From: an uncultured Bacteroidota bacterium
GTDB lineage: Bacteria > Bacteroidota > Bacteroidia > 2-12-FULL-35-15
Direction: 5' to 3'
Assembly (NCBI GenBank): GCA_903847205.1
Contig: CAINDA010000024.1
Location: 62,001 to 126,000 of the forward strand
Length of the DNA stretch: 64,000 nt
The position numbers were made by a program, and so were the translations under genes. Every line of letters starts with the position of its first letter. The first letter of the stretch is position 1. The notes under the pieces are model-generated. The model was not told where the DNA came from, did not search any database, and saw only the letters and a list, made by a program, of their open reading frames with translations. This document shows positions 1-64,000 of the stretch, in pieces.

Positions 1-1552
1 GTATACTATCGGCAATTTTTTCAATTTTTGCCGCACGGATTCCAACCATTTTTTCATGATTTAATGCGTCATAAGAAACATTTCCTGTTTCATCCTGCTT
101 TTCCAAGCCGCCGATCCGATGCTCTAAATCCTTTGTTCCAGGCTTAATCCATGGGCGGACAAGTTTTTCATTACGTTTATATGGCAGTAGTTTTCCTTCT
201 TCGCCGTTTGGTTTGTCGAGAAATGAAACAGTAATGGGGCGTAATTTATCTTCGGTCGGGAACAACCATGGTTCAGACCCGTTTGCGATGTAACCGTCGC
301 TTAATAAAATTACAGGAGTCATGTGTTCAACTGCAATTCTGCATGCTTCATATACCATTTCAAAGCAATCGGAAGGCGATGTTGCCGCTAAGATAGGCAG
401 CGGTGCTTCTCCATGCCTGCTAAACATTGCCATTAATAAATCGGCCTGTTCTGTTTTTGTAGGAAGTCCGGTTGAAGGCCCGCCACGCTGTACATTTATT
501 ACAACTAAGGGAATTTCAAGCATTGTTGCTAAACCTAAAGCTTCTGTTTTTAGAGCCATTCCAGGACCCGATGTTGTTGTAACAGCTAAATTACCAGCAT
601 AAGAAGCGCCGATGGCGGAACATATTGCCGCAATTTCATCCTCGGCCTGAAATGTTTTTACTCCGTTTGCTTTGTATTTCGAAAGCTCGTGTAATATGTC
701 AGTGGCGGGAGTTATAGGATAAGAGCCTAAAAAAAGAGGCAGGCCGGATTTTTCTGCAGCAGCAATTAAACCAATCGCAGCAGCGTGATTTCCGGTAATA
801 TTTCTATAAATACCTTTTGGCAATTTTGCCGGGTTAACTCTGTAGCGTGTGTTGAAAATTTCTGTGTTGTCACCGTAATCCCAGCCCGCATTTAATGTTT
901 TAATATTTGCTTCAGCAATTTCAGGTTTCTTAGAAAATTTTTCTTCAATAAATTTTACGGTTGAATTCATTGATTTGTCAAACATCCAAAACAGCAGCCC
1001 GAGAACAAACATGTTTTTTGAGCGTTCTATTTCTTTTGTCCCTAATCCTGATGCGGACAAACAGTCTTTTGTGTGTTTAGTGATATCAACTTTGTGAACT
1101 GTATAATCCTCCAAAGAGCCGTCTTCTAAAGGATTCACTCCGGCAGGGTACTGTGCCAACCCTAAATTCTTTTTATCGAATCCGGCAATATTTGCAACTA
1201 TAACCCCGCCTTTTTTTAACCTTGGCAGATCAACTTTTAAAGCAGCAGCATTCATAGCTACCAGTACATCATATTCATCACCAGGAGTAAAAATTTCTTT
1301 ACTTCCGAAATGCACCTGAAAGCCTGAAACCCCGGCAATAGTGCCTATCGGTGCTCTTATCTCTGACGGGTAATCAGGGAATGTACTTAGGTCATTACCG
1401 AGCAGTGCGGCAGTTTCAGTAAATTGCATTCCTGTTAACTGCATTCCGTCTCCCGAATCTCCTGAAAAACGTACTACAATACTTTCTGCTTCTTTTGTTA
1501 TAGTTGAATTATCTACTATCATGTTTGCAGCCTTTTCCATTGTATAGTTCAT
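1..1552 (-). CDS. korA: 2-oxoacid:ferredoxin oxidoreductase, alpha (gamma-alpha fused) subunit, C-terminus missing
   Basis: The frame stays open from the ATG at 1552 to the left edge, giving 517 residues of an expected ~610. The family oxidatively decarboxylates 2-oxoglutarate (or a similar 2-oxoacid) to the acyl-CoA and reduces ferredoxin in the cytoplasm. The first ~200 residues match the gamma domain (VVRFSGDSGDGMQLTG near residue 30, then MNAAALKVDLPRLKKGG), and the following part is the alpha domain with the pyrimidine-site motif GSYPITPATDILHEL, then TTSGPGMALKTEALGLA and NVQRGGPSTGLPTKTEQADL. A second in-frame ATG lies at 1540, and the exact start is undecided. It follows a ferredoxin gene by 81 nt on the same strand, so a ferredoxin-korA(-korB outside the window) operon is likely. 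The substrate is inferred from family resemblance only. Confidence 0.9.
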   Translation of the reverse strand, partial: MNYTMEKAANMIVDNSTITKEAESIVVRFSGDSGDGMQLTGMQFTETAALLGNDLSTFPDYPSEIRAPIGTIAGVSGFQVHFGSKEIFTPGDEYDVLVAMNAAALKVDLPRLKKGGVIVANIAGFDKKNLGLAQYPAGVNPLEDGSLEDYTVHKVDITKHTKDCLSASGLGTKEIERSKNMFVLGLLFWMFDKSMNSTVKFIEEKFSKKPEIAEANIKTLNAGWDYGDNTEIFNTRYRVNPAKLPKGIYRNITGNHAAAIGLIAAAEKSGLPLFLGSYPITPATDILHELSKYKANGVKTFQAEDEIAAICSAIGASYAGNLAVTTTSGPGMALKTEALGLATMLEIPLVVINVQRGGPSTGLPTKTEQADLLMAMFSRHGEAPLPILAATSPSDCFEMVYEACRIAVEHMTPVILLSDGYIANGSEPWLFPTEDKLRPITVSFLDKPNGEEGKLLPYKRNEKLVRPWIKPGTKDLEHRIGGLEKQDETGNVSYDALNHEKMVGIRAAKIEKIADSI

Positions 1553-1633
1553 ATTAATTGGTAATCTGATAATTTGCTGATTCAAAAATTTAAACCAGTG
1601 CATTTTCGAATCAGCATTTTTTCAAATTAATTT

Positions 1634-1981
1634 TTATGGGTGTAAAGTGTTTTTCTTTTCTAATAATTCCTCTTTGGATTCCGTATGATCAGGATCAGCA
1701 ATACAGCAGTCAACAGGGCAGACAGATGCACATTGCGGTTCATCATGGAAGCCGGTACACTCGGTGCACTTGTCAGCCACAATATAATAGAAATCATCGG
1801 AAACCGCAGCATGAGAGTCATCAGCATTGGCGGAAATCCCGCTCTTTGAGGTAAAACTACCAGTTATTTCTGTTTTGTCAGAGAATCTCCATTCTCCTCC
1901 ATTTTCATAAATTGCACCATTAGGACATTCTGGTTCACATGCTCCGCAGTTGATACAATCGTCGGTGATTTTAATAGCCAT
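1634..1981 (-). CDS. 2[4Fe-4S] ferredoxin, Alvin-like
   Basis: The 115-residue product has two cluster motifs: C9-x2-C12-x2-C15-x3-C19-P and C72-x2-C75-x8-C84-x3-C88-P. The eight-residue gap in the second motif and the extra C92-C93 behind it are features of the Allochromatium vinosum-type ferredoxins. An unusual stretch of about 35 residues rich in Ser, Asp and Ala (about 31-65) separates the motifs. The gene heads the leftward ferredoxin-korA unit and is divergent from the nuo cluster, with 124 nt between the starts. It is therefore the likely electron acceptor of the oxidoreductase and a candidate electron donor to the adjacent complex I. Ferredoxin identity is certain from the motifs; the partner assignment is inferred. 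Confidence 0.92.
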   Translation of the reverse strand: MAIKITDDCINCGACEPECPNGAIYENGGEWRFSDKTEITGSFTSKSGISANADDSHAAVSDDFYYIVADKCTECTGFHDEPQCASVCPVDCCIADPDHTESKEELLEKKNTLHP

Positions 1982-2105
1982 AAATTTATATTTTTTAAAT
2001 TACTCCGTAAAGGAACAAGTATTTAAAAATATATTCAATGACATAAATCATAAATTAAGTTCTTCTACTTTGATATTTTTGATTCCGAAAATAAATGGGT
2101 AAATC

Positions 2106-2456
2106 ATGGGTTCGGCATCACTCTTACTTTTACTAATCTGCGGAATAGCCTTTGCCGGCGGAGGAATCCTGCTGTCTAAAGCATTAGCAAAAACTTCTCA
2201 GAATTTACAAAAAGGACTTACATATGAGTGCGGTATCCCTACTATCGGCACTACATGGATACAATTTAATGTCGGATATTATTTATTTGCATTGATTTTT
2301 TTAGTATTTGACGTAGAGCTAGTTTTTATGTATCCATGGGCAGTTGTGGTAAAAGAAGTCGGGATGCCGGCATTTATTGAAATTGTGGTGTTTATGTTTA
2401 TTCTTTTTATGGGATTTCTTTACGCATGGAGGAAGGGGGCATTGAAATGGATATAA
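2106..2456 (+). CDS. nuoA: NADH-quinone oxidoreductase subunit A
   Basis: NuoA is a small membrane subunit of respiratory complex I. The 116 residues show three hydrophobic segments (about 3-25, 57-77 and 87-108) and the family motifs YECGIPTIG, which carries the conserved loop cysteine, and [12 protein letters not shown], with its conserved acidic pair. It opens the rightward nuo cluster. A possible -7 box of the Bacteroidota type (TATTTTTG, 2074-2081) lies 25 nt before the start, but I see no matching -33 TTTG at proper spacing, so the promoter is only a suggestion. The gene overlaps nuoB by 10 nt, consistent with translational coupling. Confidence 0.95.
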
Positions 2457-2983
2457 AAAATGATGCAACTAAAAATAAACTGGTTTTCCCCGGGCAGGTT
2501 CATGAAACTCCTGATGGAGGTTTTTTGGTAACAAAATTAGATGATGTAATTAATTGGGCGCGTTCAAACTCTTTGTGGCCCTTGATTTTCGGGACAAGCT
2601 GCTGTGCTATTGAAATGATGTCAGCTGCAGATGCAAAATACGATTGGTCGCGTTTTGGTTTTGAAGTGGCTCGCGCAACTCCGCGCCAGGCAGACTTAAT
2701 TATAGTTTCCGGAACAATTGTAATGAAAATGGCACCGGTATTGAAACGTTTGTATGACCAAATGCCTGACCCTAAATACGTGATTGCAATGGGCGCCTGC
2801 ACTATATCGGGCGGTCCGTTTTTTTATAATACATATTCTGTTGTAAAAGGTGTTGACCATATTATCCCTGTTGATGTTTACATTCCAGGCTGTCCGCCCC
2901 GTCCGGAAGCATTGCTGCATTCGATGATAACCCTGCAGGAAAAAATAAAACATGAGCCGTATTTTAGGAAAGCGAAAAAGTAG
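2447..2983 (+). CDS. nuoB: NADH-quinone oxidoreductase subunit B
   Basis: NuoB carries cluster N2, the last iron-sulfur centre before quinone, in the peripheral arm of complex I. The four cluster cysteines are visible in [20 protein letters not shown] and [13 protein letters not shown] choose the ATG at 2447 rather than an in-frame ATG at 2426 because a strong purine-rich ribosome site (GGAGGAAGGGGG) precedes 2447 at normal spacing; this gives 178 residues, usual for the family. It overlaps the end of nuoA by 10 nt. The next gene, nuoC, follows after a repeat-filled gap. Confidence 0.95.
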
Positions 2984-3050
2984 ATGAGCCACGAATTGCA
3001 CGAATTAAAATCGGAGCAAATTCCCCCTTAACAAGGGGGGCAGGGGGATT
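2984..3050. repeat. dispersed-repeat debris in the nuoB-nuoC spacer
   Basis: The spacer contains a short direct repeat (CACGAATTGCACGAATTA, around 2987-3007) and a small palindrome (CCCCCTTAACAAGGGGG, about 3024-3040) followed by a second G run. Sequences of this look recur in Bacteroidota intergenic regions, which I state from general knowledge. Similar C/G-run palindromes occur here at 5883 and 12612. Confidence 0.5.
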
Positions 3051-3090
3051 AAAACTAAATTGAATTGAGAATAAAATTTATCAAAAAGCA

Positions 3091-3546
3091 ATGACCAACG
3101 AAGAATTAAAATATAATATTACTGAATTACTACCCGCAGCTTTCTATGATGAAGCCAGTGAATTCTTGACTGTTATTATTCCTTCAGAAGCACTGCTTCC
3201 ATTGATGAAAGAGCTTAGGTCGAAAAAAGAATTTGATTTTGATTATTTGTTCTGCTTAACATGTGTTGACTGGAAAGACCATTTGATGATGGTTTATCAC
3301 CTCTTATCAAAAACACATAATCATACGATTGTTGTAAAAGCAAAAATTACGGACACTGTTAATCCGCAGATAGAATCAGTTAACGGCATTTGGAAAACAG
3401 CGGAATTAAATGAAGATGAAGTGTTTGATTTATTCGGAGTGAAATTTTTAAATCATCCCAACCTGCGAAGATTATTTTTAGAAGATGACTGGGCTGGGTA
3501 TCCGCTTCGAAAAAATTATACTGACGAACACATGATAAAACTTTAA
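3091..3546 (+). CDS. nuoC: NADH-quinone oxidoreductase subunit C
   Basis: NuoC is a peripheral-arm subunit that packs against NuoD. The 151-residue product has the NuoC ending LNHPNLRRLFLEDDWAGYPL followed by a short RKNY tail, corresponding to the signature in which a Trp-x-Gly-His/Tyr-Pro-Leu-Arg-Lys run closes the domain, and LLSKTHNHTIVVKAKI in the middle. It is not fused to nuoD as in enterobacteria. It is separated from nuoB by 107 nt and from nuoD by 64 nt, both spacers being repeat-like. Confidence 0.93.
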   Translation: MTNEELKYNITELLPAAFYDEASEFLTVIIPSEALLPLMKELRSKKEFDFDYLFCLTCVDWKDHLMMVYHLLSKTHNHTIVVKAKITDTVNPQIESVNGIWKTAELNEDEVFDLFGVKFLNHPNLRRLFLEDDWAGYPLRKNYTDEHMIKL

Positions 3547-3610
3547 TCAATTTGAAAATTTGCTAATGTCCTTATCAAATTATCAAATCAATAAATTATC
3601 AAATTAATAA
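3547..3610. repeat. low-complexity ATCAAATTA repeat spacer between nuoC and nuoD
   Basis: The spacer is a run of variants of TTATCAAATTA/AATCAATAAATTATC reaching the nuoD start codon. A related TTTGATAAT-rich stretch precedes the hydrolase gene at 40866-40925. It looks like a dispersed AT-rich repeat rather than a conserved leader. No ribosome site typical of enterobacteria is visible in front of nuoD. Confidence 0.45.
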
Positions 3611-4729
3611 ATGTTACTAGGAGAAGACTATATCACTGAAGAGGGCGAATTTGTCATCAACATGGGGCCGCAGCACCCTGCTACGCATGGTGTACTTCAT
3701 ATGAAAATATGGCTCGACGGTGAAACAATAAAAAAAGTTGAACCGCACTTAGGTTATATCCATCGCTCTATTGAAAAGATGAGTGAAAGCCTTTCTTACA
3801 GACAGTTTGTTTTTGTAACCAGCCGTATGGATTATCTATCGGCACATATCAACAACCAGGCATGTGCGTTGGCTGTTGAAAAAGGTCTGCAGATAGAGGC
3901 AACTCCAAGGGCTCAGGCTATACGGGTTATAATGGCAGAATTAACAAGACTTGCTTCTCATCAATTGTGGTGGGCATGTGCAGGGCTCGATCTGGGCGGT
4001 GTTACCCCTTTCTTTTATGCTTTCCGCGAACGCGAAGCCATCAATGATGTTATGGAAGAAACCTGCGGTGCAAGGCTTACACAGAACTACATGGTTCCGG
4101 GAGGAGTAATGAATGATATACATCCGAATTTTCAGAAAAGAGTTAAAGATGTATTAAAGCAAATTAAAGATAATTTTCACGAGTACGATGAAATCCTTAC
4201 CGGCAATGTAATTTTCCAAAACCGGTTGAAAGATGTAGGTTATATTTCGAAAGAAGATGCTGTTTCTTATGGCTGTACCGGGCCTACAGCAAGAGCTTCC
4301 GGTGTAAGCTGCGATATACGAAAACTATTTCCGTATGACGGATATGATAAACTGCAATTTGAAGAAATACTTTCAACAGGCGGTGACAGCTGGGCTAGAT
4401 ACCAGGTGCGTATGGCAGAGATGCTTCAATCGGTGCATATTATAGAACAGCTTATTGATAATATTCCGGAAGGAGATTTTGCAGCGAAAACAAAGGTTGT
4501 AATAAAATTACCGAAAGGGGATTTTTACCAGCGTGTAGAAACTGCCCGCGGTGAGCTTGGTGTTTATTTAGTGAGTGACGGTGCTGCTGTTCCATACCGG
4601 TGTCATTACCGCTCGCCGAATTTCGCCAACTTGTCCGCGATACCTCGCATGGCAAAAGGTGCCAAAATAGGGGATTTGGTAGCTATTATGGCCACTGTGG
4701 ATTTAGTGATACCTGATATTGACCGTTAA
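3611..4729 (+). CDS. nuoD: NADH-quinone oxidoreductase subunit D
   Basis: NuoD is the 49-kDa subunit that forms the quinone site with NuoB and derives from the large subunit of NiFe hydrogenases. The 372 residues contain the hallmark INMGPQHPATHGVLHMKIWL, the H-x-G-Y-I-H-R-S-I-E-K region, RMDYLSAHINNQACALAVEK and the C-terminal VDLVIPDIDR ending. The hydrogenase-type cysteine ligands are absent, as expected for complex I. The length is slightly under the common ~400 because the N-terminus is short. It sits between nuoC and nuoH in the canonical order. Confidence 0.96.
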   Translation: MLLGEDYITEEGEFVINMGPQHPATHGVLHMKIWLDGETIKKVEPHLGYIHRSIEKMSESLSYRQFVFVTSRMDYLSAHINNQACALAVEKGLQIEATPRAQAIRVIMAELTRLASHQLWWACAGLDLGGVTPFFYAFREREAINDVMEETCGARLTQNYMVPGGVMNDIHPNFQKRVKDVLKQIKDNFHEYDEILTGNVIFQNRLKDVGYISKEDAVSYGCTGPTARASGVSCDIRKLFPYDGYDKLQFEEILSTGGDSWARYQVRMAEMLQSVHIIEQLIDNIPEGDFAAKTKVVIKLPKGDFYQRVETARGELGVYLVSDGAAVPYRCHYRSPNFANLSAIPRMAKGAKIGDLVAIMATVDLVIPDIDR

Positions 4730-4769
4730 AAAGATTTAGGATTTAGGAATAAGATTTAGGATTTACACA
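4730..4769. repeat. AAGATTTAGGATTTAGG direct repeats before nuoH
   Basis: Two copies of AAGATTTAGGATTTA(GG) sit side by side between the nuoD stop and the nuoH start. The same GATTTAGGAATTTAG type of sequence returns in the nuoI-nuoJ spacer (6440-6480). Confidence 0.5.
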
Positions 4770-5864
4770 TTGAAAATATTACTATCATACAGCTTTTCAT
4801 CATTCGCATCTCACCTGCATAATTGGCTGAGGACGGCCATTTCAAACGATATGCTTTTGACTGTAACCGAAATGGTTATTACCGGCGTCTGCTTACTCGT
4901 GTTTCTGGTACTCTTGTGTTTCTTCCTGGGTTATATGGAACGTAAGGTTGCCGCATTCATGGAAATCCGCTTAGGCCCTAACCGCGTTGGCCCTAAAGGA
5001 TCACTGCAGATAGTTGCCGATACTGTTAAACTTTTATTTAAAGAAGGACTTACCCCCGACTGTGCTGATAAATTTTTATTTAACCTCGCGCCGGGAATAA
5101 TGGTTGTTACCTCCATGCTTGCAGTAGCGCCGATTGCATTCGCAAAAGATTTTCAAATTTGGAATATCAACATAGGTGTATTGTATGTGTCTGCTATTTC
5201 TTCAATGGGAGTAATCGGAATTTTAATGGCCGGATGGTCAAGCAGCAATAAATATTCATTGATCGGTGCTATGCGAAGCGGTGCGCAGATAGTGAGTTAC
5301 GAGCTTTCCATCGGCTTGTCTTTAATTTCTATTGTAATACTTACCGGCAGTTTAAGTTTATCTGATATTGTTTACAGTCAGGCAAACGGATGGTGGATTT
5401 TTAAAGGGCATATTCCAATCATTATTTCGTTTGTGATTTTTATTATTGCTTCAACTGCAGAAATTAACCGCGCTCCATTTGACTTAACAGAAGCCGAACA
5501 GGAACTCACCGGCGGTTTTCACACGGAGTATGCAGGGATGAAATTTGCAATGTTTTTACTTTCGGAGTACATCAATTTATTTATTGTTTCCGCAATAGCA
5601 GCAACAATTTTCCTTGGCGGATGGATGCCCTTCCACATCGGCGGATTAGAAGGCTTCAATCACATCATGGATTTTATTCCTTCTTCAATTTGGTTTTTTG
5701 GAAAAACGTTTTTTATAATATTTGTAATCATGTGGTTCCGCTGGACATTCCCGCGTTTACGCATTGACCAATTGTTGAATTTAGAATGGAAATACCTGCT
5801 GCCGATTAGTATGGTAAATGTACTGCTGGTAACATTGATGGCAATTATGGGCTGGCACTTTTAA
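4770..5864 (+). CDS. nuoH: NADH-quinone oxidoreductase subunit H
   Basis: NuoH is the membrane subunit linking the quinone chamber to the proton-pumping arm. About eight hydrophobic helices are visible together with family motifs YMERKVAAFMEIRLGPNRVG, EINRAPFDLTEAEQELTGGF and IMWFRWTFPRLRIDQLL. The long frame begins with a TTG at 4770; an ATG at 4851 (MLLTVTEM) would give 337 residues, nearer the usual length and start of the family. I cannot settle the start: neither site has a clear ribosome site. The gene ends 18 nt before a palindromic repeat. Confidence 0.94.
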   Translation: MKILLSYSFSSFASHLHNWLRTAISNDMLLTVTEMVITGVCLLVFLVLLCFFLGYMERKVAAFMEIRLGPNRVGPKGSLQIVADTVKLLFKEGLTPDCADKFLFNLAPGIMVVTSMLAVAPIAFAKDFQIWNINIGVLYVSAISSMGVIGILMAGWSSSNKYSLIGAMRSGAQIVSYELSIGLSLISIVILTGSLSLSDIVYSQANGWWIFKGHIPIIISFVIFIIASTAEINRAPFDLTEAEQELTGGFHTEYAGMKFAMFLLSEYINLFIVSAIAATIFLGGWMPFHIGGLEGFNHIMDFIPSSIWFFGKTFFIIFVIMWFRWTFPRLRIDQLLNLEWKYLLPISMVNVLLVTLMAIMGWHF

Positions 5865-5865
5865 T

Positions 5866-5908
5866 ACATCTCTCCCCTTAATCCCCTCTCCATAAGAGAG
5901 GGGGTAGA
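5866..5908. repeat. palindromic dispersed repeat (copy 1) after nuoH
   Basis: The stretch CTCTCCCCTTAATCCCCTC followed by its partner GAGAGGGG forms a perfect 8-bp stem (CCCCTCTC 5883-5890 with GAGAGGGG 5896-5903) and a 5-nt loop. Nearly the same sequence recurs after nuoN at 12598-12634, so this is a mobile or dispersed repeat and not a nuoH-specific terminator. No T tract follows. Confidence 0.7.
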
Positions 5909-5937
5909 AGAGAAAATAAAATTTGAAATAAAATAAG

Positions 5938-6414
5938 ATGTTAAAAGAATATTTCGGAACAATATTTAGCGCAATCAAATCCTTATTAACAGGGATGAAA
6001 TTGACTGGGTATTATTTTACGCATCTCAAAGAAATTGTAACTGAAGAGTATCCGGATAACCGGGCAACGCTTAAAATGGCTGATCGTTTTCGGGGTGAAG
6101 TCATAATGCCGCATGACGAAAAAAATGAGCATCGCTGTACAGGTTGTCAGTCCTGCGAACTGACCTGCCCAAATGGCTCTATAAAAATTATTTTCAAGCA
6201 GGAATTACAGCCAGACGGAAAAAAGAAAAAACGAATCGACACTTGGGTATATCATTTAGATATGTGTACCATGTGTAATTTATGTGTGGAGGCTTGCCCG
6301 TCAAATGCAATTATTATGGGTCAGGACTTTGAACACAGCGTTTATGAAAAAAAGTATTTGAAAAAGGTGTTAAATAAACCGGGCTCAAAGCTGATGGATG
6401 GTGTCGAAGAATAG
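5938..6414 (+). CDS. nuoI: NADH-quinone oxidoreductase subunit I
   Basis: NuoI carries clusters N6a and N6b that relay electrons towards NuoB. The 158 residues contain two ferredoxin motifs, CTGCQSCELTCP and CTMCNLCVEACP, separated by about 30 residues, with an amphipathic N-terminal segment typical of the subunit. In an 11-subunit complex without NuoEFG this is the usual docking surface proposed for ferredoxin. Spacers on both sides hold repeats. Confidence 0.95.
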   Translation: MLKEYFGTIFSAIKSLLTGMKLTGYYFTHLKEIVTEEYPDNRATLKMADRFRGEVIMPHDEKNEHRCTGCQSCELTCPNGSIKIIFKQELQPDGKKKKRIDTWVYHLDMCTMCNLCVEACPSNAIIMGQDFEHSVYEKKYLKKVLNKPGSKLMDGVEE

Positions 6415-6498
6415 TTTATAGTTGTTGGTTAATAGTTGATAGTTTGGAATTTAGGATTAAGAGTTTAGAATTTAGATTAACATATCAAATTTAATAGT
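6415..6498. repeat. repeat-like AT-rich spacer between nuoI and nuoJ
   Basis: The spacer consists of overlapping variants of AGTTTATAGTTG/TTAATAGTTGATAG and GAATTTAGGATTAAGAGTTTAG, and resembles the 4730-4769 spacer. I see no promoter or terminator in it. Confidence 0.4.
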
Positions 6499-7008
6499 GT
6501 GAGCGCATCAACAGTCATATTCTACATTTTAGCAGCTGTTATACTAGGCGGGGGACTGCTGGCTGTAACTGCGCGTAAAATTTTCAGGGCAGCTGTTTTT
6601 CTTTTGTTTTCATTAATTGGAATTGCAGGATTATATTTTTATCTGAATTACGAATTTCTGGGAGCAGTGCAGATTGTGGTGTATGTGGGCGGGATTGTAG
6701 TGTTAATAATTTTCTCAATTTTCTTAACCGCTGAATCCGGAAGTGATATGAAAAAGCCGGCACTTGCAAAGGTTATATTTTCAGGATTATCAGCGGCCTT
6801 CGGATGCGCTCTCACTTTGTGGTTGATAAAAGGACAGACGTTTCTGCCTACCTTAGACCCTGCGGTTGCACCCAGCATAAAAAATATCGGACTGCAGATG
6901 CTGAGCACAACACAGCATGGATATATACTGCCTTTTGAAGTAGTAAGTATCTTGCTGCTGTCGGCAATGATTGGATGTATTGTAATTGCAATTAAAGTAA
7001 AAAAATGA
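6499..7008 (+). CDS. nuoJ: NADH-quinone oxidoreductase subunit J
   Basis: NuoJ is a membrane subunit of complex I. The 169 residues show five hydrophobic segments and the family core FLGAVQIVVYVGGIVVLIIF around residues 53-72. Translation probably begins at the GTG at 6499 (no closer in-frame ATG precedes the first helix). The stop overlaps the nuoK start in an ATGA arrangement (7005-7008), so the two are translationally coupled. Confidence 0.93.
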   Translation: MSASTVIFYILAAVILGGGLLAVTARKIFRAAVFLLFSLIGIAGLYFYLNYEFLGAVQIVVYVGGIVVLIIFSIFLTAESGSDMKKPALAKVIFSGLSAAFGCALTLWLIKGQTFLPTLDPAVAPSIKNIGLQMLSTTQHGYILPFEVVSILLLSAMIGCIVIAIKVKK

Positions 7009-7319
7009 ACGAAATAGGCTTAACACATATTTTAGTTATAAGTACTGCCCTGTTTTTTATCGGCGTATATGGCTTCCTTACACGGAGAAATATGATTACC
7101 ATGCTGATGGCAATCGAATTAATATTAAACTCTGTAAACATAAATTTTGTAGCCTTCAACAAGTTTTTATATTTCGATAAGTTAGACGGACAGTTTTTTA
7201 CAATTTTTATTATTGCTATTGCTGCTGCTGAAGCTGCTGTTGCCATTGCTATTATAATTAACCTGTACCGCAATTATAAATCCATTGATGTGGAGGATGC
7301 TGATCTAATGAAGTTTTAA
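7005..7319 (+). CDS. nuoK: NADH-quinone oxidoreductase subunit K
   Basis: NuoK is a small Mrp-related membrane subunit. The 104 residues form three helices with the conserved buried glutamates in MLMAIELILNSVNINFVAF and AAAEAAVAIAIIINLYR. It overlaps nuoJ by 4 nt and is followed by nuoL after 3 nt. The length and order are canonical. Confidence 0.95.
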   Translation: MNEIGLTHILVISTALFFIGVYGFLTRRNMITMLMAIELILNSVNINFVAFNKFLYFDKLDGQFFTIFIIAIAAAEAAVAIAIIINLYRNYKSIDVEDADLMKF

Positions 7320-7322
7320 AAT

Positions 7323-9266
7323 ATGCTGAATTCAAATTACATAGCTTTAATTCCGCTGCTGCCCATCATCAGTTTTTTGATTATCGGGCTGGCAGGCCGC
7401 AGGTATTTCCCGACATTCTCCGGCGTATTAGGAACTCTTTCACTTCTGGCTTCATTTGTTCTATCGGTATTTACAGCGTATCAGTATTTTTTTGATGCAG
7501 GAAAAGTGAATGGTGTTTATCAGAAAATCACCGCCATGAAATTTGTCTGGCTGCAGTTTGCGCCAAACATTTCAATTGACATGGGAATTTTATTAGACCC
7601 AATTTCTGTAATGATGATTGTGATTGTAACATTCATTTCGCTGATGGTTCATGTTTACAGCATGGGCTATATGAAGGGCGAACCGCGGTATGCAGCCTAC
7701 TATGCCTTCCTTTCTTTATTTACTTTTTCAATGCTGGGTTTAGTTCTTTCAACTAATATTTTTCAGATATATATATTCTGGGAATTAGTAGGCGTTTCCT
7801 CTTTCCTTCTGATTGGTTTTTATTATGAAAAACCATCGGCAGTCGCGGCATCCAAAAAAGCATTTATTGTAACACGCTTTGCTGATTTAGGATTTTTAAT
7901 AGGCATACTTGTGCTATCATACTTTGCTGAAACACTCGATTTTCAAACGTTAATACAGCGTTTAACTGTTCAGAGTTCTTATTTAAGCAGCATTATTTCT
8001 GCATCCTTCCTCGGATGTTCTGCATTAACGTGGGGTTTATTGCTCGTGTTTGCGGGAGGTGCAGGAAAATCTGCGATGTTCCCTTTCCACATCTGGCTGC
8101 CAGATGCAATGGAAGGTCCTACACCGGTTTCGGCATTGATACATGCTGCAACCATGGTTGTTGCCGGTGTGTATTTAGTTGCAAGATTGTTTCCGATATT
8201 TTCTAATTCCTGTCCGGAAGCTTTAGATGTGGTTGCTTATATTGGTATTTTCTCGTCGCTGCTTGCCGCAATTATTGCATGTACGCAGACGGATATCAAA
8301 CGTGTACTTGCTTATTCTACAATGTCCCAGATCGGCTTTATGATGTTTGCGCTTGGTGTTTCAGGTTACGGCGGAGAAAAGGGGTTAGGGTTTATGGCAT
8401 CCATGTTTCATTTGTTTACACATTCTATTTTCAAAGCATTATTGTTTCTTGGAGCCGGTGCTGTGATACATTATGTTCACAGCAATGATATGAAGGACAT
8501 GGGCGGTCTGCGAAAATTAATGCCGATTACACATATCACTTTTTTATTGGCTTGCTTAGCGATTGCCGGTATCCCTCCGTTTGCCGGCTTTTTCAGCAAA
8601 GAAGAAATTTTAGCCGCCTGCTGGAATTCCAACAAAATTATTTTCGGTGCCGCAGTGCTTACTGCCGGGCTCACTGCATTTTATATGTTCCGATTATACT
8701 TTAATATTTTCTGGAACAAAGAATTTAAAGCTTCAAACAGCAATCATATTGAGCATCATGGCGAAGCCCCGGGAACAATGCTGCTGCCATTAATTATTCT
8801 TGCGGCTCTTTCTGTTACTGCAGGATTTGTTCCCTTCAGTAAATTGGTTACCTCTGACGGTGCAGGATTAGAAACCGAATTTCATATTGGTTTTGCAATC
8901 GGCCCTGTTCTGCTTGCTGTTGCTGCAATTCTCTTTGCATGGTTCATGTACTGCAAAGAAAGCGCTGTTCCGCAGAAAATTGCTGATGCCCTCAAAGGCT
9001 TTTATACTGCTGCATACAGAAAGTTTTATTTCGATGAAATTTATTTATTCATCACAAAAAAAATCATATTTAATTTAATCGGAAGACCGGCCGCATGGAT
9101 TGATAAAAATATTTTTGACGGCTTTATGAATTTAATTGCCACTGTGACAGAAGATGTTTCCGAAGGCATCAGATCATTTCAATCAGGAAAGGTGCAGGAA
9201 TACGCGATTTATTTTTTTGCAGGAACATTGGGATTTGTGTTATTGTTCATTTATTTATGGACTTAA
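7323..9266 (+). CDS. nuoL: NADH-quinone oxidoreductase subunit L
   Basis: NuoL is the distal antiporter-like proton pump with the long lateral helix. The 647 residues contain IYIFWELVGVSSFLLIGFYY with the key glutamate of helix 5, then GKSAMFPFHIWLPDAMEGPT followed by PVSALIHAATMVVAGVYL, with the helix 7/8 residues. A C-terminal extension (about 520-647) fits the lateral helix and the anchor. The length is standard (~620-660). A HEPN-like gene follows after 12 nt instead of nuoM. Confidence 0.96.
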   Translation: MLNSNYIALIPLLPIISFLIIGLAGRRYFPTFSGVLGTLSLLASFVLSVFTAYQYFFDAGKVNGVYQKITAMKFVWLQFAPNISIDMGILLDPISVMMIVIVTFISLMVHVYSMGYMKGEPRYAAYYAFLSLFTFSMLGLVLSTNIFQIYIFWELVGVSSFLLIGFYYEKPSAVAASKKAFIVTRFADLGFLIGILVLSYFAETLDFQTLIQRLTVQSSYLSSIISASFLGCSALTWGLLLVFAGGAGKSAMFPFHIWLPDAMEGPTPVSALIHAATMVVAGVYLVARLFPIFSNSCPEALDVVAYIGIFSSLLAAIIACTQTDIKRVLAYSTMSQIGFMMFALGVSGYGGEKGLGFMASMFHLFTHSIFKALLFLGAGAVIHYVHSNDMKDMGGLRKLMPITHITFLLACLAIAGIPPFAGFFSKEEILAACWNSNKIIFGAAVLTAGLTAFYMFRLYFNIFWNKEFKASNSNHIEHHGEAPGTMLLPLIILAALSVTAGFVPFSKLVTSDGAGLETEFHIGFAIGPVLLAVAAILFAWFMYCKESAVPQKIADALKGFYTAAYRKFYFDEIYLFITKKIIFNLIGRPAAWIDKNIFDGFMNLIATVTEDVSEGIRSFQSGKVQEYAIYFFAGTLGFVLLFIYLWT

Positions 9267-9278
9267 AAAATTAAAATC

Positions 9279-9683
9279 ATGGTAACAAATGAAATTCGCA
9301 GCTCACTGAAACAGGCTTTAACAGAGCTTCGCATTGCAGAGCATGAGTTAAACCGGCCGCATGAAGAAGTGGTGACGATGTCTGTCTGCTATAGCGCACG
9401 CCAGTCAATGACTTCTATGCTCCGGGTTTTTCTGTTGAGTCACTCAATGAACCACAATGAAGGAAACAGCTTGAAAAATATATTGAACCAGTGCATTAAA
9501 ATTGATGATCAGTTTTCAAAAATTGATGTATCAGCAGTTCTTTGCAATGGAATGAACCATGATGAGTGCGACGGCAAATACTGCCTTACTGTTGATAAAG
9601 TGAATGAATGCGTTTCTGCCGCCAATCAGTTTAAAACACTGGTACTTGAAAAATTGAAGATTAACGAAAGTGAATTGAACTAA
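9279..9683 (+). CDS. HEPN-like small protein inside the nuo operon
   Basis: The 134-residue protein is predicted to be all-helical and soluble, with no signal or membrane segment. Residues 16-60 read like a HEPN domain: amphipathic helix (ELRIAEHELNRPHEEVV), then SVCYSARQSM and LRVFLLSH, in which R49-x5-H55 fits the R-x4-6-H motif of HEPN proteins. It has six cysteines (C37, one in VLCNG, one in DEC, one in YC, one in NEC). HEPN proteins are often RNases in toxin or defence pairs, but no MNT or antitoxin gene is present, and this gene lies 12 nt after nuoL with its stop overlapping the nuoM start by 1 nt (TAATG). A structural or assembly role with complex I is as likely as an RNase role. The family call rests on a pattern only. 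Confidence 0.6.
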   Translation: MVTNEIRSSLKQALTELRIAEHELNRPHEEVVTMSVCYSARQSMTSMLRVFLLSHSMNHNEGNSLKNILNQCIKIDDQFSKIDVSAVLCNGMNHDECDGKYCLTVDKVNECVSAANQFKTLVLEKLKINESELN

Positions 9684-11191
9684 TGACGAATTTAACCATA
9701 CTAATAATTGTTCCTCTTTTAACTGCAATTGCTGTATTGTTCTGCCGTAACAGCGCTCAGGTTAAATGGACCTCATTTATTGGATCCCTTGTTCAGCTTG
9801 GTCTTGCATCTGCACTGATGTGTGCTTACATTTCTGAAAGAGCCGGGGGCAATACAGCTCAAATGCTTTTTCAGCAGCGTTACAGCTGGTATAGTGCCTT
9901 GAATATAGAATATTATATAGGTGTTGACGGCATTTCAATTGCCATGATAATGCTTACTGCATTTGTTGTTGCAGCCGGAATTTTAATTTCATGGAGCGTG
10001 CAGACGCTGACAAAAGAATTTTTCTTTCTGCTTCTGTTGCTCAGTGTAGGAGCCTACGGATTCTTTATTTCTCTGGATTTATTCACTTTGTTTTTCTTTC
10101 TTGAAGTGGCGGTAATTCCTAAATATTTATTGATAGGAATCTGGGGCAGCGGTAAAAAAGAATACAGCGCAATGAAACTCGCATTAATGCTTATGGGAGG
10201 TTCTGTATTTGTTCTGATTGGATTATTAGCAACATATTTCGCAACAGATATCGGAGGCGGTGTTCACACCTGGGACCTTCTGAAAATTTCTCACCTGCAC
10301 ATTTCACTGCAGACACAGCTGTATATTTTCCCATTCTTATTTGTTGGCTTCGGCGTATTCACAGCCTTGTTCCCTTTTCATACCTGGGTACCCGACGGTC
10401 ACTCTTCTGCGCCCACAGCGGCTTCCATGTTCCTTGCAGGAATATCCATGAAACTTGGAGGTTACGGCTGTTTGCGTGTTGCGACGTATTTAATGCCTGA
10501 AGCAGCTCAGCAGTATTCTTGGTTAATTGTACTGCTTGCCACCATTGCTATTATTTACGGTGCTTTCGCGACATTGATGCAGAAAGATTTGAAGTACATG
10601 AATGCATATTCATCCGTGAGCCATTGCGGGTTTATTCTGTTAGGTATCGGCATGCTTACTAAAACTGCCATTATCGGGGCTGTTATGCAGATGGTATCAC
10701 ACGGTGTAATGACAGCACTTTTCTTCGGTGCTATCGGCATGATTTACGAACGCACACATACCAGGCAGATTTCTGAATTAGGCGGATTATTAAAAGTTCT
10801 TCCGTTTATCGGGACAGTATATATTATCACAGGTTTATGCTCACTGGGACTTCCGGGACTGAGTGGCTTTGTGGCTGAAATGACTGTATTTGTGGGAGCA
10901 TGGCAGCGGCCTGATGCATTTCACCGCATTGCAACTATTCTTGCAGCGGCATCCATTGTTGTAACCGCGGTATATATATTACGTGCTGCGGGGAAATCCG
11001 TAATGGGGCCGATTATCAATGAGCAATATCAGAATTTGAAAGATGCATCGTGGAATGAAAAAATTGCTTCTATATTATTAATTGCTGCAATACTTGCGAT
11101 TGGTATTGCACCATTCTGGCTTTATAATTTAATAGCACCGGATGCACAATTAATTATGGAAAATATTGCAAAAGGCGTAACAGGAAATTAA
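9683..11191 (+). CDS. nuoM: NADH-quinone oxidoreductase subunit M
   Basis: NuoM is the second antiporter-like proton pump of the membrane arm. The 502 residues hold FTLFFFLEVAVIPKYLLIGI with the essential glutamate, then FPFHTWVPDGHSSAPTAASM and FLAGISMKLGGYGCLR. About 14 helices are visible and the length is standard. The start codon overlaps the stop of the HEPN-like gene (TAATG), so its translation is coupled to that gene. NuoN follows after 3 nt. Confidence 0.96.
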   Translation: MTNLTILIIVPLLTAIAVLFCRNSAQVKWTSFIGSLVQLGLASALMCAYISERAGGNTAQMLFQQRYSWYSALNIEYYIGVDGISIAMIMLTAFVVAAGILISWSVQTLTKEFFFLLLLLSVGAYGFFISLDLFTLFFFLEVAVIPKYLLIGIWGSGKKEYSAMKLALMLMGGSVFVLIGLLATYFATDIGGGVHTWDLLKISHLHISLQTQLYIFPFLFVGFGVFTALFPFHTWVPDGHSSAPTAASMFLAGISMKLGGYGCLRVATYLMPEAAQQYSWLIVLLATIAIIYGAFATLMQKDLKYMNAYSSVSHCGFILLGIGMLTKTAIIGAVMQMVSHGVMTALFFGAIGMIYERTHTRQISELGGLLKVLPFIGTVYIITGLCSLGLPGLSGFVAEMTVFVGAWQRPDAFHRIATILAAASIVVTAVYILRAAGKSVMGPIINEQYQNLKDASWNEKIASILLIAAILAIGIAPFWLYNLIAPDAQLIMENIAKGVTGN

Positions 11192-11194
11192 AAT

Positions 11195-12610
11195 ATGAAT
11201 ACTGACTTTTTTATATTAATGAAATCTGAACTGAGCTTAACGCTCATCATCTTTATATTGCTTGTTCTTAAAGTATGGGACGGCATTAAAGATAATGCAA
11301 CGTGGCTGCATATTGCCAATACATTACTTCTTCTGAATTTTATATTGGGTTTCATTTTTAATACCGACGGCAGTCTTTTCAACGGTATGTATCATACCAA
11401 CGGTATTGTTTTTCTTGAAAAAAACATTTTAAATTTCGGAACACTTCTTATTTCCATGCAGGCTTTCGACTGGCTGAAAACACATAAACATGTTTCGGAA
11501 TTTTACATTTTATTATTGACAACGCTGCTTGGTATGTTCTTTATGATTTCGAGCGGTAATTTCCTGATGTTTTATCTTGGGCTGGAGCTCGCTTCCATCC
11601 CTCTTGCAGCACTTGTTAATTTCGATCTTGATAAATTAAAATCTTCTGAAGCTGCTGTAAAAATGATACTTTCATCTGCATTTGCATCCTGCATTATGCT
11701 GTTCGGTATCTCGATGCTTTACGGAACAACGGGAACGCTGAGCTTTACAGAAATGCCGAAACTGATTACCGGCGGAGGATTGCAGATTATGTCATTGATT
11801 TTTGTTTTCACTGGTTTTGCATTTAAAATTTCTTCAGTGCCGTTTCACCTTTGGACAGCCGATGTGTACGAAGGCGCTCCTGTTTCGGTGACCTCTTATC
11901 TTTCAGTGATTTCAAAAGCGGCAATTGTTTTTGTTTTTATTTCCATACTGCATACACTGTTTCTGAATTTTGAAAGTATGTGGTACAATATTTTATTTCT
12001 TACAATTGTTCTTACCATAGTTGTCGGAAATTTGTTTGCTATCCGGCAGGATAACATAAAACGTTTCCTTGCATTTTCATCCATTACCCAGGTAGGTTAT
12101 ATTTTATTAGGTTTATCAGCAGGCAGCGCGATGGGAACAACAGCGGTGATTTATTTTTTAATGGTTTATATCTTCTCCAACCTCGGCGCATTTGGTGTAA
12201 TAGGGCTTGTATCAGCTCATGCGCAGAAAGAAAACATCAGCGATTACAAAGGTTTTTATAAAACCAATCCTTTTCTGAGCTGGGTAATTACTATCTCTTT
12301 ATTTTCACTGGCCGGCATTCCTCCTACAGCTGGCTTTTTTGGGAAAATGTTTTTGGTAACTGCCGGTGCAAGCCGAGGGAATTATATCTTGGTTATTATT
12401 GCTGCGCTGAATATGATTATTTCATTGTACTATTATTTACGTGTTGTAAAAGCAATTTTTATCGACCCGAATGATACACCTATTGAAAAAGTAAGCGGAA
12501 GTTTTTCTGCGAAACTTGCTTTAATAATCTGTGTAATCGGACTTGTTGCAACAGGTTTTGCAAGCTGTATTTATGGATATATAAATAGTTTAACCCACCT
12601 CACCCCTTAA
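11195..12610 (+). CDS. nuoN: NADH-quinone oxidoreductase subunit N
   Basis: NuoN is the third antiporter-like pump. The 471 residues include MFYLGLELASIPLAALVNF, with the conserved glutamate, and VPFHLWTADVYEGAPVSVTS. The last residues (NSLTHLTP) are encoded inside a dispersed palindromic repeat that also provides the stop codon (12608-12610), so the native end has apparently been replaced. The gene closes the complex I cluster; no nuoE, nuoF or nuoG is present on either side. Confidence 0.96.
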   Translation: MNTDFFILMKSELSLTLIIFILLVLKVWDGIKDNATWLHIANTLLLLNFILGFIFNTDGSLFNGMYHTNGIVFLEKNILNFGTLLISMQAFDWLKTHKHVSEFYILLLTTLLGMFFMISSGNFLMFYLGLELASIPLAALVNFDLDKLKSSEAAVKMILSSAFASCIMLFGISMLYGTTGTLSFTEMPKLITGGGLQIMSLIFVFTGFAFKISSVPFHLWTADVYEGAPVSVTSYLSVISKAAIVFVFISILHTLFLNFESMWYNILFLTIVLTIVVGNLFAIRQDNIKRFLAFSSITQVGYILLGLSAGSAMGTTAVIYFLMVYIFSNLGAFGVIGLVSAHAQKENISDYKGFYKTNPFLSWVITISLFSLAGIPPTAGFFGKMFLVTAGASRGNYILVIIAALNMIISLYYYLRVVKAIFIDPNDTPIEKVSGSFSAKLALIICVIGLVATGFASCIYGYINSLTHLTP

Positions 12611-12697
12611 TCCCCTCTCCACAAGAGAGGGGGCGATTGGTGAGTTAACCAAGCCTCTCCCCTGCGGGGAGAGATTAAGAGAGGGGTCTTAACTTTA
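12598..12697. repeat. palindromic dispersed repeat (copy 2) overlapping the nuoN stop
   Basis: Two hairpins lie in succession: CCCCTCTC/GAGAGGGG at 12612-12633 (same core as 5883-5903) and CTCTCCCC/GGGGAGAG around 12655-12673. The flanks CCCCTTAATCCCCTCTCC and GAGATTAAGAGAGGGG are themselves roughly inverted. The first bases code for the C-terminus and stop of nuoN. It may also stop transcription, but there is no T tract. Confidence 0.7.
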
Positions 12698-12725
12698 TAA
12701 ATTTAAACATTGAACTTTTAAAAAG

Positions 12726-13103
12726 ATGTCACTAAACGCAAATTATATTTTTGAAGATCTTGGAGAAATAAAATGCTCTATCATTGAAAAAAACTGCAGT
12801 ACAGAACGCGTTGCATTTTTAAAAGCATTGCTCGACTTTAACGGCTTTACTGTTGTTGTGGTAAAAAGTCCGCCTCCTAAAACTGCTGCTAAACCTGCTG
12901 TTGCTGCTGAAACACCCGTTGCTGCTACGCCTGTACTTCCTGAAACATTTACTATAGGTGTTACCGATTTAACTTTTAATCCGGTTAATGGCATTTATAA
13001 CCGCCAATTAAATACTCCCGACGGGCATACCGTTACTCCAAGGTATTGGAAACAGCAGGAAAGCGTATCACGCGATGATGTTTGGTATTGGAAGAAGGCG
13101 TAA
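12726..13103 (+). CDS. unknown 125-aa protein with A/P/T linker
   Basis: I do not recognise this family. The protein has an N-terminal part (1-55) with a CSIIEKNC pair of cysteines and a hydrophobic beta-like end (GFTVVVVK), a linker rich in Ala, Pro and Thr (about 57-82), and a conserved-looking C-terminal part with DLTFNPVNGIYNRQL and TPRYWKQ, rich in aromatic residues. No signal peptide or membrane segment is visible. It follows nuoN on the same strand after the palindromic repeat, 115 nt downstream, and may or may not be co-transcribed. Coding is supported by codon use like its neighbours and the absence of a good opposing frame. Confidence 0.6.
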   Translation: MSLNANYIFEDLGEIKCSIIEKNCSTERVAFLKALLDFNGFTVVVVKSPPPKTAAKPAVAAETPVAATPVLPETFTIGVTDLTFNPVNGIYNRQLNTPDGHTVTPRYWKQQESVSRDDVWYWKKA

Positions 13104-13181
13104 TCCTTATTTTATTTATGATTTAATTTCTAATTGATTTTTATAGAATCAAGGATGCAGATTGTTTTCTGAAAGTCGTCA

Positions 13182-13940
13182 TTATTCCTTAAAAACTTCA
13201 TTCAATACACTTGAAAGCATCAGGCCGCCTTTTGCCAATTGAGCAGCAACCTCGTCTTTGTTTGCATCCAGGTATTCCTTCGTTATTATATTTCCCTTGA
13301 AGCTGTAAACCGCGGGAACCAAAGCGCGCGAATCATTCATCCATGACATCACATCCATTTTGGCGATTGAGTTTTTTTGTTCTGCTGTTAATTTATCCTG
13401 CGCCTTTTGGCATACATCAAATGTGATATTTCCCTGAGCAATTATTACGCTGTCCCACAGCCAGTGCAGGCTGGTAGGGTAGGCCATAAACTTTACCTGG
13501 TAATCAAGTCCGATATGATCGTTTGGATATCCTGTATGCAGAGGCATTGCAAGATCACCGCAGAGATGAAACAAAATTTTTAAATCTTTATTTACATCTT
13601 CCTCTTTCATTTTTTTATAATTTTTCAGCTCAGTGATTACCAATTGCAATTCAGAAACAATATCGCCGTTGGGTGATTTCATGTATTCTGCGCCCTTTTC
13701 GAAACTTGTATAATGCCAGGGTTTCATATAATCATAAGCATGATTCGGCCTCATTTCATCCATCCATACAGCAGCCTGTTCAAATGTAACTGCACCCAAA
13801 TATTTTTGAACCTGCTGTTCAACTCTTTTATTTAAATTTTTACGTGCAAGTTCTGCAACCAAATGATGGCCTTCTGAACCCCAGCCGAAGAAGAGTTTGG
13901 GGAGGAGGAGGAGTGTGGGGAGGAGGAGTTTTAGTTTCAT
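13182..13940 (-). CDS. S1/P1-type zinc-dependent nuclease, secreted
   Basis: S1/P1 nucleases cleave single-stranded DNA and RNA with a three-zinc site. I choose the ATG at 13940, which gives a clear signal peptide (MKLKLLLPTLLLLPKLFFG) and a mature protein beginning at W20-G, as in the family, where the N-terminal Trp is itself a zinc ligand. Further expected ligands are visible in GSEGHHLVAELA (H25), NHAYDYMKPWHY, FHLCGDLAMPLHTGYPNDH and LHWLWDSVI. A frame extension to 14000 exists but would bury the signal peptide. The 252 residues match the family. Likely role is nutrient or phosphate scavenging from extracellular nucleic acid. It is downstream of the OLD-type gene on the same strand but probably independent. 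Confidence 0.9.
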   Translation of the reverse strand: MKLKLLLPTLLLLPKLFFGWGSEGHHLVAELARKNLNKRVEQQVQKYLGAVTFEQAAVWMDEMRPNHAYDYMKPWHYTSFEKGAEYMKSPNGDIVSELQLVITELKNYKKMKEEDVNKDLKILFHLCGDLAMPLHTGYPNDHIGLDYQVKFMAYPTSLHWLWDSVIIAQGNITFDVCQKAQDKLTAEQKNSIAKMDVMSWMNDSRALVPAVYSFKGNIITKEYLDANKDEVAAQLAKGGLMLSSVLNEVFKE

Positions 13941-14018
13941 GGTTTTATTGATTGAGTGTTTTTTGAAAATTAAAGATAGAATATCTTTAGATTCAGGCAA
14001 AAACTAAGCTTATTGGCT

Positions 14019-15866
14019 TTAATTATTCCCTTTAATGAAGGCATATATTTTTTCCGTTAATATTTTTGCTTCCTTACTAATACTATCGTAGTTATTCATA
14101 TAGCTGACAGCTTTTTTGGCAAACTCAACCTTATTTGTAATAGTTCCGCTTTTAGCTCTGTAGGCTCTTTTTAAGCCAATTACATTTTCGTCAATAAACT
14201 GACCTAAATATTCATTTTTATAGGATGGTAGTAATAATTTACTAGAGTCAATATCGTTGCCATCACTTTTCTCAAATTCATTAATTACTTTTTTTATTAT
14301 ATCCTCTTCTAATAAGTTTTCAATTTCCCTTGACTCAAGGCAATAATATTGTTCTCCTAAGTTCTTTTTCAGATTTTCTTGTCGTATTAATTTTTCTGAC
14401 TTGTCACCATTCTGTTTGTTTTCAGTAGAATCTTTGTCGCTAATTAAAAACAATTTACTGCAAAGACTTTCAATGTTAATATTTGGATGTAATGTGTCTG
14501 CATCTTCTAAGAATGACCAATGAGTTATATTGCCGCCACCATACTCTACAAACGAATAATGAATATCCTCTTTAAAAGTGACGCCTTTTAATTGTTGAAA
14601 TAATTCTAAATATTTGCGTACATAGATTCTATCAGTAATTCCTTCAACCCAAATCGTGCAATTTGATAAAAAAACGGAAGAGTTTTTTACTCCTAAAATC
14701 TGTAATATATTTTTGTCTGAATTGCTAACATTATTGATAACAAATTCTTTTTTATCGTTTTTTTGAAAGGTAAATACAGATATAGAATTATAGTCGAGCG
14801 TCATATCCAAAAAATGATTGGAATGAGTTGTTAAATAAAATTGGAAATTGCTAAATTGAGGCAATGATAAAGTTTCTAAAAATACTCTTTGAAAGCCTGG
14901 ATGTAAAAACAAATCAGGTTCTTCATAAAAAACATTTAAATGTTTTTCTTGATTGAAGAATAAGGGATATGTTAAAATAATTATTGATTGAATGCCATCA
15001 CCTATTTTATATATTGGATATTCATCATCATCCCCAATTTTAATATGCACTACATTGTCTTCTATATGCGGAATAATACTAAATTCTTTACCATCAAAAA
15101 AAGTATCTCCAATAAATTTTTCAAAACCTTTAACCCTTTCTCTCCCAGGTTTGGAGCCAAGTAGAAGTGTTTTTACATCATCATATAGTTTTAATCCGGT
15201 AAAAATTTGACTTTCGATGTGATCTTCTTTTTGAAAATAATCATTTTTTGTTCTGATTAGATAATTATCCTTCCATTTCAATTGCTTTTTTTCATCATAA
15301 TCAATCCCACGTAACCCTCTTAACGTTGGTATATAAATATTTTCACGTAAATAATTTTTATGGTTATAAGATTTCAGGCTTTCTATATTTTTTAGGCAGT
15401 CAGAGGCAAAAGTTCTAATTTCATTTGCTATTTGACTTACGCCCCCAATTCCTGTTCCTACCGATCCATCAGTATAAGTTATTCTAGTAAAATTAATTTG
15501 CGTTAAGCCTTCTACGTATGTATATAAGTCAGTAAATTTATTTGAATCGGAAAGAAATTTATTTTCTTTCAGGATGCTTAATTCAACTCCCTCAGCAGAA
15601 CGTATTCGCATATTTTTGAAGTAATCTTCAATTTGAGTGTGAAGATGACTTATAGCTGAATTAATTTCATTCAAATTAATATTTTCAACTGTGAACTCAG
15701 GCTTTTTATTTGAAAACAGATTTCTTAATAAACTACTTTTTCCTGAATTATTTGGTCCAATAAAAATATTAATCTTTGAAAGATTTGCTAATTCTTTTGA
15801 TGGTTCTGTAATATAATTATTTAGACCTTCTGAATTTAAATGAATTGATTTATACATACTTTTCAA
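14019..15866 (-). CDS. OLD-family ATPase with TOPRIM nuclease domain, stand-alone
   Basis: The 615-residue protein starts with an ABC-type ATPase domain: Walker A GPNNSGKSS at residues 37-45, and a signature/Walker B region NVFYEEPDLFLHPGFQ near 312-327, followed by LTTHSNHFLDM. The C-terminal part is a TOPRIM nuclease, with VEGITDRIYVRKYLELF (acidic residue near 408), LISDKDS (D-x-D near 477) and CLESREIENLLEED. This is the layout of OLD-family endonucleases, several of which are anti-phage effectors. No UvrD/GajB helicase, AriB-like or reverse transcriptase partner is next to it, so it would be a solitary (class 1-like) member. It is visibly more AT-rich than neighbours and carries many Lys/Asn codons, suggesting horizontal gain. 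A second start at 15857 is possible. Confidence 0.85.
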   Translation of the reverse strand: MKSMYKSIHLNSEGLNNYITEPSKELANLSKINIFIGPNNSGKSSLLRNLFSNKKPEFTVENINLNEINSAISHLHTQIEDYFKNMRIRSAEGVELSILKENKFLSDSNKFTDLYTYVEGLTQINFTRITYTDGSVGTGIGGVSQIANEIRTFASDCLKNIESLKSYNHKNYLRENIYIPTLRGLRGIDYDEKKQLKWKDNYLIRTKNDYFQKEDHIESQIFTGLKLYDDVKTLLLGSKPGRERVKGFEKFIGDTFFDGKEFSIIPHIEDNVVHIKIGDDDEYPIYKIGDGIQSIIILTYPLFFNQEKHLNVFYEEPDLFLHPGFQRVFLETLSLPQFSNFQFYLTTHSNHFLDMTLDYNSISVFTFQKNDKKEFVINNVSNSDKNILQILGVKNSSVFLSNCTIWVEGITDRIYVRKYLELFQQLKGVTFKEDIHYSFVEYGGGNITHWSFLEDADTLHPNINIESLCSKLFLISDKDSTENKQNGDKSEKLIRQENLKKNLGEQYYCLESREIENLLEEDIIKKVINEFEKSDGNDIDSSKLLLPSYKNEYLGQFIDENVIGLKRAYRAKSGTITNKVEFAKKAVSYMNNYDSISKEAKILTEKIYAFIKGNN

Positions 15867-15974
15867 TTAATTAATGGAGCTTATGGAATCTGTCTGTCGG
15901 AATTTCTCAAGGAATTATTTTATTGAATTGCCGTTAATTTTTTTATCAAATGTAAATCATTTAAAACTATCCCA

Positions 15975-16009
15975 ACAAAAAAAGCCCCTCTGAATTAACA
16001 GAGAGGCTT
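15975..16009 (-). terminator. intrinsic terminator of the 122-aa gene
   Basis: Read on the minus strand, a hairpin AAGCCTCTCTG-(TTAATT)-CAGAGGGGCTT with one mismatch is followed by a run of seven T. It lies about 20 nt after the stop at 16030 and so ends the transcript of the 122-aa gene before the OLD-type gene begins. Confidence 0.8.
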
Positions 16010-16029
16010 AACCCTTGAACCCGCATAAA

Positions 16030-16398
16030 TTAAGGAGCCGGTTTAGTAATTACTTTGGGTTTGCTTTTTGGTTTCTTGCGATTGCTTGAACGAATGCCTC
16101 CGGCTTTTTCGTATTCAATGCTGTCGTGACCATAAGCGGAACCAACTGCTTCAAGTATCCTCTTGCTCATATCATTCAATTCTTTTTCCATCTGCTTAAG
16201 CTCTGTGGATCCCGTATCAGCCATTGAAAGCTGCTGATTATAAGCGTCTAATTTGCTTGTAACAGCGCTTACTTTAGCGTTATACGAAGTAACAGTAAGT
16301 CCGTTTCCCAAATCAAGTGTCATAGAAATAGTTTCAACCCCTGCTAATCTCTTGCTCGCTTTTTCTAACACTAATGATTTTCTTTTTAGTCTTGCCAT
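16030..16398 (-). CDS. unknown 122-aa helical protein, downstream of a 21-nt repeat array
   Basis: The protein has a basic N-terminus (MARLKRKSLVLEKASKRLAG), a predicted helical middle (about 35-90) and a striking C-terminal block AYGHDSIEYEKAGGIRSSNR followed by a Lys/Pro-rich tail. There is no signal peptide or membrane segment. A good ribosome site (AAAGGGGGTG on the minus strand) precedes the ATG, and an intrinsic terminator follows the stop, so it is a monocistronic gene. An 18-unit array of 21-nt repeats lies 177 nt upstream. I know small proteins with a similar YGxDSxEYExxGGxRxS block in various bacteria but no function for them. Coding is well supported; the role is unknown. Confidence 0.8.
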   Translation of the reverse strand: MARLKRKSLVLEKASKRLAGVETISMTLDLGNGLTVTSYNAKVSAVTSKLDAYNQQLSMADTGSTELKQMEKELNDMSKRILEAVGSAYGHDSIEYEKAGGIRSSNRKKPKSKPKVITKPAP

Positions 16399-16574
16399 TT
16401 GTAAACACCCCCTTTCGGAAACTATATCAATCTATACTTTTAAGCGATGCAGCATGCATCAGCATGGTATTGGAATGATTAATACAGATAAGCCAAACGA
16501 TATGCCATAAGATGGTTTTTAACATTACTTGTGAATTAGATGAACTTTAATAATCTATGCCTGAGTTTAGTTTT

Positions 16575-16952
16575 CTGCTGTTAAAACTCACTGATGGGTT
16601 AACGCAAGTGAGTTGCGGGTTGACTCAAGTGAGTTGCGTCTTGATGCAACTCATTGACGGGTTAATGAAAGTGAGTTGAGGGTTGATGCAACTCATTGAT
16701 GGGTTAGTGAAAGTGAGTTGCGGGTTGATGCAACTCATTGACGGGTTAATGCATGTGACTTGAGTGTTGATGCAACTCACTGATGGGTTAATACAACTGA
16801 GCAGCGGGTTGATATAACTCACTGATGGGTTAATGCAACTGAGCTGCATGTTGATATAACTCAATAATGGGTTAATGAAGATGAGTTGAGGGCAGCTAAA
16901 ACTAAATATTGGGTTAATGCAATATAGTTTTGGGTTGATAAAACTAAATTCG
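16575..16952. repeat. 18-unit tandem array of 21-nt repeats with paired hairpins
   Basis: Eighteen uninterrupted units of exactly 21 nt can be laid out from 16575; seventeen of them begin at 16596 + 21n. Most begin GGGTTAATG or GGGTTGATG. Two unit types alternate through much of the array: one continuing AAAGTGAGTTGC and one continuing CAACTCATTGAT. They are partly complementary, so neighbouring units fold as GAGTTGC-GGGTTGAT-GCAACTC hairpins repeated every 42 nt. Units at the right end (from ~16890) are more diverged. The minus strand has an open heptapeptide frame (I-N-P-x-x-S-x) but without a convincing start or ribosome site, so I treat the array as non-coding. It lies between the gene at 16030 and the terminator at 16990. 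Confidence 0.9.
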
Positions 16953-16989
16953 ATCATTTATAAACTCTCCGCCAGCAACTGCTATGAAC

Positions 16990-17024
16990 AAAAAAAACAG
17001 CATAGATTTCGCATCCATGCTGTT
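16990..17024 (-). terminator. intrinsic terminator of the metalloprotease gene
   Basis: On the minus strand, AACAGCATGGAT-(GCGAA)-ATCTATGCTGTT forms a stem of about 12 bp with one mismatch, followed by eight T. It is about 57 nt after the stop codon of the gene at 17081 and separates it from the repeat array. Confidence 0.8.
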
Positions 17025-17080
17025 CAATAAAAATTTAAATTTCAGGTATTTTCTCCTTCGAATTTAAATACCCTGATCCA

Positions 17081-20000
17081 TTAATAAATTACAACCTTTT
17101 TAACAATCTCAGTGTCGGCGCTTCTTAAGTTAAGCAGGTAAACACCTTTTGCAAAACCTTCTAAATTCAGCTGTTTTAAATATTTTCCTTCAAAATCAGA
17201 AAGTGTTTCTTCGTAAATCAAAGCACCAATTGCATTCACCATTTTTAATGAATACGTATTTCTTTCAGGTACTTCAAACGAAACAAAAAAGTTACCATCG
17301 TTCGGATTCGGATAAACATTAAAAAAGCAGTCGCTGTTTAATTGATTAATTCCTTCGGGTACAGCATTTATTGTGTTTGAAGGGCAGCCGCTGCCATTAA
17401 CAATAACAACATAATTTCCTGCCTGTAAAACTGTGAAGGTTTGGTTTACAGCTCCCGCAGCTACCTGGCCGTTTCTATACCATTGATAAGCAGTTGCAGC
17501 AGATGATGTAAGCACGCCTCCGCTTTGAGTAATTACCGGCGTAGGATTTACTGTAATAGTGTAAACAGAGGGTGTGCCCGGACAGCCGCTTATTGAAGGA
17601 GTAACGCTGATATTTGAAGTAATCGGCGCAGCAGTATTATTTACAGCGCTGAATGAAGTCACATTTCCGTTACCTCCGCTTCCTAAGCCTATAGCGGTAT
17701 TCGAGTTGGTCCAGGAATAAGCAGCACCCAAAGGATTACTCGAAAAATTTGTTGCAGCAATGTTTCCGCCGCATACATCAATATCAGAAATAAAATTAAT
17801 TGTCGCTACCGCAGGCACAACCACTGTGATCGGGCTGCTTGAAACGATTGATGTGCATACAGAAGTTGAAGTTACCGAACATGTTATAACAGATCCGTCG
17901 GCTATTGAAGAAGGTGTATAAGTAAGGCTCTGGGCCCCTGCAATCGGGCTGCCATTCAAAAACCATTGATAAGATGGACTTACAGCATTCGACGGCGTTG
18001 CAGTAAATGAAATAGGATTCCCAGTACAGCTCGGATTAGCTCCTGCCGTAATTGCTGCTGTAATAGTAGGTACAGATGATGAGAGTATGGAGATGGTTGT
18101 TGCTGCACTTGCTGCAGTGTTTACACTTAAACAGGATGCATTAGAAGTAACAACGCATGTTATCACATCACCGTTTGCAGGCGATGCAGGCGTGTAGGAT
18201 GTTCCAATAACTGTATTGACCCCATTCTTTTTCCATTGATATACAGGCGTTGTTCCTCCGCTGGTTGACGAAGCTGTAAAGGTAAGCGGAACACCGGGAC
18301 AGGTAGGGTTTGCACCTGTTGTAATGGCAATTGTACATGCAGGGCTTACAATGGAGTTGACAGTCATGGCAGTAATGCTGCTTGTTACCGAAACCGGGGT
18401 TGCGCAGGCGGCATTGGAAGTTATAATACAGGTAATTAAATCGGCATTTGCAAGTGTTGATGAAGTGTAAGTGGTGCTGTTTGTGCCTACATTGGCGCCG
18501 TTTAGCTGCCATTGATAAGCAGGTGAATTACCGCCGTTTGCCGGTGCCGCTGTAAAGGTTACTGAGCCGCCGGCACATATAGTTGATGCACCCGAAGTAA
18601 TTGAAACAGTAACTGCAGGAAGCACACGCGGTGTTATGGTCATTGTAATGCCGGTGCTTAAAGCTGTTGTGGGGCTTGGGCAGAGGGCAGTAGAGGTAAT
18701 GCCGCAGGTTATCACATCATTATTTGCCAGCAATGATGATGTATAAGTGGGATACGTTCCGCCTACAATGGCAGTGCCGTTTAAATACCACTGGTAAACT
18801 GGGCTTGCACCGCCGTTAACAGGTGTTGCGGTAAATGTAACGGGTATGCCGTCGCATACAGTTTGCGAACCTGAAGTAATGGCAATTGTAACCGAAGGTG
18901 TAACAGTACCCACAGTAATATAATTTGTTTTTATTATTGTATTGCTTCCGTTGGCGTTTGTTGCAACAAGTTTTACTGTATAGGTGCCCAGGCTGGTATA
19001 AGTATGCGTAGGCGATTGGGTAGTGTAATCAACCACTCCGTCATTATTAACATCCCATGCCCAGGATGTGATAGCTCCTAAAGTATGGTCGGTAAAAGTA
19101 ACTGTTAAAGGTGCAGTGCAGGCATTTAAAGGGGTGCCGTCGAATGCGGCAACAGGAGCGCTTGCACAGGCTGTTAAACAGGATGCTGCTGCATACGACG
19201 CTCTGATGGCACCGCCGGGCTGAGTTCCAAAGCCATTTGTGATTAAGATGCCTACACTTGTTAAATGGCAGTAACTCATAATAGTACCGCCGAGTGTTGC
19301 CGGGTGAGGCCCCGGTGAACAAGAGCCTTCAACTGCATAGCAGTCATCAATTGCGCCGCCTACCCAGCCGCACCAATGTGTATGGTGCGATCCGAAATTA
19401 TGGCCCAGCTCATGTGTAACCACCAATGTGGTCCAGCAGGTATTAGGGTATGCTGCAAATGTATTGTCGATATTACTGATAGCATAAGCATTGCTCGGCG
19501 TGCAAATTACATCGAGGTAGGCTAATCCTCCGGCATTAAGAGGCCGGGTGGTAAGCAGATGCGCCACATTGCCGTTGAAAGTTGTCCGGGTTGCCTGAAA
19601 GCCGTTAAGCAAATCCGTTGATGTTGTTGCCGAGATATAAGGGTCAGCGGTAGTCCATACATAAATCTGTGATAACTCCACGTTAAGCGTTTCAACATTA
19701 TAAAGTGTCTGCACAACATTAAATAATCCGGTAACATAATTGGTTGTATTTACAACGCCTCCCTGATCAATAAACATTTGATTATCGCATTCAAAATAAA
19801 CTTTAATACATTGATTGCTCTGCAGATGCCCTCCGCCATTGCCGTTACTGCTTCGTAACTGGTTCGGCAGCGCATCCACACCGCATTTAAACTCGCGTTT
19901 AAAAAGTACATCGCTGTCTCTGTATAAAATGTAAATAGTTTTGTTAATGTTGGATGCATCGTTCCATAACCCCAATGTATAATTATCATTGTTATATGAA

Positions 20001-20476
20001 AACACTGCCATTACCGAATTATCAAACATGCTCCATGCCGCAAGGGAAGGGCTTACTCCAGCCACAGTTCCCTGATAGTATAAACCGGGATTGTAATTTA
20101 CTTTTTCATTTTTTTCAGTGGTGACGATAAAATTATCCGCCAAAATTTTTGCGTCGCGAAGATCAAATGTTACTGTGTTGTTTTCAGAAACAGGAATAGT
20201 TAAACTGAACAATGAAGATTTTGTTTTTTTAATCTTGGTAAGTTCGTCTAAATTAAGTTCAAGAAAAACAGCATTTCTGATGTCCTTTGTAACATCAATT
20301 TTAGAAGCATCAGGAAATATTCTAAAAAGCTGGCTGCTGGAATTTTCTGCCATTGAAAGGCTGTTTGCCAGAGAGTTTTTTGCGCCTAGTCCGCATCTTT
20401 TAATTGTAACCTGCTGTCCCTGCCCGTTTGTTATAAACAGAACAAAGGCGATAAATATAAGTAGTCTTGTTTTCAT
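17081..20476 (-). CDS. secreted reprolysin-like zinc metalloprotease with PKD and T9SS type A sorting domain
   Basis: The 1131 residues begin with a signal peptide (MKTRLLIFIAFVLFITNGQG). A pro-region (to about 205) precedes a catalytic domain with the metzincin zinc motif H355-E-x2-H359-x2-G-x2-H365 (THELGHNFGSHH) and the Met-turn IMSYC near 400. A PKD domain (about 445-525, ITSWAWDVNNDGVVDY) is followed by four or five Ig-like repeats of about 80-90 residues with the motif PVYQWYLNG...ITC. The end (about 1050-1131) is a T9SS type A sorting domain: FFNVYPNPNDGNF ... GVYLLNLRS ... KKVVIY. It should be exported by T9SS and released or surface-anchored, degrading protein substrates. It has its own terminator and is the downstream gene of the secreted-protein island. 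Confidence 0.92.
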   Translation of the reverse strand: MKTRLLIFIAFVLFITNGQGQQVTIKRCGLGAKNSLANSLSMAENSSSQLFRIFPDASKIDVTKDIRNAVFLELNLDELTKIKKTKSSLFSLTIPVSENNTVTFDLRDAKILADNFIVTTEKNEKVNYNPGLYYQGTVAGVSPSLAAWSMFDNSVMAVFSYNNDNYTLGLWNDASNINKTIYILYRDSDVLFKREFKCGVDALPNQLRSSNGNGGGHLQSNQCIKVYFECDNQMFIDQGGVVNTTNYVTGLFNVVQTLYNVETLNVELSQIYVWTTADPYISATTSTDLLNGFQATRTTFNGNVAHLLTTRPLNAGGLAYLDVICTPSNAYAISNIDNTFAAYPNTCWTTLVVTHELGHNFGSHHTHWCGWVGGAIDDCYAVEGSCSPGPHPATLGGTIMSYCHLTSVGILITNGFGTQPGGAIRASYAAASCLTACASAPVAAFDGTPLNACTAPLTVTFTDHTLGAITSWAWDVNNDGVVDYTTQSPTHTYTSLGTYTVKLVATNANGSNTIIKTNYITVGTVTPSVTIAITSGSQTVCDGIPVTFTATPVNGGASPVYQWYLNGTAIVGGTYPTYTSSLLANNDVITCGITSTALCPSPTTALSTGITMTITPRVLPAVTVSITSGASTICAGGSVTFTAAPANGGNSPAYQWQLNGANVGTNSTTYTSSTLANADLITCIITSNAACATPVSVTSSITAMTVNSIVSPACTIAITTGANPTCPGVPLTFTASSTSGGTTPVYQWKKNGVNTVIGTSYTPASPANGDVITCVVTSNASCLSVNTAASAATTISILSSSVPTITAAITAGANPSCTGNPISFTATPSNAVSPSYQWFLNGSPIAGAQSLTYTPSSIADGSVITCSVTSTSVCTSIVSSSPITVVVPAVATINFISDIDVCGGNIAATNFSSNPLGAAYSWTNSNTAIGLGSGGNGNVTSFSAVNNTAAPITSNISVTPSISGCPGTPSVYTITVNPTPVITQSGGVLTSSAATAYQWYRNGQVAAGAVNQTFTVLQAGNYVVIVNGSGCPSNTINAVPEGINQLNSDCFFNVYPNPNDGNFFVSFEVPERNTYSLKMVNAIGALIYEETLSDFEGKYLKQLNLEGFAKGVYLLNLRSADTEIVKKVVIY

Positions 20477-20562
20477 GTTATATTATTTAAATTTTCTAAT
20501 TTATTTTAAAATCAATATTTAAAAATCCTTTTCCCTTTCCGAGAGAGGCATGCTTCATTAAT

Positions 20563-23499
20563 TTATTTCACTAATGTAATAGTTCCTTTATAGTCGTGTT
20601 TCTTTCCCTTCACATCTTTAATTTTGAAGGTATAAATATATACATCCATCAGTTCAGCTTCTATTCCCTGGTTTACCTTCCCGTTCCAAGGCTGGGTGTA
20701 ATCCGTTGTGTGGTATATTTCATTGCCCCAGCGGTCGAAAATAAACATTTCGTAATCTATAATTCCGTAACCGTAGCCCTGGAAATTATCATTAATGCCA
20801 TTGCCGTTTGGAGAAAACGCACTCGGAATATAAAACGAAAAATCAGGCTCTATGAAAATCATCAGCCGAGCGGTGTCAAAGCAGGAGAATGAATTAGAAT
20901 CAATAAGAGTAACCAGATAACTGCCGGTATCTGCATAAGTATGCGGCAGCGGGGTGTTTAAATTTGTAGTCGTCAGATCGCCAAGGTTCCAGTTCCAGGC
21001 AGTTGCACCTGCTGATAAGTTTGTAAAAGAAATAGTCGGATTAAGAATAGAAGCAGGATTCGGGTCGGCCGAAAATTTTGCAACAGGGCTAGGATTAACT
21101 ACAATATAATTGTTTTTAGTAAGCACGGAAATACAGCCTGTATCAGGCGAAACAGTTAACGTTACTGTAAATTTTTCCACCACTGTAGTAGAAGTATCTT
21201 TATAACAATGATTTGGATTTGCAGTCTGCCCTAAAGGACTGCCATCCCCAAAGTCCCACATATAGCTGGCATGGCTGCCGGCCGGCATATTAATCTGGCT
21301 GTGAAAATTCACGCATAAAGGACTGCATCCTGTAGTGTCCGGAGCGCTGAAAGTTAAAACATAAGGAGGGTTAATCGTTACAGTTTTTGTGATGGAATCC
21401 CTGCATCCGAAATTTGAAATAACCAATAGACTCGCAGAAAAAGAACCTATATTAGAATACTGATGAAAAGTATTTTGATTATTATTTAACGAGCTTAAAT
21501 CTCCGAAATCCCATGTCCATGCCGACAAAGCATCTGGATTTGCTATCGTTGATTGATCTGTAAACGGAATAATACTTCCTTTGCAGCCGTTGCCGGATGT
21601 AAACAGTGCATGCGGCAAAGGATGAACTACAATGTTTTTGATGACCGTATCTGCACAGCCGGTATTGCTCGTAATTATTAATTTAACAGGATAGGTGCCC
21701 ACATTTGTATATAAATGACTTGGATTCTGAATTACAGCCACAGGGCTGCCATCCCCGAAATCCCATGTCCATGTGGTAATAATTCCGCCGGGAAAGGTTG
21801 ACTGGTCGGCAAAAATTATTGTCTGGTGCAGACATACCCCGTCAGGAGCAAAGTCAGCGATGGGTGCAGGAATAATTGCCACAGTTGCAGTTGCAGTATC
21901 AGTGCATCCCTGGCTGTTTTGCACCTCTACTGTATAAGTTGTAGTTGTACCCGGCGTGACTGTTTTCGAGGCCGTAGTGTCTGTGCTGTTCCACCATAAA
22001 TAAGTCCCGCCGCCTGAAGCGGTTAAAGTAACGCTGCCGCCAGCGCAGATGCCTGTATTGCCTGCTATAGCGGCTACAGGATGCGGAACAGCTGTTACGT
22101 TTGCAAAGAGTGTTCTGTAACATCCGTTAAAAGTTGAGGTAACGCTGTATTGTCCGGTTGTATGTGCATAAATTGAAGTAGTTGATGCTCCTGTATTCCA
22201 CAAATATGAAGTATAAGTTGTAGGGCTTACACTCAGCAAACTGCTGTCACCGGCGCAAAAAGATAAATTACCTGCCAGCACAGGGTGAAAGCTTACTGCG
22301 CTCGCAATATCCACAAACACATTTACATTAACAGTGGTAATTCCAGCCGGTACGCCGTTATCGGTTGCAATAAATGTAATAACGTTATTACCCGCATTTG
22401 AACTGCTTGAAATTATTCTTACCTGTGCAGTTGCTGAATTGCCAGGTACATTGCTTACCACGCTTATTCCCGGAGCACCGTTGGTATTTACGGTTACAGT
22501 TGTGTTCTGCCCTATTTCAGGCGAAAGAAATAAACCGTTAAGAAGTAAAGTATCACCGGTACCGCACATTTTAATAGTGTCGCAGTTATTTATGCCGCTT
22601 GCAATCGGAGCGAGGTTGGTGCTTGAGCAGGAGTTAAAATAAAATGATTTATTATCTAACCAGTCAATACCGTCATTTGAGGCATAAGGTCCAAGATAAA
22701 CCGGGCCCGGCTGGTTGAAACGGCCCATCTGAACATAACTTACACCGTCGCCTTTATTGATGCCCACTGTTGAAGGTATTCCGCCGAAGCCGTTAACACC
22801 CTGCGAAGCCCCGCCGGTAGTCCATTGCATATCGCCGTAACAAAAGGCAATGTTATTACCGGCTGGCAGTATAGGGTCATTGCCGTCTGTAATAATTAAT
22901 TGAAAAGTATTTATTTTATCCGTCATGCTCGGAAAATAGCCGACACCAACCCAATTAACATACATGGCTGTAGAGGTAATTTTATATTGTACAGTACCTG
23001 CTCCCTGCGTATCCACATCACCCCAGAAAGGAGCAACCATGATGTAAGTAGGGTCGGGAAAAGGACTTGAAGAAAATGTAAAATAGGAAGCGCCGAATGA
23101 AATATTGCCGTTATTGTTTATAAACAAGGATGTGTAATTGGTACCGTACAAACAAAAGCTGAAAGGGATTGCGATGGAGTTGGTGCTGCCGTCATCATTA
23201 GGAGTCATTGCAAGCGTATAGGTATTGTCGGGCGGGATGTAACAGCTGCATGCTCCTCCTGATGCCGGAGTGGGTGAACCTCCTGGTCTGCGCAGTTCAT
23301 GCGTAAGGCCTAGTTTTTTAAAATCTTCTAACGAAGGAGTGAATGTATGAGGATTGGTTAAAACCATATCTTTCGGCAGCATGCCTTTTTGCTTCAGGCT
23401 TTCATACTCCCTGCTGTCAACCGGCATCGAATGCGATTGAGCAAACACTTTTGCAAAAGCAAACAGGATAAAAATAAAGGAGGTGTATAATTTTTTCAT
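20563..23499 (-). CDS. PKD-rich surface protein with nidogen-like domain and T9SS type B C-terminus
   Basis: The 978 residues start with a signal peptide (MKKLYTSFIFILFAFAKVFA). Residues about 85-290 resemble a nidogen-like (NIDO) domain, with IPFSFCLYGTNYTSLFINNN, GNISFG and IMVAPFWGDVDT. PKD-type modules follow, each with TWTWDFGDGSPxAxxxNPSH and HxYxxxGxYxVxLxxxxxxGC; at least four are visible between 550 and 880. The last ~90 residues form the gliding-motility-associated type B sorting domain: FYIPSAFSPNGNGINDNFQG ... MFIFDRWGNEIYHTTDY ... YKGTITLVK. An adhesin or structural surface role is inferred. It stands 86 nt upstream of the metalloprotease start and shares module order with the next two proteins. 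Confidence 0.9.
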   Translation of the reverse strand: MKKLYTSFIFILFAFAKVFAQSHSMPVDSREYESLKQKGMLPKDMVLTNPHTFTPSLEDFKKLGLTHELRRPGGSPTPASGGACSCYIPPDNTYTLAMTPNDDGSTNSIAIPFSFCLYGTNYTSLFINNNGNISFGASYFTFSSSPFPDPTYIMVAPFWGDVDTQGAGTVQYKITSTAMYVNWVGVGYFPSMTDKINTFQLIITDGNDPILPAGNNIAFCYGDMQWTTGGASQGVNGFGGIPSTVGINKGDGVSYVQMGRFNQPGPVYLGPYASNDGIDWLDNKSFYFNSCSSTNLAPIASGINNCDTIKMCGTGDTLLLNGLFLSPEIGQNTTVTVNTNGAPGISVVSNVPGNSATAQVRIISSSSNAGNNVITFIATDNGVPAGITTVNVNVFVDIASAVSFHPVLAGNLSFCAGDSSLLSVSPTTYTSYLWNTGASTTSIYAHTTGQYSVTSTFNGCYRTLFANVTAVPHPVAAIAGNTGICAGGSVTLTASGGGTYLWWNSTDTTASKTVTPGTTTTYTVEVQNSQGCTDTATATVAIIPAPIADFAPDGVCLHQTIIFADQSTFPGGIITTWTWDFGDGSPVAVIQNPSHLYTNVGTYPVKLIITSNTGCADTVIKNIVVHPLPHALFTSGNGCKGSIIPFTDQSTIANPDALSAWTWDFGDLSSLNNNQNTFHQYSNIGSFSASLLVISNFGCRDSITKTVTINPPYVLTFSAPDTTGCSPLCVNFHSQINMPAGSHASYMWDFGDGSPLGQTANPNHCYKDTSTTVVEKFTVTLTVSPDTGCISVLTKNNYIVVNPSPVAKFSADPNPASILNPTISFTNLSAGATAWNWNLGDLTTTNLNTPLPHTYADTGSYLVTLIDSNSFSCFDTARLMIFIEPDFSFYIPSAFSPNGNGINDNFQGYGYGIIDYEMFIFDRWGNEIYHTTDYTQPWNGKVNQGIEAELMDVYIYTFKIKDVKGKKHDYKGTITLVK

Positions 23500-23694
23500 T
23501 TGAAACTTCTTAAAATGTATTTTGATTTTTAAAATATAAACTCAATCAAAATACAGACGCATCAACTTTTAATTGGTTGCATTTAACACATTAAAATTAA
23601 CATTTAATTCAAGCAGAATAATTCCGGGTTTATTCAATGAAATAATTTCTTCTTTGACTTAATGATTTTTTTACATTCCCTTCATTCAAAATTG

Positions 23695-26600
23695 TTATTT
23701 CACCAGTGTTACAATCCCCTTGTAGCTGTGTCTGCCTGCTTTTATATCCTTAATGTTGATCACATAAACATATACATCCATCTGTGCCTTTTCTTTACCT
23801 CCGTTTGCTTTTCCGTCCCAAGGGTAATCATAATCAACAGTATGAAATATGTTATTTCCCCAGCGGTCGAAGATAAACATTTCATATTCTAAAAGGCCGT
23901 ATCCGTATCCCTGAAAGCTGTCATTAATGCCGTCGCCGTTCGGCGAAAACATATTCGGAATATAAAAGGCCCAATCAGGCTCAATTACAAGGGTTTCATG
24001 GGCGGTATCAAAACAGCTGTATTGATTGGAAACAATAAGAGTTACCGTATATTTTCCGGTGTCAGCGTAAGTGTGAGGGAGCGGGGTTTCTAATACAGAG
24101 GCTGTATGGTCGCCAAGATTCCAATTCCAGATACCTGCACCTAAAGATAAATCGGTATAATTAATCACCGGGTTCATAATTGAAACAGATTTAGGGTCTA
24201 CCGTAAAACGTGCAATGGGATTAGGATTTACAGTTATATAATTATTTTTTGAAAGAGAGGTAACACAGCCGCTGTCGGAAGTAACGGTTAATTTTACAGT
24301 AAAAGTCTTTGGTAAATCAATAGAATTATTTCTGTAGCAATGATTTGGATTTTCAGCAGCGCCAAAAGTACTGCCGTCTCCAAAGTCCCACAGAAACACG
24401 GTATTAGAGCCTGATGCAATTGAGGCTGCCATCGTGAAATTAACACACAATGGGTCGCATCCCGCAGTATCAGGCGCGCTGAAATTTACAACAGGGTATG
24501 GATTGATGGTTACTGCTCTTGAAGCAGAATCTCTGCATCCGAAATTTGAAATAACCAGCAGGTGCGTTGTATAAGCTCCTGTTGCTGCATAAAGGTGAAG
24601 TGCATTTTGATTATTGTTAACCGGACTTCCATCTCCAAAATCCCATGTCCAGGTCTGAAGCACGTCTGTACCTGCGAGGCTTGATAAATCAGTGAAAGGC
24701 ACTAAACTTCCTTTGCAGACATTTTCGGGAGTGTAGAGTACATGCGGTAAAGGATGAACCTCCTCGTTTTTTGTGACAGTGTCTTTACAGCCGTTATTAT
24801 CAGTAACAATTAATGTAACAGGAAATATGCCTGTGGCGGGGTAAATATGGCTTGGGTTCTGGCTGAGCGAAGTGCCTCCATCGCCAAATGCCCATGCCCA
24901 GGCTGTCAGACTTCCTCCTGCTGCTGCTGCTGAATTATCAGTGAAAGGCATAGCCTTGCCATCACAGGCTTTGGTATCATCAAAAGCGGCAGAGGGATTA
25001 GGATGGTCGGGAGTAATTGTAACTGTGGTATCGAAACTGCATCCTAAACTTGATACAAGATGACAATGGTAGGTTCCCGAGGCTAAGCCTGCAGCTCTGG
25101 TTGTGCTGTCGTTTAAGAGCGTGTCGTTAACCGCCGGGGTCCAGGTAAAACTGGTGATTGTCTGGTTGTGCACCAGAGTAATTATTATCCTGCCGTCAGA
25201 GGTTGTATGGCATACAGGGTCTGTTTTAACAACTGTTAAAGGTTTGGCGCCGCTTGCAATTTTAACAGTATCAATATTTACAGAAGGATTACATGCCCCG
25301 TCGCGGACAACAATAATGTGATTTCCTAAAGGTAAATTAGTTCTGATTGAATCAGTGCTTCCGTCATCCCACAGGAATGAAAAGGGCGGGATTCCCAATG
25401 TAGGCCTCACTTTTACAGTATTAACTGCGGGGTTGCAGGGATCACTTGTAATTAAAATTATGTTAGAGCCGCATGATTCACGGCCAAATGTCAATGGTTG
25501 TAAAAAGCCGCTGCCACAGGCTATAATGTCTGAATTTAAAGAAAAAGCAATATCAAAAACCGCTGCAGTTGATGCTTTAAATTCTTTTTGCACCAAACCA
25601 AAATCAAATCGGTAAACACCGTTTATTGAACCGGTGAAAACATTATTACACTTATCAGCTAATATCCCGCTGCACAGCCCCGCCTGTCCGCCCGGAATAG
25701 GAACGCTTAATAGCAAGGCGTGCGTATTTCTATCCCATTTTTTAAGCACAGCTCCGTCGGAGGTAAATAAAAATGATGCCCCTCCCAAAGCCATCATATT
25801 GTAACCATTTCCAATGGCTTCACCAAAACCGTCACGCGAGTAATAGCTTACCGGTCCGCCTATTGCCAGTTCTGCAAGATTATATCCGTTTGCGGCAGTT
25901 GCCAGAACGTTGTTAGTGTTATCACCATAAAATATTTGATTTGAATTAGCGCCTGCCAGATATGATTTTCCTGTTTCATCAATACACAAACCAGCCATAT
26001 CCTCATGTGTGGCGTTCATCGAAAGGGCATTTATCAAAACCCCTGTATTTACATCCACTTCAGCAATATTTAATGTCGGGGAAGTTGTACCGCCGCCTGC
26101 AACAATTACTTTATTAGTTATGCAGTTGAGAGCCAGCCGCCAGTGTTCCTGGTAATTTGGATCGATTGTGCTCTGCCAGATAAGGCTTGATGTAGGCGAG
26201 TATTTAAAAGTATGAGCCCCGCTGGTAACGAATCCTTGAGACAAATAAAAATTGCCGCTGCTTTCAACTAACAAATCGCCGTAATAGCCTCCGAGGTCGT
26301 TTGGGTCTGTGAGGCTGTTTGCCAATGACCAGATAGGAGCGCCTCCCGCAGCATTGTATTTTTCAACTACAAAATTACCCTGCGCCCCGCCGTAAATATA
26401 TATATTCCCATTACCATCAACTCCATTGTCAAATGCCTGATTTGGAGCGAAGCCTGGCACAACGGTCCATGGATCTATTATTATTTCCTGATCTTTTAAA
26501 TAAGATGAAACATTAAATGAAACTATATTATTGGTTCTGTAAAACGATGAAGTTATTTTTTCTTTACTGCCGGCGTAAAAAGTTACAGGAGCATGATCGA

Positions 26601-27291
26601 TTAAGGCGCCTGCAATAGTTTTGATAGTCACATTTCCATCATTCAAAAAATTGTTATTTACACCGCAGTACTGCATTTTAACCTGGCTGATATCCGCACC
26701 GGGATGAATTAATAAGCTGTACTCAATGCCTTTGTCAGGATGGAAAATATATTCTACATCAATGTTATCGTAAAGATTTTTATAAATTAATTTTGAATAC
26801 CCTTCGCACATTACTGTGTAGGGTTTTTCATTTTTAGAATTAACAGTATAGGAATAAACGGTGCTCTGTTTATTTTCAGCTTCAATTGTCGCATTGGGAT
26901 TTGCATTAAGCCATTTTACATTTATTAACTGAGCTTCCATTTTATATTCATGCTCCCTTGCTTCACGTTTTTCTTCACTTTCAAATTTATTTAACAGTGT
27001 TTCTTTTACCCTTACCGGCCTTGTTAAACGATAACAGATTTCATCAGCATAAAAAAACACTTGATAACCCTTGTCAATACAGTACTTAAAAGATTTTTTA
27101 TCTGCGGGAAGATTGTTGTCAAACTGTCCTTTGTTTTCTATAAATGCTTTTCGTTCAAAAGGTTTAACAGTCCATGATGAGCCGGAATACGCATTACCGC
27201 CTTTATTTTGAGAAAATAGAGACGGTGATGCGGCAACAAATACTGCAATGAAAATGAAAACTATTTTTAGATGAAGTAAAATTGATTTCAT
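23695..27291 (-). CDS. large secreted protein: NKGQ-type N-domain, PKD modules, T9SS type B C-terminus
   Basis: The 1198 residues carry a signal peptide (to about residue 28). The N-terminal domain begins KAFIENKGQFDNNLP and continues YQVFFYADEICYRLTRP, the pattern of the DUF7948/SBBP-associated N-domain of Bacteroidota. A middle region of about 300 residues has repeating strand-turn units like a beta-propeller (GNIYIYGGAQG, GKSYLAGANS). Then come SprB/PKD-like modules, including the closing series TWTWDFGDGSPVNNNQN and FLWDFGDGSTFGAAENPNH. The C-terminal ~97 residues from EPDWAFYIPNMFSPNGDGIN are identical in protein sequence to those of the gene at 27330. A surface or secreted role is inferred; the substrate is unknown. 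Confidence 0.88.
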   Translation of the reverse strand: MKSILLHLKIVFIFIAVFVAASPSLFSQNKGGNAYSGSSWTVKPFERKAFIENKGQFDNNLPADKKSFKYCIDKGYQVFFYADEICYRLTRPVRVKETLLNKFESEEKREAREHEYKMEAQLINVKWLNANPNATIEAENKQSTVYSYTVNSKNEKPYTVMCEGYSKLIYKNLYDNIDVEYIFHPDKGIEYSLLIHPGADISQVKMQYCGVNNNFLNDGNVTIKTIAGALIDHAPVTFYAGSKEKITSSFYRTNNIVSFNVSSYLKDQEIIIDPWTVVPGFAPNQAFDNGVDGNGNIYIYGGAQGNFVVEKYNAAGGAPIWSLANSLTDPNDLGGYYGDLLVESSGNFYLSQGFVTSGAHTFKYSPTSSLIWQSTIDPNYQEHWRLALNCITNKVIVAGGGTTSPTLNIAEVDVNTGVLINALSMNATHEDMAGLCIDETGKSYLAGANSNQIFYGDNTNNVLATAANGYNLAELAIGGPVSYYSRDGFGEAIGNGYNMMALGGASFLFTSDGAVLKKWDRNTHALLLSVPIPGGQAGLCSGILADKCNNVFTGSINGVYRFDFGLVQKEFKASTAAVFDIAFSLNSDIIACGSGFLQPLTFGRESCGSNIILITSDPCNPAVNTVKVRPTLGIPPFSFLWDDGSTDSIRTNLPLGNHIIVVRDGACNPSVNIDTVKIASGAKPLTVVKTDPVCHTTSDGRIIITLVHNQTITSFTWTPAVNDTLLNDSTTRAAGLASGTYHCHLVSSLGCSFDTTVTITPDHPNPSAAFDDTKACDGKAMPFTDNSAAAAGGSLTAWAWAFGDGGTSLSQNPSHIYPATGIFPVTLIVTDNNGCKDTVTKNEEVHPLPHVLYTPENVCKGSLVPFTDLSSLAGTDVLQTWTWDFGDGSPVNNNQNALHLYAATGAYTTHLLVISNFGCRDSASRAVTINPYPVVNFSAPDTAGCDPLCVNFTMAASIASGSNTVFLWDFGDGSTFGAAENPNHCYRNNSIDLPKTFTVKLTVTSDSGCVTSLSKNNYITVNPNPIARFTVDPKSVSIMNPVINYTDLSLGAGIWNWNLGDHTASVLETPLPHTYADTGKYTVTLIVSNQYSCFDTAHETLVIEPDWAFYIPNMFSPNGDGINDSFQGYGYGLLEYEMFIFDRWGNNIFHTVDYDYPWDGKANGGKEKAQMDVYVYVINIKDIKAGRHSYKGIVTLVK

Positions 27292-27329
27292 GTTTTTTAT
27301 TTATTCTAACTAGCAAAAATAAAAAAATG

Positions 27330-29690
27330 TTATTTCACAAGGGTTACAATCCCCTTATAGCTGTGTCTGCCTGCTTTTATATCCTTAATGTTGATCACAT
27401 AAACATATACATCCATCTGTGCCTTTTCTTTACCGCCGTTTGCTTTGCCGTCCCAGGGGTAATCATAATCAACAGTATGAAATATATTATTTCCCCAGCG
27501 GTCGAAGATAAACATTTCATATTCTAAAAGGCCGTATCCGTATCCCTGGAAGCTGTCATTAATGCCGTCGCCGTTTGGCGAAAACATATTCGGGATATAG
27601 AATGCCCAATCCGGCTCAATGATAAGGATTTCATGGGCGGTGTCAAAACAGCTGTATTGATTGGAAACAATAAGAGTTACCGTATATTTTCCGGTGTCAG
27701 GATAAGTGTGAGGGAGCGGATTTTCAAATGCAGAGGTTGTATGATCGCCAAGATCCCAATTCCAGATATTTGCACCCAATGATAAATCAGTATAAGAAAT
27801 AACCGGGTTCATAATCGAAACAGATTTTGGATCTACCGTAAAATGCGCAATGGGATTAGGATTGACAGTGATATAGTTATGTTTTGAAAGCGCACTTACG
27901 CATCCGCTGTCGGAGGTGACAGTCAAAGAAACACTGAATGTAACCGGTAAGTCAACAGAATTATTTGTATAACAATGGTTCAGATTTTCCGCCTGCAAAG
28001 AGGTATTCCCATCTCCAAGAGTCCATAGATACGAGGAGTTGGTGCCGGAAGCAATGGAGGAGGAGTTTTGAAAATTTACGCATAAAGGATCGCAGCCGAC
28101 AGTATCCGGCGCAGAAAAATTGACAACAGGATTGGGATTGACAGCAATTATTTTAGTTATCGAATCCCTGCATCCGAAATTGGAAACAACCAATAATTTG
28201 GATGTGTATGAACCTATTGCATTATAAAGATGCTGTGTGTTTTGATTGTTGTTAAGAGTACTGCCGTCGCCAAAACTCCATGACCAGAACTGCAGTATAT
28301 CAACACCCGAAAGAGTTGATAAATCAGAAAACGGTACAATGCTGCCTTTGCAGACATTTTCAGAAGAAAATTTTGCATGAGGCAGAGGATGTACTGTCAC
28401 GTTTTTGGCGGCAGTATCTTTACAGCCCTTATTGCTTGTGATAATCAATGGTACTGAGTAAGTGCCGGTGTCAGCATAAAAATGGCTGGGGCTCTGGACA
28501 AACACCATTGGGCTGCCATCTCCAAAGTCCCATGACCATGCTGTAATTGTTCCCGCAGGAATACTTGACATGTTGGCAAAATTGATCGGCTGATTTAAAC
28601 AGACATCATGAGGGCTGTAATCCGCAATCGGCTTTGGAAACAGCGTTACGGTTGACTGTGCAGTATCCGTGCATCCATGTATATCCTTTACTTCCACAGT
28701 ATAAGTGGTGGCAGCAACGGGGCTTACTGTCAGCGAAGAGGCGGTAAAGGCCGTGTTCAGCCACCTGTAGGTGAGGCCTCCGGATGCGGCCAATGTAACA
28801 CTGCCTCCTGGGCAGATACCTGTGTTGGGCGTAACTGAAGCATTGACAACGGAAGGGACATTTGTAAGAGTGATGTTTTTCGATATAACACAGCCGGTTG
28901 CGGTAGTCATATTAACAGTGTATGTGCCGGCCTGGTTTACATAGGCAGAATCATTGGTCTGGCCGGATACAACACCGGGCCCAAGCCAGCTGTAAGTTTG
29001 AAAATCAGGAGGTGCTATTAACAGTGCTCCCACCGAGTTACAGGCAGTATCCTGTTTAATCAAATAATTAGAACAGCCGAAATCAAAATATGCGTAAACC
29101 CAGTCCACACTATAAATACACCAATGGCAAGTTGCTTTGAGTGTAACTGATTGCCCGACATAGGGAGATAAGTCAACACTAAGCGGAGTCCATGGTCTGT
29201 AGCTGATGTCGTAACAGCATTCACCGCCGATATTACTTTCGGCTGGCTGAGGTGAAATTAAGAATCCCTGAGTGCTGCCGCCGGAAGTAGAATAAAAAGC
29301 TTCGTAATGGGCACAAGGTATTGCCACATTATTATTGTCAAAAACATCAATCACTATTCTGCCGGCATCAGTTGAAGAATGAGGATAATTTAAAATATCC
29401 ATCGCATACCTATAAGTTAAAATAGGGTTGCCGCTGGTTACCACAAAACTTTTTGAAAGTGAAGAAGCGGCCGGATCTGTATTGGAACCTACCTTCACAG
29501 AAAAACTGCCTCCTGGTGCGGAAAGCGGGAAGCCTCCGTAAATATCATTACCCGCTGACACAATGGATACATTGCCAGTTGTAGTCCATCCATTTAATGT
29601 GCCGGATTCGAAATCAATATCATAGCAGGAGTTCTGCGCCTGGGAAGCCAGGTTTAAAATAAAAATACATACAGCAAAAATACTATTCAT
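27330..29690 (-). CDS. PKD-rich secreted protein with T9SS type B C-terminus
   Basis: I choose the ATG at 29690 because MNSIFAVCIFILNLASQAQ is a good signal peptide; an in-frame ATG at 29726 adds twelve polar residues. The N-terminal part (CYDIDFESGTLNGWTTTGN ... VTLKATCHWCIYSVDWVYAY) resembles a jelly-roll carbohydrate-binding or MAM-like domain. After an Ig-like region come PKD modules (AWSWDFGDGSPMVFVQSPSH, FWSWSFGDGSTLNNNQN and others), then the type B sorting domain, which is identical at protein level to that of the 23695 gene. The two genes are only 38 nt apart, so this looks like a tandem duplication kept alike by conversion. Function is probably adhesion or surface-layer formation. 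Confidence 0.88.
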   Translation of the reverse strand: MNSIFAVCIFILNLASQAQNSCYDIDFESGTLNGWTTTGNVSIVSAGNDIYGGFPLSAPGGSFSVKVGSNTDPAASSLSKSFVVTSGNPILTYRYAMDILNYPHSSTDAGRIVIDVFDNNNVAIPCAHYEAFYSTSGGSTQGFLISPQPAESNIGGECCYDISYRPWTPLSVDLSPYVGQSVTLKATCHWCIYSVDWVYAYFDFGCSNYLIKQDTACNSVGALLIAPPDFQTYSWLGPGVVSGQTNDSAYVNQAGTYTVNMTTATGCVISKNITLTNVPSVVNASVTPNTGICPGGSVTLAASGGLTYRWLNTAFTASSLTVSPVAATTYTVEVKDIHGCTDTAQSTVTLFPKPIADYSPHDVCLNQPINFANMSSIPAGTITAWSWDFGDGSPMVFVQSPSHFYADTGTYSVPLIITSNKGCKDTAAKNVTVHPLPHAKFSSENVCKGSIVPFSDLSTLSGVDILQFWSWSFGDGSTLNNNQNTQHLYNAIGSYTSKLLVVSNFGCRDSITKIIAVNPNPVVNFSAPDTVGCDPLCVNFQNSSSIASGTNSSYLWTLGDGNTSLQAENLNHCYTNNSVDLPVTFSVSLTVTSDSGCVSALSKHNYITVNPNPIAHFTVDPKSVSIMNPVISYTDLSLGANIWNWDLGDHTTSAFENPLPHTYPDTGKYTVTLIVSNQYSCFDTAHEILIIEPDWAFYIPNMFSPNGDGINDSFQGYGYGLLEYEMFIFDRWGNNIFHTVDYDYPWDGKANGGKEKAQMDVYVYVINIKDIKAGRHSYKGIVTLVK

Positions 29691-29920
29691 TAAATGAGTA
29701 TTCTTTTTGTCTGCTGATGTTTTCATAATAATGAATTAAATAATAAGAGGAGAAGGAATGAATCAAAAAAATCAAAACAAATTTATTGATTTTGATTTAA
29801 CCTAAGGATAAAATGTTTGATGAAAAGGTTGCATCCGGCAGTCCTTTTGCAGGGTAAATCAGCAGATTTTCACGGAATTATTTTCTGTAATTATTTGACT
29901 CCAATTATCAATAAAAAAAA

Positions 29921-30544
29921 TCATCTCATATACGGCAGTTTTTTGCTTGCATTTCTCATGAGCCCGTCAACAAGTTCTGCGGAGTTGCTGCCAACTCCTC
30001 CTGAAAATTTGTGATTATAATTCCAAATCATTTTTTTTGTTTTGCCGTCATGAATACTCATTGCAACAGTAACTTCATTTGTAGGCCCCCAAACCCCCGT
30101 TATTAAACCAAGAGCAACTGCCCCGCCTTCCGACATAGGCTTTGATAAAGAATAATTAGAGGTAATTAATCCATCCACCCCTAATACGCCGCAAATTTCA
30201 TCGGGTGATAATGCCTTATCCGGGTAACCTGCTTTTTTTAATTTTGCATTAGTCGTTTCAATATCTTGAATCTCCACATTTATTTTTCCCTGCATTTTTC
30301 TTCTGAGCATCCAGCTGTACATCTCCTGCTGAAAAGTTATAGATTCTGCTTTTTCCTGTTCTTTAAGCGCAAGTTCATCCACTTTTTTGCGGGCTGTTAT
30401 GGCTATCGACGGCGGGCTTATTGCAACCATTTTATGGCTTTGCGCTATTGCAGAACAATCGGGACTGTAAAAAACTTTGGCGCAGGAAACCAGCATTGCT
30501 GTTATTGAAATTGTGATGAAAAAAAATTGTCTTGAAATTTTCAT
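29921..30544 (-). CDS. putative lipoprotein of unknown function
   Basis: The 207 residues start with a lipoprotein signal (lipobox LVSC, Cys21). The mature part has a KMVAISPPSIAITARKKVDE segment, a charged helical stretch (about 60-110) and a C-terminal part with GVDGLITSNYSLSKP, AVALGLITGVWG and KKMIWNYNHKFSGGVGSN. This order (conserved Ser/Pro start, then a glycine-rich strand, then a statement like IHDGKTKKMIW) resembles bacterial CsgG/DUF799-like periplasmic lipoproteins, but I cannot place it in a family. The gene sits alone between the PKD proteins and the racemase, with no visible operon partner. Confidence 0.7.
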   Translation of the reverse strand: MKISRQFFFITISITAMLVSCAKVFYSPDCSAIAQSHKMVAISPPSIAITARKKVDELALKEQEKAESITFQQEMYSWMLRRKMQGKINVEIQDIETTNAKLKKAGYPDKALSPDEICGVLGVDGLITSNYSLSKPMSEGGAVALGLITGVWGPTNEVTVAMSIHDGKTKKMIWNYNHKFSGGVGSNSAELVDGLMRNASKKLPYMR

Positions 30545-30689
30545 TTTATTTTTGGGTTTTAAAGCGCTGCAAATATACCATTAATCCTTCTCTGAATTGT
30601 TTCCCCGATTCTCTTATCAATCAGGGTTTGTATCATTTTTTTTCGCTCCCCAAAGATTAAAAATAAGTGAGTGATCCAGCACTTTTTTA

Positions 30690-30844
30690 TTTATAAACAT
30701 TACTAACCGGCTAAGGCGGCTAAAGCCAATAAATATTTTGTCCCATTTGTAACCCCAGCCTTAAGGCTGGGGTTATTAAAAACACTCTGCAAAAGGGCTT
30801 TAGCCCTGAATGGTTTTTTTTGTCGGTTAGTAGTGATTTATAAA
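30690..30844. mobile_element. 155-bp MITE-like element with ~20-bp terminal inverted repeats
   Basis: The left end TTTATAAACATTACTAACCG (30690-30709) and the reverse complement of the right end TTTATAAATCACTACTAACC (30825-30844) match with a 1-nt shift and one substitution. Inside lie a second pair (GGCTAAAGCC with GGCTTTAGCC) and a perfect 24-nt palindrome at 30751-30774 built from AACCCCAGCCTT and its complement. No open frame is present. It fills the 313-nt gap between the lipoprotein and racemase genes (30545-30857), the rest of which shows nothing. Such elements are common dispersed repeats in Bacteroidota; transposition by a trans-acting transposase is inferred. Confidence 0.6.
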
Positions 30845-30857
30845 AATGCAATTTTTT

Positions 30858-31550
30858 TTAATTAGCGAGAGCAAAGTCCACAGCAGCTTTGGCATGAATT
30901 GAAGCTGTATCAAAAATTGTTATTCCGCATTCAGATTGATTAATAAGCAATGAAATTTCAGTGCAGCCGAATACAACTCCCTGTGCGCCCTCAGAATTTA
31001 GTTTTTCAATAATGTCAAGATATTTTTTCTTTGTCTCCTCTTTAAAGATGCCTTTTGTCAATTCGTTAAAAATAGAAGCGTGAATAAAATCCCTGTCAGC
31101 ACCTCCGGGAATAAGGGTTTCAACGCCAAACTTAGAAAGCCTGTCTTTGAAAAAAGAATGTTCCATTGTAAATTTTGTTCCGAGAAGTCCGACTTTATTG
31201 GCATTTTGTTTTACGATTTCTTTAGCAGTTTCATCAGCAATGTGGAGCAGGGGAATATTTATTTTTTGCTGCACAAGGTCTGCTATAAGGTGCGGCGTGT
31301 TTGTGCACATTACAATGCAGTCAGCTCCGGCACTTTCCAGCTTACGAGCAATATCGGATACCATTGTTTCTATTTGTTTCCAATCATCCGCTTCCTGCAG
31401 AATTTTAAAATCATTGAAGTTTACAGAATAAAGAAGGAGTTTTGCAGAATTAGAACCGCCGAGCTTTTGATTTATCAGCTCATTAATTGTTCTGTAATAT
31501 ACTGCTGTTGAGAACCAGCTCAGCCCTCCGATAAGTCCCAGTATTTTCAT
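30858..31550 (-). CDS. aspartate/glutamate racemase family protein
   Basis: The 230 residues match the aspartate racemase branch: MKILGLIGGLSWFSTAVYYR at the N-terminus, the first catalytic cysteine C82 in DCIVMCTNTPHL and the second C196 in QGVVFGCTEISLLI. The two-cysteine mechanism interconverts L- and D-amino acids without cofactor. Its substrate may be aspartate or glutamate or a broader set, as in YgeA; I cannot decide. Cytoplasmic. It lies between two secreted-protein genes but is unlikely to be linked to them functionally. Confidence 0.88.
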   Translation of the reverse strand: MKILGLIGGLSWFSTAVYYRTINELINQKLGGSNSAKLLLYSVNFNDFKILQEADDWKQIETMVSDIARKLESAGADCIVMCTNTPHLIADLVQQKINIPLLHIADETAKEIVKQNANKVGLLGTKFTMEHSFFKDRLSKFGVETLIPGGADRDFIHASIFNELTKGIFKEETKKKYLDIIEKLNSEGAQGVVFGCTEISLLINQSECGITIFDTASIHAKAAVDFALAN

Positions 31551-31655
31551 GTTTTTTGATCACAGTTTTATTTCGCAACATCTCTATTTAAAGGGTTTTC
31601 GGCTGGCAGTACATTTTCATTCAGCAGCTGTATTCTTTTCTGCTTGTGCAGAAGA

Positions 31656-34600
31656 TTATCTTACTAAAGAAAGAAATCCTTGTTTATGAATGTTCAAATT
31701 ATTTCCCCATGAAACAGAAAATATATAGTAATAAGTGCCGTCAGAGGCATGCGCCCCTGAACGCGTGTTTCCATCCCATGTTGGTTTCGCTAAACTCAGT
31801 TCTGTCATTTTAATTCCCCATCGGTCATAAATTTCGCAGGTATAGTTTGTTATGCCATCCATTGTCATTGAAATAAAAAACATATCGTTAATTCCGTCGC
31901 CATTGGGAGAAAATACATTTGGAATTATTGCGCCGACCTCTGTTACACATTTTGGAACTGAGTCGCTGCAACCGATGTTATTTGTTTCAAGAAGCGTTAC
32001 ACAATATTGGCCCATTTTTGTATAATCATGGCAGATTGATTTTCCAGAACCTGTTGTATTGTCGCCAAAGTCCCAGAGCCAGCTTACTGCATTGGCGGTG
32101 TCGCCGGTAAAGCAAAGTGTTTCAGGAAAAAAGACTATATCTGCCGGCGACACAGAAATAGACGGTGCCGGCATGTGAACAATTGTAACGGCCGTGGTCA
32201 AAGGCAAAGCAGCGCATCCATGAGCATCAGTAACCTGTACTGTATAGGATGAATTTACAATAGGTGAAACAGTAATCGAAGATGTAATTGCTCCTCCAGG
32301 TGACCATAAATAAGTATAAGGACCTGTGCCTCCTGATGCGAAACTGCTCTCAGTAATACTCGCTCCGAAGCAAATGCTTGTATCATGACTGATTGAAGCA
32401 GAAAGCTGAGTGGGCTGTGTAATCAATACAGTGGAGCTGTCCCTGCAGCCATTATTATCAGTAACCATAACCGAATAGCTTCCTGCTGGAAGATTCGAAA
32501 TACTGGAGGAAGTCTGCCCGCTGCTCCAAAAATAAGAATACGCAGGAGTACCTCCTGATACAACAATAGCCGCCGAACCAGTGCTGTTGGAATGACATAA
32601 AACATTTACGAAGGAACTTGCAATTGAAAGAGGAGATGCCGGTTGTGTGAGCAGAAACGTATGAGAACGGGTGCACGCATGTGCATCTGTTATCAAAACA
32701 GAATACGTTCCTGAAGCTAAACCAGAAATGGAAGCAGAAGTGGCTCCGCCGGGATTCCATAAATAAGTATAAGGCGATGTGCCCCCAGATGGCGTAACTC
32801 CGGCCGTTCCGGTATGGGCCCCGAAGCACAGGATATTTACCTGGCTGGAATCAGTTGTGAGCAGCTGCGGCTGAGCAACTGTAACTGAAGCGCTGTCCCT
32901 GCATCCATGCGCATCTGTAATCATCACGGAATAATTGCCATGCGGCAGATTTGAAATATTTGCAGATGTCTGACCGGTATTCCACAAATAAGAGTAAGAA
33001 GCGGTGCCCCCTGAAACCACAACCCCTGCAGAGCCCGTGCTGTCGGGATTACATAAAATATTTACAAATGAGCTGACTGCTGAAAGCGGTGCTGCAGGCT
33101 GCGTAAGTATGAATGAAGAAGTGCGTGTGCAGGCGTGGGCATCGGTTACCTGCACAGTATAATTTCCGGCAGCTAAACCAGTAATAGCTGCACTTGTTGC
33201 ATTGCCCGGAGTCCATAAATAAGTATAAGCGGTTGTGCCGCCGGAAGCCAATATTGATGCCGTTCCGGTGCTGTTGCCGAAGCAAAGAATATTTGTGTGG
33301 CTGGGAGTAACAGTAAACAATGACGGCTGAGTAACAGTTACCGAGGCGCTGTCCCTGCATCCATGCGCATCTGTAATCATCACAGAATAATTGCCATGAG
33401 GCAGATTTGAAATAGCTGCCGATGTCTGCCCGGTATTCCATAAATAAGAATACAAAGGTGTACCGCCTGACATGGCTACTGATGCAGCGCCAGTGCTGTC
33501 GGGATTACAGAGAACGTTTACAACAGAAGTCACCGCTGAAAGAGGAGCCGCAGGTTGAGTGAGGATGAAAGAAGAAGTGTGTGTACAGCCATGAGCATCG
33601 GTTATCAGTATAGAATAACTTCCGGATTTTAAACCGGTAACAGCTGCTGAGGTGGAGGCGCCTGGCGTCCATAAATAAGTATAGGGAGGAGTTCCGCCTG
33701 CTACTGCTACAGATGCTGTTCCTGTGCTGTCGCCGTAGCAGAGAATATTTACATGGTTTAATACTTCCGAAAGCGAATCGGGCTGTGTAATCTGAACAAG
33801 TGTTTTAATTATACATCCGTTGTTGTCTGTTATCCTCACCGTATCAACTCCTGGAGCAAGCCCCGTTGCTGTTGGGCCGGTTTGATTTGCAGGATACCAG
33901 TAATCGGTATATCCTGGAGTTCCGCCAAATGGTGTTACTGTTGCAGAACCGTTGTTATTTCCATAACAGTTCACATCTGTGACTGAAGGAGAAAACACAC
34001 CAAGCCCGGTAGGTGTTGTAATGATTACAGAATCTGCAAATGTGCATCCGTGTGCATCAATAACAGTTACAGTAAAAACGCCTGCATAAAGCGTATCTAT
34101 AAATGCTGTGATTTGAACAGGAATAGTATTCCATGAATAGCTGTAAGCAGGTGTTCCGCCGGTAACACTTATTTGGGCGCTGCCTGTGGGATTTCCAAAA
34201 CAATCCACATTTGTGATGATGGGAAATGTATGAGCTAGAATAAGCGGAGAAGTTATATGAACACTGTCAGTAAAAGAACAGCTGTGTGCATCAGTAACAA
34301 CAATTGTATAAGTCCCTGCTGCAAGAGCTGTTGCTGCTGCCGAAGTCTGAGAATTGCTCCACTGATAAGTATAGGGAAGTGTTCCGCCCGTAACACTAAC
34401 AGTGGCACTGCCCGTAGGGTTTCCAAAACAATCTACATTGATGATGCTGGGAAATGTATGAGATAGAGCAAGGGGAGTAGTTATATGAACGGAATCAATG
34501 AAAGAACAATTATGGGCATCAGTAACCGTAATTGTATAAGTTCCTGCTGTAAGCGGTGAAGCGGCTGCTGAAGTCTGAGAATTGCTCCACGAATAGCTAT

Positions 34601-36356
34601 ATGGAGGTGTTCCGCCTGAAACACTGATTGTCGCACTGCCGGTATTGTTTCCAAAACAATCTATATTTACAATGCTTGGAAATGTATGAGTAAGAGCTGA
34701 AGGAGAAGTGATATGCACCGTATCCGAAAAAGAACAATTGTGCGCATCGGTTACAACTACGGTAAAAGTTCCGGCACCAAGTCCTGTTGCCGTGGCAGAT
34801 GTCTGCGAATTGCTCCACAAATAAGTGTAAGCAGGAGTTCCTCCGGAAACATTCACTGTAATAGTGCCGATGTGATTTCCAAAACAATCATCATTTATTC
34901 TTCCTGAAAAGGAATGAGTCAATGCAGGAGAAGAAGTTATATGCACACTATCGGTATGAGAACAATTGTGCGCATCCGTAACAACAACTGTATAAGTTCC
35001 CGGGCCGAGACCAGTTGCTGCCACAGATGTCTGCGAATTGCTCCACAAATAAGTATAGGGTGAAGAGCCTGTTAATACATTCACAGAAGCGCTTCCTGTA
35101 TTAGTTCCGAAGCAGTTAACATTAATTATATTGGTAAAAGAAAAAGTTACTGGCGGTGATGCTGCTATAGTTACTGTGTTTGTTAAGCTGCATAAATTCG
35201 CGCCTGTAACAGTTACTGTGTAGGTACCAACAGAAAGCCCCACTGCTGTCTGGCTTGTCTGCCCTCCCGGAGCCCATGAATAAGTATAAGGTGCTGTGCT
35301 CCCTGTTGCATGAGCAGTTGCAGTTCCTGTATTTCCCGAACAATAAACCGAAGTGGAAGTTATATTTATTGATTGAATCCCTGTATAATTAACTGTTGCA
35401 ACAGCAGAAACAGTGATGGGCCCGCCGCAGGTATTGTTTACCACCCTTGCTGTGTAAGTTGCAGTATCAGTTGGGCAGACACTTATAGAAGGGGTGGTGC
35501 CGATTGCTGTGTTAGCAGCATTATACCATGTTAAACTATACTGCGGTGCGCCTGTCGGCGTGAAACGCTGCGCATCATTTACTGCTGTCCAGACTGTATT
35601 GTTTCTGCCGGCAACGACAGTTGCCGAGCTGCCGAAAGCATCCTGGATGCCTTCAATACCAAAACCATTGTTCCATCCGGTACAATTATCCTTATTCTGA
35701 ATATAAACATCAATGATATTTGTTGTTTCATACAAAACAATCTGGCTGGTGGCAAATAAAGGATTAGAACATGAAGCGGTACTTACACTGTTCGGGTCGC
35801 CGTAATAAGGAATTTGATAAAAAGAAATAATGAAAGCCCTGCATGGTGCCGTGCCTACAACCTGCCAGTAAATACTCCCCATATTTGTAGGATCAATATC
35901 CTGGTAAGGCCCCATAATGCTATTTGTTGGTAAACTTGCATCCGGTATTCCGGAAGAGCTTGTTAAGGTCCATGGACAGAAACCATTTGCCTGTGAAGCA
36001 TCAAAGGTTACAATTTCATTTGAGCCGATTACTATTTGATTATAAGTGTTTCCATAAAATTGAAAACAAAAAGGGATGTTAATTGCATCAGACCATGTAT
36101 CGTCAATGTTTACAAGTACTGAGGTACCTGCATTAAAAGGAAACGGAACATAAGGCGTAGGCGCAACAGAATAAGATGTTGTTGCAACAGTTCCCTGCAC
36201 GGCCGCAGTAAGTGTTGTACAGCCGCTGCATATATTTACTGTGGAAGGTGTAACGGAAACAGCTGGGCAGGCGGGCTGTGCGTAAGCATTTGTCCCGATT
36301 AAAATCAGGAAGAAACAAATTAAGAAAGATGGATTGAGTAGTATAAATCGCTGCAT
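31656..36356 (-). CDS. giant SprB-repeat surface adhesin with T9SS type B C-terminus
   Basis: The 1566 residues carry a signal peptide ending ...TNAYAQP. Residues about 60-290 resemble the N-terminal domain of the 20563 protein (DDTWSDAINIPFCFQFYGNT, WTAVNDAQRFTPTG). From about 325 to 1330 there are some 13-14 SprB repeats of about 75-85 residues with the core CFGNxTGSATVxVxGGTPxY, then YLWSNSQTS, AxGLxAGTYTVxVTDAHxC. SprB is the cell-surface adhesin that drives gliding in Flavobacterium johnsoniae; the repeat family alone does not prove gliding. A PKD-like module (SWLWDFGDNTTGSG) precedes the type B sorting domain (PNVFSPNGDGINDMFFI ... FLSLVR). It has the largest gene in the window. Confidence 0.92.
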   Translation of the reverse strand: MQRFILLNPSFLICFFLILIGTNAYAQPACPAVSVTPSTVNICSGCTTLTAAVQGTVATTSYSVAPTPYVPFPFNAGTSVLVNIDDTWSDAINIPFCFQFYGNTYNQIVIGSNEIVTFDASQANGFCPWTLTSSSGIPDASLPTNSIMGPYQDIDPTNMGSIYWQVVGTAPCRAFIISFYQIPYYGDPNSVSTASCSNPLFATSQIVLYETTNIIDVYIQNKDNCTGWNNGFGIEGIQDAFGSSATVVAGRNNTVWTAVNDAQRFTPTGAPQYSLTWYNAANTAIGTTPSISVCPTDTATYTARVVNNTCGGPITVSAVATVNYTGIQSINITSTSVYCSGNTGTATAHATGSTAPYTYSWAPGGQTSQTAVGLSVGTYTVTVTGANLCSLTNTVTIAASPPVTFSFTNIINVNCFGTNTGSASVNVLTGSSPYTYLWSNSQTSVAATGLGPGTYTVVVTDAHNCSHTDSVHITSSPALTHSFSGRINDDCFGNHIGTITVNVSGGTPAYTYLWSNSQTSATATGLGAGTFTVVVTDAHNCSFSDTVHITSPSALTHTFPSIVNIDCFGNNTGSATISVSGGTPPYSYSWSNSQTSAAASPLTAGTYTITVTDAHNCSFIDSVHITTPLALSHTFPSIINVDCFGNPTGSATVSVTGGTLPYTYQWSNSQTSAAATALAAGTYTIVVTDAHSCSFTDSVHITSPLILAHTFPIITNVDCFGNPTGSAQISVTGGTPAYSYSWNTIPVQITAFIDTLYAGVFTVTVIDAHGCTFADSVIITTPTGLGVFSPSVTDVNCYGNNNGSATVTPFGGTPGYTDYWYPANQTGPTATGLAPGVDTVRITDNNGCIIKTLVQITQPDSLSEVLNHVNILCYGDSTGTASVAVAGGTPPYTYLWTPGASTSAAVTGLKSGSYSILITDAHGCTHTSSFILTQPAAPLSAVTSVVNVLCNPDSTGAASVAMSGGTPLYSYLWNTGQTSAAISNLPHGNYSVMITDAHGCRDSASVTVTQPSLFTVTPSHTNILCFGNSTGTASILASGGTTAYTYLWTPGNATSAAITGLAAGNYTVQVTDAHACTRTSSFILTQPAAPLSAVSSFVNILCNPDSTGSAGVVVSGGTASYSYLWNTGQTSANISNLPHGNYSVMITDAHGCRDSASVTVAQPQLLTTDSSQVNILCFGAHTGTAGVTPSGGTSPYTYLWNPGGATSASISGLASGTYSVLITDAHACTRSHTFLLTQPASPLSIASSFVNVLCHSNSTGSAAIVVSGGTPAYSYFWSSGQTSSSISNLPAGSYSVMVTDNNGCRDSSTVLITQPTQLSASISHDTSICFGASITESSFASGGTGPYTYLWSPGGAITSSITVSPIVNSSYTVQVTDAHGCAALPLTTAVTIVHMPAPSISVSPADIVFFPETLCFTGDTANAVSWLWDFGDNTTGSGKSICHDYTKMGQYCVTLLETNNIGCSDSVPKCVTEVGAIIPNVFSPNGDGINDMFFISMTMDGITNYTCEIYDRWGIKMTELSLAKPTWDGNTRSGAHASDGTYYYIFSVSWGNNLNIHKQGFLSLVR

Positions 36357-36425
36357 GAATTATAGTTTTATTTTTTTTCGGTTATAACAAAGTTAAAATA
36401 ATATAAATTGGAAGGAGAAAAGAGT

Positions 36426-36456
36426 AATTATAAATTGCTGACAGAGATTTATAATT
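36426..36456. other. perfect 10-bp inverted repeat upstream of the SprB-repeat gene
   Basis: AATTATAAAT (36426-36435) and ATTTATAATT (36447-36456) are perfect inverted copies separated by 11 nt. They lie 70 nt before the start of the 31656-36356 gene and could be an operator or a 5' leader hairpin. The remaining intergenic sequence up to 36643 shows nothing else I can identify. Confidence 0.4.
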
Positions 36457-36643
36457 TGGAGAAATTTTCAAAATGAGAAGCAAAGCCTGTCAAGAATGCT
36501 CTTTCAGTCGATGAGCGGCGGGAGTCTTCCGTTCTTTTTTTCTGAAGCTTGAAAAAATGAGCTGGACCTAAGAAGCAAGGCAAATATCCGGTGCACATTT
36601 CCTCGAACCTCAGCACGTTTTTCTAAAATAAATTTTAAATTTT

Positions 36644-37183
36644 TCAATGAGATGTTTCATCCGTCACCAGCATAGGAGGCTGCATTATATGACTGCATTT
36701 ACTGCAGGTTCTCAATGTTTCGTTCTCATAAAATTCTTTGAAAGTTTCTTGAAACTGAGTCATAATATTAGTGAGCTGAAAATATTTTTCATAGAGCTTA
36801 TTATTGCAGATTTCACAGAACCAAAGCAATCCGTCTTTCTCATTATCTCTGCGCTTACGCTCCATTACCAGACCGATTGTACCTGCTCCGCGTTTGGGGT
36901 TGTGAGGCACTTTAGGAGGCAGCAAAAATATATCACCTTCTTTAATCGGCACATCAACAGCTTTTCCGTCTTCCTGAATATTAACTACAATATCTCCTTC
37001 CAGCTGATAAAAAAATTCTTCACTCTCGTTATAATGACAGTCTTTTCTGGCATTGGGGCCGCCCACAACCATTACAATAAATTCCGTGTTTTCGTAAACA
37101 ACTTTATTGCCTACAGGAGGTTTAAGCAAATGACGGTTGTCATCTATCCATTTTTTGAAATTTAAAGGACTGCGTATTGACAT
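36644..37183 (-). CDS. 3-hydroxyanthranilate 3,4-dioxygenase
   Basis: The enzyme opens the ring of 3-hydroxyanthranilate with O2 to a semialdehyde that cyclises to quinolinate, the NAD precursor, in the kynurenine route. The 179-residue product has the iron ligands H50, E56 and H94 (CHYNESEEFFYQ and PPKVPHNPKRG), the substrate-binding arginine in GGPNARKDCH and the C-terminal rubredoxin-like metal site (C123, C126, C160, C163) of the bacterial enzymes. It is a typical bacterial single-domain member and is complete. No other kynurenine genes are beside it, so the rest of the pathway would be elsewhere. Confidence 0.93.
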   Translation of the reverse strand: MSIRSPLNFKKWIDDNRHLLKPPVGNKVVYENTEFIVMVVGGPNARKDCHYNESEEFFYQLEGDIVVNIQEDGKAVDVPIKEGDIFLLPPKVPHNPKRGAGTIGLVMERKRRDNEKDGLLWFCEICNNKLYEKYFQLTNIMTQFQETFKEFYENETLRTCSKCSHIMQPPMLVTDETSH

Positions 37184-37305
37184 GATTAAGAATGTATATA
37201 ATTTATCGCAGGTCCTTCGTCCGGCTGATTTGACAAGCTATTATTAATCTGGGCTGAAACATAATCTGCAGACAACATTTAGCAGCTGCAGATCAGCATC
37301 ATTTT

Positions 37306-39624
37306 TTAAAGTTTTACAACCAGCTGCAAAGCAATAACGCGCGGCGGTGCAATAGATGCAGGGCGATCCATTACCTCGCGGTTAAATACATTATTTACAA
37401 TAAGCGCAATTTTAGATGTTTTATCTAACTGATAAGCTAGCCGGTAATCTAAAATCATATCCCCTTTATTGTGTTCTAAACGATATTCTCTCATCCCTGG
37501 AAAATATGCTTCATTCTCGAAAAGACCGTCGACACTTTGCATAAAACTATTTGCCCTAATACTAACGCCAGTACTGACTTTTTTATATGTGAATTCAACA
37601 TCGGCTTTTCCTGTGTGCTGGTAACGGTATTTCAATAAATTAGTACCGGATGTATTTTTCGACAATGCATTCATAGTATCTTGTGCAAGGCTGTAATCAA
37701 TCTGTCTTGGATCGATATAGCTGTAACCAATAAGTGCAGAAACTCCTATCGGACCCATTTTGCCTTCTCCTAAAAAAGTTGCCTCTATACCGCGGATGCG
37801 TGTATTGCCGATATTCTGAGATTGAAAACCAAAACCAAAATTAGGCGGGGTAAATGTCGGTGCATAATGTCCAAAAGTAAATTCCATCATGTTTCTGTAT
37901 TCAGTCCAAAAAGCTGCCAAATCAACAAACCCTTTCCAATTGCCCATCTTAACACCTTGCTTCACTGCAATTTCTGAACTCCACCCGCTTTCAGGTGTTA
38001 GAGCAGTATTCGGATAAACATCAAGTCCGCCTGCACTTGTTTTTATGTAACGCTCAGCAATAGTAGGGAAACGAAAGCCCTGCCCAAAAGAAGCTCTTAA
38101 AAATGTTGCTTCTGCCAAATGATAATTTGCTCCTGCACGCAGTACTGGTTTAACTTTTGATTGTTTTGCAATGGGCTTAGATGCATCCATCAGCAAATTT
38201 ATATTCTCTCTTGTTTCAATGGAATCGGTTTTATAATATTCTCCCCGTATTCCGAAAGACAGAGAAAGCTTTTTGAATTTTTTGTCCCACTGAGTATATA
38301 GCGCAGTATTTGTAGTAAAGTGCGTACCGTATATTGCACCGGAATGGACTTCGCCGTAGTTGTATACAGCGCCTGAGGTCCAGGTTAAATCAGATGCAAA
38401 ATGTTTTTGAAATTGGTATTCGGCATAATACATCTCACCATTTGATTCCTGGTTTGTAGTATTCAAATCAACAGTTTTGAAAAAACGTGTTCTCAATGAA
38501 TGCCTTCCGCCGTCTTTCATGGTATAGGTAATAAATGGGTCTATGTTGGTTCGATTGGCACTGTATTTCACTGTTGGTCCTGGTGAAGGATAGTAAGCTG
38601 AATCTGGGTTTCTCCAAAGTGTAAACAAACCGCCTTTGCTGTTCATAATATTAAAATTTACTCCGACAGCCAAACCTGCAATTTTTTTGAAACGATAGCG
38701 CAGGTTTGCGTTAAAGCGGTAACGCTGTTCATATTCAGAATAGCGGTAACCGTCATCATTAAACATATTTCCGCCAACAACTAAATCTAAGTTCCCGATT
38801 TTTTCAGCATGATAGAAGTTCAATCCGGCATAGCTTGGATTTCCGCCCTGCCACCAGTTAATAAGGCTTTCGCGTTTCGGTTTGCTGTAAAAGCCTCCGG
38901 AAACAGCCACTTTTGTTTCAGGTTCATCCTTTGCATAACCAGTACGGAAATTTATTACACCATTCATTGCTGAAGAACCAAACAATGCAGATGATGCGCC
39001 TTTTATTACTTCAACCTGTTCACAATTTTCAATCGGCAGGAAAGTCCATTTTGCATCGCCCTGAGTAGCAGTAAGCATGGGCATTTCATCAACCATAATT
39101 AATACACGGCTTCCTGCACCGTAACTCCAGCCGGAACCTCCGCGGATATTTGCCTGCCCGTCAATTACATTCACTCCCGGCACCTGATCAACTGCCTGGG
39201 AAACTGAAGTTACTGCTTTATTTTCAATCAATGAAGGTTTAATTACCTCCATTGAAACTGTAACATCACTTATTTTCTGTTCGAACTTGCCTGCCGAAAC
39301 CACAACAATATCAAGGGTTTTAGAGTCTGGTTCCAAAACAATATTCTGGCGGATAGTATCATTTCCTTTTCCGGTAATAATTTTTACCTGAGATTTATAG
39401 CCGATATATTTAAACTCTGTTTTGTGTTTTCCTGAAGTGATTTTATAAAAATAGGATCCGTTAATGTCGGTAGATGTTCCTGTAGAATCATCAACGATAA
39501 CACTTGCGCCGACAATTGTTTCTTTAGTTTTTGAATCGGAAACTGTTCCTTTAATAAAAGTGTTTTGTGAAAAAAGAGTTCCTGCAGCCTGTAGGCAGAA
39601 TAATAGCGTAAATGTTTTTTTCAT
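37306..39624 (-). CDS. TonB-dependent outer-membrane receptor with carboxypeptidase-regulatory-like N-domain
   Basis: The 772 residues start with a signal peptide (about 1-19), then a CarboxypepD-regulatory-like domain (about 23-105: IKGTVSDSKTKETIVGASVI), a plug (about 115-225: SQAVDQVPGVNVIDGQANIR, then GGSGWSYGAGSRVLIMVDEM and VEVIKGASSALFGSSAMNGV) and a 22-strand barrel region to the end, finishing in aromatic/hydrophobic IALQLVVKL. It would take up a large or metal-complexed substrate driven by TonB. It has no SusD partner beside it, so it is not a SusCD-type glycan receptor. The substrate cannot be told from the sequence. It is divergent from dprA. Confidence 0.93.
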   Translation of the reverse strand: MKKTFTLLFCLQAAGTLFSQNTFIKGTVSDSKTKETIVGASVIVDDSTGTSTDINGSYFYKITSGKHKTEFKYIGYKSQVKIITGKGNDTIRQNIVLEPDSKTLDIVVVSAGKFEQKISDVTVSMEVIKPSLIENKAVTSVSQAVDQVPGVNVIDGQANIRGGSGWSYGAGSRVLIMVDEMPMLTATQGDAKWTFLPIENCEQVEVIKGASSALFGSSAMNGVINFRTGYAKDEPETKVAVSGGFYSKPKRESLINWWQGGNPSYAGLNFYHAEKIGNLDLVVGGNMFNDDGYRYSEYEQRYRFNANLRYRFKKIAGLAVGVNFNIMNSKGGLFTLWRNPDSAYYPSPGPTVKYSANRTNIDPFITYTMKDGGRHSLRTRFFKTVDLNTTNQESNGEMYYAEYQFQKHFASDLTWTSGAVYNYGEVHSGAIYGTHFTTNTALYTQWDKKFKKLSLSFGIRGEYYKTDSIETRENINLLMDASKPIAKQSKVKPVLRAGANYHLAEATFLRASFGQGFRFPTIAERYIKTSAGGLDVYPNTALTPESGWSSEIAVKQGVKMGNWKGFVDLAAFWTEYRNMMEFTFGHYAPTFTPPNFGFGFQSQNIGNTRIRGIEATFLGEGKMGPIGVSALIGYSYIDPRQIDYSLAQDTMNALSKNTSGTNLLKYRYQHTGKADVEFTYKKVSTGVSIRANSFMQSVDGLFENEAYFPGMREYRLEHNKGDMILDYRLAYQLDKTSKIALIVNNVFNREVMDRPASIAPPRVIALQLVVKL

Positions 39625-39761
39625 AGTATGTTTTTTGAAATCGTTTTATTTAAAAGCCCTTTAGCAGAATTTAATTTGAAGCACTAAATATTCGTTTGTT
39701 TAATTTTTTACTTTTGTTAAAACAAAGGTGCAATATACAAAATATTGTATTTAAAAATAAC

Positions 39762-40862
39762 ATGCCGGAAAGTTTAAAATATAAAATTGCACTGACACTT
39801 ATTCCCAATATAGGCGATATATTAGCCAAACGCCTTGTTGCATACTGCGGGAGCGTTCAGGCGGTTTTTGAAGAAAAAAAAAGTTCGCTTGAAAAAATTC
39901 CGGGGATAGGAAGTGTGTATGCCGATTCGGTTTTTAACCACAGTGTTTTTAACCGTGCCGAAGAAGAAATAAAATTTGTTGAAAAAAATAATATCACGCC
40001 GCTTTTTTATTTAGACAGTAATTATCCAAAGCGGTTAACGCATTGCGAAGACAGCCCTGTAATGCTTTATTATAAGGGGAATACCAGCCTTAATTCAGAA
40101 AAAATAATCAGCATAATAGGTACGAGGGAAGCAACTGAGTACGGCAAAAAAATCTGTGAAAAATTAATTGCTGATTTAGCTGTTCATAATGTAATAATTG
40201 TAAGCGGATTAGCTTACGGGATAGATATCTGCGCACACAAAGCAGCAATTGATAATAAGCTGTCAACCATTTGTACACTGGCGCATGGGCTTGATAGAAT
40301 TTATCCTTCTCTGCATACATCCACAGCTGAAAAAATGTTAGAAAATGGCGGCTGGCTTACTGATTTTACGAGTAAAACAAATCCTGACCGTGAAAATTTT
40401 CCGCGCAGAAACCGCATTGTTGCCGGCATCTCAGATGCTGTAATTGTAATTGAATCGAAAAAAAACGGAGGCTCGCTTATCACAGCGGATATTGCAAACA
40501 GTTACAGCCGCGATGTATTTGCCTTCCCCGGAAGGGTTGATGATATATGTTCGGAAGGCTGCAATAATCTTATCAAACAAAACAAAGCGGCGTTAATTCA
40601 ATCCGCTGCAGATTTGGTTTATATTTTAGGATGGGAGCAGACTAAAAACACAAAGGTGCCTCAGCAGAAAAAATTATTTATTGAACTAACAACTGAGGAA
40701 GAACTTTTAGTGAATGTGCTTAAAGAAAAAAAATCGGTAACGATTGATGACTTATGTTTTGCCTCGAGGCTGCCTATGAGCAAAGTCTCTGCTTTACTGC
40801 TGACACTGGAGTTTTCAGGGATTGTAAAATCGTTTCCGGGAAAAGCGTATGGTTTGAATTAG
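39762..40862 (+). CDS. dprA: DNA-processing protein A
   Basis: DprA binds incoming single-stranded DNA and loads RecA during natural transformation. I use the ATG at 39762 (MPESLKYKIALTLIPNIGDI); the longer frame to 39696 would add a hydrophobic Phe/Leu-rich start not typical of the family. The 366 residues have an N-terminal helix-hairpin-helix region (AKRLVAYCGS ... LEKIPGIGSVYADSV), the Rossmann-like core with SIIGTREATEYGKKICEKL and SGLAYGIDICAHKAAID, then ALAHGLDRIYP-type DNA-binding residues, and a C-terminal winged-helix (LLLTLEFSGIVKSFPGKAYG). It is probably the first gene of a unit with the hydrolase that follows. Confidence 0.93.
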   Translation: MPESLKYKIALTLIPNIGDILAKRLVAYCGSVQAVFEEKKSSLEKIPGIGSVYADSVFNHSVFNRAEEEIKFVEKNNITPLFYLDSNYPKRLTHCEDSPVMLYYKGNTSLNSEKIISIIGTREATEYGKKICEKLIADLAVHNVIIVSGLAYGIDICAHKAAIDNKLSTICTLAHGLDRIYPSLHTSTAEKMLENGGWLTDFTSKTNPDRENFPRRNRIVAGISDAVIVIESKKNGGSLITADIANSYSRDVFAFPGRVDDICSEGCNNLIKQNKAALIQSAADLVYILGWEQTKNTKVPQQKKLFIELTTEEELLVNVLKEKKSVTIDDLCFASRLPMSKVSALLLTLEFSGIVKSFPGKAYGLN

Positions 40863-40865
40863 AGA

Positions 40866-40925
40866 AAATTAATTTGATAATATGTTGATTTGATAATGGC
40901 GTCAATTTTAAAATTTTCGAATTTA
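40866..40925. repeat. TTTGATAAT-rich spacer before the hydrolase gene
   Basis: Tandem variants of AATTTGATAATATG and GATTTGATAATGG fill the gap between dprA and the hydrolase. They resemble the nuoC-nuoD spacer at 3547-3610 and are taken as copies of one AT-rich dispersed repeat. Confidence 0.4.
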
Positions 40926-40930
40926 AAAAA

Positions 40931-41734
40931 ATGGCTTTCGCAGAATTTAAAAAAATAAAAGTTCATTATACCGACAGCGGGAAAGGCCGTGTGATAGTGT
41001 TATTGCATGGGTTTTTAGGTTCGCATGAGGTGTGGAGTGAATTTGTAAAAAAACTTTCTAAGAAATTCCGCGTTATCACGATTGATTTACCCGGCCACGG
41101 CGAAACACCTTCTATCGGCTATTATCACAGTATGGAACTTCTGGCTCAGAGTGTAAAAGCTGTTCTTGACAAAGCCGGATTAAGACGATATATACTTGCG
41201 GGGCATTCAATGGGAGGCTATGCTGCACTGGCATTTGCAGAGTTATATCCGGAAAATATCAGCGGTTTATGTTTGTTTCAATCTACTTCTTACTCTGATT
41301 CTCCTGAAAAGCAAAAGGAAAGAGAACGAGTTATCCGCCTGGTAAAAAAAGAACACAAGTATTATGCTTCTGAGGCAGCATCCGCTTTATTTGCTCCTGA
41401 AAATTTAGAAAAATTTAAACCTGAATTAGAAAAAGTAAAACGAATAGCATCGTCAGTTTCCAAACAATCCATTATAAACAGCCTGGAAGGAATGAAGGAA
41501 CGAAAAAGCCGTGAGCTGATTTTAAAATTTGCTGAATTCCCTGTATTATTTATTATCAGTAAAAAAGACAAAGCGGTTAACTATGAAACCTTGTATCCTC
41601 AAATAGGATTATGCAGATTCCCATCTGTATTAATGCTTGAAGAAACGGGCCACATGGGGTTTTACGAAGAGTCAAAAAAAACAGAAAAGGAGCTTACGGC
41701 ATTTGCATTTCGCTGTTTCAGAAATCGTTTTTGA
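40931..41734 (+). CDS. alpha/beta hydrolase
   Basis: The 267 residues have the hydrolase order: oxyanion loop VIVLLHGFLGSHEVW, the strand-turn ITIDLPGHGETP, the nucleophile elbow AGHSMGGYAAL with S93, an acidic residue in the KKDKAVNY loop and the catalytic histidine in LEETGHMGFYE near 246. No signal peptide is present, so it is cytoplasmic. The substrate is unknown: similar proteins act as esterases, thioesterases or MenH-like enzymes. It follows dprA by 69 nt. Confidence 0.85.
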   Translation: MAFAEFKKIKVHYTDSGKGRVIVLLHGFLGSHEVWSEFVKKLSKKFRVITIDLPGHGETPSIGYYHSMELLAQSVKAVLDKAGLRRYILAGHSMGGYAALAFAELYPENISGLCLFQSTSYSDSPEKQKERERVIRLVKKEHKYYASEAASALFAPENLEKFKPELEKVKRIASSVSKQSIINSLEGMKERKSRELILKFAEFPVLFIISKKDKAVNYETLYPQIGLCRFPSVLMLEETGHMGFYEESKKTEKELTAFAFRCFRNRF

Positions 41735-41787
41735 ATTGCAAAAAGGAGGAGTTTTTTTTTCGGTAATATAACAATCCCATCAAAATT

Positions 41788-43230
41788 TTATTCCGCGATT
41801 ACTTCTGCTTCCAACTTCCTGTTTTTGTGAAAGACATCCACAGCAACCAGCACTGCAATAAATCCCCAGAAAGGAACTGACGCTTTATCAGTATCCAAGA
41901 AATTATTTAATGCCCCATGAACGATATAAGTGATGAAGCCTAGAAGGGTTATTAATACTATTTTTTTTGTTTCATTATCATCTATTGTATAATACAGCCT
42001 GAATCCGGTAAACAATGTACATAGTACTATGCCTATAAATGTGAGCATACCCAATACACCTGATTCGCAAAGGGGGCCGATATACTCGCTGTGGGCATTT
42101 CCTCTATCGCCCATGTTGGTGCTGATAATTGTTTTTTCATGTGCATGCTGAAACGGTGCATATTGAAAACTGTAAGTTCCCGGTCCCCACCCGAAAAAAG
42201 GACGTTCTTTAAACATGCGGAAGGCTGAATTCCAGCGGTTCAGGCGCTCGAGGTTAGAAGCATCTGTAGAAATATTTGAAATCGACTCGATATGCTTATC
42301 AAAATCCTGTGAGGCATCCTGCCTGTTTTTAGCCAATTTCATTACGATTTCAGTCTGAAATGCTAAAAAAATTACGCCGGCTGCTAAAGCAACGAATAAG
42401 ATAGTCCGGAATTTTATGCGAAGCAGCAACATGAAATAAACAATTAAAGCAACTACTAAACTGAGCCATGCAGCCCGTGTGTAGGAAAATATCAGTGCAA
42501 TTATAAAGACTATCAAAAATAAAAATGCAGCAAATTTTATGCTGGAGCTGTATTTTTTATTCATCATAAAAAATAGAAGCGTCGGAAAAAACATTGCAAG
42601 CATAGCTCCGTAAATAGTATGGTCATTGTAAAAGGGAGACATTACATAATTTGCCGGCTCTTCTTTAAATCCGAGCAGATAGTGACTGTATAAGGTATAA
42701 AAAATAACAATAGTGAATGATATTATATACAGCCATGAAAACCTTTTTATATTGCTGTAATCTTTGAATAACTGGGTTGCAATAAAATAAAAAGCAATTA
42801 CAAACCACAAACGTGCTATCAAAAATTTAAATGATACTATGGGCATTTCACTTGTTACACTTGTAATAAAAATCCAGATTAAATTAATTATAATTGCAAT
42901 GGTAATGGGATGTTTCATAACCTTTGCATCCAGAGTGTTTTTATGAAGCTGCTTTAAAATAAAAATAATCATTATACCGAAAATTATCGGTTCAGTAGGC
43001 AGACTGAGCCCCAGCCCCCCTTCTAAATGCTGAAGATTTATAGCTAAAGGGGTAAGAAAAACTACCAATAAAACAAGTTTATCCAAAGAAAAAAGAGCCA
43101 GCAGTATAATAAGAATAGCGGCTGGAATTAAATTAAAATAATAAAATTCCATGTACGTGCATACAGCATTTATCAGTATAAATGCAATACTGAATGCATA
43201 CACCCACTTTATGTTTTTTGACTCTAACAT
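41788..43230 (-). CDS. O-antigen ligase/polymerase family membrane protein
   Basis: The 480 residues have 11-12 hydrophobic helices, with a large outer loop (about 300-350) containing ERPFFGWGPGTYSFQYAP and RGNAHSEYIGPLCESGVLG, typical of the Wzy_C/WaaL family. Such proteins ligate or polymerise polysaccharide on an undecaprenyl carrier at the outer face of the inner membrane. Ligase and polymerase cannot be told apart from the sequence. It lies downstream of two Wzz-type genes and a flippase on the same strand, which supports a polysaccharide role. Confidence 0.85.
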   Translation of the reverse strand: MLESKNIKWVYAFSIAFILINAVCTYMEFYYFNLIPAAILIILLALFSLDKLVLLVVFLTPLAINLQHLEGGLGLSLPTEPIIFGIMIIFILKQLHKNTLDAKVMKHPITIAIIINLIWIFITSVTSEMPIVSFKFLIARLWFVIAFYFIATQLFKDYSNIKRFSWLYIISFTIVIFYTLYSHYLLGFKEEPANYVMSPFYNDHTIYGAMLAMFFPTLLFFMMNKKYSSSIKFAAFLFLIVFIIALIFSYTRAAWLSLVVALIVYFMLLLRIKFRTILFVALAAGVIFLAFQTEIVMKLAKNRQDASQDFDKHIESISNISTDASNLERLNRWNSAFRMFKERPFFGWGPGTYSFQYAPFQHAHEKTIISTNMGDRGNAHSEYIGPLCESGVLGMLTFIGIVLCTLFTGFRLYYTIDDNETKKIVLITLLGFITYIVHGALNNFLDTDKASVPFWGFIAVLVAVDVFHKNRKLEAEVIAE

Positions 43231-43290
43231 TTATGAAATTTATTTTAACGAACAGCGTATCGGTATTAATTCATTATTCGGGAAAACGCT

Positions 43291-44280
43291 TTATTCACTG
43301 AGGTCTAAGAGGTTAGTTTTTTTTCTGACACGCATCATCATTAATATGATAAACAAAAACATATCGGCAGAAACTGTTGAAATCAGTACGATTAACCAGC
43401 GGATAGGACTTGACTTTTCAGCTGCAGGGAATGGTTTGGTGACAACACAGCTGTAAGTAAGTTCTTTATTTATATCCCTGATCAGGTTGTCGTATTCCAA
43501 TTTAACGGCATTATAGCTTCCTAACAACACATCGAATGTCTGCTTCCTTTCGTCATATTCTCCGCCTTTTTCTTCCAGGTTGCGCATCATTACGTCAATA
43601 TCTTTTAAACTTTCTTTGCGTGCGCCGCTGCTAAGGGCTTTCAAATAACCTTTAGTAACTTCTTTTACCTGAACTTCATAATCTAATAATTGATATTTAA
43701 CACGAAGCTCCTGCAGATTTGCTTTAACAGAATCAATCTGCTGTTTTTTCATGATCATTTGATTATTAACCAAAACCAGCACTTCTTTAGTTTTTTCGCG
43801 CTGCAAGGTTCTTGCTTTAAGATTCATGCCATTGATAATCTCTGTTACCATATCACAGGCAATTTTAGGGTCTGTATCTAAAACCTTAATTTCAATGGAA
43901 TTTAACTGGGTGCTGCGCACTTCAGTATTTGATTCGTAAAGAGCAATTAATTCGGAGAGACCTGATTTTTGCGCTGTATCTATATGATAATGCTCCGCCA
44001 ATTTAAATTTCCTGATCACCGCATTGCGTATATCAGAAGATTCAAGCAGCTGCAGCATTTGTTCAGAAGGGCTTTCAGTACTATATGGAATAATATTGGA
44101 GGGATAAACCAGCGCAAAAGATTTGTATTTCGGTTTAATAAAAAACTCGCTCGAAAAAGCAATACCCGCCGCAATTGAGATAACGGTGACAATTATAAAA
44201 TAAAATTTCCATTTTATAATAAGCTTGATAAAATAATAATTACTCTGAGCGTATTCTAGCATTGTATAAATTTTAGGCAA
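43291..44280 (-). CDS. Wzz-type chain-length determinant protein (first copy)
   Basis: The 329 residues show the Wzz topology: a cytosolic start, one transmembrane segment at about 28-48, a long periplasmic helical region (about 50-285, with coiled-coil-like 180-260) and a second transmembrane segment at about 295-318 preceded by TKPFPAAEKSSPIRWLIVL, the proline-rich motif of the family. It lacks a tyrosine-kinase domain. It regulates the length or export of polysaccharide. A paralogue follows upstream at 44490. Confidence 0.88.
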   Translation of the reverse strand: MPKIYTMLEYAQSNYYFIKLIIKWKFYFIIVTVISIAAGIAFSSEFFIKPKYKSFALVYPSNIIPYSTESPSEQMLQLLESSDIRNAVIRKFKLAEHYHIDTAQKSGLSELIALYESNTEVRSTQLNSIEIKVLDTDPKIACDMVTEIINGMNLKARTLQREKTKEVLVLVNNQMIMKKQQIDSVKANLQELRVKYQLLDYEVQVKEVTKGYLKALSSGARKESLKDIDVMMRNLEEKGGEYDERKQTFDVLLGSYNAVKLEYDNLIRDINKELTYSCVVTKPFPAAEKSSPIRWLIVLISTVSADMFLFIILMMMRVRKKTNLLDLSE

Positions 44281-44489
44281 TTCAAAAATAATGTTGGTAC
44301 AGACTGCTGCAGGCTGTGTTTAAAATATTTAATTTTCACTCGAGGCCGGATGAAATAACAAAATCGCAGTTTTGAAATGTTTTATTCGGCCCAAAACAGA
44401 AGTTTTTTATTCAATGAACAAATCTCAATAAAATCATTTTTTCAGAGGCAAATTACCGCTGGAAAAATTCCAGAAAAAAAAATTATATT

Positions 44490-45509
44490 TTATCCTTCTA
44501 TTTTTACCTGCTTGATATTTTCAATTAATAAAATGGTAATTACTGCAATCAGCAATGAACCCATAATTGAAACAACCACTATAAGCCAGCGTACCGGGTA
44601 TGATTTTTTTTCTGCAGGGAAAGCATTACTAACCACAAATTTTTGAGGAAGCACCTGCTCAGCATCTACTTTTGTTTCTTCATATTTTATTTTAAGTATG
44701 TTTAACTGCTTTCGCTGCAAATCTAAATTACCGCGCAATGCAACATATAAACTGCCGTAATCCGCAAGTACTTTTAATTTTTTTTCAAGAGCTGTTATCG
44801 CACGCTGGTCGCCTTTTGAAATAGCAATTGCATACTGCTCGGTTGTTACTTCCGACTGCGATTCATAATCATATACACCATAGTTGTTTATGATCTTAAT
44901 AGAATCAGTCATCCGTTTTACATCGGCATCTTTTTCACCATATTCTTTTTCTACGATTTTCAATGCCTGAACAGCGCGCTCCCGCTGCATACGTATTTTA
45001 GAAACATCGTACAGTGCTGAAATATCATTTGCAATAGCAGCCGCAGTATCTGAATTAACATCCATCACCTCAATTTTAACCGACATGTACTCGGTTCTGG
45101 TAAAGTTAATGTTGTCCTGAAATTCGTTATAGAGTTTGGTGCGCTTATATTTATCCTTGGGATCAATTTCGTAATGATTCATTAAATTATATTTCTCGCA
45201 GATTTTTGTCCTTATTTCGTCAGAATTTAAAATCTGAAGCATCTGCTCAGCATCTTCCTCTGCACCAAATTGCAGCACATCGTCCTGTTTGAAGGTGGTT
45301 TCGGTTAATAGGGCTTTTGAGATGGAACCTGTGGTAGCCGGAAATAAAATTACTGTTGATTTGTATTTTTCCCGGATGGTTAATGCGATAATACTTGAAA
45401 TTATAAGGCTGGCTGCTGCAATAATGATAAGCTGCTTACGCCATTTATAAATAAAATACAACACATTTAATGAGCTGAAATCCTCTGCCGCTTGCGCTTT
45501 ATTATTCAT
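44490..45509 (-). CDS. Wzz-type chain-length determinant protein (second copy)
   Basis: The 339 residues share the layout of the 43291 protein: first transmembrane segment at about 26-46 (IIIAAASLIISSIIALTIRE), a long helical periplasmic part and a second one after SNAFPAEKKSYPVRWLIVVV. Sequence shared with the other copy is visible in the N-terminal region (DPKDKYKR-type, SVKIEVMDVN against SIEIKVLDTD) and the C-terminal motif. The pair is separated by 209 nt in which I see nothing. Two Wzz proteins may set two chain lengths or form a mixed ring; this is inference. Confidence 0.88.
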   Translation of the reverse strand: MNNKAQAAEDFSSLNVLYFIYKWRKQLIIIAAASLIISSIIALTIREKYKSTVILFPATTGSISKALLTETTFKQDDVLQFGAEEDAEQMLQILNSDEIRTKICEKYNLMNHYEIDPKDKYKRTKLYNEFQDNINFTRTEYMSVKIEVMDVNSDTAAAIANDISALYDVSKIRMQRERAVQALKIVEKEYGEKDADVKRMTDSIKIINNYGVYDYESQSEVTTEQYAIAISKGDQRAITALEKKLKVLADYGSLYVALRGNLDLQRKQLNILKIKYEETKVDAEQVLPQKFVVSNAFPAEKKSYPVRWLIVVVSIMGSLLIAVITILLIENIKQVKIEG

Positions 45510-45659
45510 TTTAATGATTCTGAAATTTGATTAGGAGGACAAAAATATAAAAATTTGGGAAATGTCCAATTTATTAATTCTCCTGAAACTTTACCAGAGC
45601 TGCAACGTGGAGATAACAGTTTAAATTTAAATTTTATGCGCTTTTTAAAGCCATTTTAT

Positions 45660-47105
45660 TTATCCATACTTGAGCAGGCGGAAAATAGCCTTAATGCTTA
45701 TCATACCTGAAACAAATGCCCATATACCGCAGGCTCCGACCATAATTACAAAACTCATCATCCAGTTGCAGGGCAGCAAAACTGAGCCGTAATTTATCGC
45801 GGCAACGCCTGCAGCAAATAGTATTAAAGTATTTATTAATCTGTAATTGACTTTAAATTTAAAAATGCGCTGTGCTATTATTACCTGTATAGCGGCGGTT
45901 AAAAATTGTGTAATCATGCTTGAAATTGCCGAGCCGTAGGCCTGCAGGCTTTGAATAAGTATAAAATTAAGAGTAATGTTTAAAATCATCCCGAAGGCCG
46001 CCATAATGTTGAGCTGTCTCATATTGCCGTTTGCTGTGAGGAGAGTTCCGAAAATATATGTGGTGGAAACAGCCACAAAGCTTAACATGAGTAAACTGAA
46101 TATTTTTGCAGATTCGTCAACATGAGCAGGATAAAGGAGTCCCATAAGCTGCGTGCTGTAAAAAACGCATCCGATACTTATTACCACTGCAGGAGTGAGC
46201 AGCATGGTGCTTACGAGTTTTACCAATGATTCAATAGATTCGTTATGCTTTAACATTCTTGAAAATATCGGCAGCAGCTGGCCGGCTGTTAAAAAGGCAA
46301 TCATATTAACTGCATCCAAAAGCCGAAATGCCTGAGCGTAAATTCCTGATTGAACATCACCAACTCCGTTTGGCAATATACGCTCTATCATTACAGTGTC
46401 GATACGGTTATAAAACGACATCAGCAGTGTAAGAATCGCAAACGGCAGGCTTTTCTTTAATATCATCAATGAAAATGCCCAATTCCACTGCAATTTAAAG
46501 GTGTGGGTTTTATTCAAAATAATTAAAAATGCAGTAATTGCGCTTACCAGGTAGGCAAACGTCTGTGCATATACGAAATACATAATGCCGTCGGGACTTT
46601 TCAGGACATTTGTTTTCAGCATTATTATACATAAAAATATTAAAATAGATCGGTCTAAAACAGAAACAATTGCGTCAGTTTTAAATAAGTGCAGACCGGC
46701 TAAATTAGAACGCAGATAATTGATGAAAAACAGCAGAGACATATTAAAGCCCTGCACTATCAGCAGTTTCATCAATCTTGCATCGTAACCGATTATAACC
46801 CCTGTTATCAGCACAACAGAAATATACAACACTGCTAACATTAATTTTAAAGTAAACAGCCCCGAAAAATGTTTGGTAAGTAAATGATTATTCTGAGCTA
46901 TATTTTTGTTATTAAAATTAGTGATGCCGAAATCGAGAATGATGGTGAGGATAAAGGAAAAATTAAAAATTGCAAAGTAAATACCGTAACTCGCAGCGCC
47001 CACTTCATTTTGAACGGCCCTGTCGAAGCCCAATATGAAAATGGACTTTATGAACAAGTTCATAATGAGTAAAAAAGCTAGATTGGCAACAAATTTTTTT
47101 TGCAT
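45660..47105 (-). CDS. polysaccharide flippase (MOP/Wzx-like)
   Basis: The 481 residues are almost entirely hydrophobic, with 12-14 helices and no extra domains. An early FGITNFNNKNIAQNN motif and LLPNGVGDVQSGIYAQAFRL fit the MOP-superfamily oligosaccharide exporters, which flip lipid-linked oligosaccharide across the inner membrane. It is 18 nt downstream of an FkbM methyltransferase, suggesting a transcript running leftward. Confidence 0.82.
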   Translation of the reverse strand: MQKKFVANLAFLLIMNLFIKSIFILGFDRAVQNEVGAASYGIYFAIFNFSFILTIILDFGITNFNNKNIAQNNHLLTKHFSGLFTLKLMLAVLYISVVLITGVIIGYDARLMKLLIVQGFNMSLLFFINYLRSNLAGLHLFKTDAIVSVLDRSILIFLCIIMLKTNVLKSPDGIMYFVYAQTFAYLVSAITAFLIILNKTHTFKLQWNWAFSLMILKKSLPFAILTLLMSFYNRIDTVMIERILPNGVGDVQSGIYAQAFRLLDAVNMIAFLTAGQLLPIFSRMLKHNESIESLVKLVSTMLLTPAVVISIGCVFYSTQLMGLLYPAHVDESAKIFSLLMLSFVAVSTTYIFGTLLTANGNMRQLNIMAAFGMILNITLNFILIQSLQAYGSAISSMITQFLTAAIQVIIAQRIFKFKVNYRLINTLILFAAGVAAINYGSVLLPCNWMMSFVIMVGACGIWAFVSGMISIKAIFRLLKYG

Positions 47106-47123
47106 CGGGCAAAAATAAGGATT

Positions 47124-47861
47124 TTAGGCGGGGAGGAAGATGAAATTCTGAGTTTTGTGTTTTGCGCTGTCGAACTTCAGCATTTCATTTTCAATCACAA
47201 TAAATATTTTATAGTTTAACTTCTGGAACAAATCAAAACATTTTTGGCGGTTTTCATTTTCCCAAAGCTCAGCGTACACTATAGGTTTATTTTTAAGAAT
47301 AAGATTTCTGGCGCCGTCAAGCACAAAAAATTCGAAATTTTCAACGTCAATTTTTATAGCACTGATGCGCTTTTCAGCATTCATCAGCTCATCCATTTTA
47401 TCTAATACTTTTAATGGCACTTTAAAATGTTCACCCTCGTTATGCTCGGTAATGCTGCTGTGTACCACGTGACTCAGTCCCTGCATCCGAACGGAGCTGA
47501 TTACAGGCATTACCATCTCTGCTTCACCTTCGGTATTTCCTAAAGCTGTTTCAAAAAGGCTGACATTGCTTAATTTAAAATAATTTACAATCCGCTTAAA
47601 AGCAGTAATGTTATTCGGCATGGGCTCAAAACTATAAACTGTTACTCCTTTTACAGCGCGCGCCAAATGAACTGTCATAATACCTATATTGGCCCCAATA
47701 TCAAGAACGACAGTGTTTTCGGGGATCAGGCTCAGAAATTGAAAAAAATCTTTTTCGTTTTTATCACTTTTTAGAGTGTAAATCTTAAAGAGAGAAAAAA
47801 CAAATAAGTAGTTTTTAAAACCAAGTAATTTATGAAGAATATATTTAACGGTATTTTTCAT
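47124..47861 (-). CDS. FkbM-family methyltransferase
   Basis: The 245 residues contain the SAM-binding start TVVLDIGANIGIMTVHLAR at about 54-72, SFEPMPNNITAFKRIV with the acidic motif II and AIKIDVENFEFFVLDGA near the end of the core. FkbM proteins methylate sugar or lipid hydroxyls; in this setting the acceptor is likely a sugar of the surface polysaccharide. It is divergent from the glycosyltransferase at 48053. Confidence 0.88.
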   Translation of the reverse strand: MKNTVKYILHKLLGFKNYLFVFSLFKIYTLKSDKNEKDFFQFLSLIPENTVVLDIGANIGIMTVHLARAVKGVTVYSFEPMPNNITAFKRIVNYFKLSNVSLFETALGNTEGEAEMVMPVISSVRMQGLSHVVHSSITEHNEGEHFKVPLKVLDKMDELMNAEKRISAIKIDVENFEFFVLDGARNLILKNKPIVYAELWENENRQKCFDLFQKLNYKIFIVIENEMLKFDSAKHKTQNFIFLPA

Positions 47862-47960
47862 CAGGGCTGTAAAAGTATTATTTTTTTTTCACAGAAATAC
47901 CTCCTTCATTTTTACTGGCATGGCAATGGAGACACAAAGAACCAAACGGCTTGTCGTTTC

Positions 47961-47993
47961 TTTGCACCTTGAGTGCATAAGCGCTTAATTTTG
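47961..47993 (+). promoter_or_regulatory. Bacteroidota-type promoter before the glycosyltransferase
   Basis: TTTG at 47961-47964 and TAATTTTG at 47986-47993 (the TAnnTTTG -7 box) are separated by 21 nt, close to the usual 19-21 nt for the primary sigma factor of Bacteroidota. The transcription start would be near 48000, some 50 nt before the TTG start codon. It is a sequence match only. Confidence 0.4.
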
Positions 47994-48052
47994 GACTCAT
48001 CAGGCTTTATGCAGATTTTTCTTGTAATTTCGTTTTTCAAAAAATAGAACTA

Positions 48053-49180
48053 TTGGAAATAGTTGTAAATACACGCTTACTGTTAAAAAATAAATTGGAA
48101 GGAATCGGATGGTTCAGTTATGAAACGCTGAAACGCATTGCCAGGAGCCATCCCAACGATCACTTTGTTTTTTTATTCGACCGTGATTTTGATCAGGAGT
48201 TTATTTTTTCAGATAATATTACTCCGCTGGTGCTTTCGCCGCAGGCACGCCATCCCTTTTTATTTTACTGGTGGTTTGAGTTTTCCGTTGCCGCTTTTTT
48301 AAATAAGTATAAGCCGGATTTATTTATTTCGCCTGATGGTTATTTGTCACTTAAAGCTGAAACAAAACAGCTTGCAGTAATTCATGATTTAAATTTCGAA
48401 CATTACCCGAAGGATGTTCCTTTTTTAGTCCGCTGGTACTACAAATATTTTTTTCCAAAATTTGCCCGCAAAGCAACACGAATATCAACTGTTTCGGAAT
48501 TTTCTAAAAACGATATCGTTAAGCAGTATCAAATTGATCCTGCCAAAATTGATATTGTTTACAATGGCTGCAGCGATTTATTTAAGCCGATAGATCAATT
48601 GATGAAACAGCAGACTAAACAAAAATTTTCTTTGAATAGCGATTATTTTTTATTTGTAGGATCGCTTCATCCTCGCAAAAATATTTCGCGTTTGTTTCAG
48701 GCGTTTGATAAATTTAAAAGCGCAGAGGCGAATGATTTTAAATTGCTGATTGTAGGCGAAAAATATTATTGGACAAGCGAAATAAAACAGACTTATCTGA
48801 GTATGAAATTTAAGGATGACGTTGTTTTTACAGGACGTTTGGCATCAGAAGATTTAAAAAATGTAACAGGCGCAGCAATAGCAATGACATACGTTCCCTA
48901 CTTTGAAGGGTTCGGCATTCCAATTCTTGAAGCAATGAACTGCGATACTCCTGTAATTACAAGTAATGTAACATCCATGCCGGAAGTTGCAAAAGACGGA
49001 GCTCTGCTTGTTGACCCGTTTTCGATTGACTCTATAGCAGATGCTATGCATGCAGTTTATAAAAATGCCGCTTTGCGCGAAGAGCTTATTAATAAGGGAA
49101 GAAAGAGAATACTTGATTTCAGCTGGGACAAAACAGCAGATGCACTTTGGCAAAGTATTTTACTTGCAGTAAATTCATAA
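48053..49180 (+). CDS. glycosyltransferase, GT4-like
   Basis: The 375 residues start MEIVVNTRLLLKNKLEGIGW and have the GT-B folding pattern, with FVGSLHPRKNISRLFQAF and the E-x7-E motif YVPYFEGFGIPILEAM of family GT4, followed by TSNVTSMPEVAKDGALLVDP. Such enzymes transfer a sugar from a nucleotide donor to the growing lipid-linked chain. The start codon is a TTG at 48053 with no nearer ATG that preserves the N-terminal Rossmann strand; this is slightly uncertain. It is the only forward gene of the polysaccharide locus. Confidence 0.88.
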   Translation: MEIVVNTRLLLKNKLEGIGWFSYETLKRIARSHPNDHFVFLFDRDFDQEFIFSDNITPLVLSPQARHPFLFYWWFEFSVAAFLNKYKPDLFISPDGYLSLKAETKQLAVIHDLNFEHYPKDVPFLVRWYYKYFFPKFARKATRISTVSEFSKNDIVKQYQIDPAKIDIVYNGCSDLFKPIDQLMKQQTKQKFSLNSDYFLFVGSLHPRKNISRLFQAFDKFKSAEANDFKLLIVGEKYYWTSEIKQTYLSMKFKDDVVFTGRLASEDLKNVTGAAIAMTYVPYFEGFGIPILEAMNCDTPVITSNVTSMPEVAKDGALLVDPFSIDSIADAMHAVYKNAALREELINKGRKRILDFSWDKTADALWQSILLAVNS

Positions 49181-49357
49181 CACCATGGTTTTAGCACCAT
49201 CCCTTTTTTCTAACAAAATACTCCTCCTGATTTTATCCGCCTAAAGAAATGCACCTTTCGTCTAATTAATTTCAAATCGGAATTAAAATTAATATATTTG
49301 AAAGCATTGATTTGAACCATGAATTTTTAGTTTTAAATAAAGATAATACGGTTGCTT

Positions 49358-51907
49358 ATGGAGACTAATTATTTGCTTTGGTACTTTATTTCCGGATTTT
49401 TTTGCCTCTCCGCCTTGTCGCTTCTCTATCTTCTCAGAAAATCAAAAAGGCAGTCAGATGAAAAAAACAAACTTCTCGCTGCTTTTAAAGGTGAACATGA
49501 GCGCTTGTCGATTATTTCAAATGGTACTCCAAACATCATTATTATTATGGATGAGAATGGGGAGATAGAATGGGTTAACAAAGTATTTACTGAATTAACC
49601 GAGTATTCTTTGGAGGATTATAAGAAAAAATGCGGCAGAACTATCTACGAAGTAACAAGCAGTCCGGATCTTAAAAATATTGTGAATGAGGCCGTGAAGG
49701 AAAATAAAACAATGTTTTATGAAACTTTTCAAATAACGTCTTCCGGGAAAAAAGTATGGCGCGCTTCCTCTATCAGTCCTATATTTGATGAGAACGGCAG
49801 CCTGAAAAAGCTGCTGATTATTGATTCTGATTATACAGAAAAAAAGAAACTTGAGGATGATTTGAATAAGCTTTCTTTAGTTGCCAACCGCACCGGCAGT
49901 TACGTTGTAATTTCAGATAAGGAAGATAAAATTGAATGGGTGAATGAGGCCTTCAGCAGGATAACAGGGTATCAGCCGAAAGAAGTGATAGGAAAAAAAA
50001 ATGCGGAATTACTGCTGAGTGATTTTTCGAACAGAAAAATCAGGAACGAAGTATTTCAAACTGTTTTAAAAAAGCATAAAAAATATAACGGCGAAATTTA
50101 TAATTACACCAATGACGGCAGGCCCATCTGGCTTTCCATAGAAATTACACCTGTGTTAGATGATGCAGGCAGCATAGCTCAATTTGTAACTACCGGAAGC
50201 GAGATTACTGAAAAAAAAATCACAGAAGATCAGCTTAGAATTTCTGATAAAATATTAAACCAAATAAACGCATTGGTTCTGGTTGCTGATAAGGCTGGCG
50301 AAATTACTTATGCTAACCCGGCAACAAAATCCATATTAGGGTATGATCCAAAAGAAATAATTGGTGATGCCTGGTGGAAACTCACTGCCAAAAGCCCTGA
50401 AGAAGAGATTTCGAAAAAACAATTTATGTCTGATGCTGTAAAAGGCAAGGTTGATCTGCCTTCCGCTCCTTATGAAAACAGCATCAACAATAAAAACGGA
50501 GAAATCAGATGGATACGCTGGAGCGATACAAAGGATGAAGGTAGTTTTGCTGTTGGCATTGGATTGGATATTACTGAACGGATAAATGCGGAGAATAGAT
50601 TGAAACAATATTCCCGCAAACTTACACTGTTAAACGACATTGGAAAAAGCATTCTTTTGTCGCATTCGCTGAAGGATACTATAAGTGATATTTTAAAAAA
50701 AGTTAAGGAAAATTTCCCACAGTCTGTTCGGATCAGCATTGCAATGTTTGATTTTGTTACCGGCAACGCGAGTTTCAGCTTTGTTTTTTCTGCCGAAAAC
50801 AATAATTTAAACACCGATGCTGTAATTCCGTTAACTGCATTTGGAAGTTTAGAGAGCTTAAAATTAAATCAGCCTTATATAAATAATAATATTTCTGAAT
50901 TAACAAATCCTTCCGAAACGGATAAAATGAATATTGCGGATGGAATCCGCTCCTATGCTGTAATGCCTTTGCTTCATGAATACGGCCTTTTAGGATCGAT
51001 CAATCTTGAATCAGAAGTATGCAATGCTTTCTCTGAGGATGATGTAGAATTACTTCAGAATATTTCAAGTGAAATTGCAATTGCTTTGCAGCAAGCGCAG
51101 TTTAAGCAGGCCATACATGACAGCAATGTTCTTTTGAAAAAACGCAATGAAGATATAAACGCAAGTCTTCGGTATGCCAAACGGCTTCAGGAAGCCATAC
51201 TTCCGCCATATGATTACGTAAAGCATCTTCTGCCTTCTTCATTTATTTTATATCAGGCCAAAGAAATTATCAGCGGTGATTTTTACTGGATGGAAAAACA
51301 TGGCGAGACTATTTTAATTGCTGCTGCCGATTGCACAGGCCACGGGGCTCCGGGAGCTTTCATGTCAATAGTGGGCAATAACCTGCTTAACCAGGCTGTA
51401 AACATTCACAACATTACCCAGCCTTCGCTGATACTTGATTTTATTAATACCGGATTATCGAAAGTACTGCATAATAAAGTGGATGAAGTTTCGATTAAAG
51501 ACGGGATGGATATTGTTTTGTGTTCACTTGATAAACAAAAAAAAGTACTTGAATTTTCAGGTGCAAACAACACGCTTTGGCTGATTAGAAACCGAGAATT
51601 GATTATTACAAAAGGAGATAAATTTCCTGTCGGCGCCTCTTTGCAAAGGGGAGCTAAATTGTTTACCAATCATAAAATTCAGCTGTTGGAAGGAGATGCA
51701 CTTTATATGTTCAGTGATGGTTTTGCTGATCAGTTCGGCGGACCGAAAGGCAAAAAGTTTAAATACAATCAGCTGCGTGAATTGCTTTTGAAAATACAGG
51801 ATCAAAGTATGGAAGCTCAAAAATTATCACTGCATAACACAATTATAAAATGGAAAGGTGATTTGGAGCAGGTGGATGATATTTTGGTGATTGGTTTGAA
51901 AATATAA
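49358..51907 (+). CDS. membrane-anchored PAS-GAF-SpoIIE (PP2C) phosphatase
   Basis: I use the ATG at 49358; the frame also opens at a TTG six bases earlier. The protein has one N-terminal transmembrane helix (about 4-25), three PAS domains (about 48-165, 170-290 and 295-415; each with IEWVNxxFxxxTGY-type and GxxxxxxxxxxxITxxK-type ends), a GAF-like domain (about 435-580) and a C-terminal SpoIIE-type phosphatase (about 640-849). The metal-binding acids are in IISGDFYWME, AADCTGHGAPGAFMS, KDGMDIVL and FSDGFADQFGG. It dephosphorylates a Ser/Thr partner, usually an anti-anti-sigma-like protein, under control of the sensors. A possible -7 box (TATATTTG, 49293-49300) lies 58 nt upstream. It is followed 15 nt later by a second phosphatase. 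Confidence 0.9.
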   Translation: METNYLLWYFISGFFCLSALSLLYLLRKSKRQSDEKNKLLAAFKGEHERLSIISNGTPNIIIIMDENGEIEWVNKVFTELTEYSLEDYKKKCGRTIYEVTSSPDLKNIVNEAVKENKTMFYETFQITSSGKKVWRASSISPIFDENGSLKKLLIIDSDYTEKKKLEDDLNKLSLVANRTGSYVVISDKEDKIEWVNEAFSRITGYQPKEVIGKKNAELLLSDFSNRKIRNEVFQTVLKKHKKYNGEIYNYTNDGRPIWLSIEITPVLDDAGSIAQFVTTGSEITEKKITEDQLRISDKILNQINALVLVADKAGEITYANPATKSILGYDPKEIIGDAWWKLTAKSPEEEISKKQFMSDAVKGKVDLPSAPYENSINNKNGEIRWIRWSDTKDEGSFAVGIGLDITERINAENRLKQYSRKLTLLNDIGKSILLSHSLKDTISDILKKVKENFPQSVRISIAMFDFVTGNASFSFVFSAENNNLNTDAVIPLTAFGSLESLKLNQPYINNNISELTNPSETDKMNIADGIRSYAVMPLLHEYGLLGSINLESEVCNAFSEDDVELLQNISSEIAIALQQAQFKQAIHDSNVLLKKRNEDINASLRYAKRLQEAILPPYDYVKHLLPSSFILYQAKEIISGDFYWMEKHGETILIAAADCTGHGAPGAFMSIVGNNLLNQAVNIHNITQPSLILDFINTGLSKVLHNKVDEVSIKDGMDIVLCSLDKQKKVLEFSGANNTLWLIRNRELIITKGDKFPVGASLQRGAKLFTNHKIQLLEGDALYMFSDGFADQFGGPKGKKFKYNQLRELLLKIQDQSMEAQKLSLHNTIIKWKGDLEQVDDILVIGLKI

Positions 51908-51922
51908 TTGTATTTTAGAATC

Positions 51923-54100
51923 ATGAAAAAAACGATCTTCATTATAATTTTTAATGCGGCATTGATAATTCTTAATACTTTATGTTTAGCTCAAAACACA
52001 AATGTTGATTCACTTCTAACTCTCCTTAAAAAAGATAAAGACGACACCTCAAAAGTGAGGCATCTAAATGCTCTTGGATTGATACTGATGTATCAAAATC
52101 CTGACACAGCTGTTCTTTTGGCCAATCAAGCGCTCAAAATCATTACCCCAGTTTCATCTGCCGAGTTTACTTCAACAAAGGATGCTGCAGGTGATAATAG
52201 AGTTATGTTTCTTCGTTCCTGCACCTTCAGCACTTTGGGATCTTGTTATTATTTTAAAGCGGATTACCTTCAATCGCTTGATTATCATTTAAAGTCATTA
52301 AAGATTCGTGAAGAAATAAATGATAAAGAAGGAATTGCTGTCAGTCTTTGTAATATTGGAAATATCTATAGCAGTGAGGGGAACTATTCCAAAGCGTTCG
52401 AATTCTATTTCAAGACGCTGAAGATAGATGAAGAGCTAAATGATAAAAACGGGATTGCAAGAGCCCTCGGTAATATTGGTCTTGTCTTTTCAGATCAAAA
52501 GGATTACCCCAAAGCATTGGACTATTATTTCCGAGCATTGGAAATTAAAGAAAAACAAGGAAACAAAACGGGGATTTCGAATACCTTGGGTAATATCGGC
52601 ATTGTTTACTATGAACTGAAGGATTACCAAAAAGCACTCAAGTATTATTTTAAGGCATTGAAAATTGCTGAAGAAATTGGTTATAAAAATGGAATAGCAT
52701 CAGACATAGGCAATATAGGAACTGTTTACGATGACATGAAAGATTATCCCAATGCATTAAAGTATTATTTCGAGGCATTGAAACTAACTGAAGAATTAGG
52801 AGATAAAAGCGGAATGGCAGCAAATCTTGGAGACATTGGCGCCCTTTATACTTCAATCGGAAAATTTAAAGAAGCAGAATTTTATATAAAAAAGTCCATT
52901 GTCATTGATGACAGTATCGGCTCCCTTGATGGATTGATGCATGATGAAGAGGCTCTCTCTCAACTCTATGATACTACGAATAGATATAGGCAGGCGCTGA
53001 TTCATTATAAAAAATCAATATCATTAAAGGACACTCTTTTCAGTCAGGAAAATAAAAAACAGCTTATCCGCAAAGAAATGAATTATGACTTTGATAAAAA
53101 AGAAGCCGCAACAAAAGCCGAGAATGAAAAACAGCAGGCAGTAGCTATAGCTGAAAGCAAAAAACAGAAAATTATTATTTTGTCGGTAGTCGGCGGCTTG
53201 CTCTTGGTTATTGTATTTGCAGGTTTTATTTTCCGTTCTCTGCAAATAACACGCAGACAAAAAAAAATAATTGAATTACAAAAAGATGAAGTTTTGCGGC
53301 AAAAAGAAATTGTCGAAAAACAAAAAGAAAAAATTACTGACAGTATCACCTATGCCCAGCGTATCCAGCAGAGTATTTTGATGGAAGAAAGTGAAGTGCA
53401 GAATTATCTTCCGGAAAGTTTTATTTATTTCCAGCCCAAAGATATTGTAAGCGGCGACTTTTACTGGTGCTCTAAACTAAATGGTAAAATTGTTATAGCT
53501 GCCGTTGACTGCACGGGACACGGCGTACCCGGGGCATTTATGAGCATGATAGGCAACACACTTTTGAACCAGATTGTGAATGAAAAACAAATTACAAAGC
53601 CTTCCGAAATACTCAGACTCTTGAACCTTGGTGTTTATGAAGCATTGCATCAGAAGAAATACGGCGCATTATCCGATGACGGCATGGACATTGCATTGTG
53701 CTGTATTGATTACGATAAAAAGGAAGTGCAGTATGCCGGGCAAAACCCGCTATATGTATTAACCGACGGGCAGCTAGAGATTACAAAAGGAGATATTTAC
53801 GGAATTGGCGGTGGCGGCATGATTGCAAAAATGTACGACCCGCTAAAAAAAGAATTCGCCAATCATGTGATTCCGATAAAAGAAGATATGAGTATTTATA
53901 TTTTTTCGGATGGTTACAATGACCAGTTTGGAGGGAGTGATAGAAAAAAATTCGGCACGCAGAAATTCAAAGAATTGTTATTGAACATCAGGCATCTCGG
54001 CATGAAGAATCAAAAAGAAATCATTGCTTCCGCCCATAACGACTGGAAAGGCAATACACTGCAGATTGATGATATTTTGGTGATTGGTATAAAAATATAA
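51923..54100 (+). CDS. TPR-SpoIIE (PP2C) phosphatase, membrane anchored
   Basis: The ATG at 51923 opens MKKTIFIIIFNAALIILNTL, a signal peptide or membrane segment, then a TPR-rich region outside the membrane. From about residue 105 to 305, five 40-residue units repeat (GIAxxLGNIGxVYxxxKDYxKALxYYFKALxI), and the DNA has a 120-bp period at 52310-52910. A transmembrane helix (about 413-434, ILSVVGGLLLVIVFAGFIF) and a coiled coil (about 435-480) lead to a SpoIIE phosphatase (about 490-725) with VSGDFYWCS, AVDCTGHGVPGAFMSM, DDGMDIALC and FSDGYNDQFGG. It ends alike to the neighbour (LQIDDILVIGIKI), so the phosphatase domains are paralogous. The pair is probably one transcript. Confidence 0.9.
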   Translation: MKKTIFIIIFNAALIILNTLCLAQNTNVDSLLTLLKKDKDDTSKVRHLNALGLILMYQNPDTAVLLANQALKIITPVSSAEFTSTKDAAGDNRVMFLRSCTFSTLGSCYYFKADYLQSLDYHLKSLKIREEINDKEGIAVSLCNIGNIYSSEGNYSKAFEFYFKTLKIDEELNDKNGIARALGNIGLVFSDQKDYPKALDYYFRALEIKEKQGNKTGISNTLGNIGIVYYELKDYQKALKYYFKALKIAEEIGYKNGIASDIGNIGTVYDDMKDYPNALKYYFEALKLTEELGDKSGMAANLGDIGALYTSIGKFKEAEFYIKKSIVIDDSIGSLDGLMHDEEALSQLYDTTNRYRQALIHYKKSISLKDTLFSQENKKQLIRKEMNYDFDKKEAATKAENEKQQAVAIAESKKQKIIILSVVGGLLLVIVFAGFIFRSLQITRRQKKIIELQKDEVLRQKEIVEKQKEKITDSITYAQRIQQSILMEESEVQNYLPESFIYFQPKDIVSGDFYWCSKLNGKIVIAAVDCTGHGVPGAFMSMIGNTLLNQIVNEKQITKPSEILRLLNLGVYEALHQKKYGALSDDGMDIALCCIDYDKKEVQYAGQNPLYVLTDGQLEITKGDIYGIGGGGMIAKMYDPLKKEFANHVIPIKEDMSIYIFSDGYNDQFGGSDRKKFGTQKFKELLLNIRHLGMKNQKEIIASAHNDWKGNTLQIDDILVIGIKI

Positions 54101-54184
54101 ATCAGCACTTGATTTAATTGTTCTGAAAAAGATCCTTGCCTTTTGTTTCATATATTCAGACTAATTAAATTATTCTCAACCTTG

Positions 54185-54781
54185 TCAACTGTTTAGTGCT
54201 TTAAACAGTACATTTCCGGCTTCATTCAAATTTTTTCCAAATGCAATAACACCTTCTTCATGGCCCGACATCACTAATATTTTCTGAGTCCTTAAATTTG
54301 TTTCATCAAACAAACGTATTATTTCCTTTGCCATGGCAGGTGTTCCGTATTCGATATTTTTATTTGTAGTCGGCATTTTATTCATTAATTTTTTCCATAA
54401 ACCCATATTGTGAATATGAATTACCGCGTTAACGTTTTTATCGTGTTCATAAATAACAGCGTGGGTGAGGGATTCGGAGGAAGCGAGAATAGGTCCTGCA
54501 GCTGTTAAACTATTTTTTTCTAAATCATAAGACGTAACTTTTGTAAAGTGTCGGCTGGTAAGATGTTTTAATTTTCCTGTTGCTGAGCCTGTAATGATAA
54601 ATTGATTCCCGCGAAAGCGGATACTCATATTGCCATATCCTATCCCGTCTTCATAAACTCCTATAAAACCTAAAGCAAACATTTTCTCACGCCATAAATT
54701 GAGATCAAGCAGCAAACCAGCATCCATTGGATCTTCTTTAATCCAATTACAATTAAATTTTATTACACCTGTTTCTTTCAT
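54185..54781 (-). CDS. class II aldolase/adducin-family protein, MtnB-like
   Basis: The 198 residues fit the zinc-dependent class II aldolase/dehydratase fold: FIGVYEDGIGYGNMSIRFRG, the catalytic/acidic region LASSESLTHAVIYEHD, the zinc histidines HIHNMGLW and a third in MSGHEEGVIAFG. It begins 1 nt after the mtnA stop, so the two are translated together. With mtnA it either dehydrates 5-methylthioribulose-1-phosphate (MtnB, methionine salvage) or cleaves it to DHAP and a C2 aldehyde (the aldolase of the DHAP shunt). No mtnC, mtnD or mtnE is beside them; the choice cannot be made from this sequence. Confidence 0.8.
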   Translation of the reverse strand: MKETGVIKFNCNWIKEDPMDAGLLLDLNLWREKMFALGFIGVYEDGIGYGNMSIRFRGNQFIITGSATGKLKHLTSRHFTKVTSYDLEKNSLTAAGPILASSESLTHAVIYEHDKNVNAVIHIHNMGLWKKLMNKMPTTNKNIEYGTPAMAKEIIRLFDETNLRTQKILVMSGHEEGVIAFGKNLNEAGNVLFKALNS

Positions 54782-54782
54782 T

Positions 54783-55889
54783 TTATAAGTTTTCCGGAAA
54801 TAATTCTAAAATAGATTTCTCATTTGCCCTGCAGATTCCGCGTTCAGTGATTAGTCCGGTAATAAGTCTCGAAGGTGTTACATCAAAACCATAATTAACA
54901 GCAGGACTATCCAAAGGCGTTACTAAAATTGTTTTCAATTCTCCCTCGCATAATCCCTGAATGTATTTTACTTCATCTGAGCTGCGCTCTTCAATTTTTA
55001 TTTCTTTAAGTCCGTCAGAAATATTCCAATCGAAAGTAGAAGAAGGGAGAGCAACATAAAATGGAATTTTGTTATCAAAAGCAGCGAGCGCTTTTAAGTA
55101 AGTACCTATTTTATTAGCAGCATCGCCGGCTCTGGTAACTCTGTCGGCGCCGGTTATAACCATATCAACCATGCTGTGCTGCATCAAATGCCCGCCGGTA
55201 TTATCTGCTATAACGGTATGAGGCACCCCTTCCTGAAGCAGCTCCCATGCTGTTAAGCTTGCTCCCTGGTTGCGCGGGCGGGTTTCATCTACCCACACAT
55301 GTAATTTTATTCCGCGTTTATGTGCTTCGTAAATAGCAGCTGTTGCAGATCCATAGTCAATAAAGGCGAGCCAGCCTGCATTACAATGGGTTAAAATATT
55401 TACAACTTCTCCTTTTTTATTTTTACTGATCTGCTCAATAATAGCGAGCCCGTGTTCGCCGATTCTTCTGCAGTACTCGGCATCTTCATCTGCAATGAGC
55501 TGTGCAGTATGCTTAGTCGCAGCAATCTTTTCTTTTATTGAAGCTGCATTTGAAATAGCTGATAACTGCTTATTAACAGCCCATTCGAGGTTAACTGCTG
55601 TGGGACGCGAAGCTTTTAAGTCAGTGGCAGCCTTCATAAGGCGGTTGTTAAACGCTTCTTTTTCTTCGGCCTCCAAAGCGGCTAAATACATTCCATATCC
55701 TGCTGCTGCGCCTATAAGTCCTGCACCTCTCACGTGCATATCGGCAATTGCGGAAATCATTTCGCTTACTGTAGTAATGTTTTCTATTATAAATTTATGA
55801 GGCAGGAAACGTTGATCTATAATACTTACAACAGTATCATTTTTCTCATCCAGCCAAATTGTTCTGTAATGTTTTCCTGCAGCTTTCAT
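54783..55889 (-). CDS. mtnA: S-methyl-5-thioribose-1-phosphate isomerase
   Basis: The 368-residue enzyme isomerises methylthioribose-1-phosphate to methylthioribulose-1-phosphate, recycling the methylthioadenosine from polyamine or other SAM-dependent synthesis. The family features are visible: DMHVRGAGLIGAAAGYGM, the catalytic cysteine C169 (NILTHCNAGW), VWVDETRPRNQGASLTAWEL and the catalytic aspartate D249 (VITGADRVTRAGDAANKIGT). The C-terminal end is normal. It is followed after 1 nt by the class II aldolase gene. It is divergent from the etf operon with a 445-nt spacer. Confidence 0.93.
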   Translation of the reverse strand: MKAAGKHYRTIWLDEKNDTVVSIIDQRFLPHKFIIENITTVSEMISAIADMHVRGAGLIGAAAGYGMYLAALEAEEKEAFNNRLMKAATDLKASRPTAVNLEWAVNKQLSAISNAASIKEKIAATKHTAQLIADEDAEYCRRIGEHGLAIIEQISKNKKGEVVNILTHCNAGWLAFIDYGSATAAIYEAHKRGIKLHVWVDETRPRNQGASLTAWELLQEGVPHTVIADNTGGHLMQHSMVDMVITGADRVTRAGDAANKIGTYLKALAAFDNKIPFYVALPSSTFDWNISDGLKEIKIEERSSDEVKYIQGLCEGELKTILVTPLDSPAVNYGFDVTPSRLITGLITERGICRANEKSILELFPENL

Positions 55890-56334
55890 ATAAAATCAAA
55901 CTTTTAAAATGTAGATAAATAAAATGATTGTTTGAATTCACGTTTTTCGCCCAGCCATTCCAGCGGAGGCAAATTACTAATCTTTAGGCAGCCATCAAAT
56001 CTTTTCAATATTTTTTATCAAATTTCAAGCTTGAATTAATATTCCCAAAAACAGCTGAATCAAAATCTTCTCAAAAATAGCTGCCCGAAAATATAATTGC
56101 CGTAATTAAATCTGTCCAATGAATTAAGGCAATATATATTTTTCAAATTATGATGTAAAGCATGTTTTTAAAAGTAAGATAAGATAACATTTGTTCGCTT
56201 AACTCTTAGGATTTCAAATATTGCAATGATTCATGCAATCGGTTGAAAAAAGAAGTTTTAATGAAATTTAATTTTTGAAAAAAAATCTCGGAAGTAACAA
56301 TTCCTTGAGGAACTAAAAAATAAATTATTTACAA
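55890..56334. other. 445-nt divergent spacer between mtnA and etfB, with a hairpin at 56096-56133
   Basis: The gap is AT-rich and carries no frame with coding character. ATTGCCGTAATT (56096-56107) pairs with AATTAAGGCAAT (56122-56133) as an 11 of 12 stem with a 14-nt loop. It lies about 200 nt before etfB and mtnA alike and could be an operator or RNA structure. No clear TAnnTTTG promoter box is visible to either gene. Confidence 0.45.
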
Positions 56335-57207
56335 ATGAAAGAATTTCAAATTGTTGTTCTTGCCAAACAAGTTCCAGATACTAGAAATGTAGGCAAAGAT
56401 GCTATGAAAGCTGACGGCACAGTGAACAGATCTGTTTTACCAGCCATTTTTAATCCAGAAGATCTGCATGCACTTGAGCAGGCGCTCCGCATCAAAGATA
56501 AATTTCCAGACTCGGTTATTACATTGCTTACAATGGGTCCGGTGCGCGCTTCGGAAATACTCCGCGAAGGGTTTTACCGCGGCGCTGATGACGGCATTTT
56601 ACTTACCGACCGCGCCTTTGCAGGCTCCGATACACTTGCAACATCGTATGCGCTTTCATGCGCTATCCGTAAAATAAAAAACTTTGATATTATTGTCTGC
56701 GGGAGGCAGGCAATTGATGGCGATACAGCGCAGGTTGGTCCGCAGGTAGCTGAAAAACTAGGCATTCCGCAAATTACCTATGCCGAAGAAATTGTTTCTC
56801 TGACAAAAGATAAAATTCAGGTTAAACGCCGGCTGGAGCGCGGTATCGAAATAGTAGAAAGTTCTCTCCCTATTTTAATTACTGTAAATAATTCTGCCCC
56901 TCACTGCCGCCCGCGAAATGCAAAACGATTGATGAAGTATAAGCACGCATCAACATTGAGTAAGCGCCAGGAGAGTGAAGAAGACTATCTTTCTACCGGT
57001 GCAAACTCACACCTTACTATTAAAGAATGGGGCGTTGCAGATATTGAATGCGACCTCAAACAGCTGGGAATCGGCGGTTCGCCGACCAAAGTTAAAAAAG
57101 TAGATAACATTGTTTTTCAATCAAAGGAATCACGCAGACTTGAGGATTTTGACGAAGACATACAAATACTAATGAAAGAGTTAATTACGTCGCATATTAT
57201 CGGTTAA
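56335..57207 (+). CDS. etfB: electron transfer flavoprotein beta subunit
   Basis: The beta subunit binds AMP or a second FAD and takes electrons from acyl-CoA dehydrogenases. The 290 residues start VVLAKQVPDTRNVGKD and contain FNPEDLHALEQALRI, ITLLTMGPVRASEILREGFY and VCGRQAIDGDTAQVGPQVAE, all typical. It is 30-40 residues longer than the average beta subunit because of a C-terminal tail. Whether it belongs to the electron-bifurcating group cannot be judged here. It is followed by etfA after 26 nt and an acyl-CoA dehydrogenase, a beta-oxidation unit. Confidence 0.93.
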   Translation: MKEFQIVVLAKQVPDTRNVGKDAMKADGTVNRSVLPAIFNPEDLHALEQALRIKDKFPDSVITLLTMGPVRASEILREGFYRGADDGILLTDRAFAGSDTLATSYALSCAIRKIKNFDIIVCGRQAIDGDTAQVGPQVAEKLGIPQITYAEEIVSLTKDKIQVKRRLERGIEIVESSLPILITVNNSAPHCRPRNAKRLMKYKHASTLSKRQESEEDYLSTGANSHLTIKEWGVADIECDLKQLGIGGSPTKVKKVDNIVFQSKESRRLEDFDEDIQILMKELITSHIIG

Positions 57208-57233
57208 TATATAAACCCTGAAATTTTTTTTCT

Positions 57234-58253
57234 ATGAATAATGTAATTGTTTACTGCGAATTGGATGAAGGTAAAATTGCTGATGTAAGTTTTGAACTGC
57301 TTACAAAAGGACGCAGCCTTGCCACAGAGCTGAATTGCAAACTGGAAGCCTTGCTGTTCGGCCATAATCTCAAAGGATTCGAAAAAGAGATATTTCCTTA
57401 CGGAGTAGATGTGCTCTACTTAGCCGATGACCAAAGGCTTTCACCTTACTCTACGTTGCCGCATACTTCTGTAATGGTAAATCTTTTCAAAGAAGAAAAA
57501 CCTCAGATTGCTTTGATGGGTGCAACAACAATAGGCCGTGATTTAGGCCCCCGTGTTTCATCTGCTCTGAAAAGCGGACTCACGGCGGATTGTACAGAAC
57601 TTGAAATCGGAGAGCATGAAGATAAAAAAATAAATAAAGTTTATAAAAGTCTGCTTTACCAGATCCGTCCGGCTTTCGGCGGAAATATTATTGCTACTAT
57701 TATCAATCCCGACTGCCGCCCGCAGATGGCAACAGTTAGAGAAGGTGTAATGAAAAAAGCAATTTTTGATGCAGGGCATAAAGGCAAAATTGTGAATCTC
57801 GATGTAAATAAATACGTGGATGAAACAGCCTTTGTTGTAAAAGTGATAGAGCGCCACATCGAAAAATCTAAAGTGGATATTAAAAATTCTCCGGTAATTG
57901 TTTCAGGAGGATTTGGTGTAGGCTCAGCCGAAAATTTTAAATTGTTATTTAACCTTGCATCAATGCTGGGCGGAGAGGTTGGTGCTTCCCGAGCCGCAAT
58001 AGATGCAGGTTATGTTGAGCATGCACGGCAGATTGGGCAGACCGGAGTAACAGTGCGTCCGAAATTATATATTGCCTGCGGTATTTCAGGGCAGATACAG
58101 CATTTAGCAGGGATGCAGGAATCAAGTATTATTATTTCTATTAATAACGACCCTAATGCGCCGATCAATAAAATTGCAAACTATGTGATAATAGGAAAAG
58201 TAGAAACCGTGCTTCCTAAAATGATCAGATACTATAAAGAAAACACAAAGTAA
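57234..58253 (+). CDS. etfA: electron transfer flavoprotein alpha subunit
   Basis: The 339-residue alpha subunit holds FAD in its C-terminal domain: VIVSGGFGVGSAENFKLLFN, GASRAAIDAGYVEHARQIGQ and ACGISGQIQHLAGMQESSII, then ISINNDPNAPINKIANYVII. The N-terminal domain has TTIGRDLGPRVSSALKSGLT. The dimer passes electrons from acyl-CoA dehydrogenases to a quinone reductase. It is 26 nt after etfB and 25 nt before the acyl-CoA dehydrogenase. Confidence 0.95.
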   Translation: MNNVIVYCELDEGKIADVSFELLTKGRSLATELNCKLEALLFGHNLKGFEKEIFPYGVDVLYLADDQRLSPYSTLPHTSVMVNLFKEEKPQIALMGATTIGRDLGPRVSSALKSGLTADCTELEIGEHEDKKINKVYKSLLYQIRPAFGGNIIATIINPDCRPQMATVREGVMKKAIFDAGHKGKIVNLDVNKYVDETAFVVKVIERHIEKSKVDIKNSPVIVSGGFGVGSAENFKLLFNLASMLGGEVGASRAAIDAGYVEHARQIGQTGVTVRPKLYIACGISGQIQHLAGMQESSIIISINNDPNAPINKIANYVIIGKVETVLPKMIRYYKENTK

Positions 58254-58278
58254 TTTGTAAAATTTAATTAAAGAGATT

Positions 58279-59985
58279 ATGGCAAATTTTTTTACTGATA
58301 ACCCCGACCTTCAATTTCACCTTACGCATCCGCTGATGCAGAAAATTGTTGCGCTTAAAGAACATAACTTCAAAGGAAATGATGAATACGATTATTCCCC
58401 GAAGGATTTTGAAGATGCTATGGACAGCTATTCGCAGGTGCTTGAAATCATCGGCGAAATAGGCGGTGAAGTAATTTCACCCAATGCTGAATCTGTGGAT
58501 CATGACGGGCCGACACTGAAGGACGGCAGAGTGATTTATGCAAGAGGCACTCAGGAAAATATTGATGCGATCAACCAGGCAGGATTAATGGGCATTACAC
58601 TGCCCCGTAAATTCGGAGGACTTAATTTCCCAATTGTTCCTTACATCATGGGCGGAGATATTGTTTCCCGTGCTGATGCCGGTTTTGTAAATATCTGGGG
58701 ACTTCAGGACTGCGCTGAAACCATTAATGAATTTGGTTCTGCCGATCAGCGGGAACGGTTTCTTACACGTATCTGCAAAGGAGAAACAATGGCAATGGCT
58801 CTTACAGAGCCTGATGCAGGTTCCGACTTACAGGCTGTAATGTTAAAAGCACATTATGATGAAAATAAAAAGTCCTGGTTTTTAAATGGTGTAAAGCGTT
58901 TCATCACTAACGGCGACGGTGACATTTCTTTGGTGCTTGCGCGTTCTGAAGATAGAACTCAGGACGGACGCGGACTTTCGATGTTCATTTATGATAAAAA
59001 CCAAGGCGGTGTTACTGTAAGAAGATTAGAAAATAAATTAGGAATCAAAGGATCACCCACCTGCGAGCTTGTTTTCAAAGATGCTCCTGCTGAAATCTGC
59101 GGACAGCGCAAATTCGGTTTGATCAAATATGTAATGGCTTTGATGAACGGAGCGCGTCTCGGTATTGTGGGACAATCGGTCGGAGTGAGCGAAGCCGCTT
59201 ACCGAGAAGCTCTTGCTTATGCGCAGAAGAGAATGCAGTTCGGGAAACCGATTATTCAATTCCCGGCTGTGTATGAAATGCTTGCTGTGATGAAAGCCAA
59301 GCTTACTGCAGCACGTTCTTTGCTTTATGAAACCGCACGTTTTGTGGATATGTATAAAACATACGCGCACATTGCAACTGAAAGAGAATTATCAAAAGAA
59401 GAAAAAGAAGAGGCACGGAAATATCAGAAGCTTTCAGATGTTTACACACCGCTTGCAAAAGGCCTTACTTCGGAGTTCTGCAACGAAATTGCTTATGATT
59501 CACTGCAGATTCACGGCGGTTCGGGGTTCATGAAAGATTATCCGATTGAACGCATCTTCCGCGATGCACGCATCACAACCATTTACGAAGGAACAACACA
59601 GCTGCAGATAGTAGCCGCTATAAAGGGCGTTACCACCGGCGCTTACTTTGCGCAGATGACGGAATATGAAAAAGCTTCCATTAAGCCGGAAACAGAATCG
59701 TACAGGAGAATACTTGTAGATATGACCTATGAGTATGAAGAATCAGAGGCGAGAGTAACTGTGCAGAACAGCCCTGAGTTTATTGATTTTCATGCGCGCA
59801 GGCTGGTTGAAATGGCCGGTAATATAATTATGGGTTATTTATTATTATACGATACACAGCGTGATCATAATTACTGGAAAACGCTGGAAGTGTTTTTACG
59901 TTTTGCCCGTTCTCGCAATGCTGCAAATGCAGTGTTTATCAGTCACTCTAATTTGAATGATTTAGGTAAATTTAAATTCGAATAG
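58279..59985 (+). CDS. acyl-CoA dehydrogenase
   Basis: The protein oxidises acyl-CoA to enoyl-CoA with FAD. The 568 residues contain MAMALTEPDAGSDLQAVMLK, NGVKRFITNGDGDISLVLAR, MSRL-type substrate residues, the MQFGKPIIQFPAVYEMLAVM helix and the active-site glutamate in TTIYEGTTQLQIVA near residue 434. It is about 180 residues longer than short-chain enzymes: there is an N-terminal extension and a C-terminal part after residue 440, as in the very-long-chain/long family of Bacteroidota. The chain length preference is unknown. It closes the etfBA operon, so electrons would go to that EtfAB. Confidence 0.92.
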   Translation: MANFFTDNPDLQFHLTHPLMQKIVALKEHNFKGNDEYDYSPKDFEDAMDSYSQVLEIIGEIGGEVISPNAESVDHDGPTLKDGRVIYARGTQENIDAINQAGLMGITLPRKFGGLNFPIVPYIMGGDIVSRADAGFVNIWGLQDCAETINEFGSADQRERFLTRICKGETMAMALTEPDAGSDLQAVMLKAHYDENKKSWFLNGVKRFITNGDGDISLVLARSEDRTQDGRGLSMFIYDKNQGGVTVRRLENKLGIKGSPTCELVFKDAPAEICGQRKFGLIKYVMALMNGARLGIVGQSVGVSEAAYREALAYAQKRMQFGKPIIQFPAVYEMLAVMKAKLTAARSLLYETARFVDMYKTYAHIATERELSKEEKEEARKYQKLSDVYTPLAKGLTSEFCNEIAYDSLQIHGGSGFMKDYPIERIFRDARITTIYEGTTQLQIVAAIKGVTTGAYFAQMTEYEKASIKPETESYRRILVDMTYEYEESEARVTVQNSPEFIDFHARRLVEMAGNIIMGYLLLYDTQRDHNYWKTLEVFLRFARSRNAANAVFISHSNLNDLGKFKFE

Positions 59986-60022
59986 AGTTATTGATTGCTT
60001 GTTTTTTTGGAAATCAAATTTT

Positions 60023-60116
60023 ACCGCAAAGTCCGCAAAGAATGCGCAAAGCACGCCAAGAAATAAATTAAGTTAATACTTTGTGAACTTTGCGCATTCT
60101 TTGTGTCCTTCGCGGT
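60023..60116. repeat. imperfect ~38-bp inverted repeat (ACCGCAAAG... family)
   Basis: The left arm (60023-60060) begins ACCGCAAAGTCCGCAAAGAA and contains ATGCGCAAAG; the right arm (60078-60116) reads the reverse complement with several differences. Both arms also contain internal GCAAAG direct repeats. Such CGCAAAG-rich elements are dispersed in Bacteroidota genomes (general knowledge). It lies 38 nt after the acyl-CoA dehydrogenase stop and may terminate it. The rest of the gap (60117-60272) shows nothing clear. Confidence 0.7.
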
Positions 60117-60272
60117 TATATTAATCAATGCTTCAGGATTCCTGCATATTAAAATCATCTTTTATCTTAAAAATCTGCTTAATCTACTTTCCCATCATAC
60201 ACAGCAGATAATTACATTAAACATTTCTCCATTTCAATTATTTTCACCTATTTAGCCGAATCATTTCAACAG

Positions 60273-61148
60273 ATGAAATTAAATTCAAGGTTAATGCAAA
60301 AATTTAAAAACACCTTTCGTTACCTATTACCCGCAGTTATTCTAATTGCTCTTTTTACTTCCTGCTCTCTTTCTCCTGCTTTATTTTTTAACCATCACAG
60401 AAGTTCCGATCAGAAATTTACAAAAATCGGACACAGAGGCGCCCGCGGGCTGGCTCCGGAAAATACGCTGTCGGCAATTGCGGAAGGATTGAAAGACAAA
60501 GCAGATAGAATTGAGATTGATGTGCATCAGACAAAAGATGGGAAAGTGGTTGTAATGCATGATGCCAAAGTTGACAGAACAACTAACGGGCACGGCTTAA
60601 TAAAAAATTATACTTACACTGATTTATCCGCGCTGGATGCAGGAAGCTGGTTTGATAAAAAATTTGCAAATGAAAAAGTGCCGACACTTGACGAAACAAT
60701 TAAATTTATTCACGGGCAGGCTGATCTTATCATTGAAATAAAAAGAGGGGATGATTATTATCCGAATATTATAGAAAATATTTTAAAAATAATTAAAGAC
60801 AACAATGCCGGAAGCTGGTGTATTATACATTCGTTTTATACGGATGTGCTTGCAAAAGTTCATGTGCTGGAGCCTTCAATAAGACTTCATAAGCTGTTTG
60901 TATGCAAAATAAAATTTCTGCCGGTGCTTGTGGGTAAAGGGTTCGAAATATATAATTTCAACAAATATTCTTACATAAGCGAATACAGCCTTAACTATCA
61001 TTTTGCGAATAAAGGAATAATTAAAAGAATTAAATCAAAAGGAAAAAAAGTAAATGTATGGGTGCTTAATGATCAGCGTATAATCAATAATTTGATTTCA
61101 ATAGGTGTTGACGGCATTATTACTGACTTCCCGGATAGATTAAAATAG
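60273..61148 (+). CDS. glycerophosphodiester phosphodiesterase, lipoprotein
   Basis: The 291 residues start with a lipoprotein signal (lipobox LFTSC, Cys31 from the 60273 start; ATG 60294 is an alternative). The GDPD domain shows GHRGARGLAPENTLSAI, IEIDVHQTKDGKVVVMHDAK, DRTTNG, the AGSWFDKKF loop and DLIIEIKRGD, then VNVWVLNDQ and VDGIITDFP, that is, the catalytic histidines and metal-binding acids. It hydrolyses glycerophosphodiesters to glycerol-3-phosphate and an alcohol, probably at the outer face of the inner or outer membrane. Confidence 0.92.
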   Translation: MKLNSRLMQKFKNTFRYLLPAVILIALFTSCSLSPALFFNHHRSSDQKFTKIGHRGARGLAPENTLSAIAEGLKDKADRIEIDVHQTKDGKVVVMHDAKVDRTTNGHGLIKNYTYTDLSALDAGSWFDKKFANEKVPTLDETIKFIHGQADLIIEIKRGDDYYPNIIENILKIIKDNNAGSWCIIHSFYTDVLAKVHVLEPSIRLHKLFVCKIKFLPVLVGKGFEIYNFNKYSYISEYSLNYHFANKGIIKRIKSKGKKVNVWVLNDQRIINNLISIGVDGIITDFPDRLK

Positions 61149-61215
61149 AAAATTGATTTGATTTATTACACCTGCCGGGGAAGGCATCCTGTAGAAAATT
61201 CGGAAACAGAAATTC

Positions 61216-61443
61216 CTACGCTTCTCTATCAAGTAAAATCCATCTTTTTTCAAGAGCTAAACATACCAGCAAATATATTTTGCGGGTTTCGTATTTAATA
61301 TTCAAATTTCTTTGGAGAGAATAAACAGAGCTTAATTTTATTCCGAGCGTCTTGGCTATTTTCGCTGTATTATTGCGATTGCCGACAAGTAATAATAGTT
61401 TCATTTCGGCTTCTGTGAATGGATGTTCTTTACCTGCTTTCAT
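61216..61443 (-). CDS. small LuxR-type helix-turn-helix protein
   Basis: The 75-residue protein is essentially one GerE/LuxR-like HTH: FTEAEMKLLLLVGNRNNTAK, then IAKTLGIKLSSVYSLQRNLN and IKYETRKIYLLVCLAL. No receiver or sensor domain is attached. The end (LVCLALEKRWILLD) aligns with GIHYKLIEIRWVDE of the larger HTH protein at 62546, so the two appear related. The targets are unknown. It stands alone with 95 nt to the barrel gene. Confidence 0.75.
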   Translation of the reverse strand: MKAGKEHPFTEAEMKLLLLVGNRNNTAKIAKTLGIKLSSVYSLQRNLNIKYETRKIYLLVCLALEKRWILLDREA

Positions 61444-61537
61444 AATTGATTATATTTTTGGGTTGGCCATAAGAGTTAAATAATATTCCACGTTATGTAG
61501 GTGAAATGATACATCCAATGGCAAAAGGGAAGAAAAA

Positions 61538-62371
61538 CTACTTCCAATGAAAGTCAATGCCCGCAATTGTGAAACTTAAATTAATTGAATAAAGATTTTG
61601 AGTAAACTTATTTGAACTGCTTTTTAATTCATTCCCGCTTATGTCTTTGTCTGTATAATAACCTAAACCGCTTAACTTTAAATATGCAAATTCAATTCGT
61701 GTTTCCATTGTAATTCTAGAATGATTGGATTTTTCATTAAGTTTAATATTACCACGAAGACCGCACCCAAATTTTAAACCAACACTGTTAGCCTGTTGAA
61801 ATTTATATTCTCGAGTAAAGGTATAATTGCTAATTGGCTGAGTAAATTGAACTTTAAGACTTGGATACCAACTTTCTATATTGCTTAAAAAATCAACACT
61901 TGGTATAAACACTATTTTTTTATGCGGAATAAATCCAACAATTCCAGCTTTAAATAGTCTAAAGTCATAGCCCGTGCTGAATGGCGAATCTCCAGTTTCG
62001 TTATTGTCTTTTTCAATGAATATCTTATAATCAGTAACATGGCTCTGAAAGTCCGCACGTATTTTTTTATCATCAATAGTTCTACCATAATATTCAAGTC
62101 CGATGTCAAAACCAATTTTATCTTTAAAAATAAATTGTAAATCTGGCGCAAACATTGTAATAATTGGTCTGTTGTTAGCTAAGATAAATTCTGATGGTTC
62201 TGTTAATTCACTTTTCATGTTAGAACTCCCTGGTCCAAATGCAAATGTTAATGGTGAAAAATTAATCCTAAATGAAGCAGAGTCAATGTTAATGTAGGCT
62301 GTCTTGAATTTTTGAGCATTTAAGTTGAAGAAAAAAAATAAAGCAATTGATGCTAAAAGAAAACGCTTCAT
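61538..62371 (-). CDS. putative outer-membrane beta-barrel protein
   Basis: The 277 residues have a signal peptide (MKRFLLASIALFFFFNLNAQ) and many short alternating hydrophobic/polar strands (TMETRIEFAYLKLSGLGYYT, YSINLSFTIAGIDFHWK), ending in an aromatic residue before the last Lys. No recognised family. It is AT-rich against its neighbours. The function is unknown. Confidence 0.65.
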   Translation of the reverse strand: MKRFLLASIALFFFFNLNAQKFKTAYINIDSASFRINFSPLTFAFGPGSSNMKSELTEPSEFILANNRPIITMFAPDLQFIFKDKIGFDIGLEYYGRTIDDKKIRADFQSHVTDYKIFIEKDNNETGDSPFSTGYDFRLFKAGIVGFIPHKKIVFIPSVDFLSNIESWYPSLKVQFTQPISNYTFTREYKFQQANSVGLKFGCGLRGNIKLNEKSNHSRITMETRIEFAYLKLSGLGYYTDKDISGNELKSSSNKFTQNLYSINLSFTIAGIDFHWK

Positions 62372-62545
62372 AAAAAATTGTTTTTAATATTTCACTAGTC
62401 TTTCACCTTCCTATAAGTCTGCCCTTGCGCATTATGCGTAACATCCTGCTAAACTTACCCATTGCATTTACAAACCAAAACAAACAGCTTATTTCAACCA
62501 GCATTAATTCATCTGTAAATATACCTTATAAATATATAAATTTCC

Positions 62546-63025
62546 CTATTCATCCACCCAGCGTATTTCAATAAGTTTATAATGGATGCCTAATACTACG
62601 GCGCGGATAATGCTTTTGCAGCGTAATTTTTTTTTAATGCTTTCGCGCTGGGCGTTAATGGTGTTTATGCTCAGGGGATTATTTTTTGGCTTAGTCCTTA
62701 TTTTTGTAATGTCGCGGCCATCGTATCCATCGGCATATAATTGCAGTACTTGTTTTTCGCAGCCGGTTAATTTAATATTATACAGCTGTTTTAAGATGCA
62801 GATATCAATAAGCGAATAATGAATACAGATTACCACAGCACGGGTGATGGTATGGCATCCCGATTTTTCTAAGAGCAAACCGCCTTGTTTGTTGTATTGG
62901 CTTTTTGAAAGGTGGCCGCGTATAGCGGAGGCACTTTCGCCATTGGCATATCGCTGTAATTTTTTTAAATCGCCGCTGCTGTAATTATTTTGCAGTGTAA
63001 TTTTATTTTTCATGGCTGCAGACAT
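62546..63025 (-). CDS. tandem LuxR-like HTH protein
   Basis: The 159-residue protein is an internal duplication: LQRYANGES...CHTITRAVVICIHYSLIDI in the first half (about 20-78) matches LQLYADGYD...CKSIIRAVVLGIHYKLIEI in the second half (about 90-155). The second half includes the HTH core PLSINTINAQRESIKKKL. ATG 63013 is an alternative start. There is no sensor domain. Its start lies 185 nt from a 21-nt repeat array and it is divergent from the gene at 63550. It could regulate that gene through the array; this is inference. Confidence 0.75.
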   Translation of the reverse strand: MSAAMKNKITLQNNYSSGDLKKLQRYANGESASAIRGHLSKSQYNKQGGLLLEKSGCHTITRAVVICIHYSLIDICILKQLYNIKLTGCEKQVLQLYADGYDGRDITKIRTKPKNNPLSINTINAQRESIKKKLRCKSIIRAVVLGIHYKLIEIRWVDE

Positions 63026-63209
63026 GTAATATTCCGGCTGCTATTTTATGATTTTTTATCATTTACTCAAATCCGCATAGTGTGTTTATACTTTGCCGGG
63101 TATTTCCTTTCATTTTACATTAGCCACGCAATTAACAGGAGGGGATTATTAAGCTATAGCAAGCTGTAATAAAAATTGCCAAAGGCTGGATGCCGTGAAG
63201 GTTTAAGGA

Positions 63210-63482
63210 AATAAAATAAACGAAAGCCTTGTTAAAATAATTGAAAGGACTTTTAAAACATTTGAAAGGACTGTTACAATAAACGAACGGACTATTAAGG
63301 AAATTGAAAGGACTGTTAAACTAATTGAATTGACTAGTAAAATAATAGAAAGCACTGTTAAGGCAATTGAAAGGACTCATAAAATAATAGAAAGGACTAT
63401 TAATGCAATTGAACGGACTGTTACAATAAACGATAAGACTAATAAAATATTAGAAAGGACTATTAAGGCAGCAGCAAGCCGG
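63210..63482. repeat. 13-unit tandem array of 21-nt repeats, AT-rich, phased A-tracts
   Basis: Units of exactly 21 nt follow from 63210: the consensus is GTTAAAATAATTG / AAAGGACT, with the last unit (63462) degenerate. Two A-runs per unit (AAAA and AAA, about 10 nt apart) recur in step with the DNA helix, so the array should be bent. In frame 3 it reads V-K-I-I-E-R-T heptads for 90 residues, but the only start codons are poor (TTG at 63330), so I treat it as non-coding. It fills most of the 524-nt gap between the HTH gene and the unknown gene at 63550; 63026-63209 shows nothing else. Confidence 0.88.
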
Positions 63483-63549
63483 TTTTTGAAACAGCAAGAG
63501 ATAAATAATTTAATAATCAGTATAAATTAATTCATAAACAATTAAAAAA

Positions 63550-64000
63550 ATGGCAGACAAATCACGAATTTCATTAAGCCCTAAAGTATTTGATCCTTAC
63601 ATCAAATCAACTGATAAGCATTTGCAGGATATTGAGCCTGTAAGCAATCTTCCCTATTGGCAATGGTTAGGATTAACCAGCGTTAATGCCGGCGACTGGC
63701 ATAATAAACGGCAGTTTTGGGATACATCCAATACGGGACTGTTTGCATTATACAGCAATCCTGCAACATGCACCAGCATTGTAAAACAGAATGTTAAAAA
63801 ATTTATTGCAGATTTTAAAACTTTTGCCAACCCGCTTTTAGATATTATTTCGGCAAATCCGAATGCGGGTACAGAGGAAGAAAAAATATTTAATTTGATA
63901 CTGAAAAAAAACCGTAAAAAACCAAGTAAAACCCACACGCCTATTGCTGAGCAGTGTAATAGCACTTTTAAAAGCTCCAACGGCGGCGATATGAAAGCTG
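63550..64000 (+). CDS. unknown protein, 5' part only, downstream of a 21-nt repeat array
   Basis: The frame from ATG 63550 is open to the right edge (150 codons seen). The protein begins MADKSRISLSPKVFDPYIKS and continues with NLPYWQWLGLTSVNAGDWHN, LFALYSNPATCTSIVKQNVK and NPLLDIISANPNAG. There is no signal peptide or membrane segment. The first 110 residues are rich in aromatic and polar residues and likely globular and helical. I do not recognise a characterised family. An A-rich leader precedes the ATG, with the 21-nt array ending 67 nt upstream. Confidence 0.75.
   Translation, partial: MADKSRISLSPKVFDPYIKSTDKHLQDIEPVSNLPYWQWLGLTSVNAGDWHNKRQFWDTSNTGLFALYSNPATCTSIVKQNVKKFIADFKTFANPLLDIISANPNAGTEEEKIFNLILKKNRKKPSKTHTPIAEQCNSTFKSSNGGDMKA

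Follow-up and report, generated by a model that had tools for sequence, protein, structure and literature searches.

Intergenic repeat arrays with a two-helical-turn period beside small orphan genes in an uncultured Bacteroidota bacterium

Background

The plasmid centromere of the ParR-parC system of pSK41 is composed of 20-bp repeats, and bacterial operators with multiple sites are known in which binding is cooperative and helically phased. The arrays described here are present twice in a 64,000-nt stretch of DNA from an uncultured Bacteroidota bacterium, referred to as the window, and at many other loci. They resemble plasmid iterons and centromeres in that sites spanning about two helical turns each (20–22 bp) follow one another in tandem with, at some loci, the gene of a DNA-binding protein alongside. 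They differ from these in being chromosomal, in occurring dozens of times per genome and in having their own sequence at each locus; their neighbours are GerE, HTH_3, LytTR, HxlR or orphan genes, not Rep or ParR. With multi-site operators they share a palindromic core, helical phasing and, at some loci, a regulator gene close by. Unlike such operators, they have 9–25 sites per row and a single geometry combined with varied cores and regulator families, and in one of the associated gene families, family 3, they are often downstream of the gene.

BrickBuilt, a minisatellite-MITE of Porphyromonas gingivalis, has one 23-nt sequence, a leader, a tail and inverted-repeat ends (PMC4596501). Like BrickBuilt, the arrays lie between genes, repeat a unit of about 20 nt in tandem and are found in Bacteroidota in many copies per genome, but their sequence is different at each locus. 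Judged on shared sequence, there is little in common between loci, and the common sequence of a MITE is therefore lacking. Literature searches, whose coverage excludes most subscription journals, turned up no account of arrays of this kind, and the 21-nt array class is apparently undescribed.

The two arrays of the window

The first array (16575–16952, no strand assigned) contains 18 units of 21 nt, in which the inverted half-sites GCAACTCA and TGAGTTGC alternate to form 42-nt dimers. The first half-site is found at 16646, 16688, 16730 and 16772, and the second, or near variants of it, at 16630, 16672, 16714 and 16756, in both cases 42 nt apart. Lag matching is 0.70 at 42 nt, 0.67 at 84, 0.57 at 63 and 0.54 at 21, which makes the 42-nt dimer of two alternating 21-mers the working unit. 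TRF reports 42 nt x 6.3 with a score of 308. At lag 42 there are 207 matches in 252 nt, compared to 106 for the best of 300 dinucleotide-preserving shuffles, taken as the best match at any lag between 10 and 129. An exact 21-nt period over 18 units, with no indel, had been claimed in an earlier note on this DNA and is borne out by the unit listing and the shuffle test. The units degenerate towards 16890–16952 and also at 16575. By DNA similarity, this array is a single copy in its genome. Its 21-nt unit has no spacer of CRISPR size, and PADLOC found no Cas genes among the eight window proteins tested.

The family 1 gene (16030–16398, reverse strand) encodes a protein of 122 aa belonging to no Pfam family, and its ATG is approximately 177 nt from the array. 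When read by eye, the leader between the two (16399–16574, same strand) contains a short inverted repeat (ATGCAgcaTGCAT), which recurs with altered sequence in the second family 1 copy of this genome (L004), and a ribosome-binding-like stretch, AGGGGGTG. The array was said to lie just upstream of a conserved small gene. Its position is as described, but the gene is conserved only in a limited sense: the second copy and one in 98 relatives were the only ones found, with none in named genomes. All three family 1 genes have an array in the same position, and its period is in each case 21 nt or a multiple of it. Structure prediction from 3 sequences (pLDDT 78, pTM 0.39) gave a long helical hairpin and a low-confidence tail rich in basic residues; a fold search returned nothing useful. 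The array has no HTH neighbour; the gene beyond it encodes a T9SS-type metalloprotease. It is possible that the array is bound by the family 1 protein, as a basic coiled coil, or by a trans-acting factor. Further along the reverse strand are a gene for an OLD-like AAA ATPase with a TOPRIM domain (14019–15866), which is possibly a defence gene, the nearest defence models being AriA, Old and GajA, and an S1/P1-type nuclease gene (13182–14000; Pfam E 3e-41).

The second array (63212–63466, no strand assigned) has periods of 21, 42 and 63 nt and is unrelated in sequence to the first. It is upstream of a family 2 gene on the forward strand that starts at 63550 and runs past the window end at 64000; the complete gene, in L005, encodes 273 aa. 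Divergent from this, on the far side of the array, is a gene for a LuxR/GerE DNA-binding domain (62546–63025, reverse strand; GerE match E 4e-5, just above the curated cutoff). Family 2 has 23 matches in this genome and 11 others, and 22 of the 23 have an upstream array, a few of these being weak and the unit sequences differing between them. The protein is predicted to have a helical N-terminus and an fn3-like C-terminus (pLDDT 90, pTM 0.51), and a fold search found fn3 domains (best E 2e-3).

Distribution of the arrays

An autocorrelation scan of 1.47 Mb, approximately 27% of this genome, found 37 candidate arrays with periods around 20–21, 41–42 or 62–63 nt. A few are inside coding sequence; most arrays are intergenic. 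Besides the two in the window, these 1.47 Mb contain about 30 more. TRF identified 42 non-coding arrays in the same genome. In 26 of them the period is a multiple of 21 nt, and in another five of them it is 20, 41, 41, 60 and 62 nt. The unit sequence varies from locus to locus and differs from that of the first window array, while the period is retained. The many other arrays in this genome and its relatives agree with the earlier note, for which their absence would have counted against the proposal.

Other genomes with the gene families also contain arrays, with 9 in 200 kb of G015 and 6 in 200 kb of G004. Two control genomes chosen as lacking families 2 and 3 (G009 and G010) have none in 400 kb, and fourteen further controls, several sampled only as short stretches, have none in 313 kb. 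A laxer threshold gave one 22-nt match across all sixteen (713 kb). The controls were classed as lacking the families through single-sequence searches, and a sensitive profile later gave one family-3-like match in G016. The array class is real and large, its hosts are for the most part uncultured Bacteroidota, and its link to small orphan genes is strong. Some arrays do adjoin unrelated genes or are located between convergent genes.

Several contigs begin or end in or near arrays (L028 1–304, L103 14977–15310 and L063 34–477); arrays therefore probably break short-read assemblies and are undercounted. In L018 (1857–2428) and L033 (3123–3377), lags of 41, 62 and 83 nt are present beside 21, corresponding to 1-nt deletions inside the array, so the exact phase is not absolute.

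Coding potential

The open reading frame at 16957–16625 (110 aa) has an ATG and seven-residue repeats, and the first array could on this account encode a heptad-repeat protein. This is highly improbable. Variation in 71 arrays has no codon-position pattern, the p values being uniform, and the 1.71 open frames observed are near the 1.53 expected under a Markov null; an excess first suggested by a column-permutation null (0.93 vs 1.71) was removed by it. All six frames are closed in 21 of 85 arrays, and periods of 20, 22, 41 and 62 nt break the reading frame. By eye, the open frame of the second window array is preceded by a stop and has no usual start codon before the repeats. The earlier proposal that the array is non-coding and spaced at two helical turns is supported, and is strengthened by the other loci, where unrelated sequences keep a 20–22-nt spacing, and by the exact spacing across random spacers in L110, described below.

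Structure of the repeat unit

Conserved columns cluster inside the unit (75 arrays, Fisher 5e-14). Short dyads are enriched as well (65 arrays, matrix test, mean z 1.49, Fisher 7e-21), the arrays being partly related so that both combined Fisher values overstate independence. The matrix test was relied upon; an earlier version using consensus letters was weak (mean z 0.89). Individually, dyads have p below 0.05 in 35% of the arrays, and two thirds of the 21-nt arrays are without a dyad that is significant on its own. Hairpins every 42 nt, as proposed in the earlier note, fit the first window array, in which the 42-nt dyad is significant (p 0.017), but are not a general trait, since, among the 19 dimer arrays tested, just 2 have a significant dyad at this level. 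More commonly, the 21-nt unit itself contains a core that is palindromic or inverted. Such a core reads more naturally as a double-stranded DNA site for dimeric proteins than as an RNA hairpin.

Many units consist of a palindromic core and a variable spacer. This is seen most clearly in L110, located upstream of a family 2 gene in this genome, where GCTGCGCAGC recurs at an exact 21-nt spacing with one interval of 42. Core identity is 0.96 and spacer identity 0.27, the same as the 0.27 expected by chance. In L220, with the core TTGTACAA, the values are 0.85 for the core and 0.40 for the spacer, vs 0.28 by chance. When the spacers are not conserved, an exact spacing does not easily arise by duplication of units; it points to selection on the spacing. 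Phased A-tract curvature was considered and rejected, there being no 10.5-bp signal in the A+T content or in AA/TT/AT of the consensus units.

In the best-supported explanation, which has about even odds, the array at 16575–16952 belongs to a genome-wide class and consists of protein-binding sites in a helically phased row beside a small orphan gene. Every unit would contain a short core, in many cases a palindrome or one of two inverted half-sites, and recurrence of this core every two turns of B-DNA would place all sites on one face of the helix. A dimeric DNA-binding protein could then bind the row cooperatively, and the bound row may control the adjacent small gene. Several observations argue against this. 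No regulator gene adjoins the array itself, and its conserved columns do not cluster (p 0.98). Elsewhere, there are the arrays beside unrelated or convergent genes, the arrays without an individually significant dyad, and the turnover of repeats.

The inverted repeats in many arrays are also compatible with a function in RNA, where a transcribed row of hairpins would act on the transcript by termination, stabilisation or binding, or be a source of small RNAs. Nine of 13 arrays downstream of genes begin without a clear terminator ahead of them, as such a function would allow. It is nevertheless quite improbable, because nothing in RNA needs an exact two-turn spacing with random spacers, the other 4 downstream arrays are preceded by a clear terminator, and an Rfam search of 15800–17200 found no match to a known RNA family. 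The suggestion that arrays are always outside the transcription unit was dropped, given the small number of these terminators.

Regulator genes beside the arrays

A DNA-binding regulator is encoded across the array from the family 2 gene at 11 of about 22 loci (E<1e-3), in a count for which proteins were chosen by eye for scanning and the remainder scored as negative. The regulators, among them the one at 62546–63025 in the window, are from various families (GerE, HTH_3, HTH_26, LytTR and HxlR). Of 10 genes that flank family 2 genes on the other side, none encodes a regulator. Some arrays (L100, L110 and L111) are without a regulator neighbour. Family 3 relatives add three further ones (HTH_3 twice and HTH_17); the HTH_17 protein is that of the Sphingobacterium locus L220, and an HTH_3 protein is encoded beside the array of L033. 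If the arrays are rows of protein-binding sites, the HTH or LytTR regulators encoded beyond them at about half of the family 2 loci would explain why the core is private to each locus and the spacing is common to all.

The sites might instead serve in partition, nucleoid organisation or recombination, without being operators of the neighbouring gene. Phased repeats of the 20-bp class resemble plasmid centromeres and iterons, and arrays are scattered over the chromosome, some of them between convergent genes. The probability of this is small: Pfam identified no Rep, ParR or ParA among the array neighbours, the family 3 protein has no plasmid match, and the sequence varies between sites, unlike parS.

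Family 3 and taxonomic spread

Family 3 consists of small helical proteins with a fibronectin-III-like C-terminus. Arrays adjoin these genes at about 21 of 30 loci, mostly downstream, which is an odd position for an operator. In named genomes, a profile search found family 3 relatives at 23 loci, 18 of them with an upstream array; the period is mostly 21 nt, with 22, 44 and 20 in three. These relatives include the isolate Sphingobacterium pedocola Ka21 (L220) and MAGs labelled as a planctomycete (Schlesneria), Acidobacteria and Methylococcales, of which the Methylococcales array is weak and the labels or binning may be wrong. Of the 295 genomes of the class that were sampled, 52 match the family 3 profile. 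There are 20 copies of family 3 in bacterium A37T11, and the single locus examined there has no array. A mobile or phage origin was rejected, as families 1 and 3 have no match in viral contigs and the family 3 query none in plasmids or phages. Upstream of the family 3 paralogues in L118 (2178–2423) and L129 (2200–2420) there are 53- and 54-nt repeats, about five helical turns, and each of these paralogues has a 21-nt array downstream.

Evolution of the arrays

Between two species, orthologous arrays are set apart by a single indel of exactly 42 nt in addition to substitutions; in another orthologous pair, homogenisation of the units has taken place within each species. Where paralogous genes are 85% identical, an AGTACT-type palindrome is all that their arrays have in common. 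L040 (15385–15817) and L089 (6834–7699), on different contigs of this genome, have nearly the same 42-nt unit, which indicates that units can spread or duplicate between loci. The arrays therefore undergo ordinary repeat turnover, with the period apparently under constraint.

The indel, the homogenisation, the divergence of arrays beside similar paralogues and the presence of some near unrelated genes would all be expected of neutral or selfish minisatellites that expand and contract through slippage or unequal recombination. In that case the mutation mechanism would set the two-turn period, and the link to genes would reflect weakly constrained neighbourhoods or shared descent. This explanation is unlikely. 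It does not account for random spacers at an exact 21-nt spacing in L110, and in part in L220, or for the clustered conservation and enriched dyads, and the arrays are tied to specific gene families across phyla and nearly absent from the control genomes.

Returning to the binding-site interpretation, the arrays could tentatively be seen as a dedicated genome-wide regulatory or nucleoprotein system with no described counterpart, although the balance is somewhat against so broad a claim. It would comprise dozens of chromosomal arrays with a constant two-turn geometry and a locus-private sequence, each tied to the gene of a small protein, helical or helical-plus-fn3, and in many cases to a private regulator as well, across Bacteroidota and occasionally in other phyla. 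If the binding-site interpretation is right, the arrays would be a common non-coding element of Bacteroidota in which evolution preserves DNA geometry over sequence. Regulators could be paired with their sites, each array displaying its core 10–20 times, and several large orphan protein families would become easier to approach. The interpretation is testable in the cultured isolate Sphingobacterium pedocola.

Intergenic repeats of another class, whose period is 7 nt, are found in the window at 6411–6480 as well as in L202 (12459–12692) and L168 (8509–8658), and occur in genomes both with and without 21-nt arrays.
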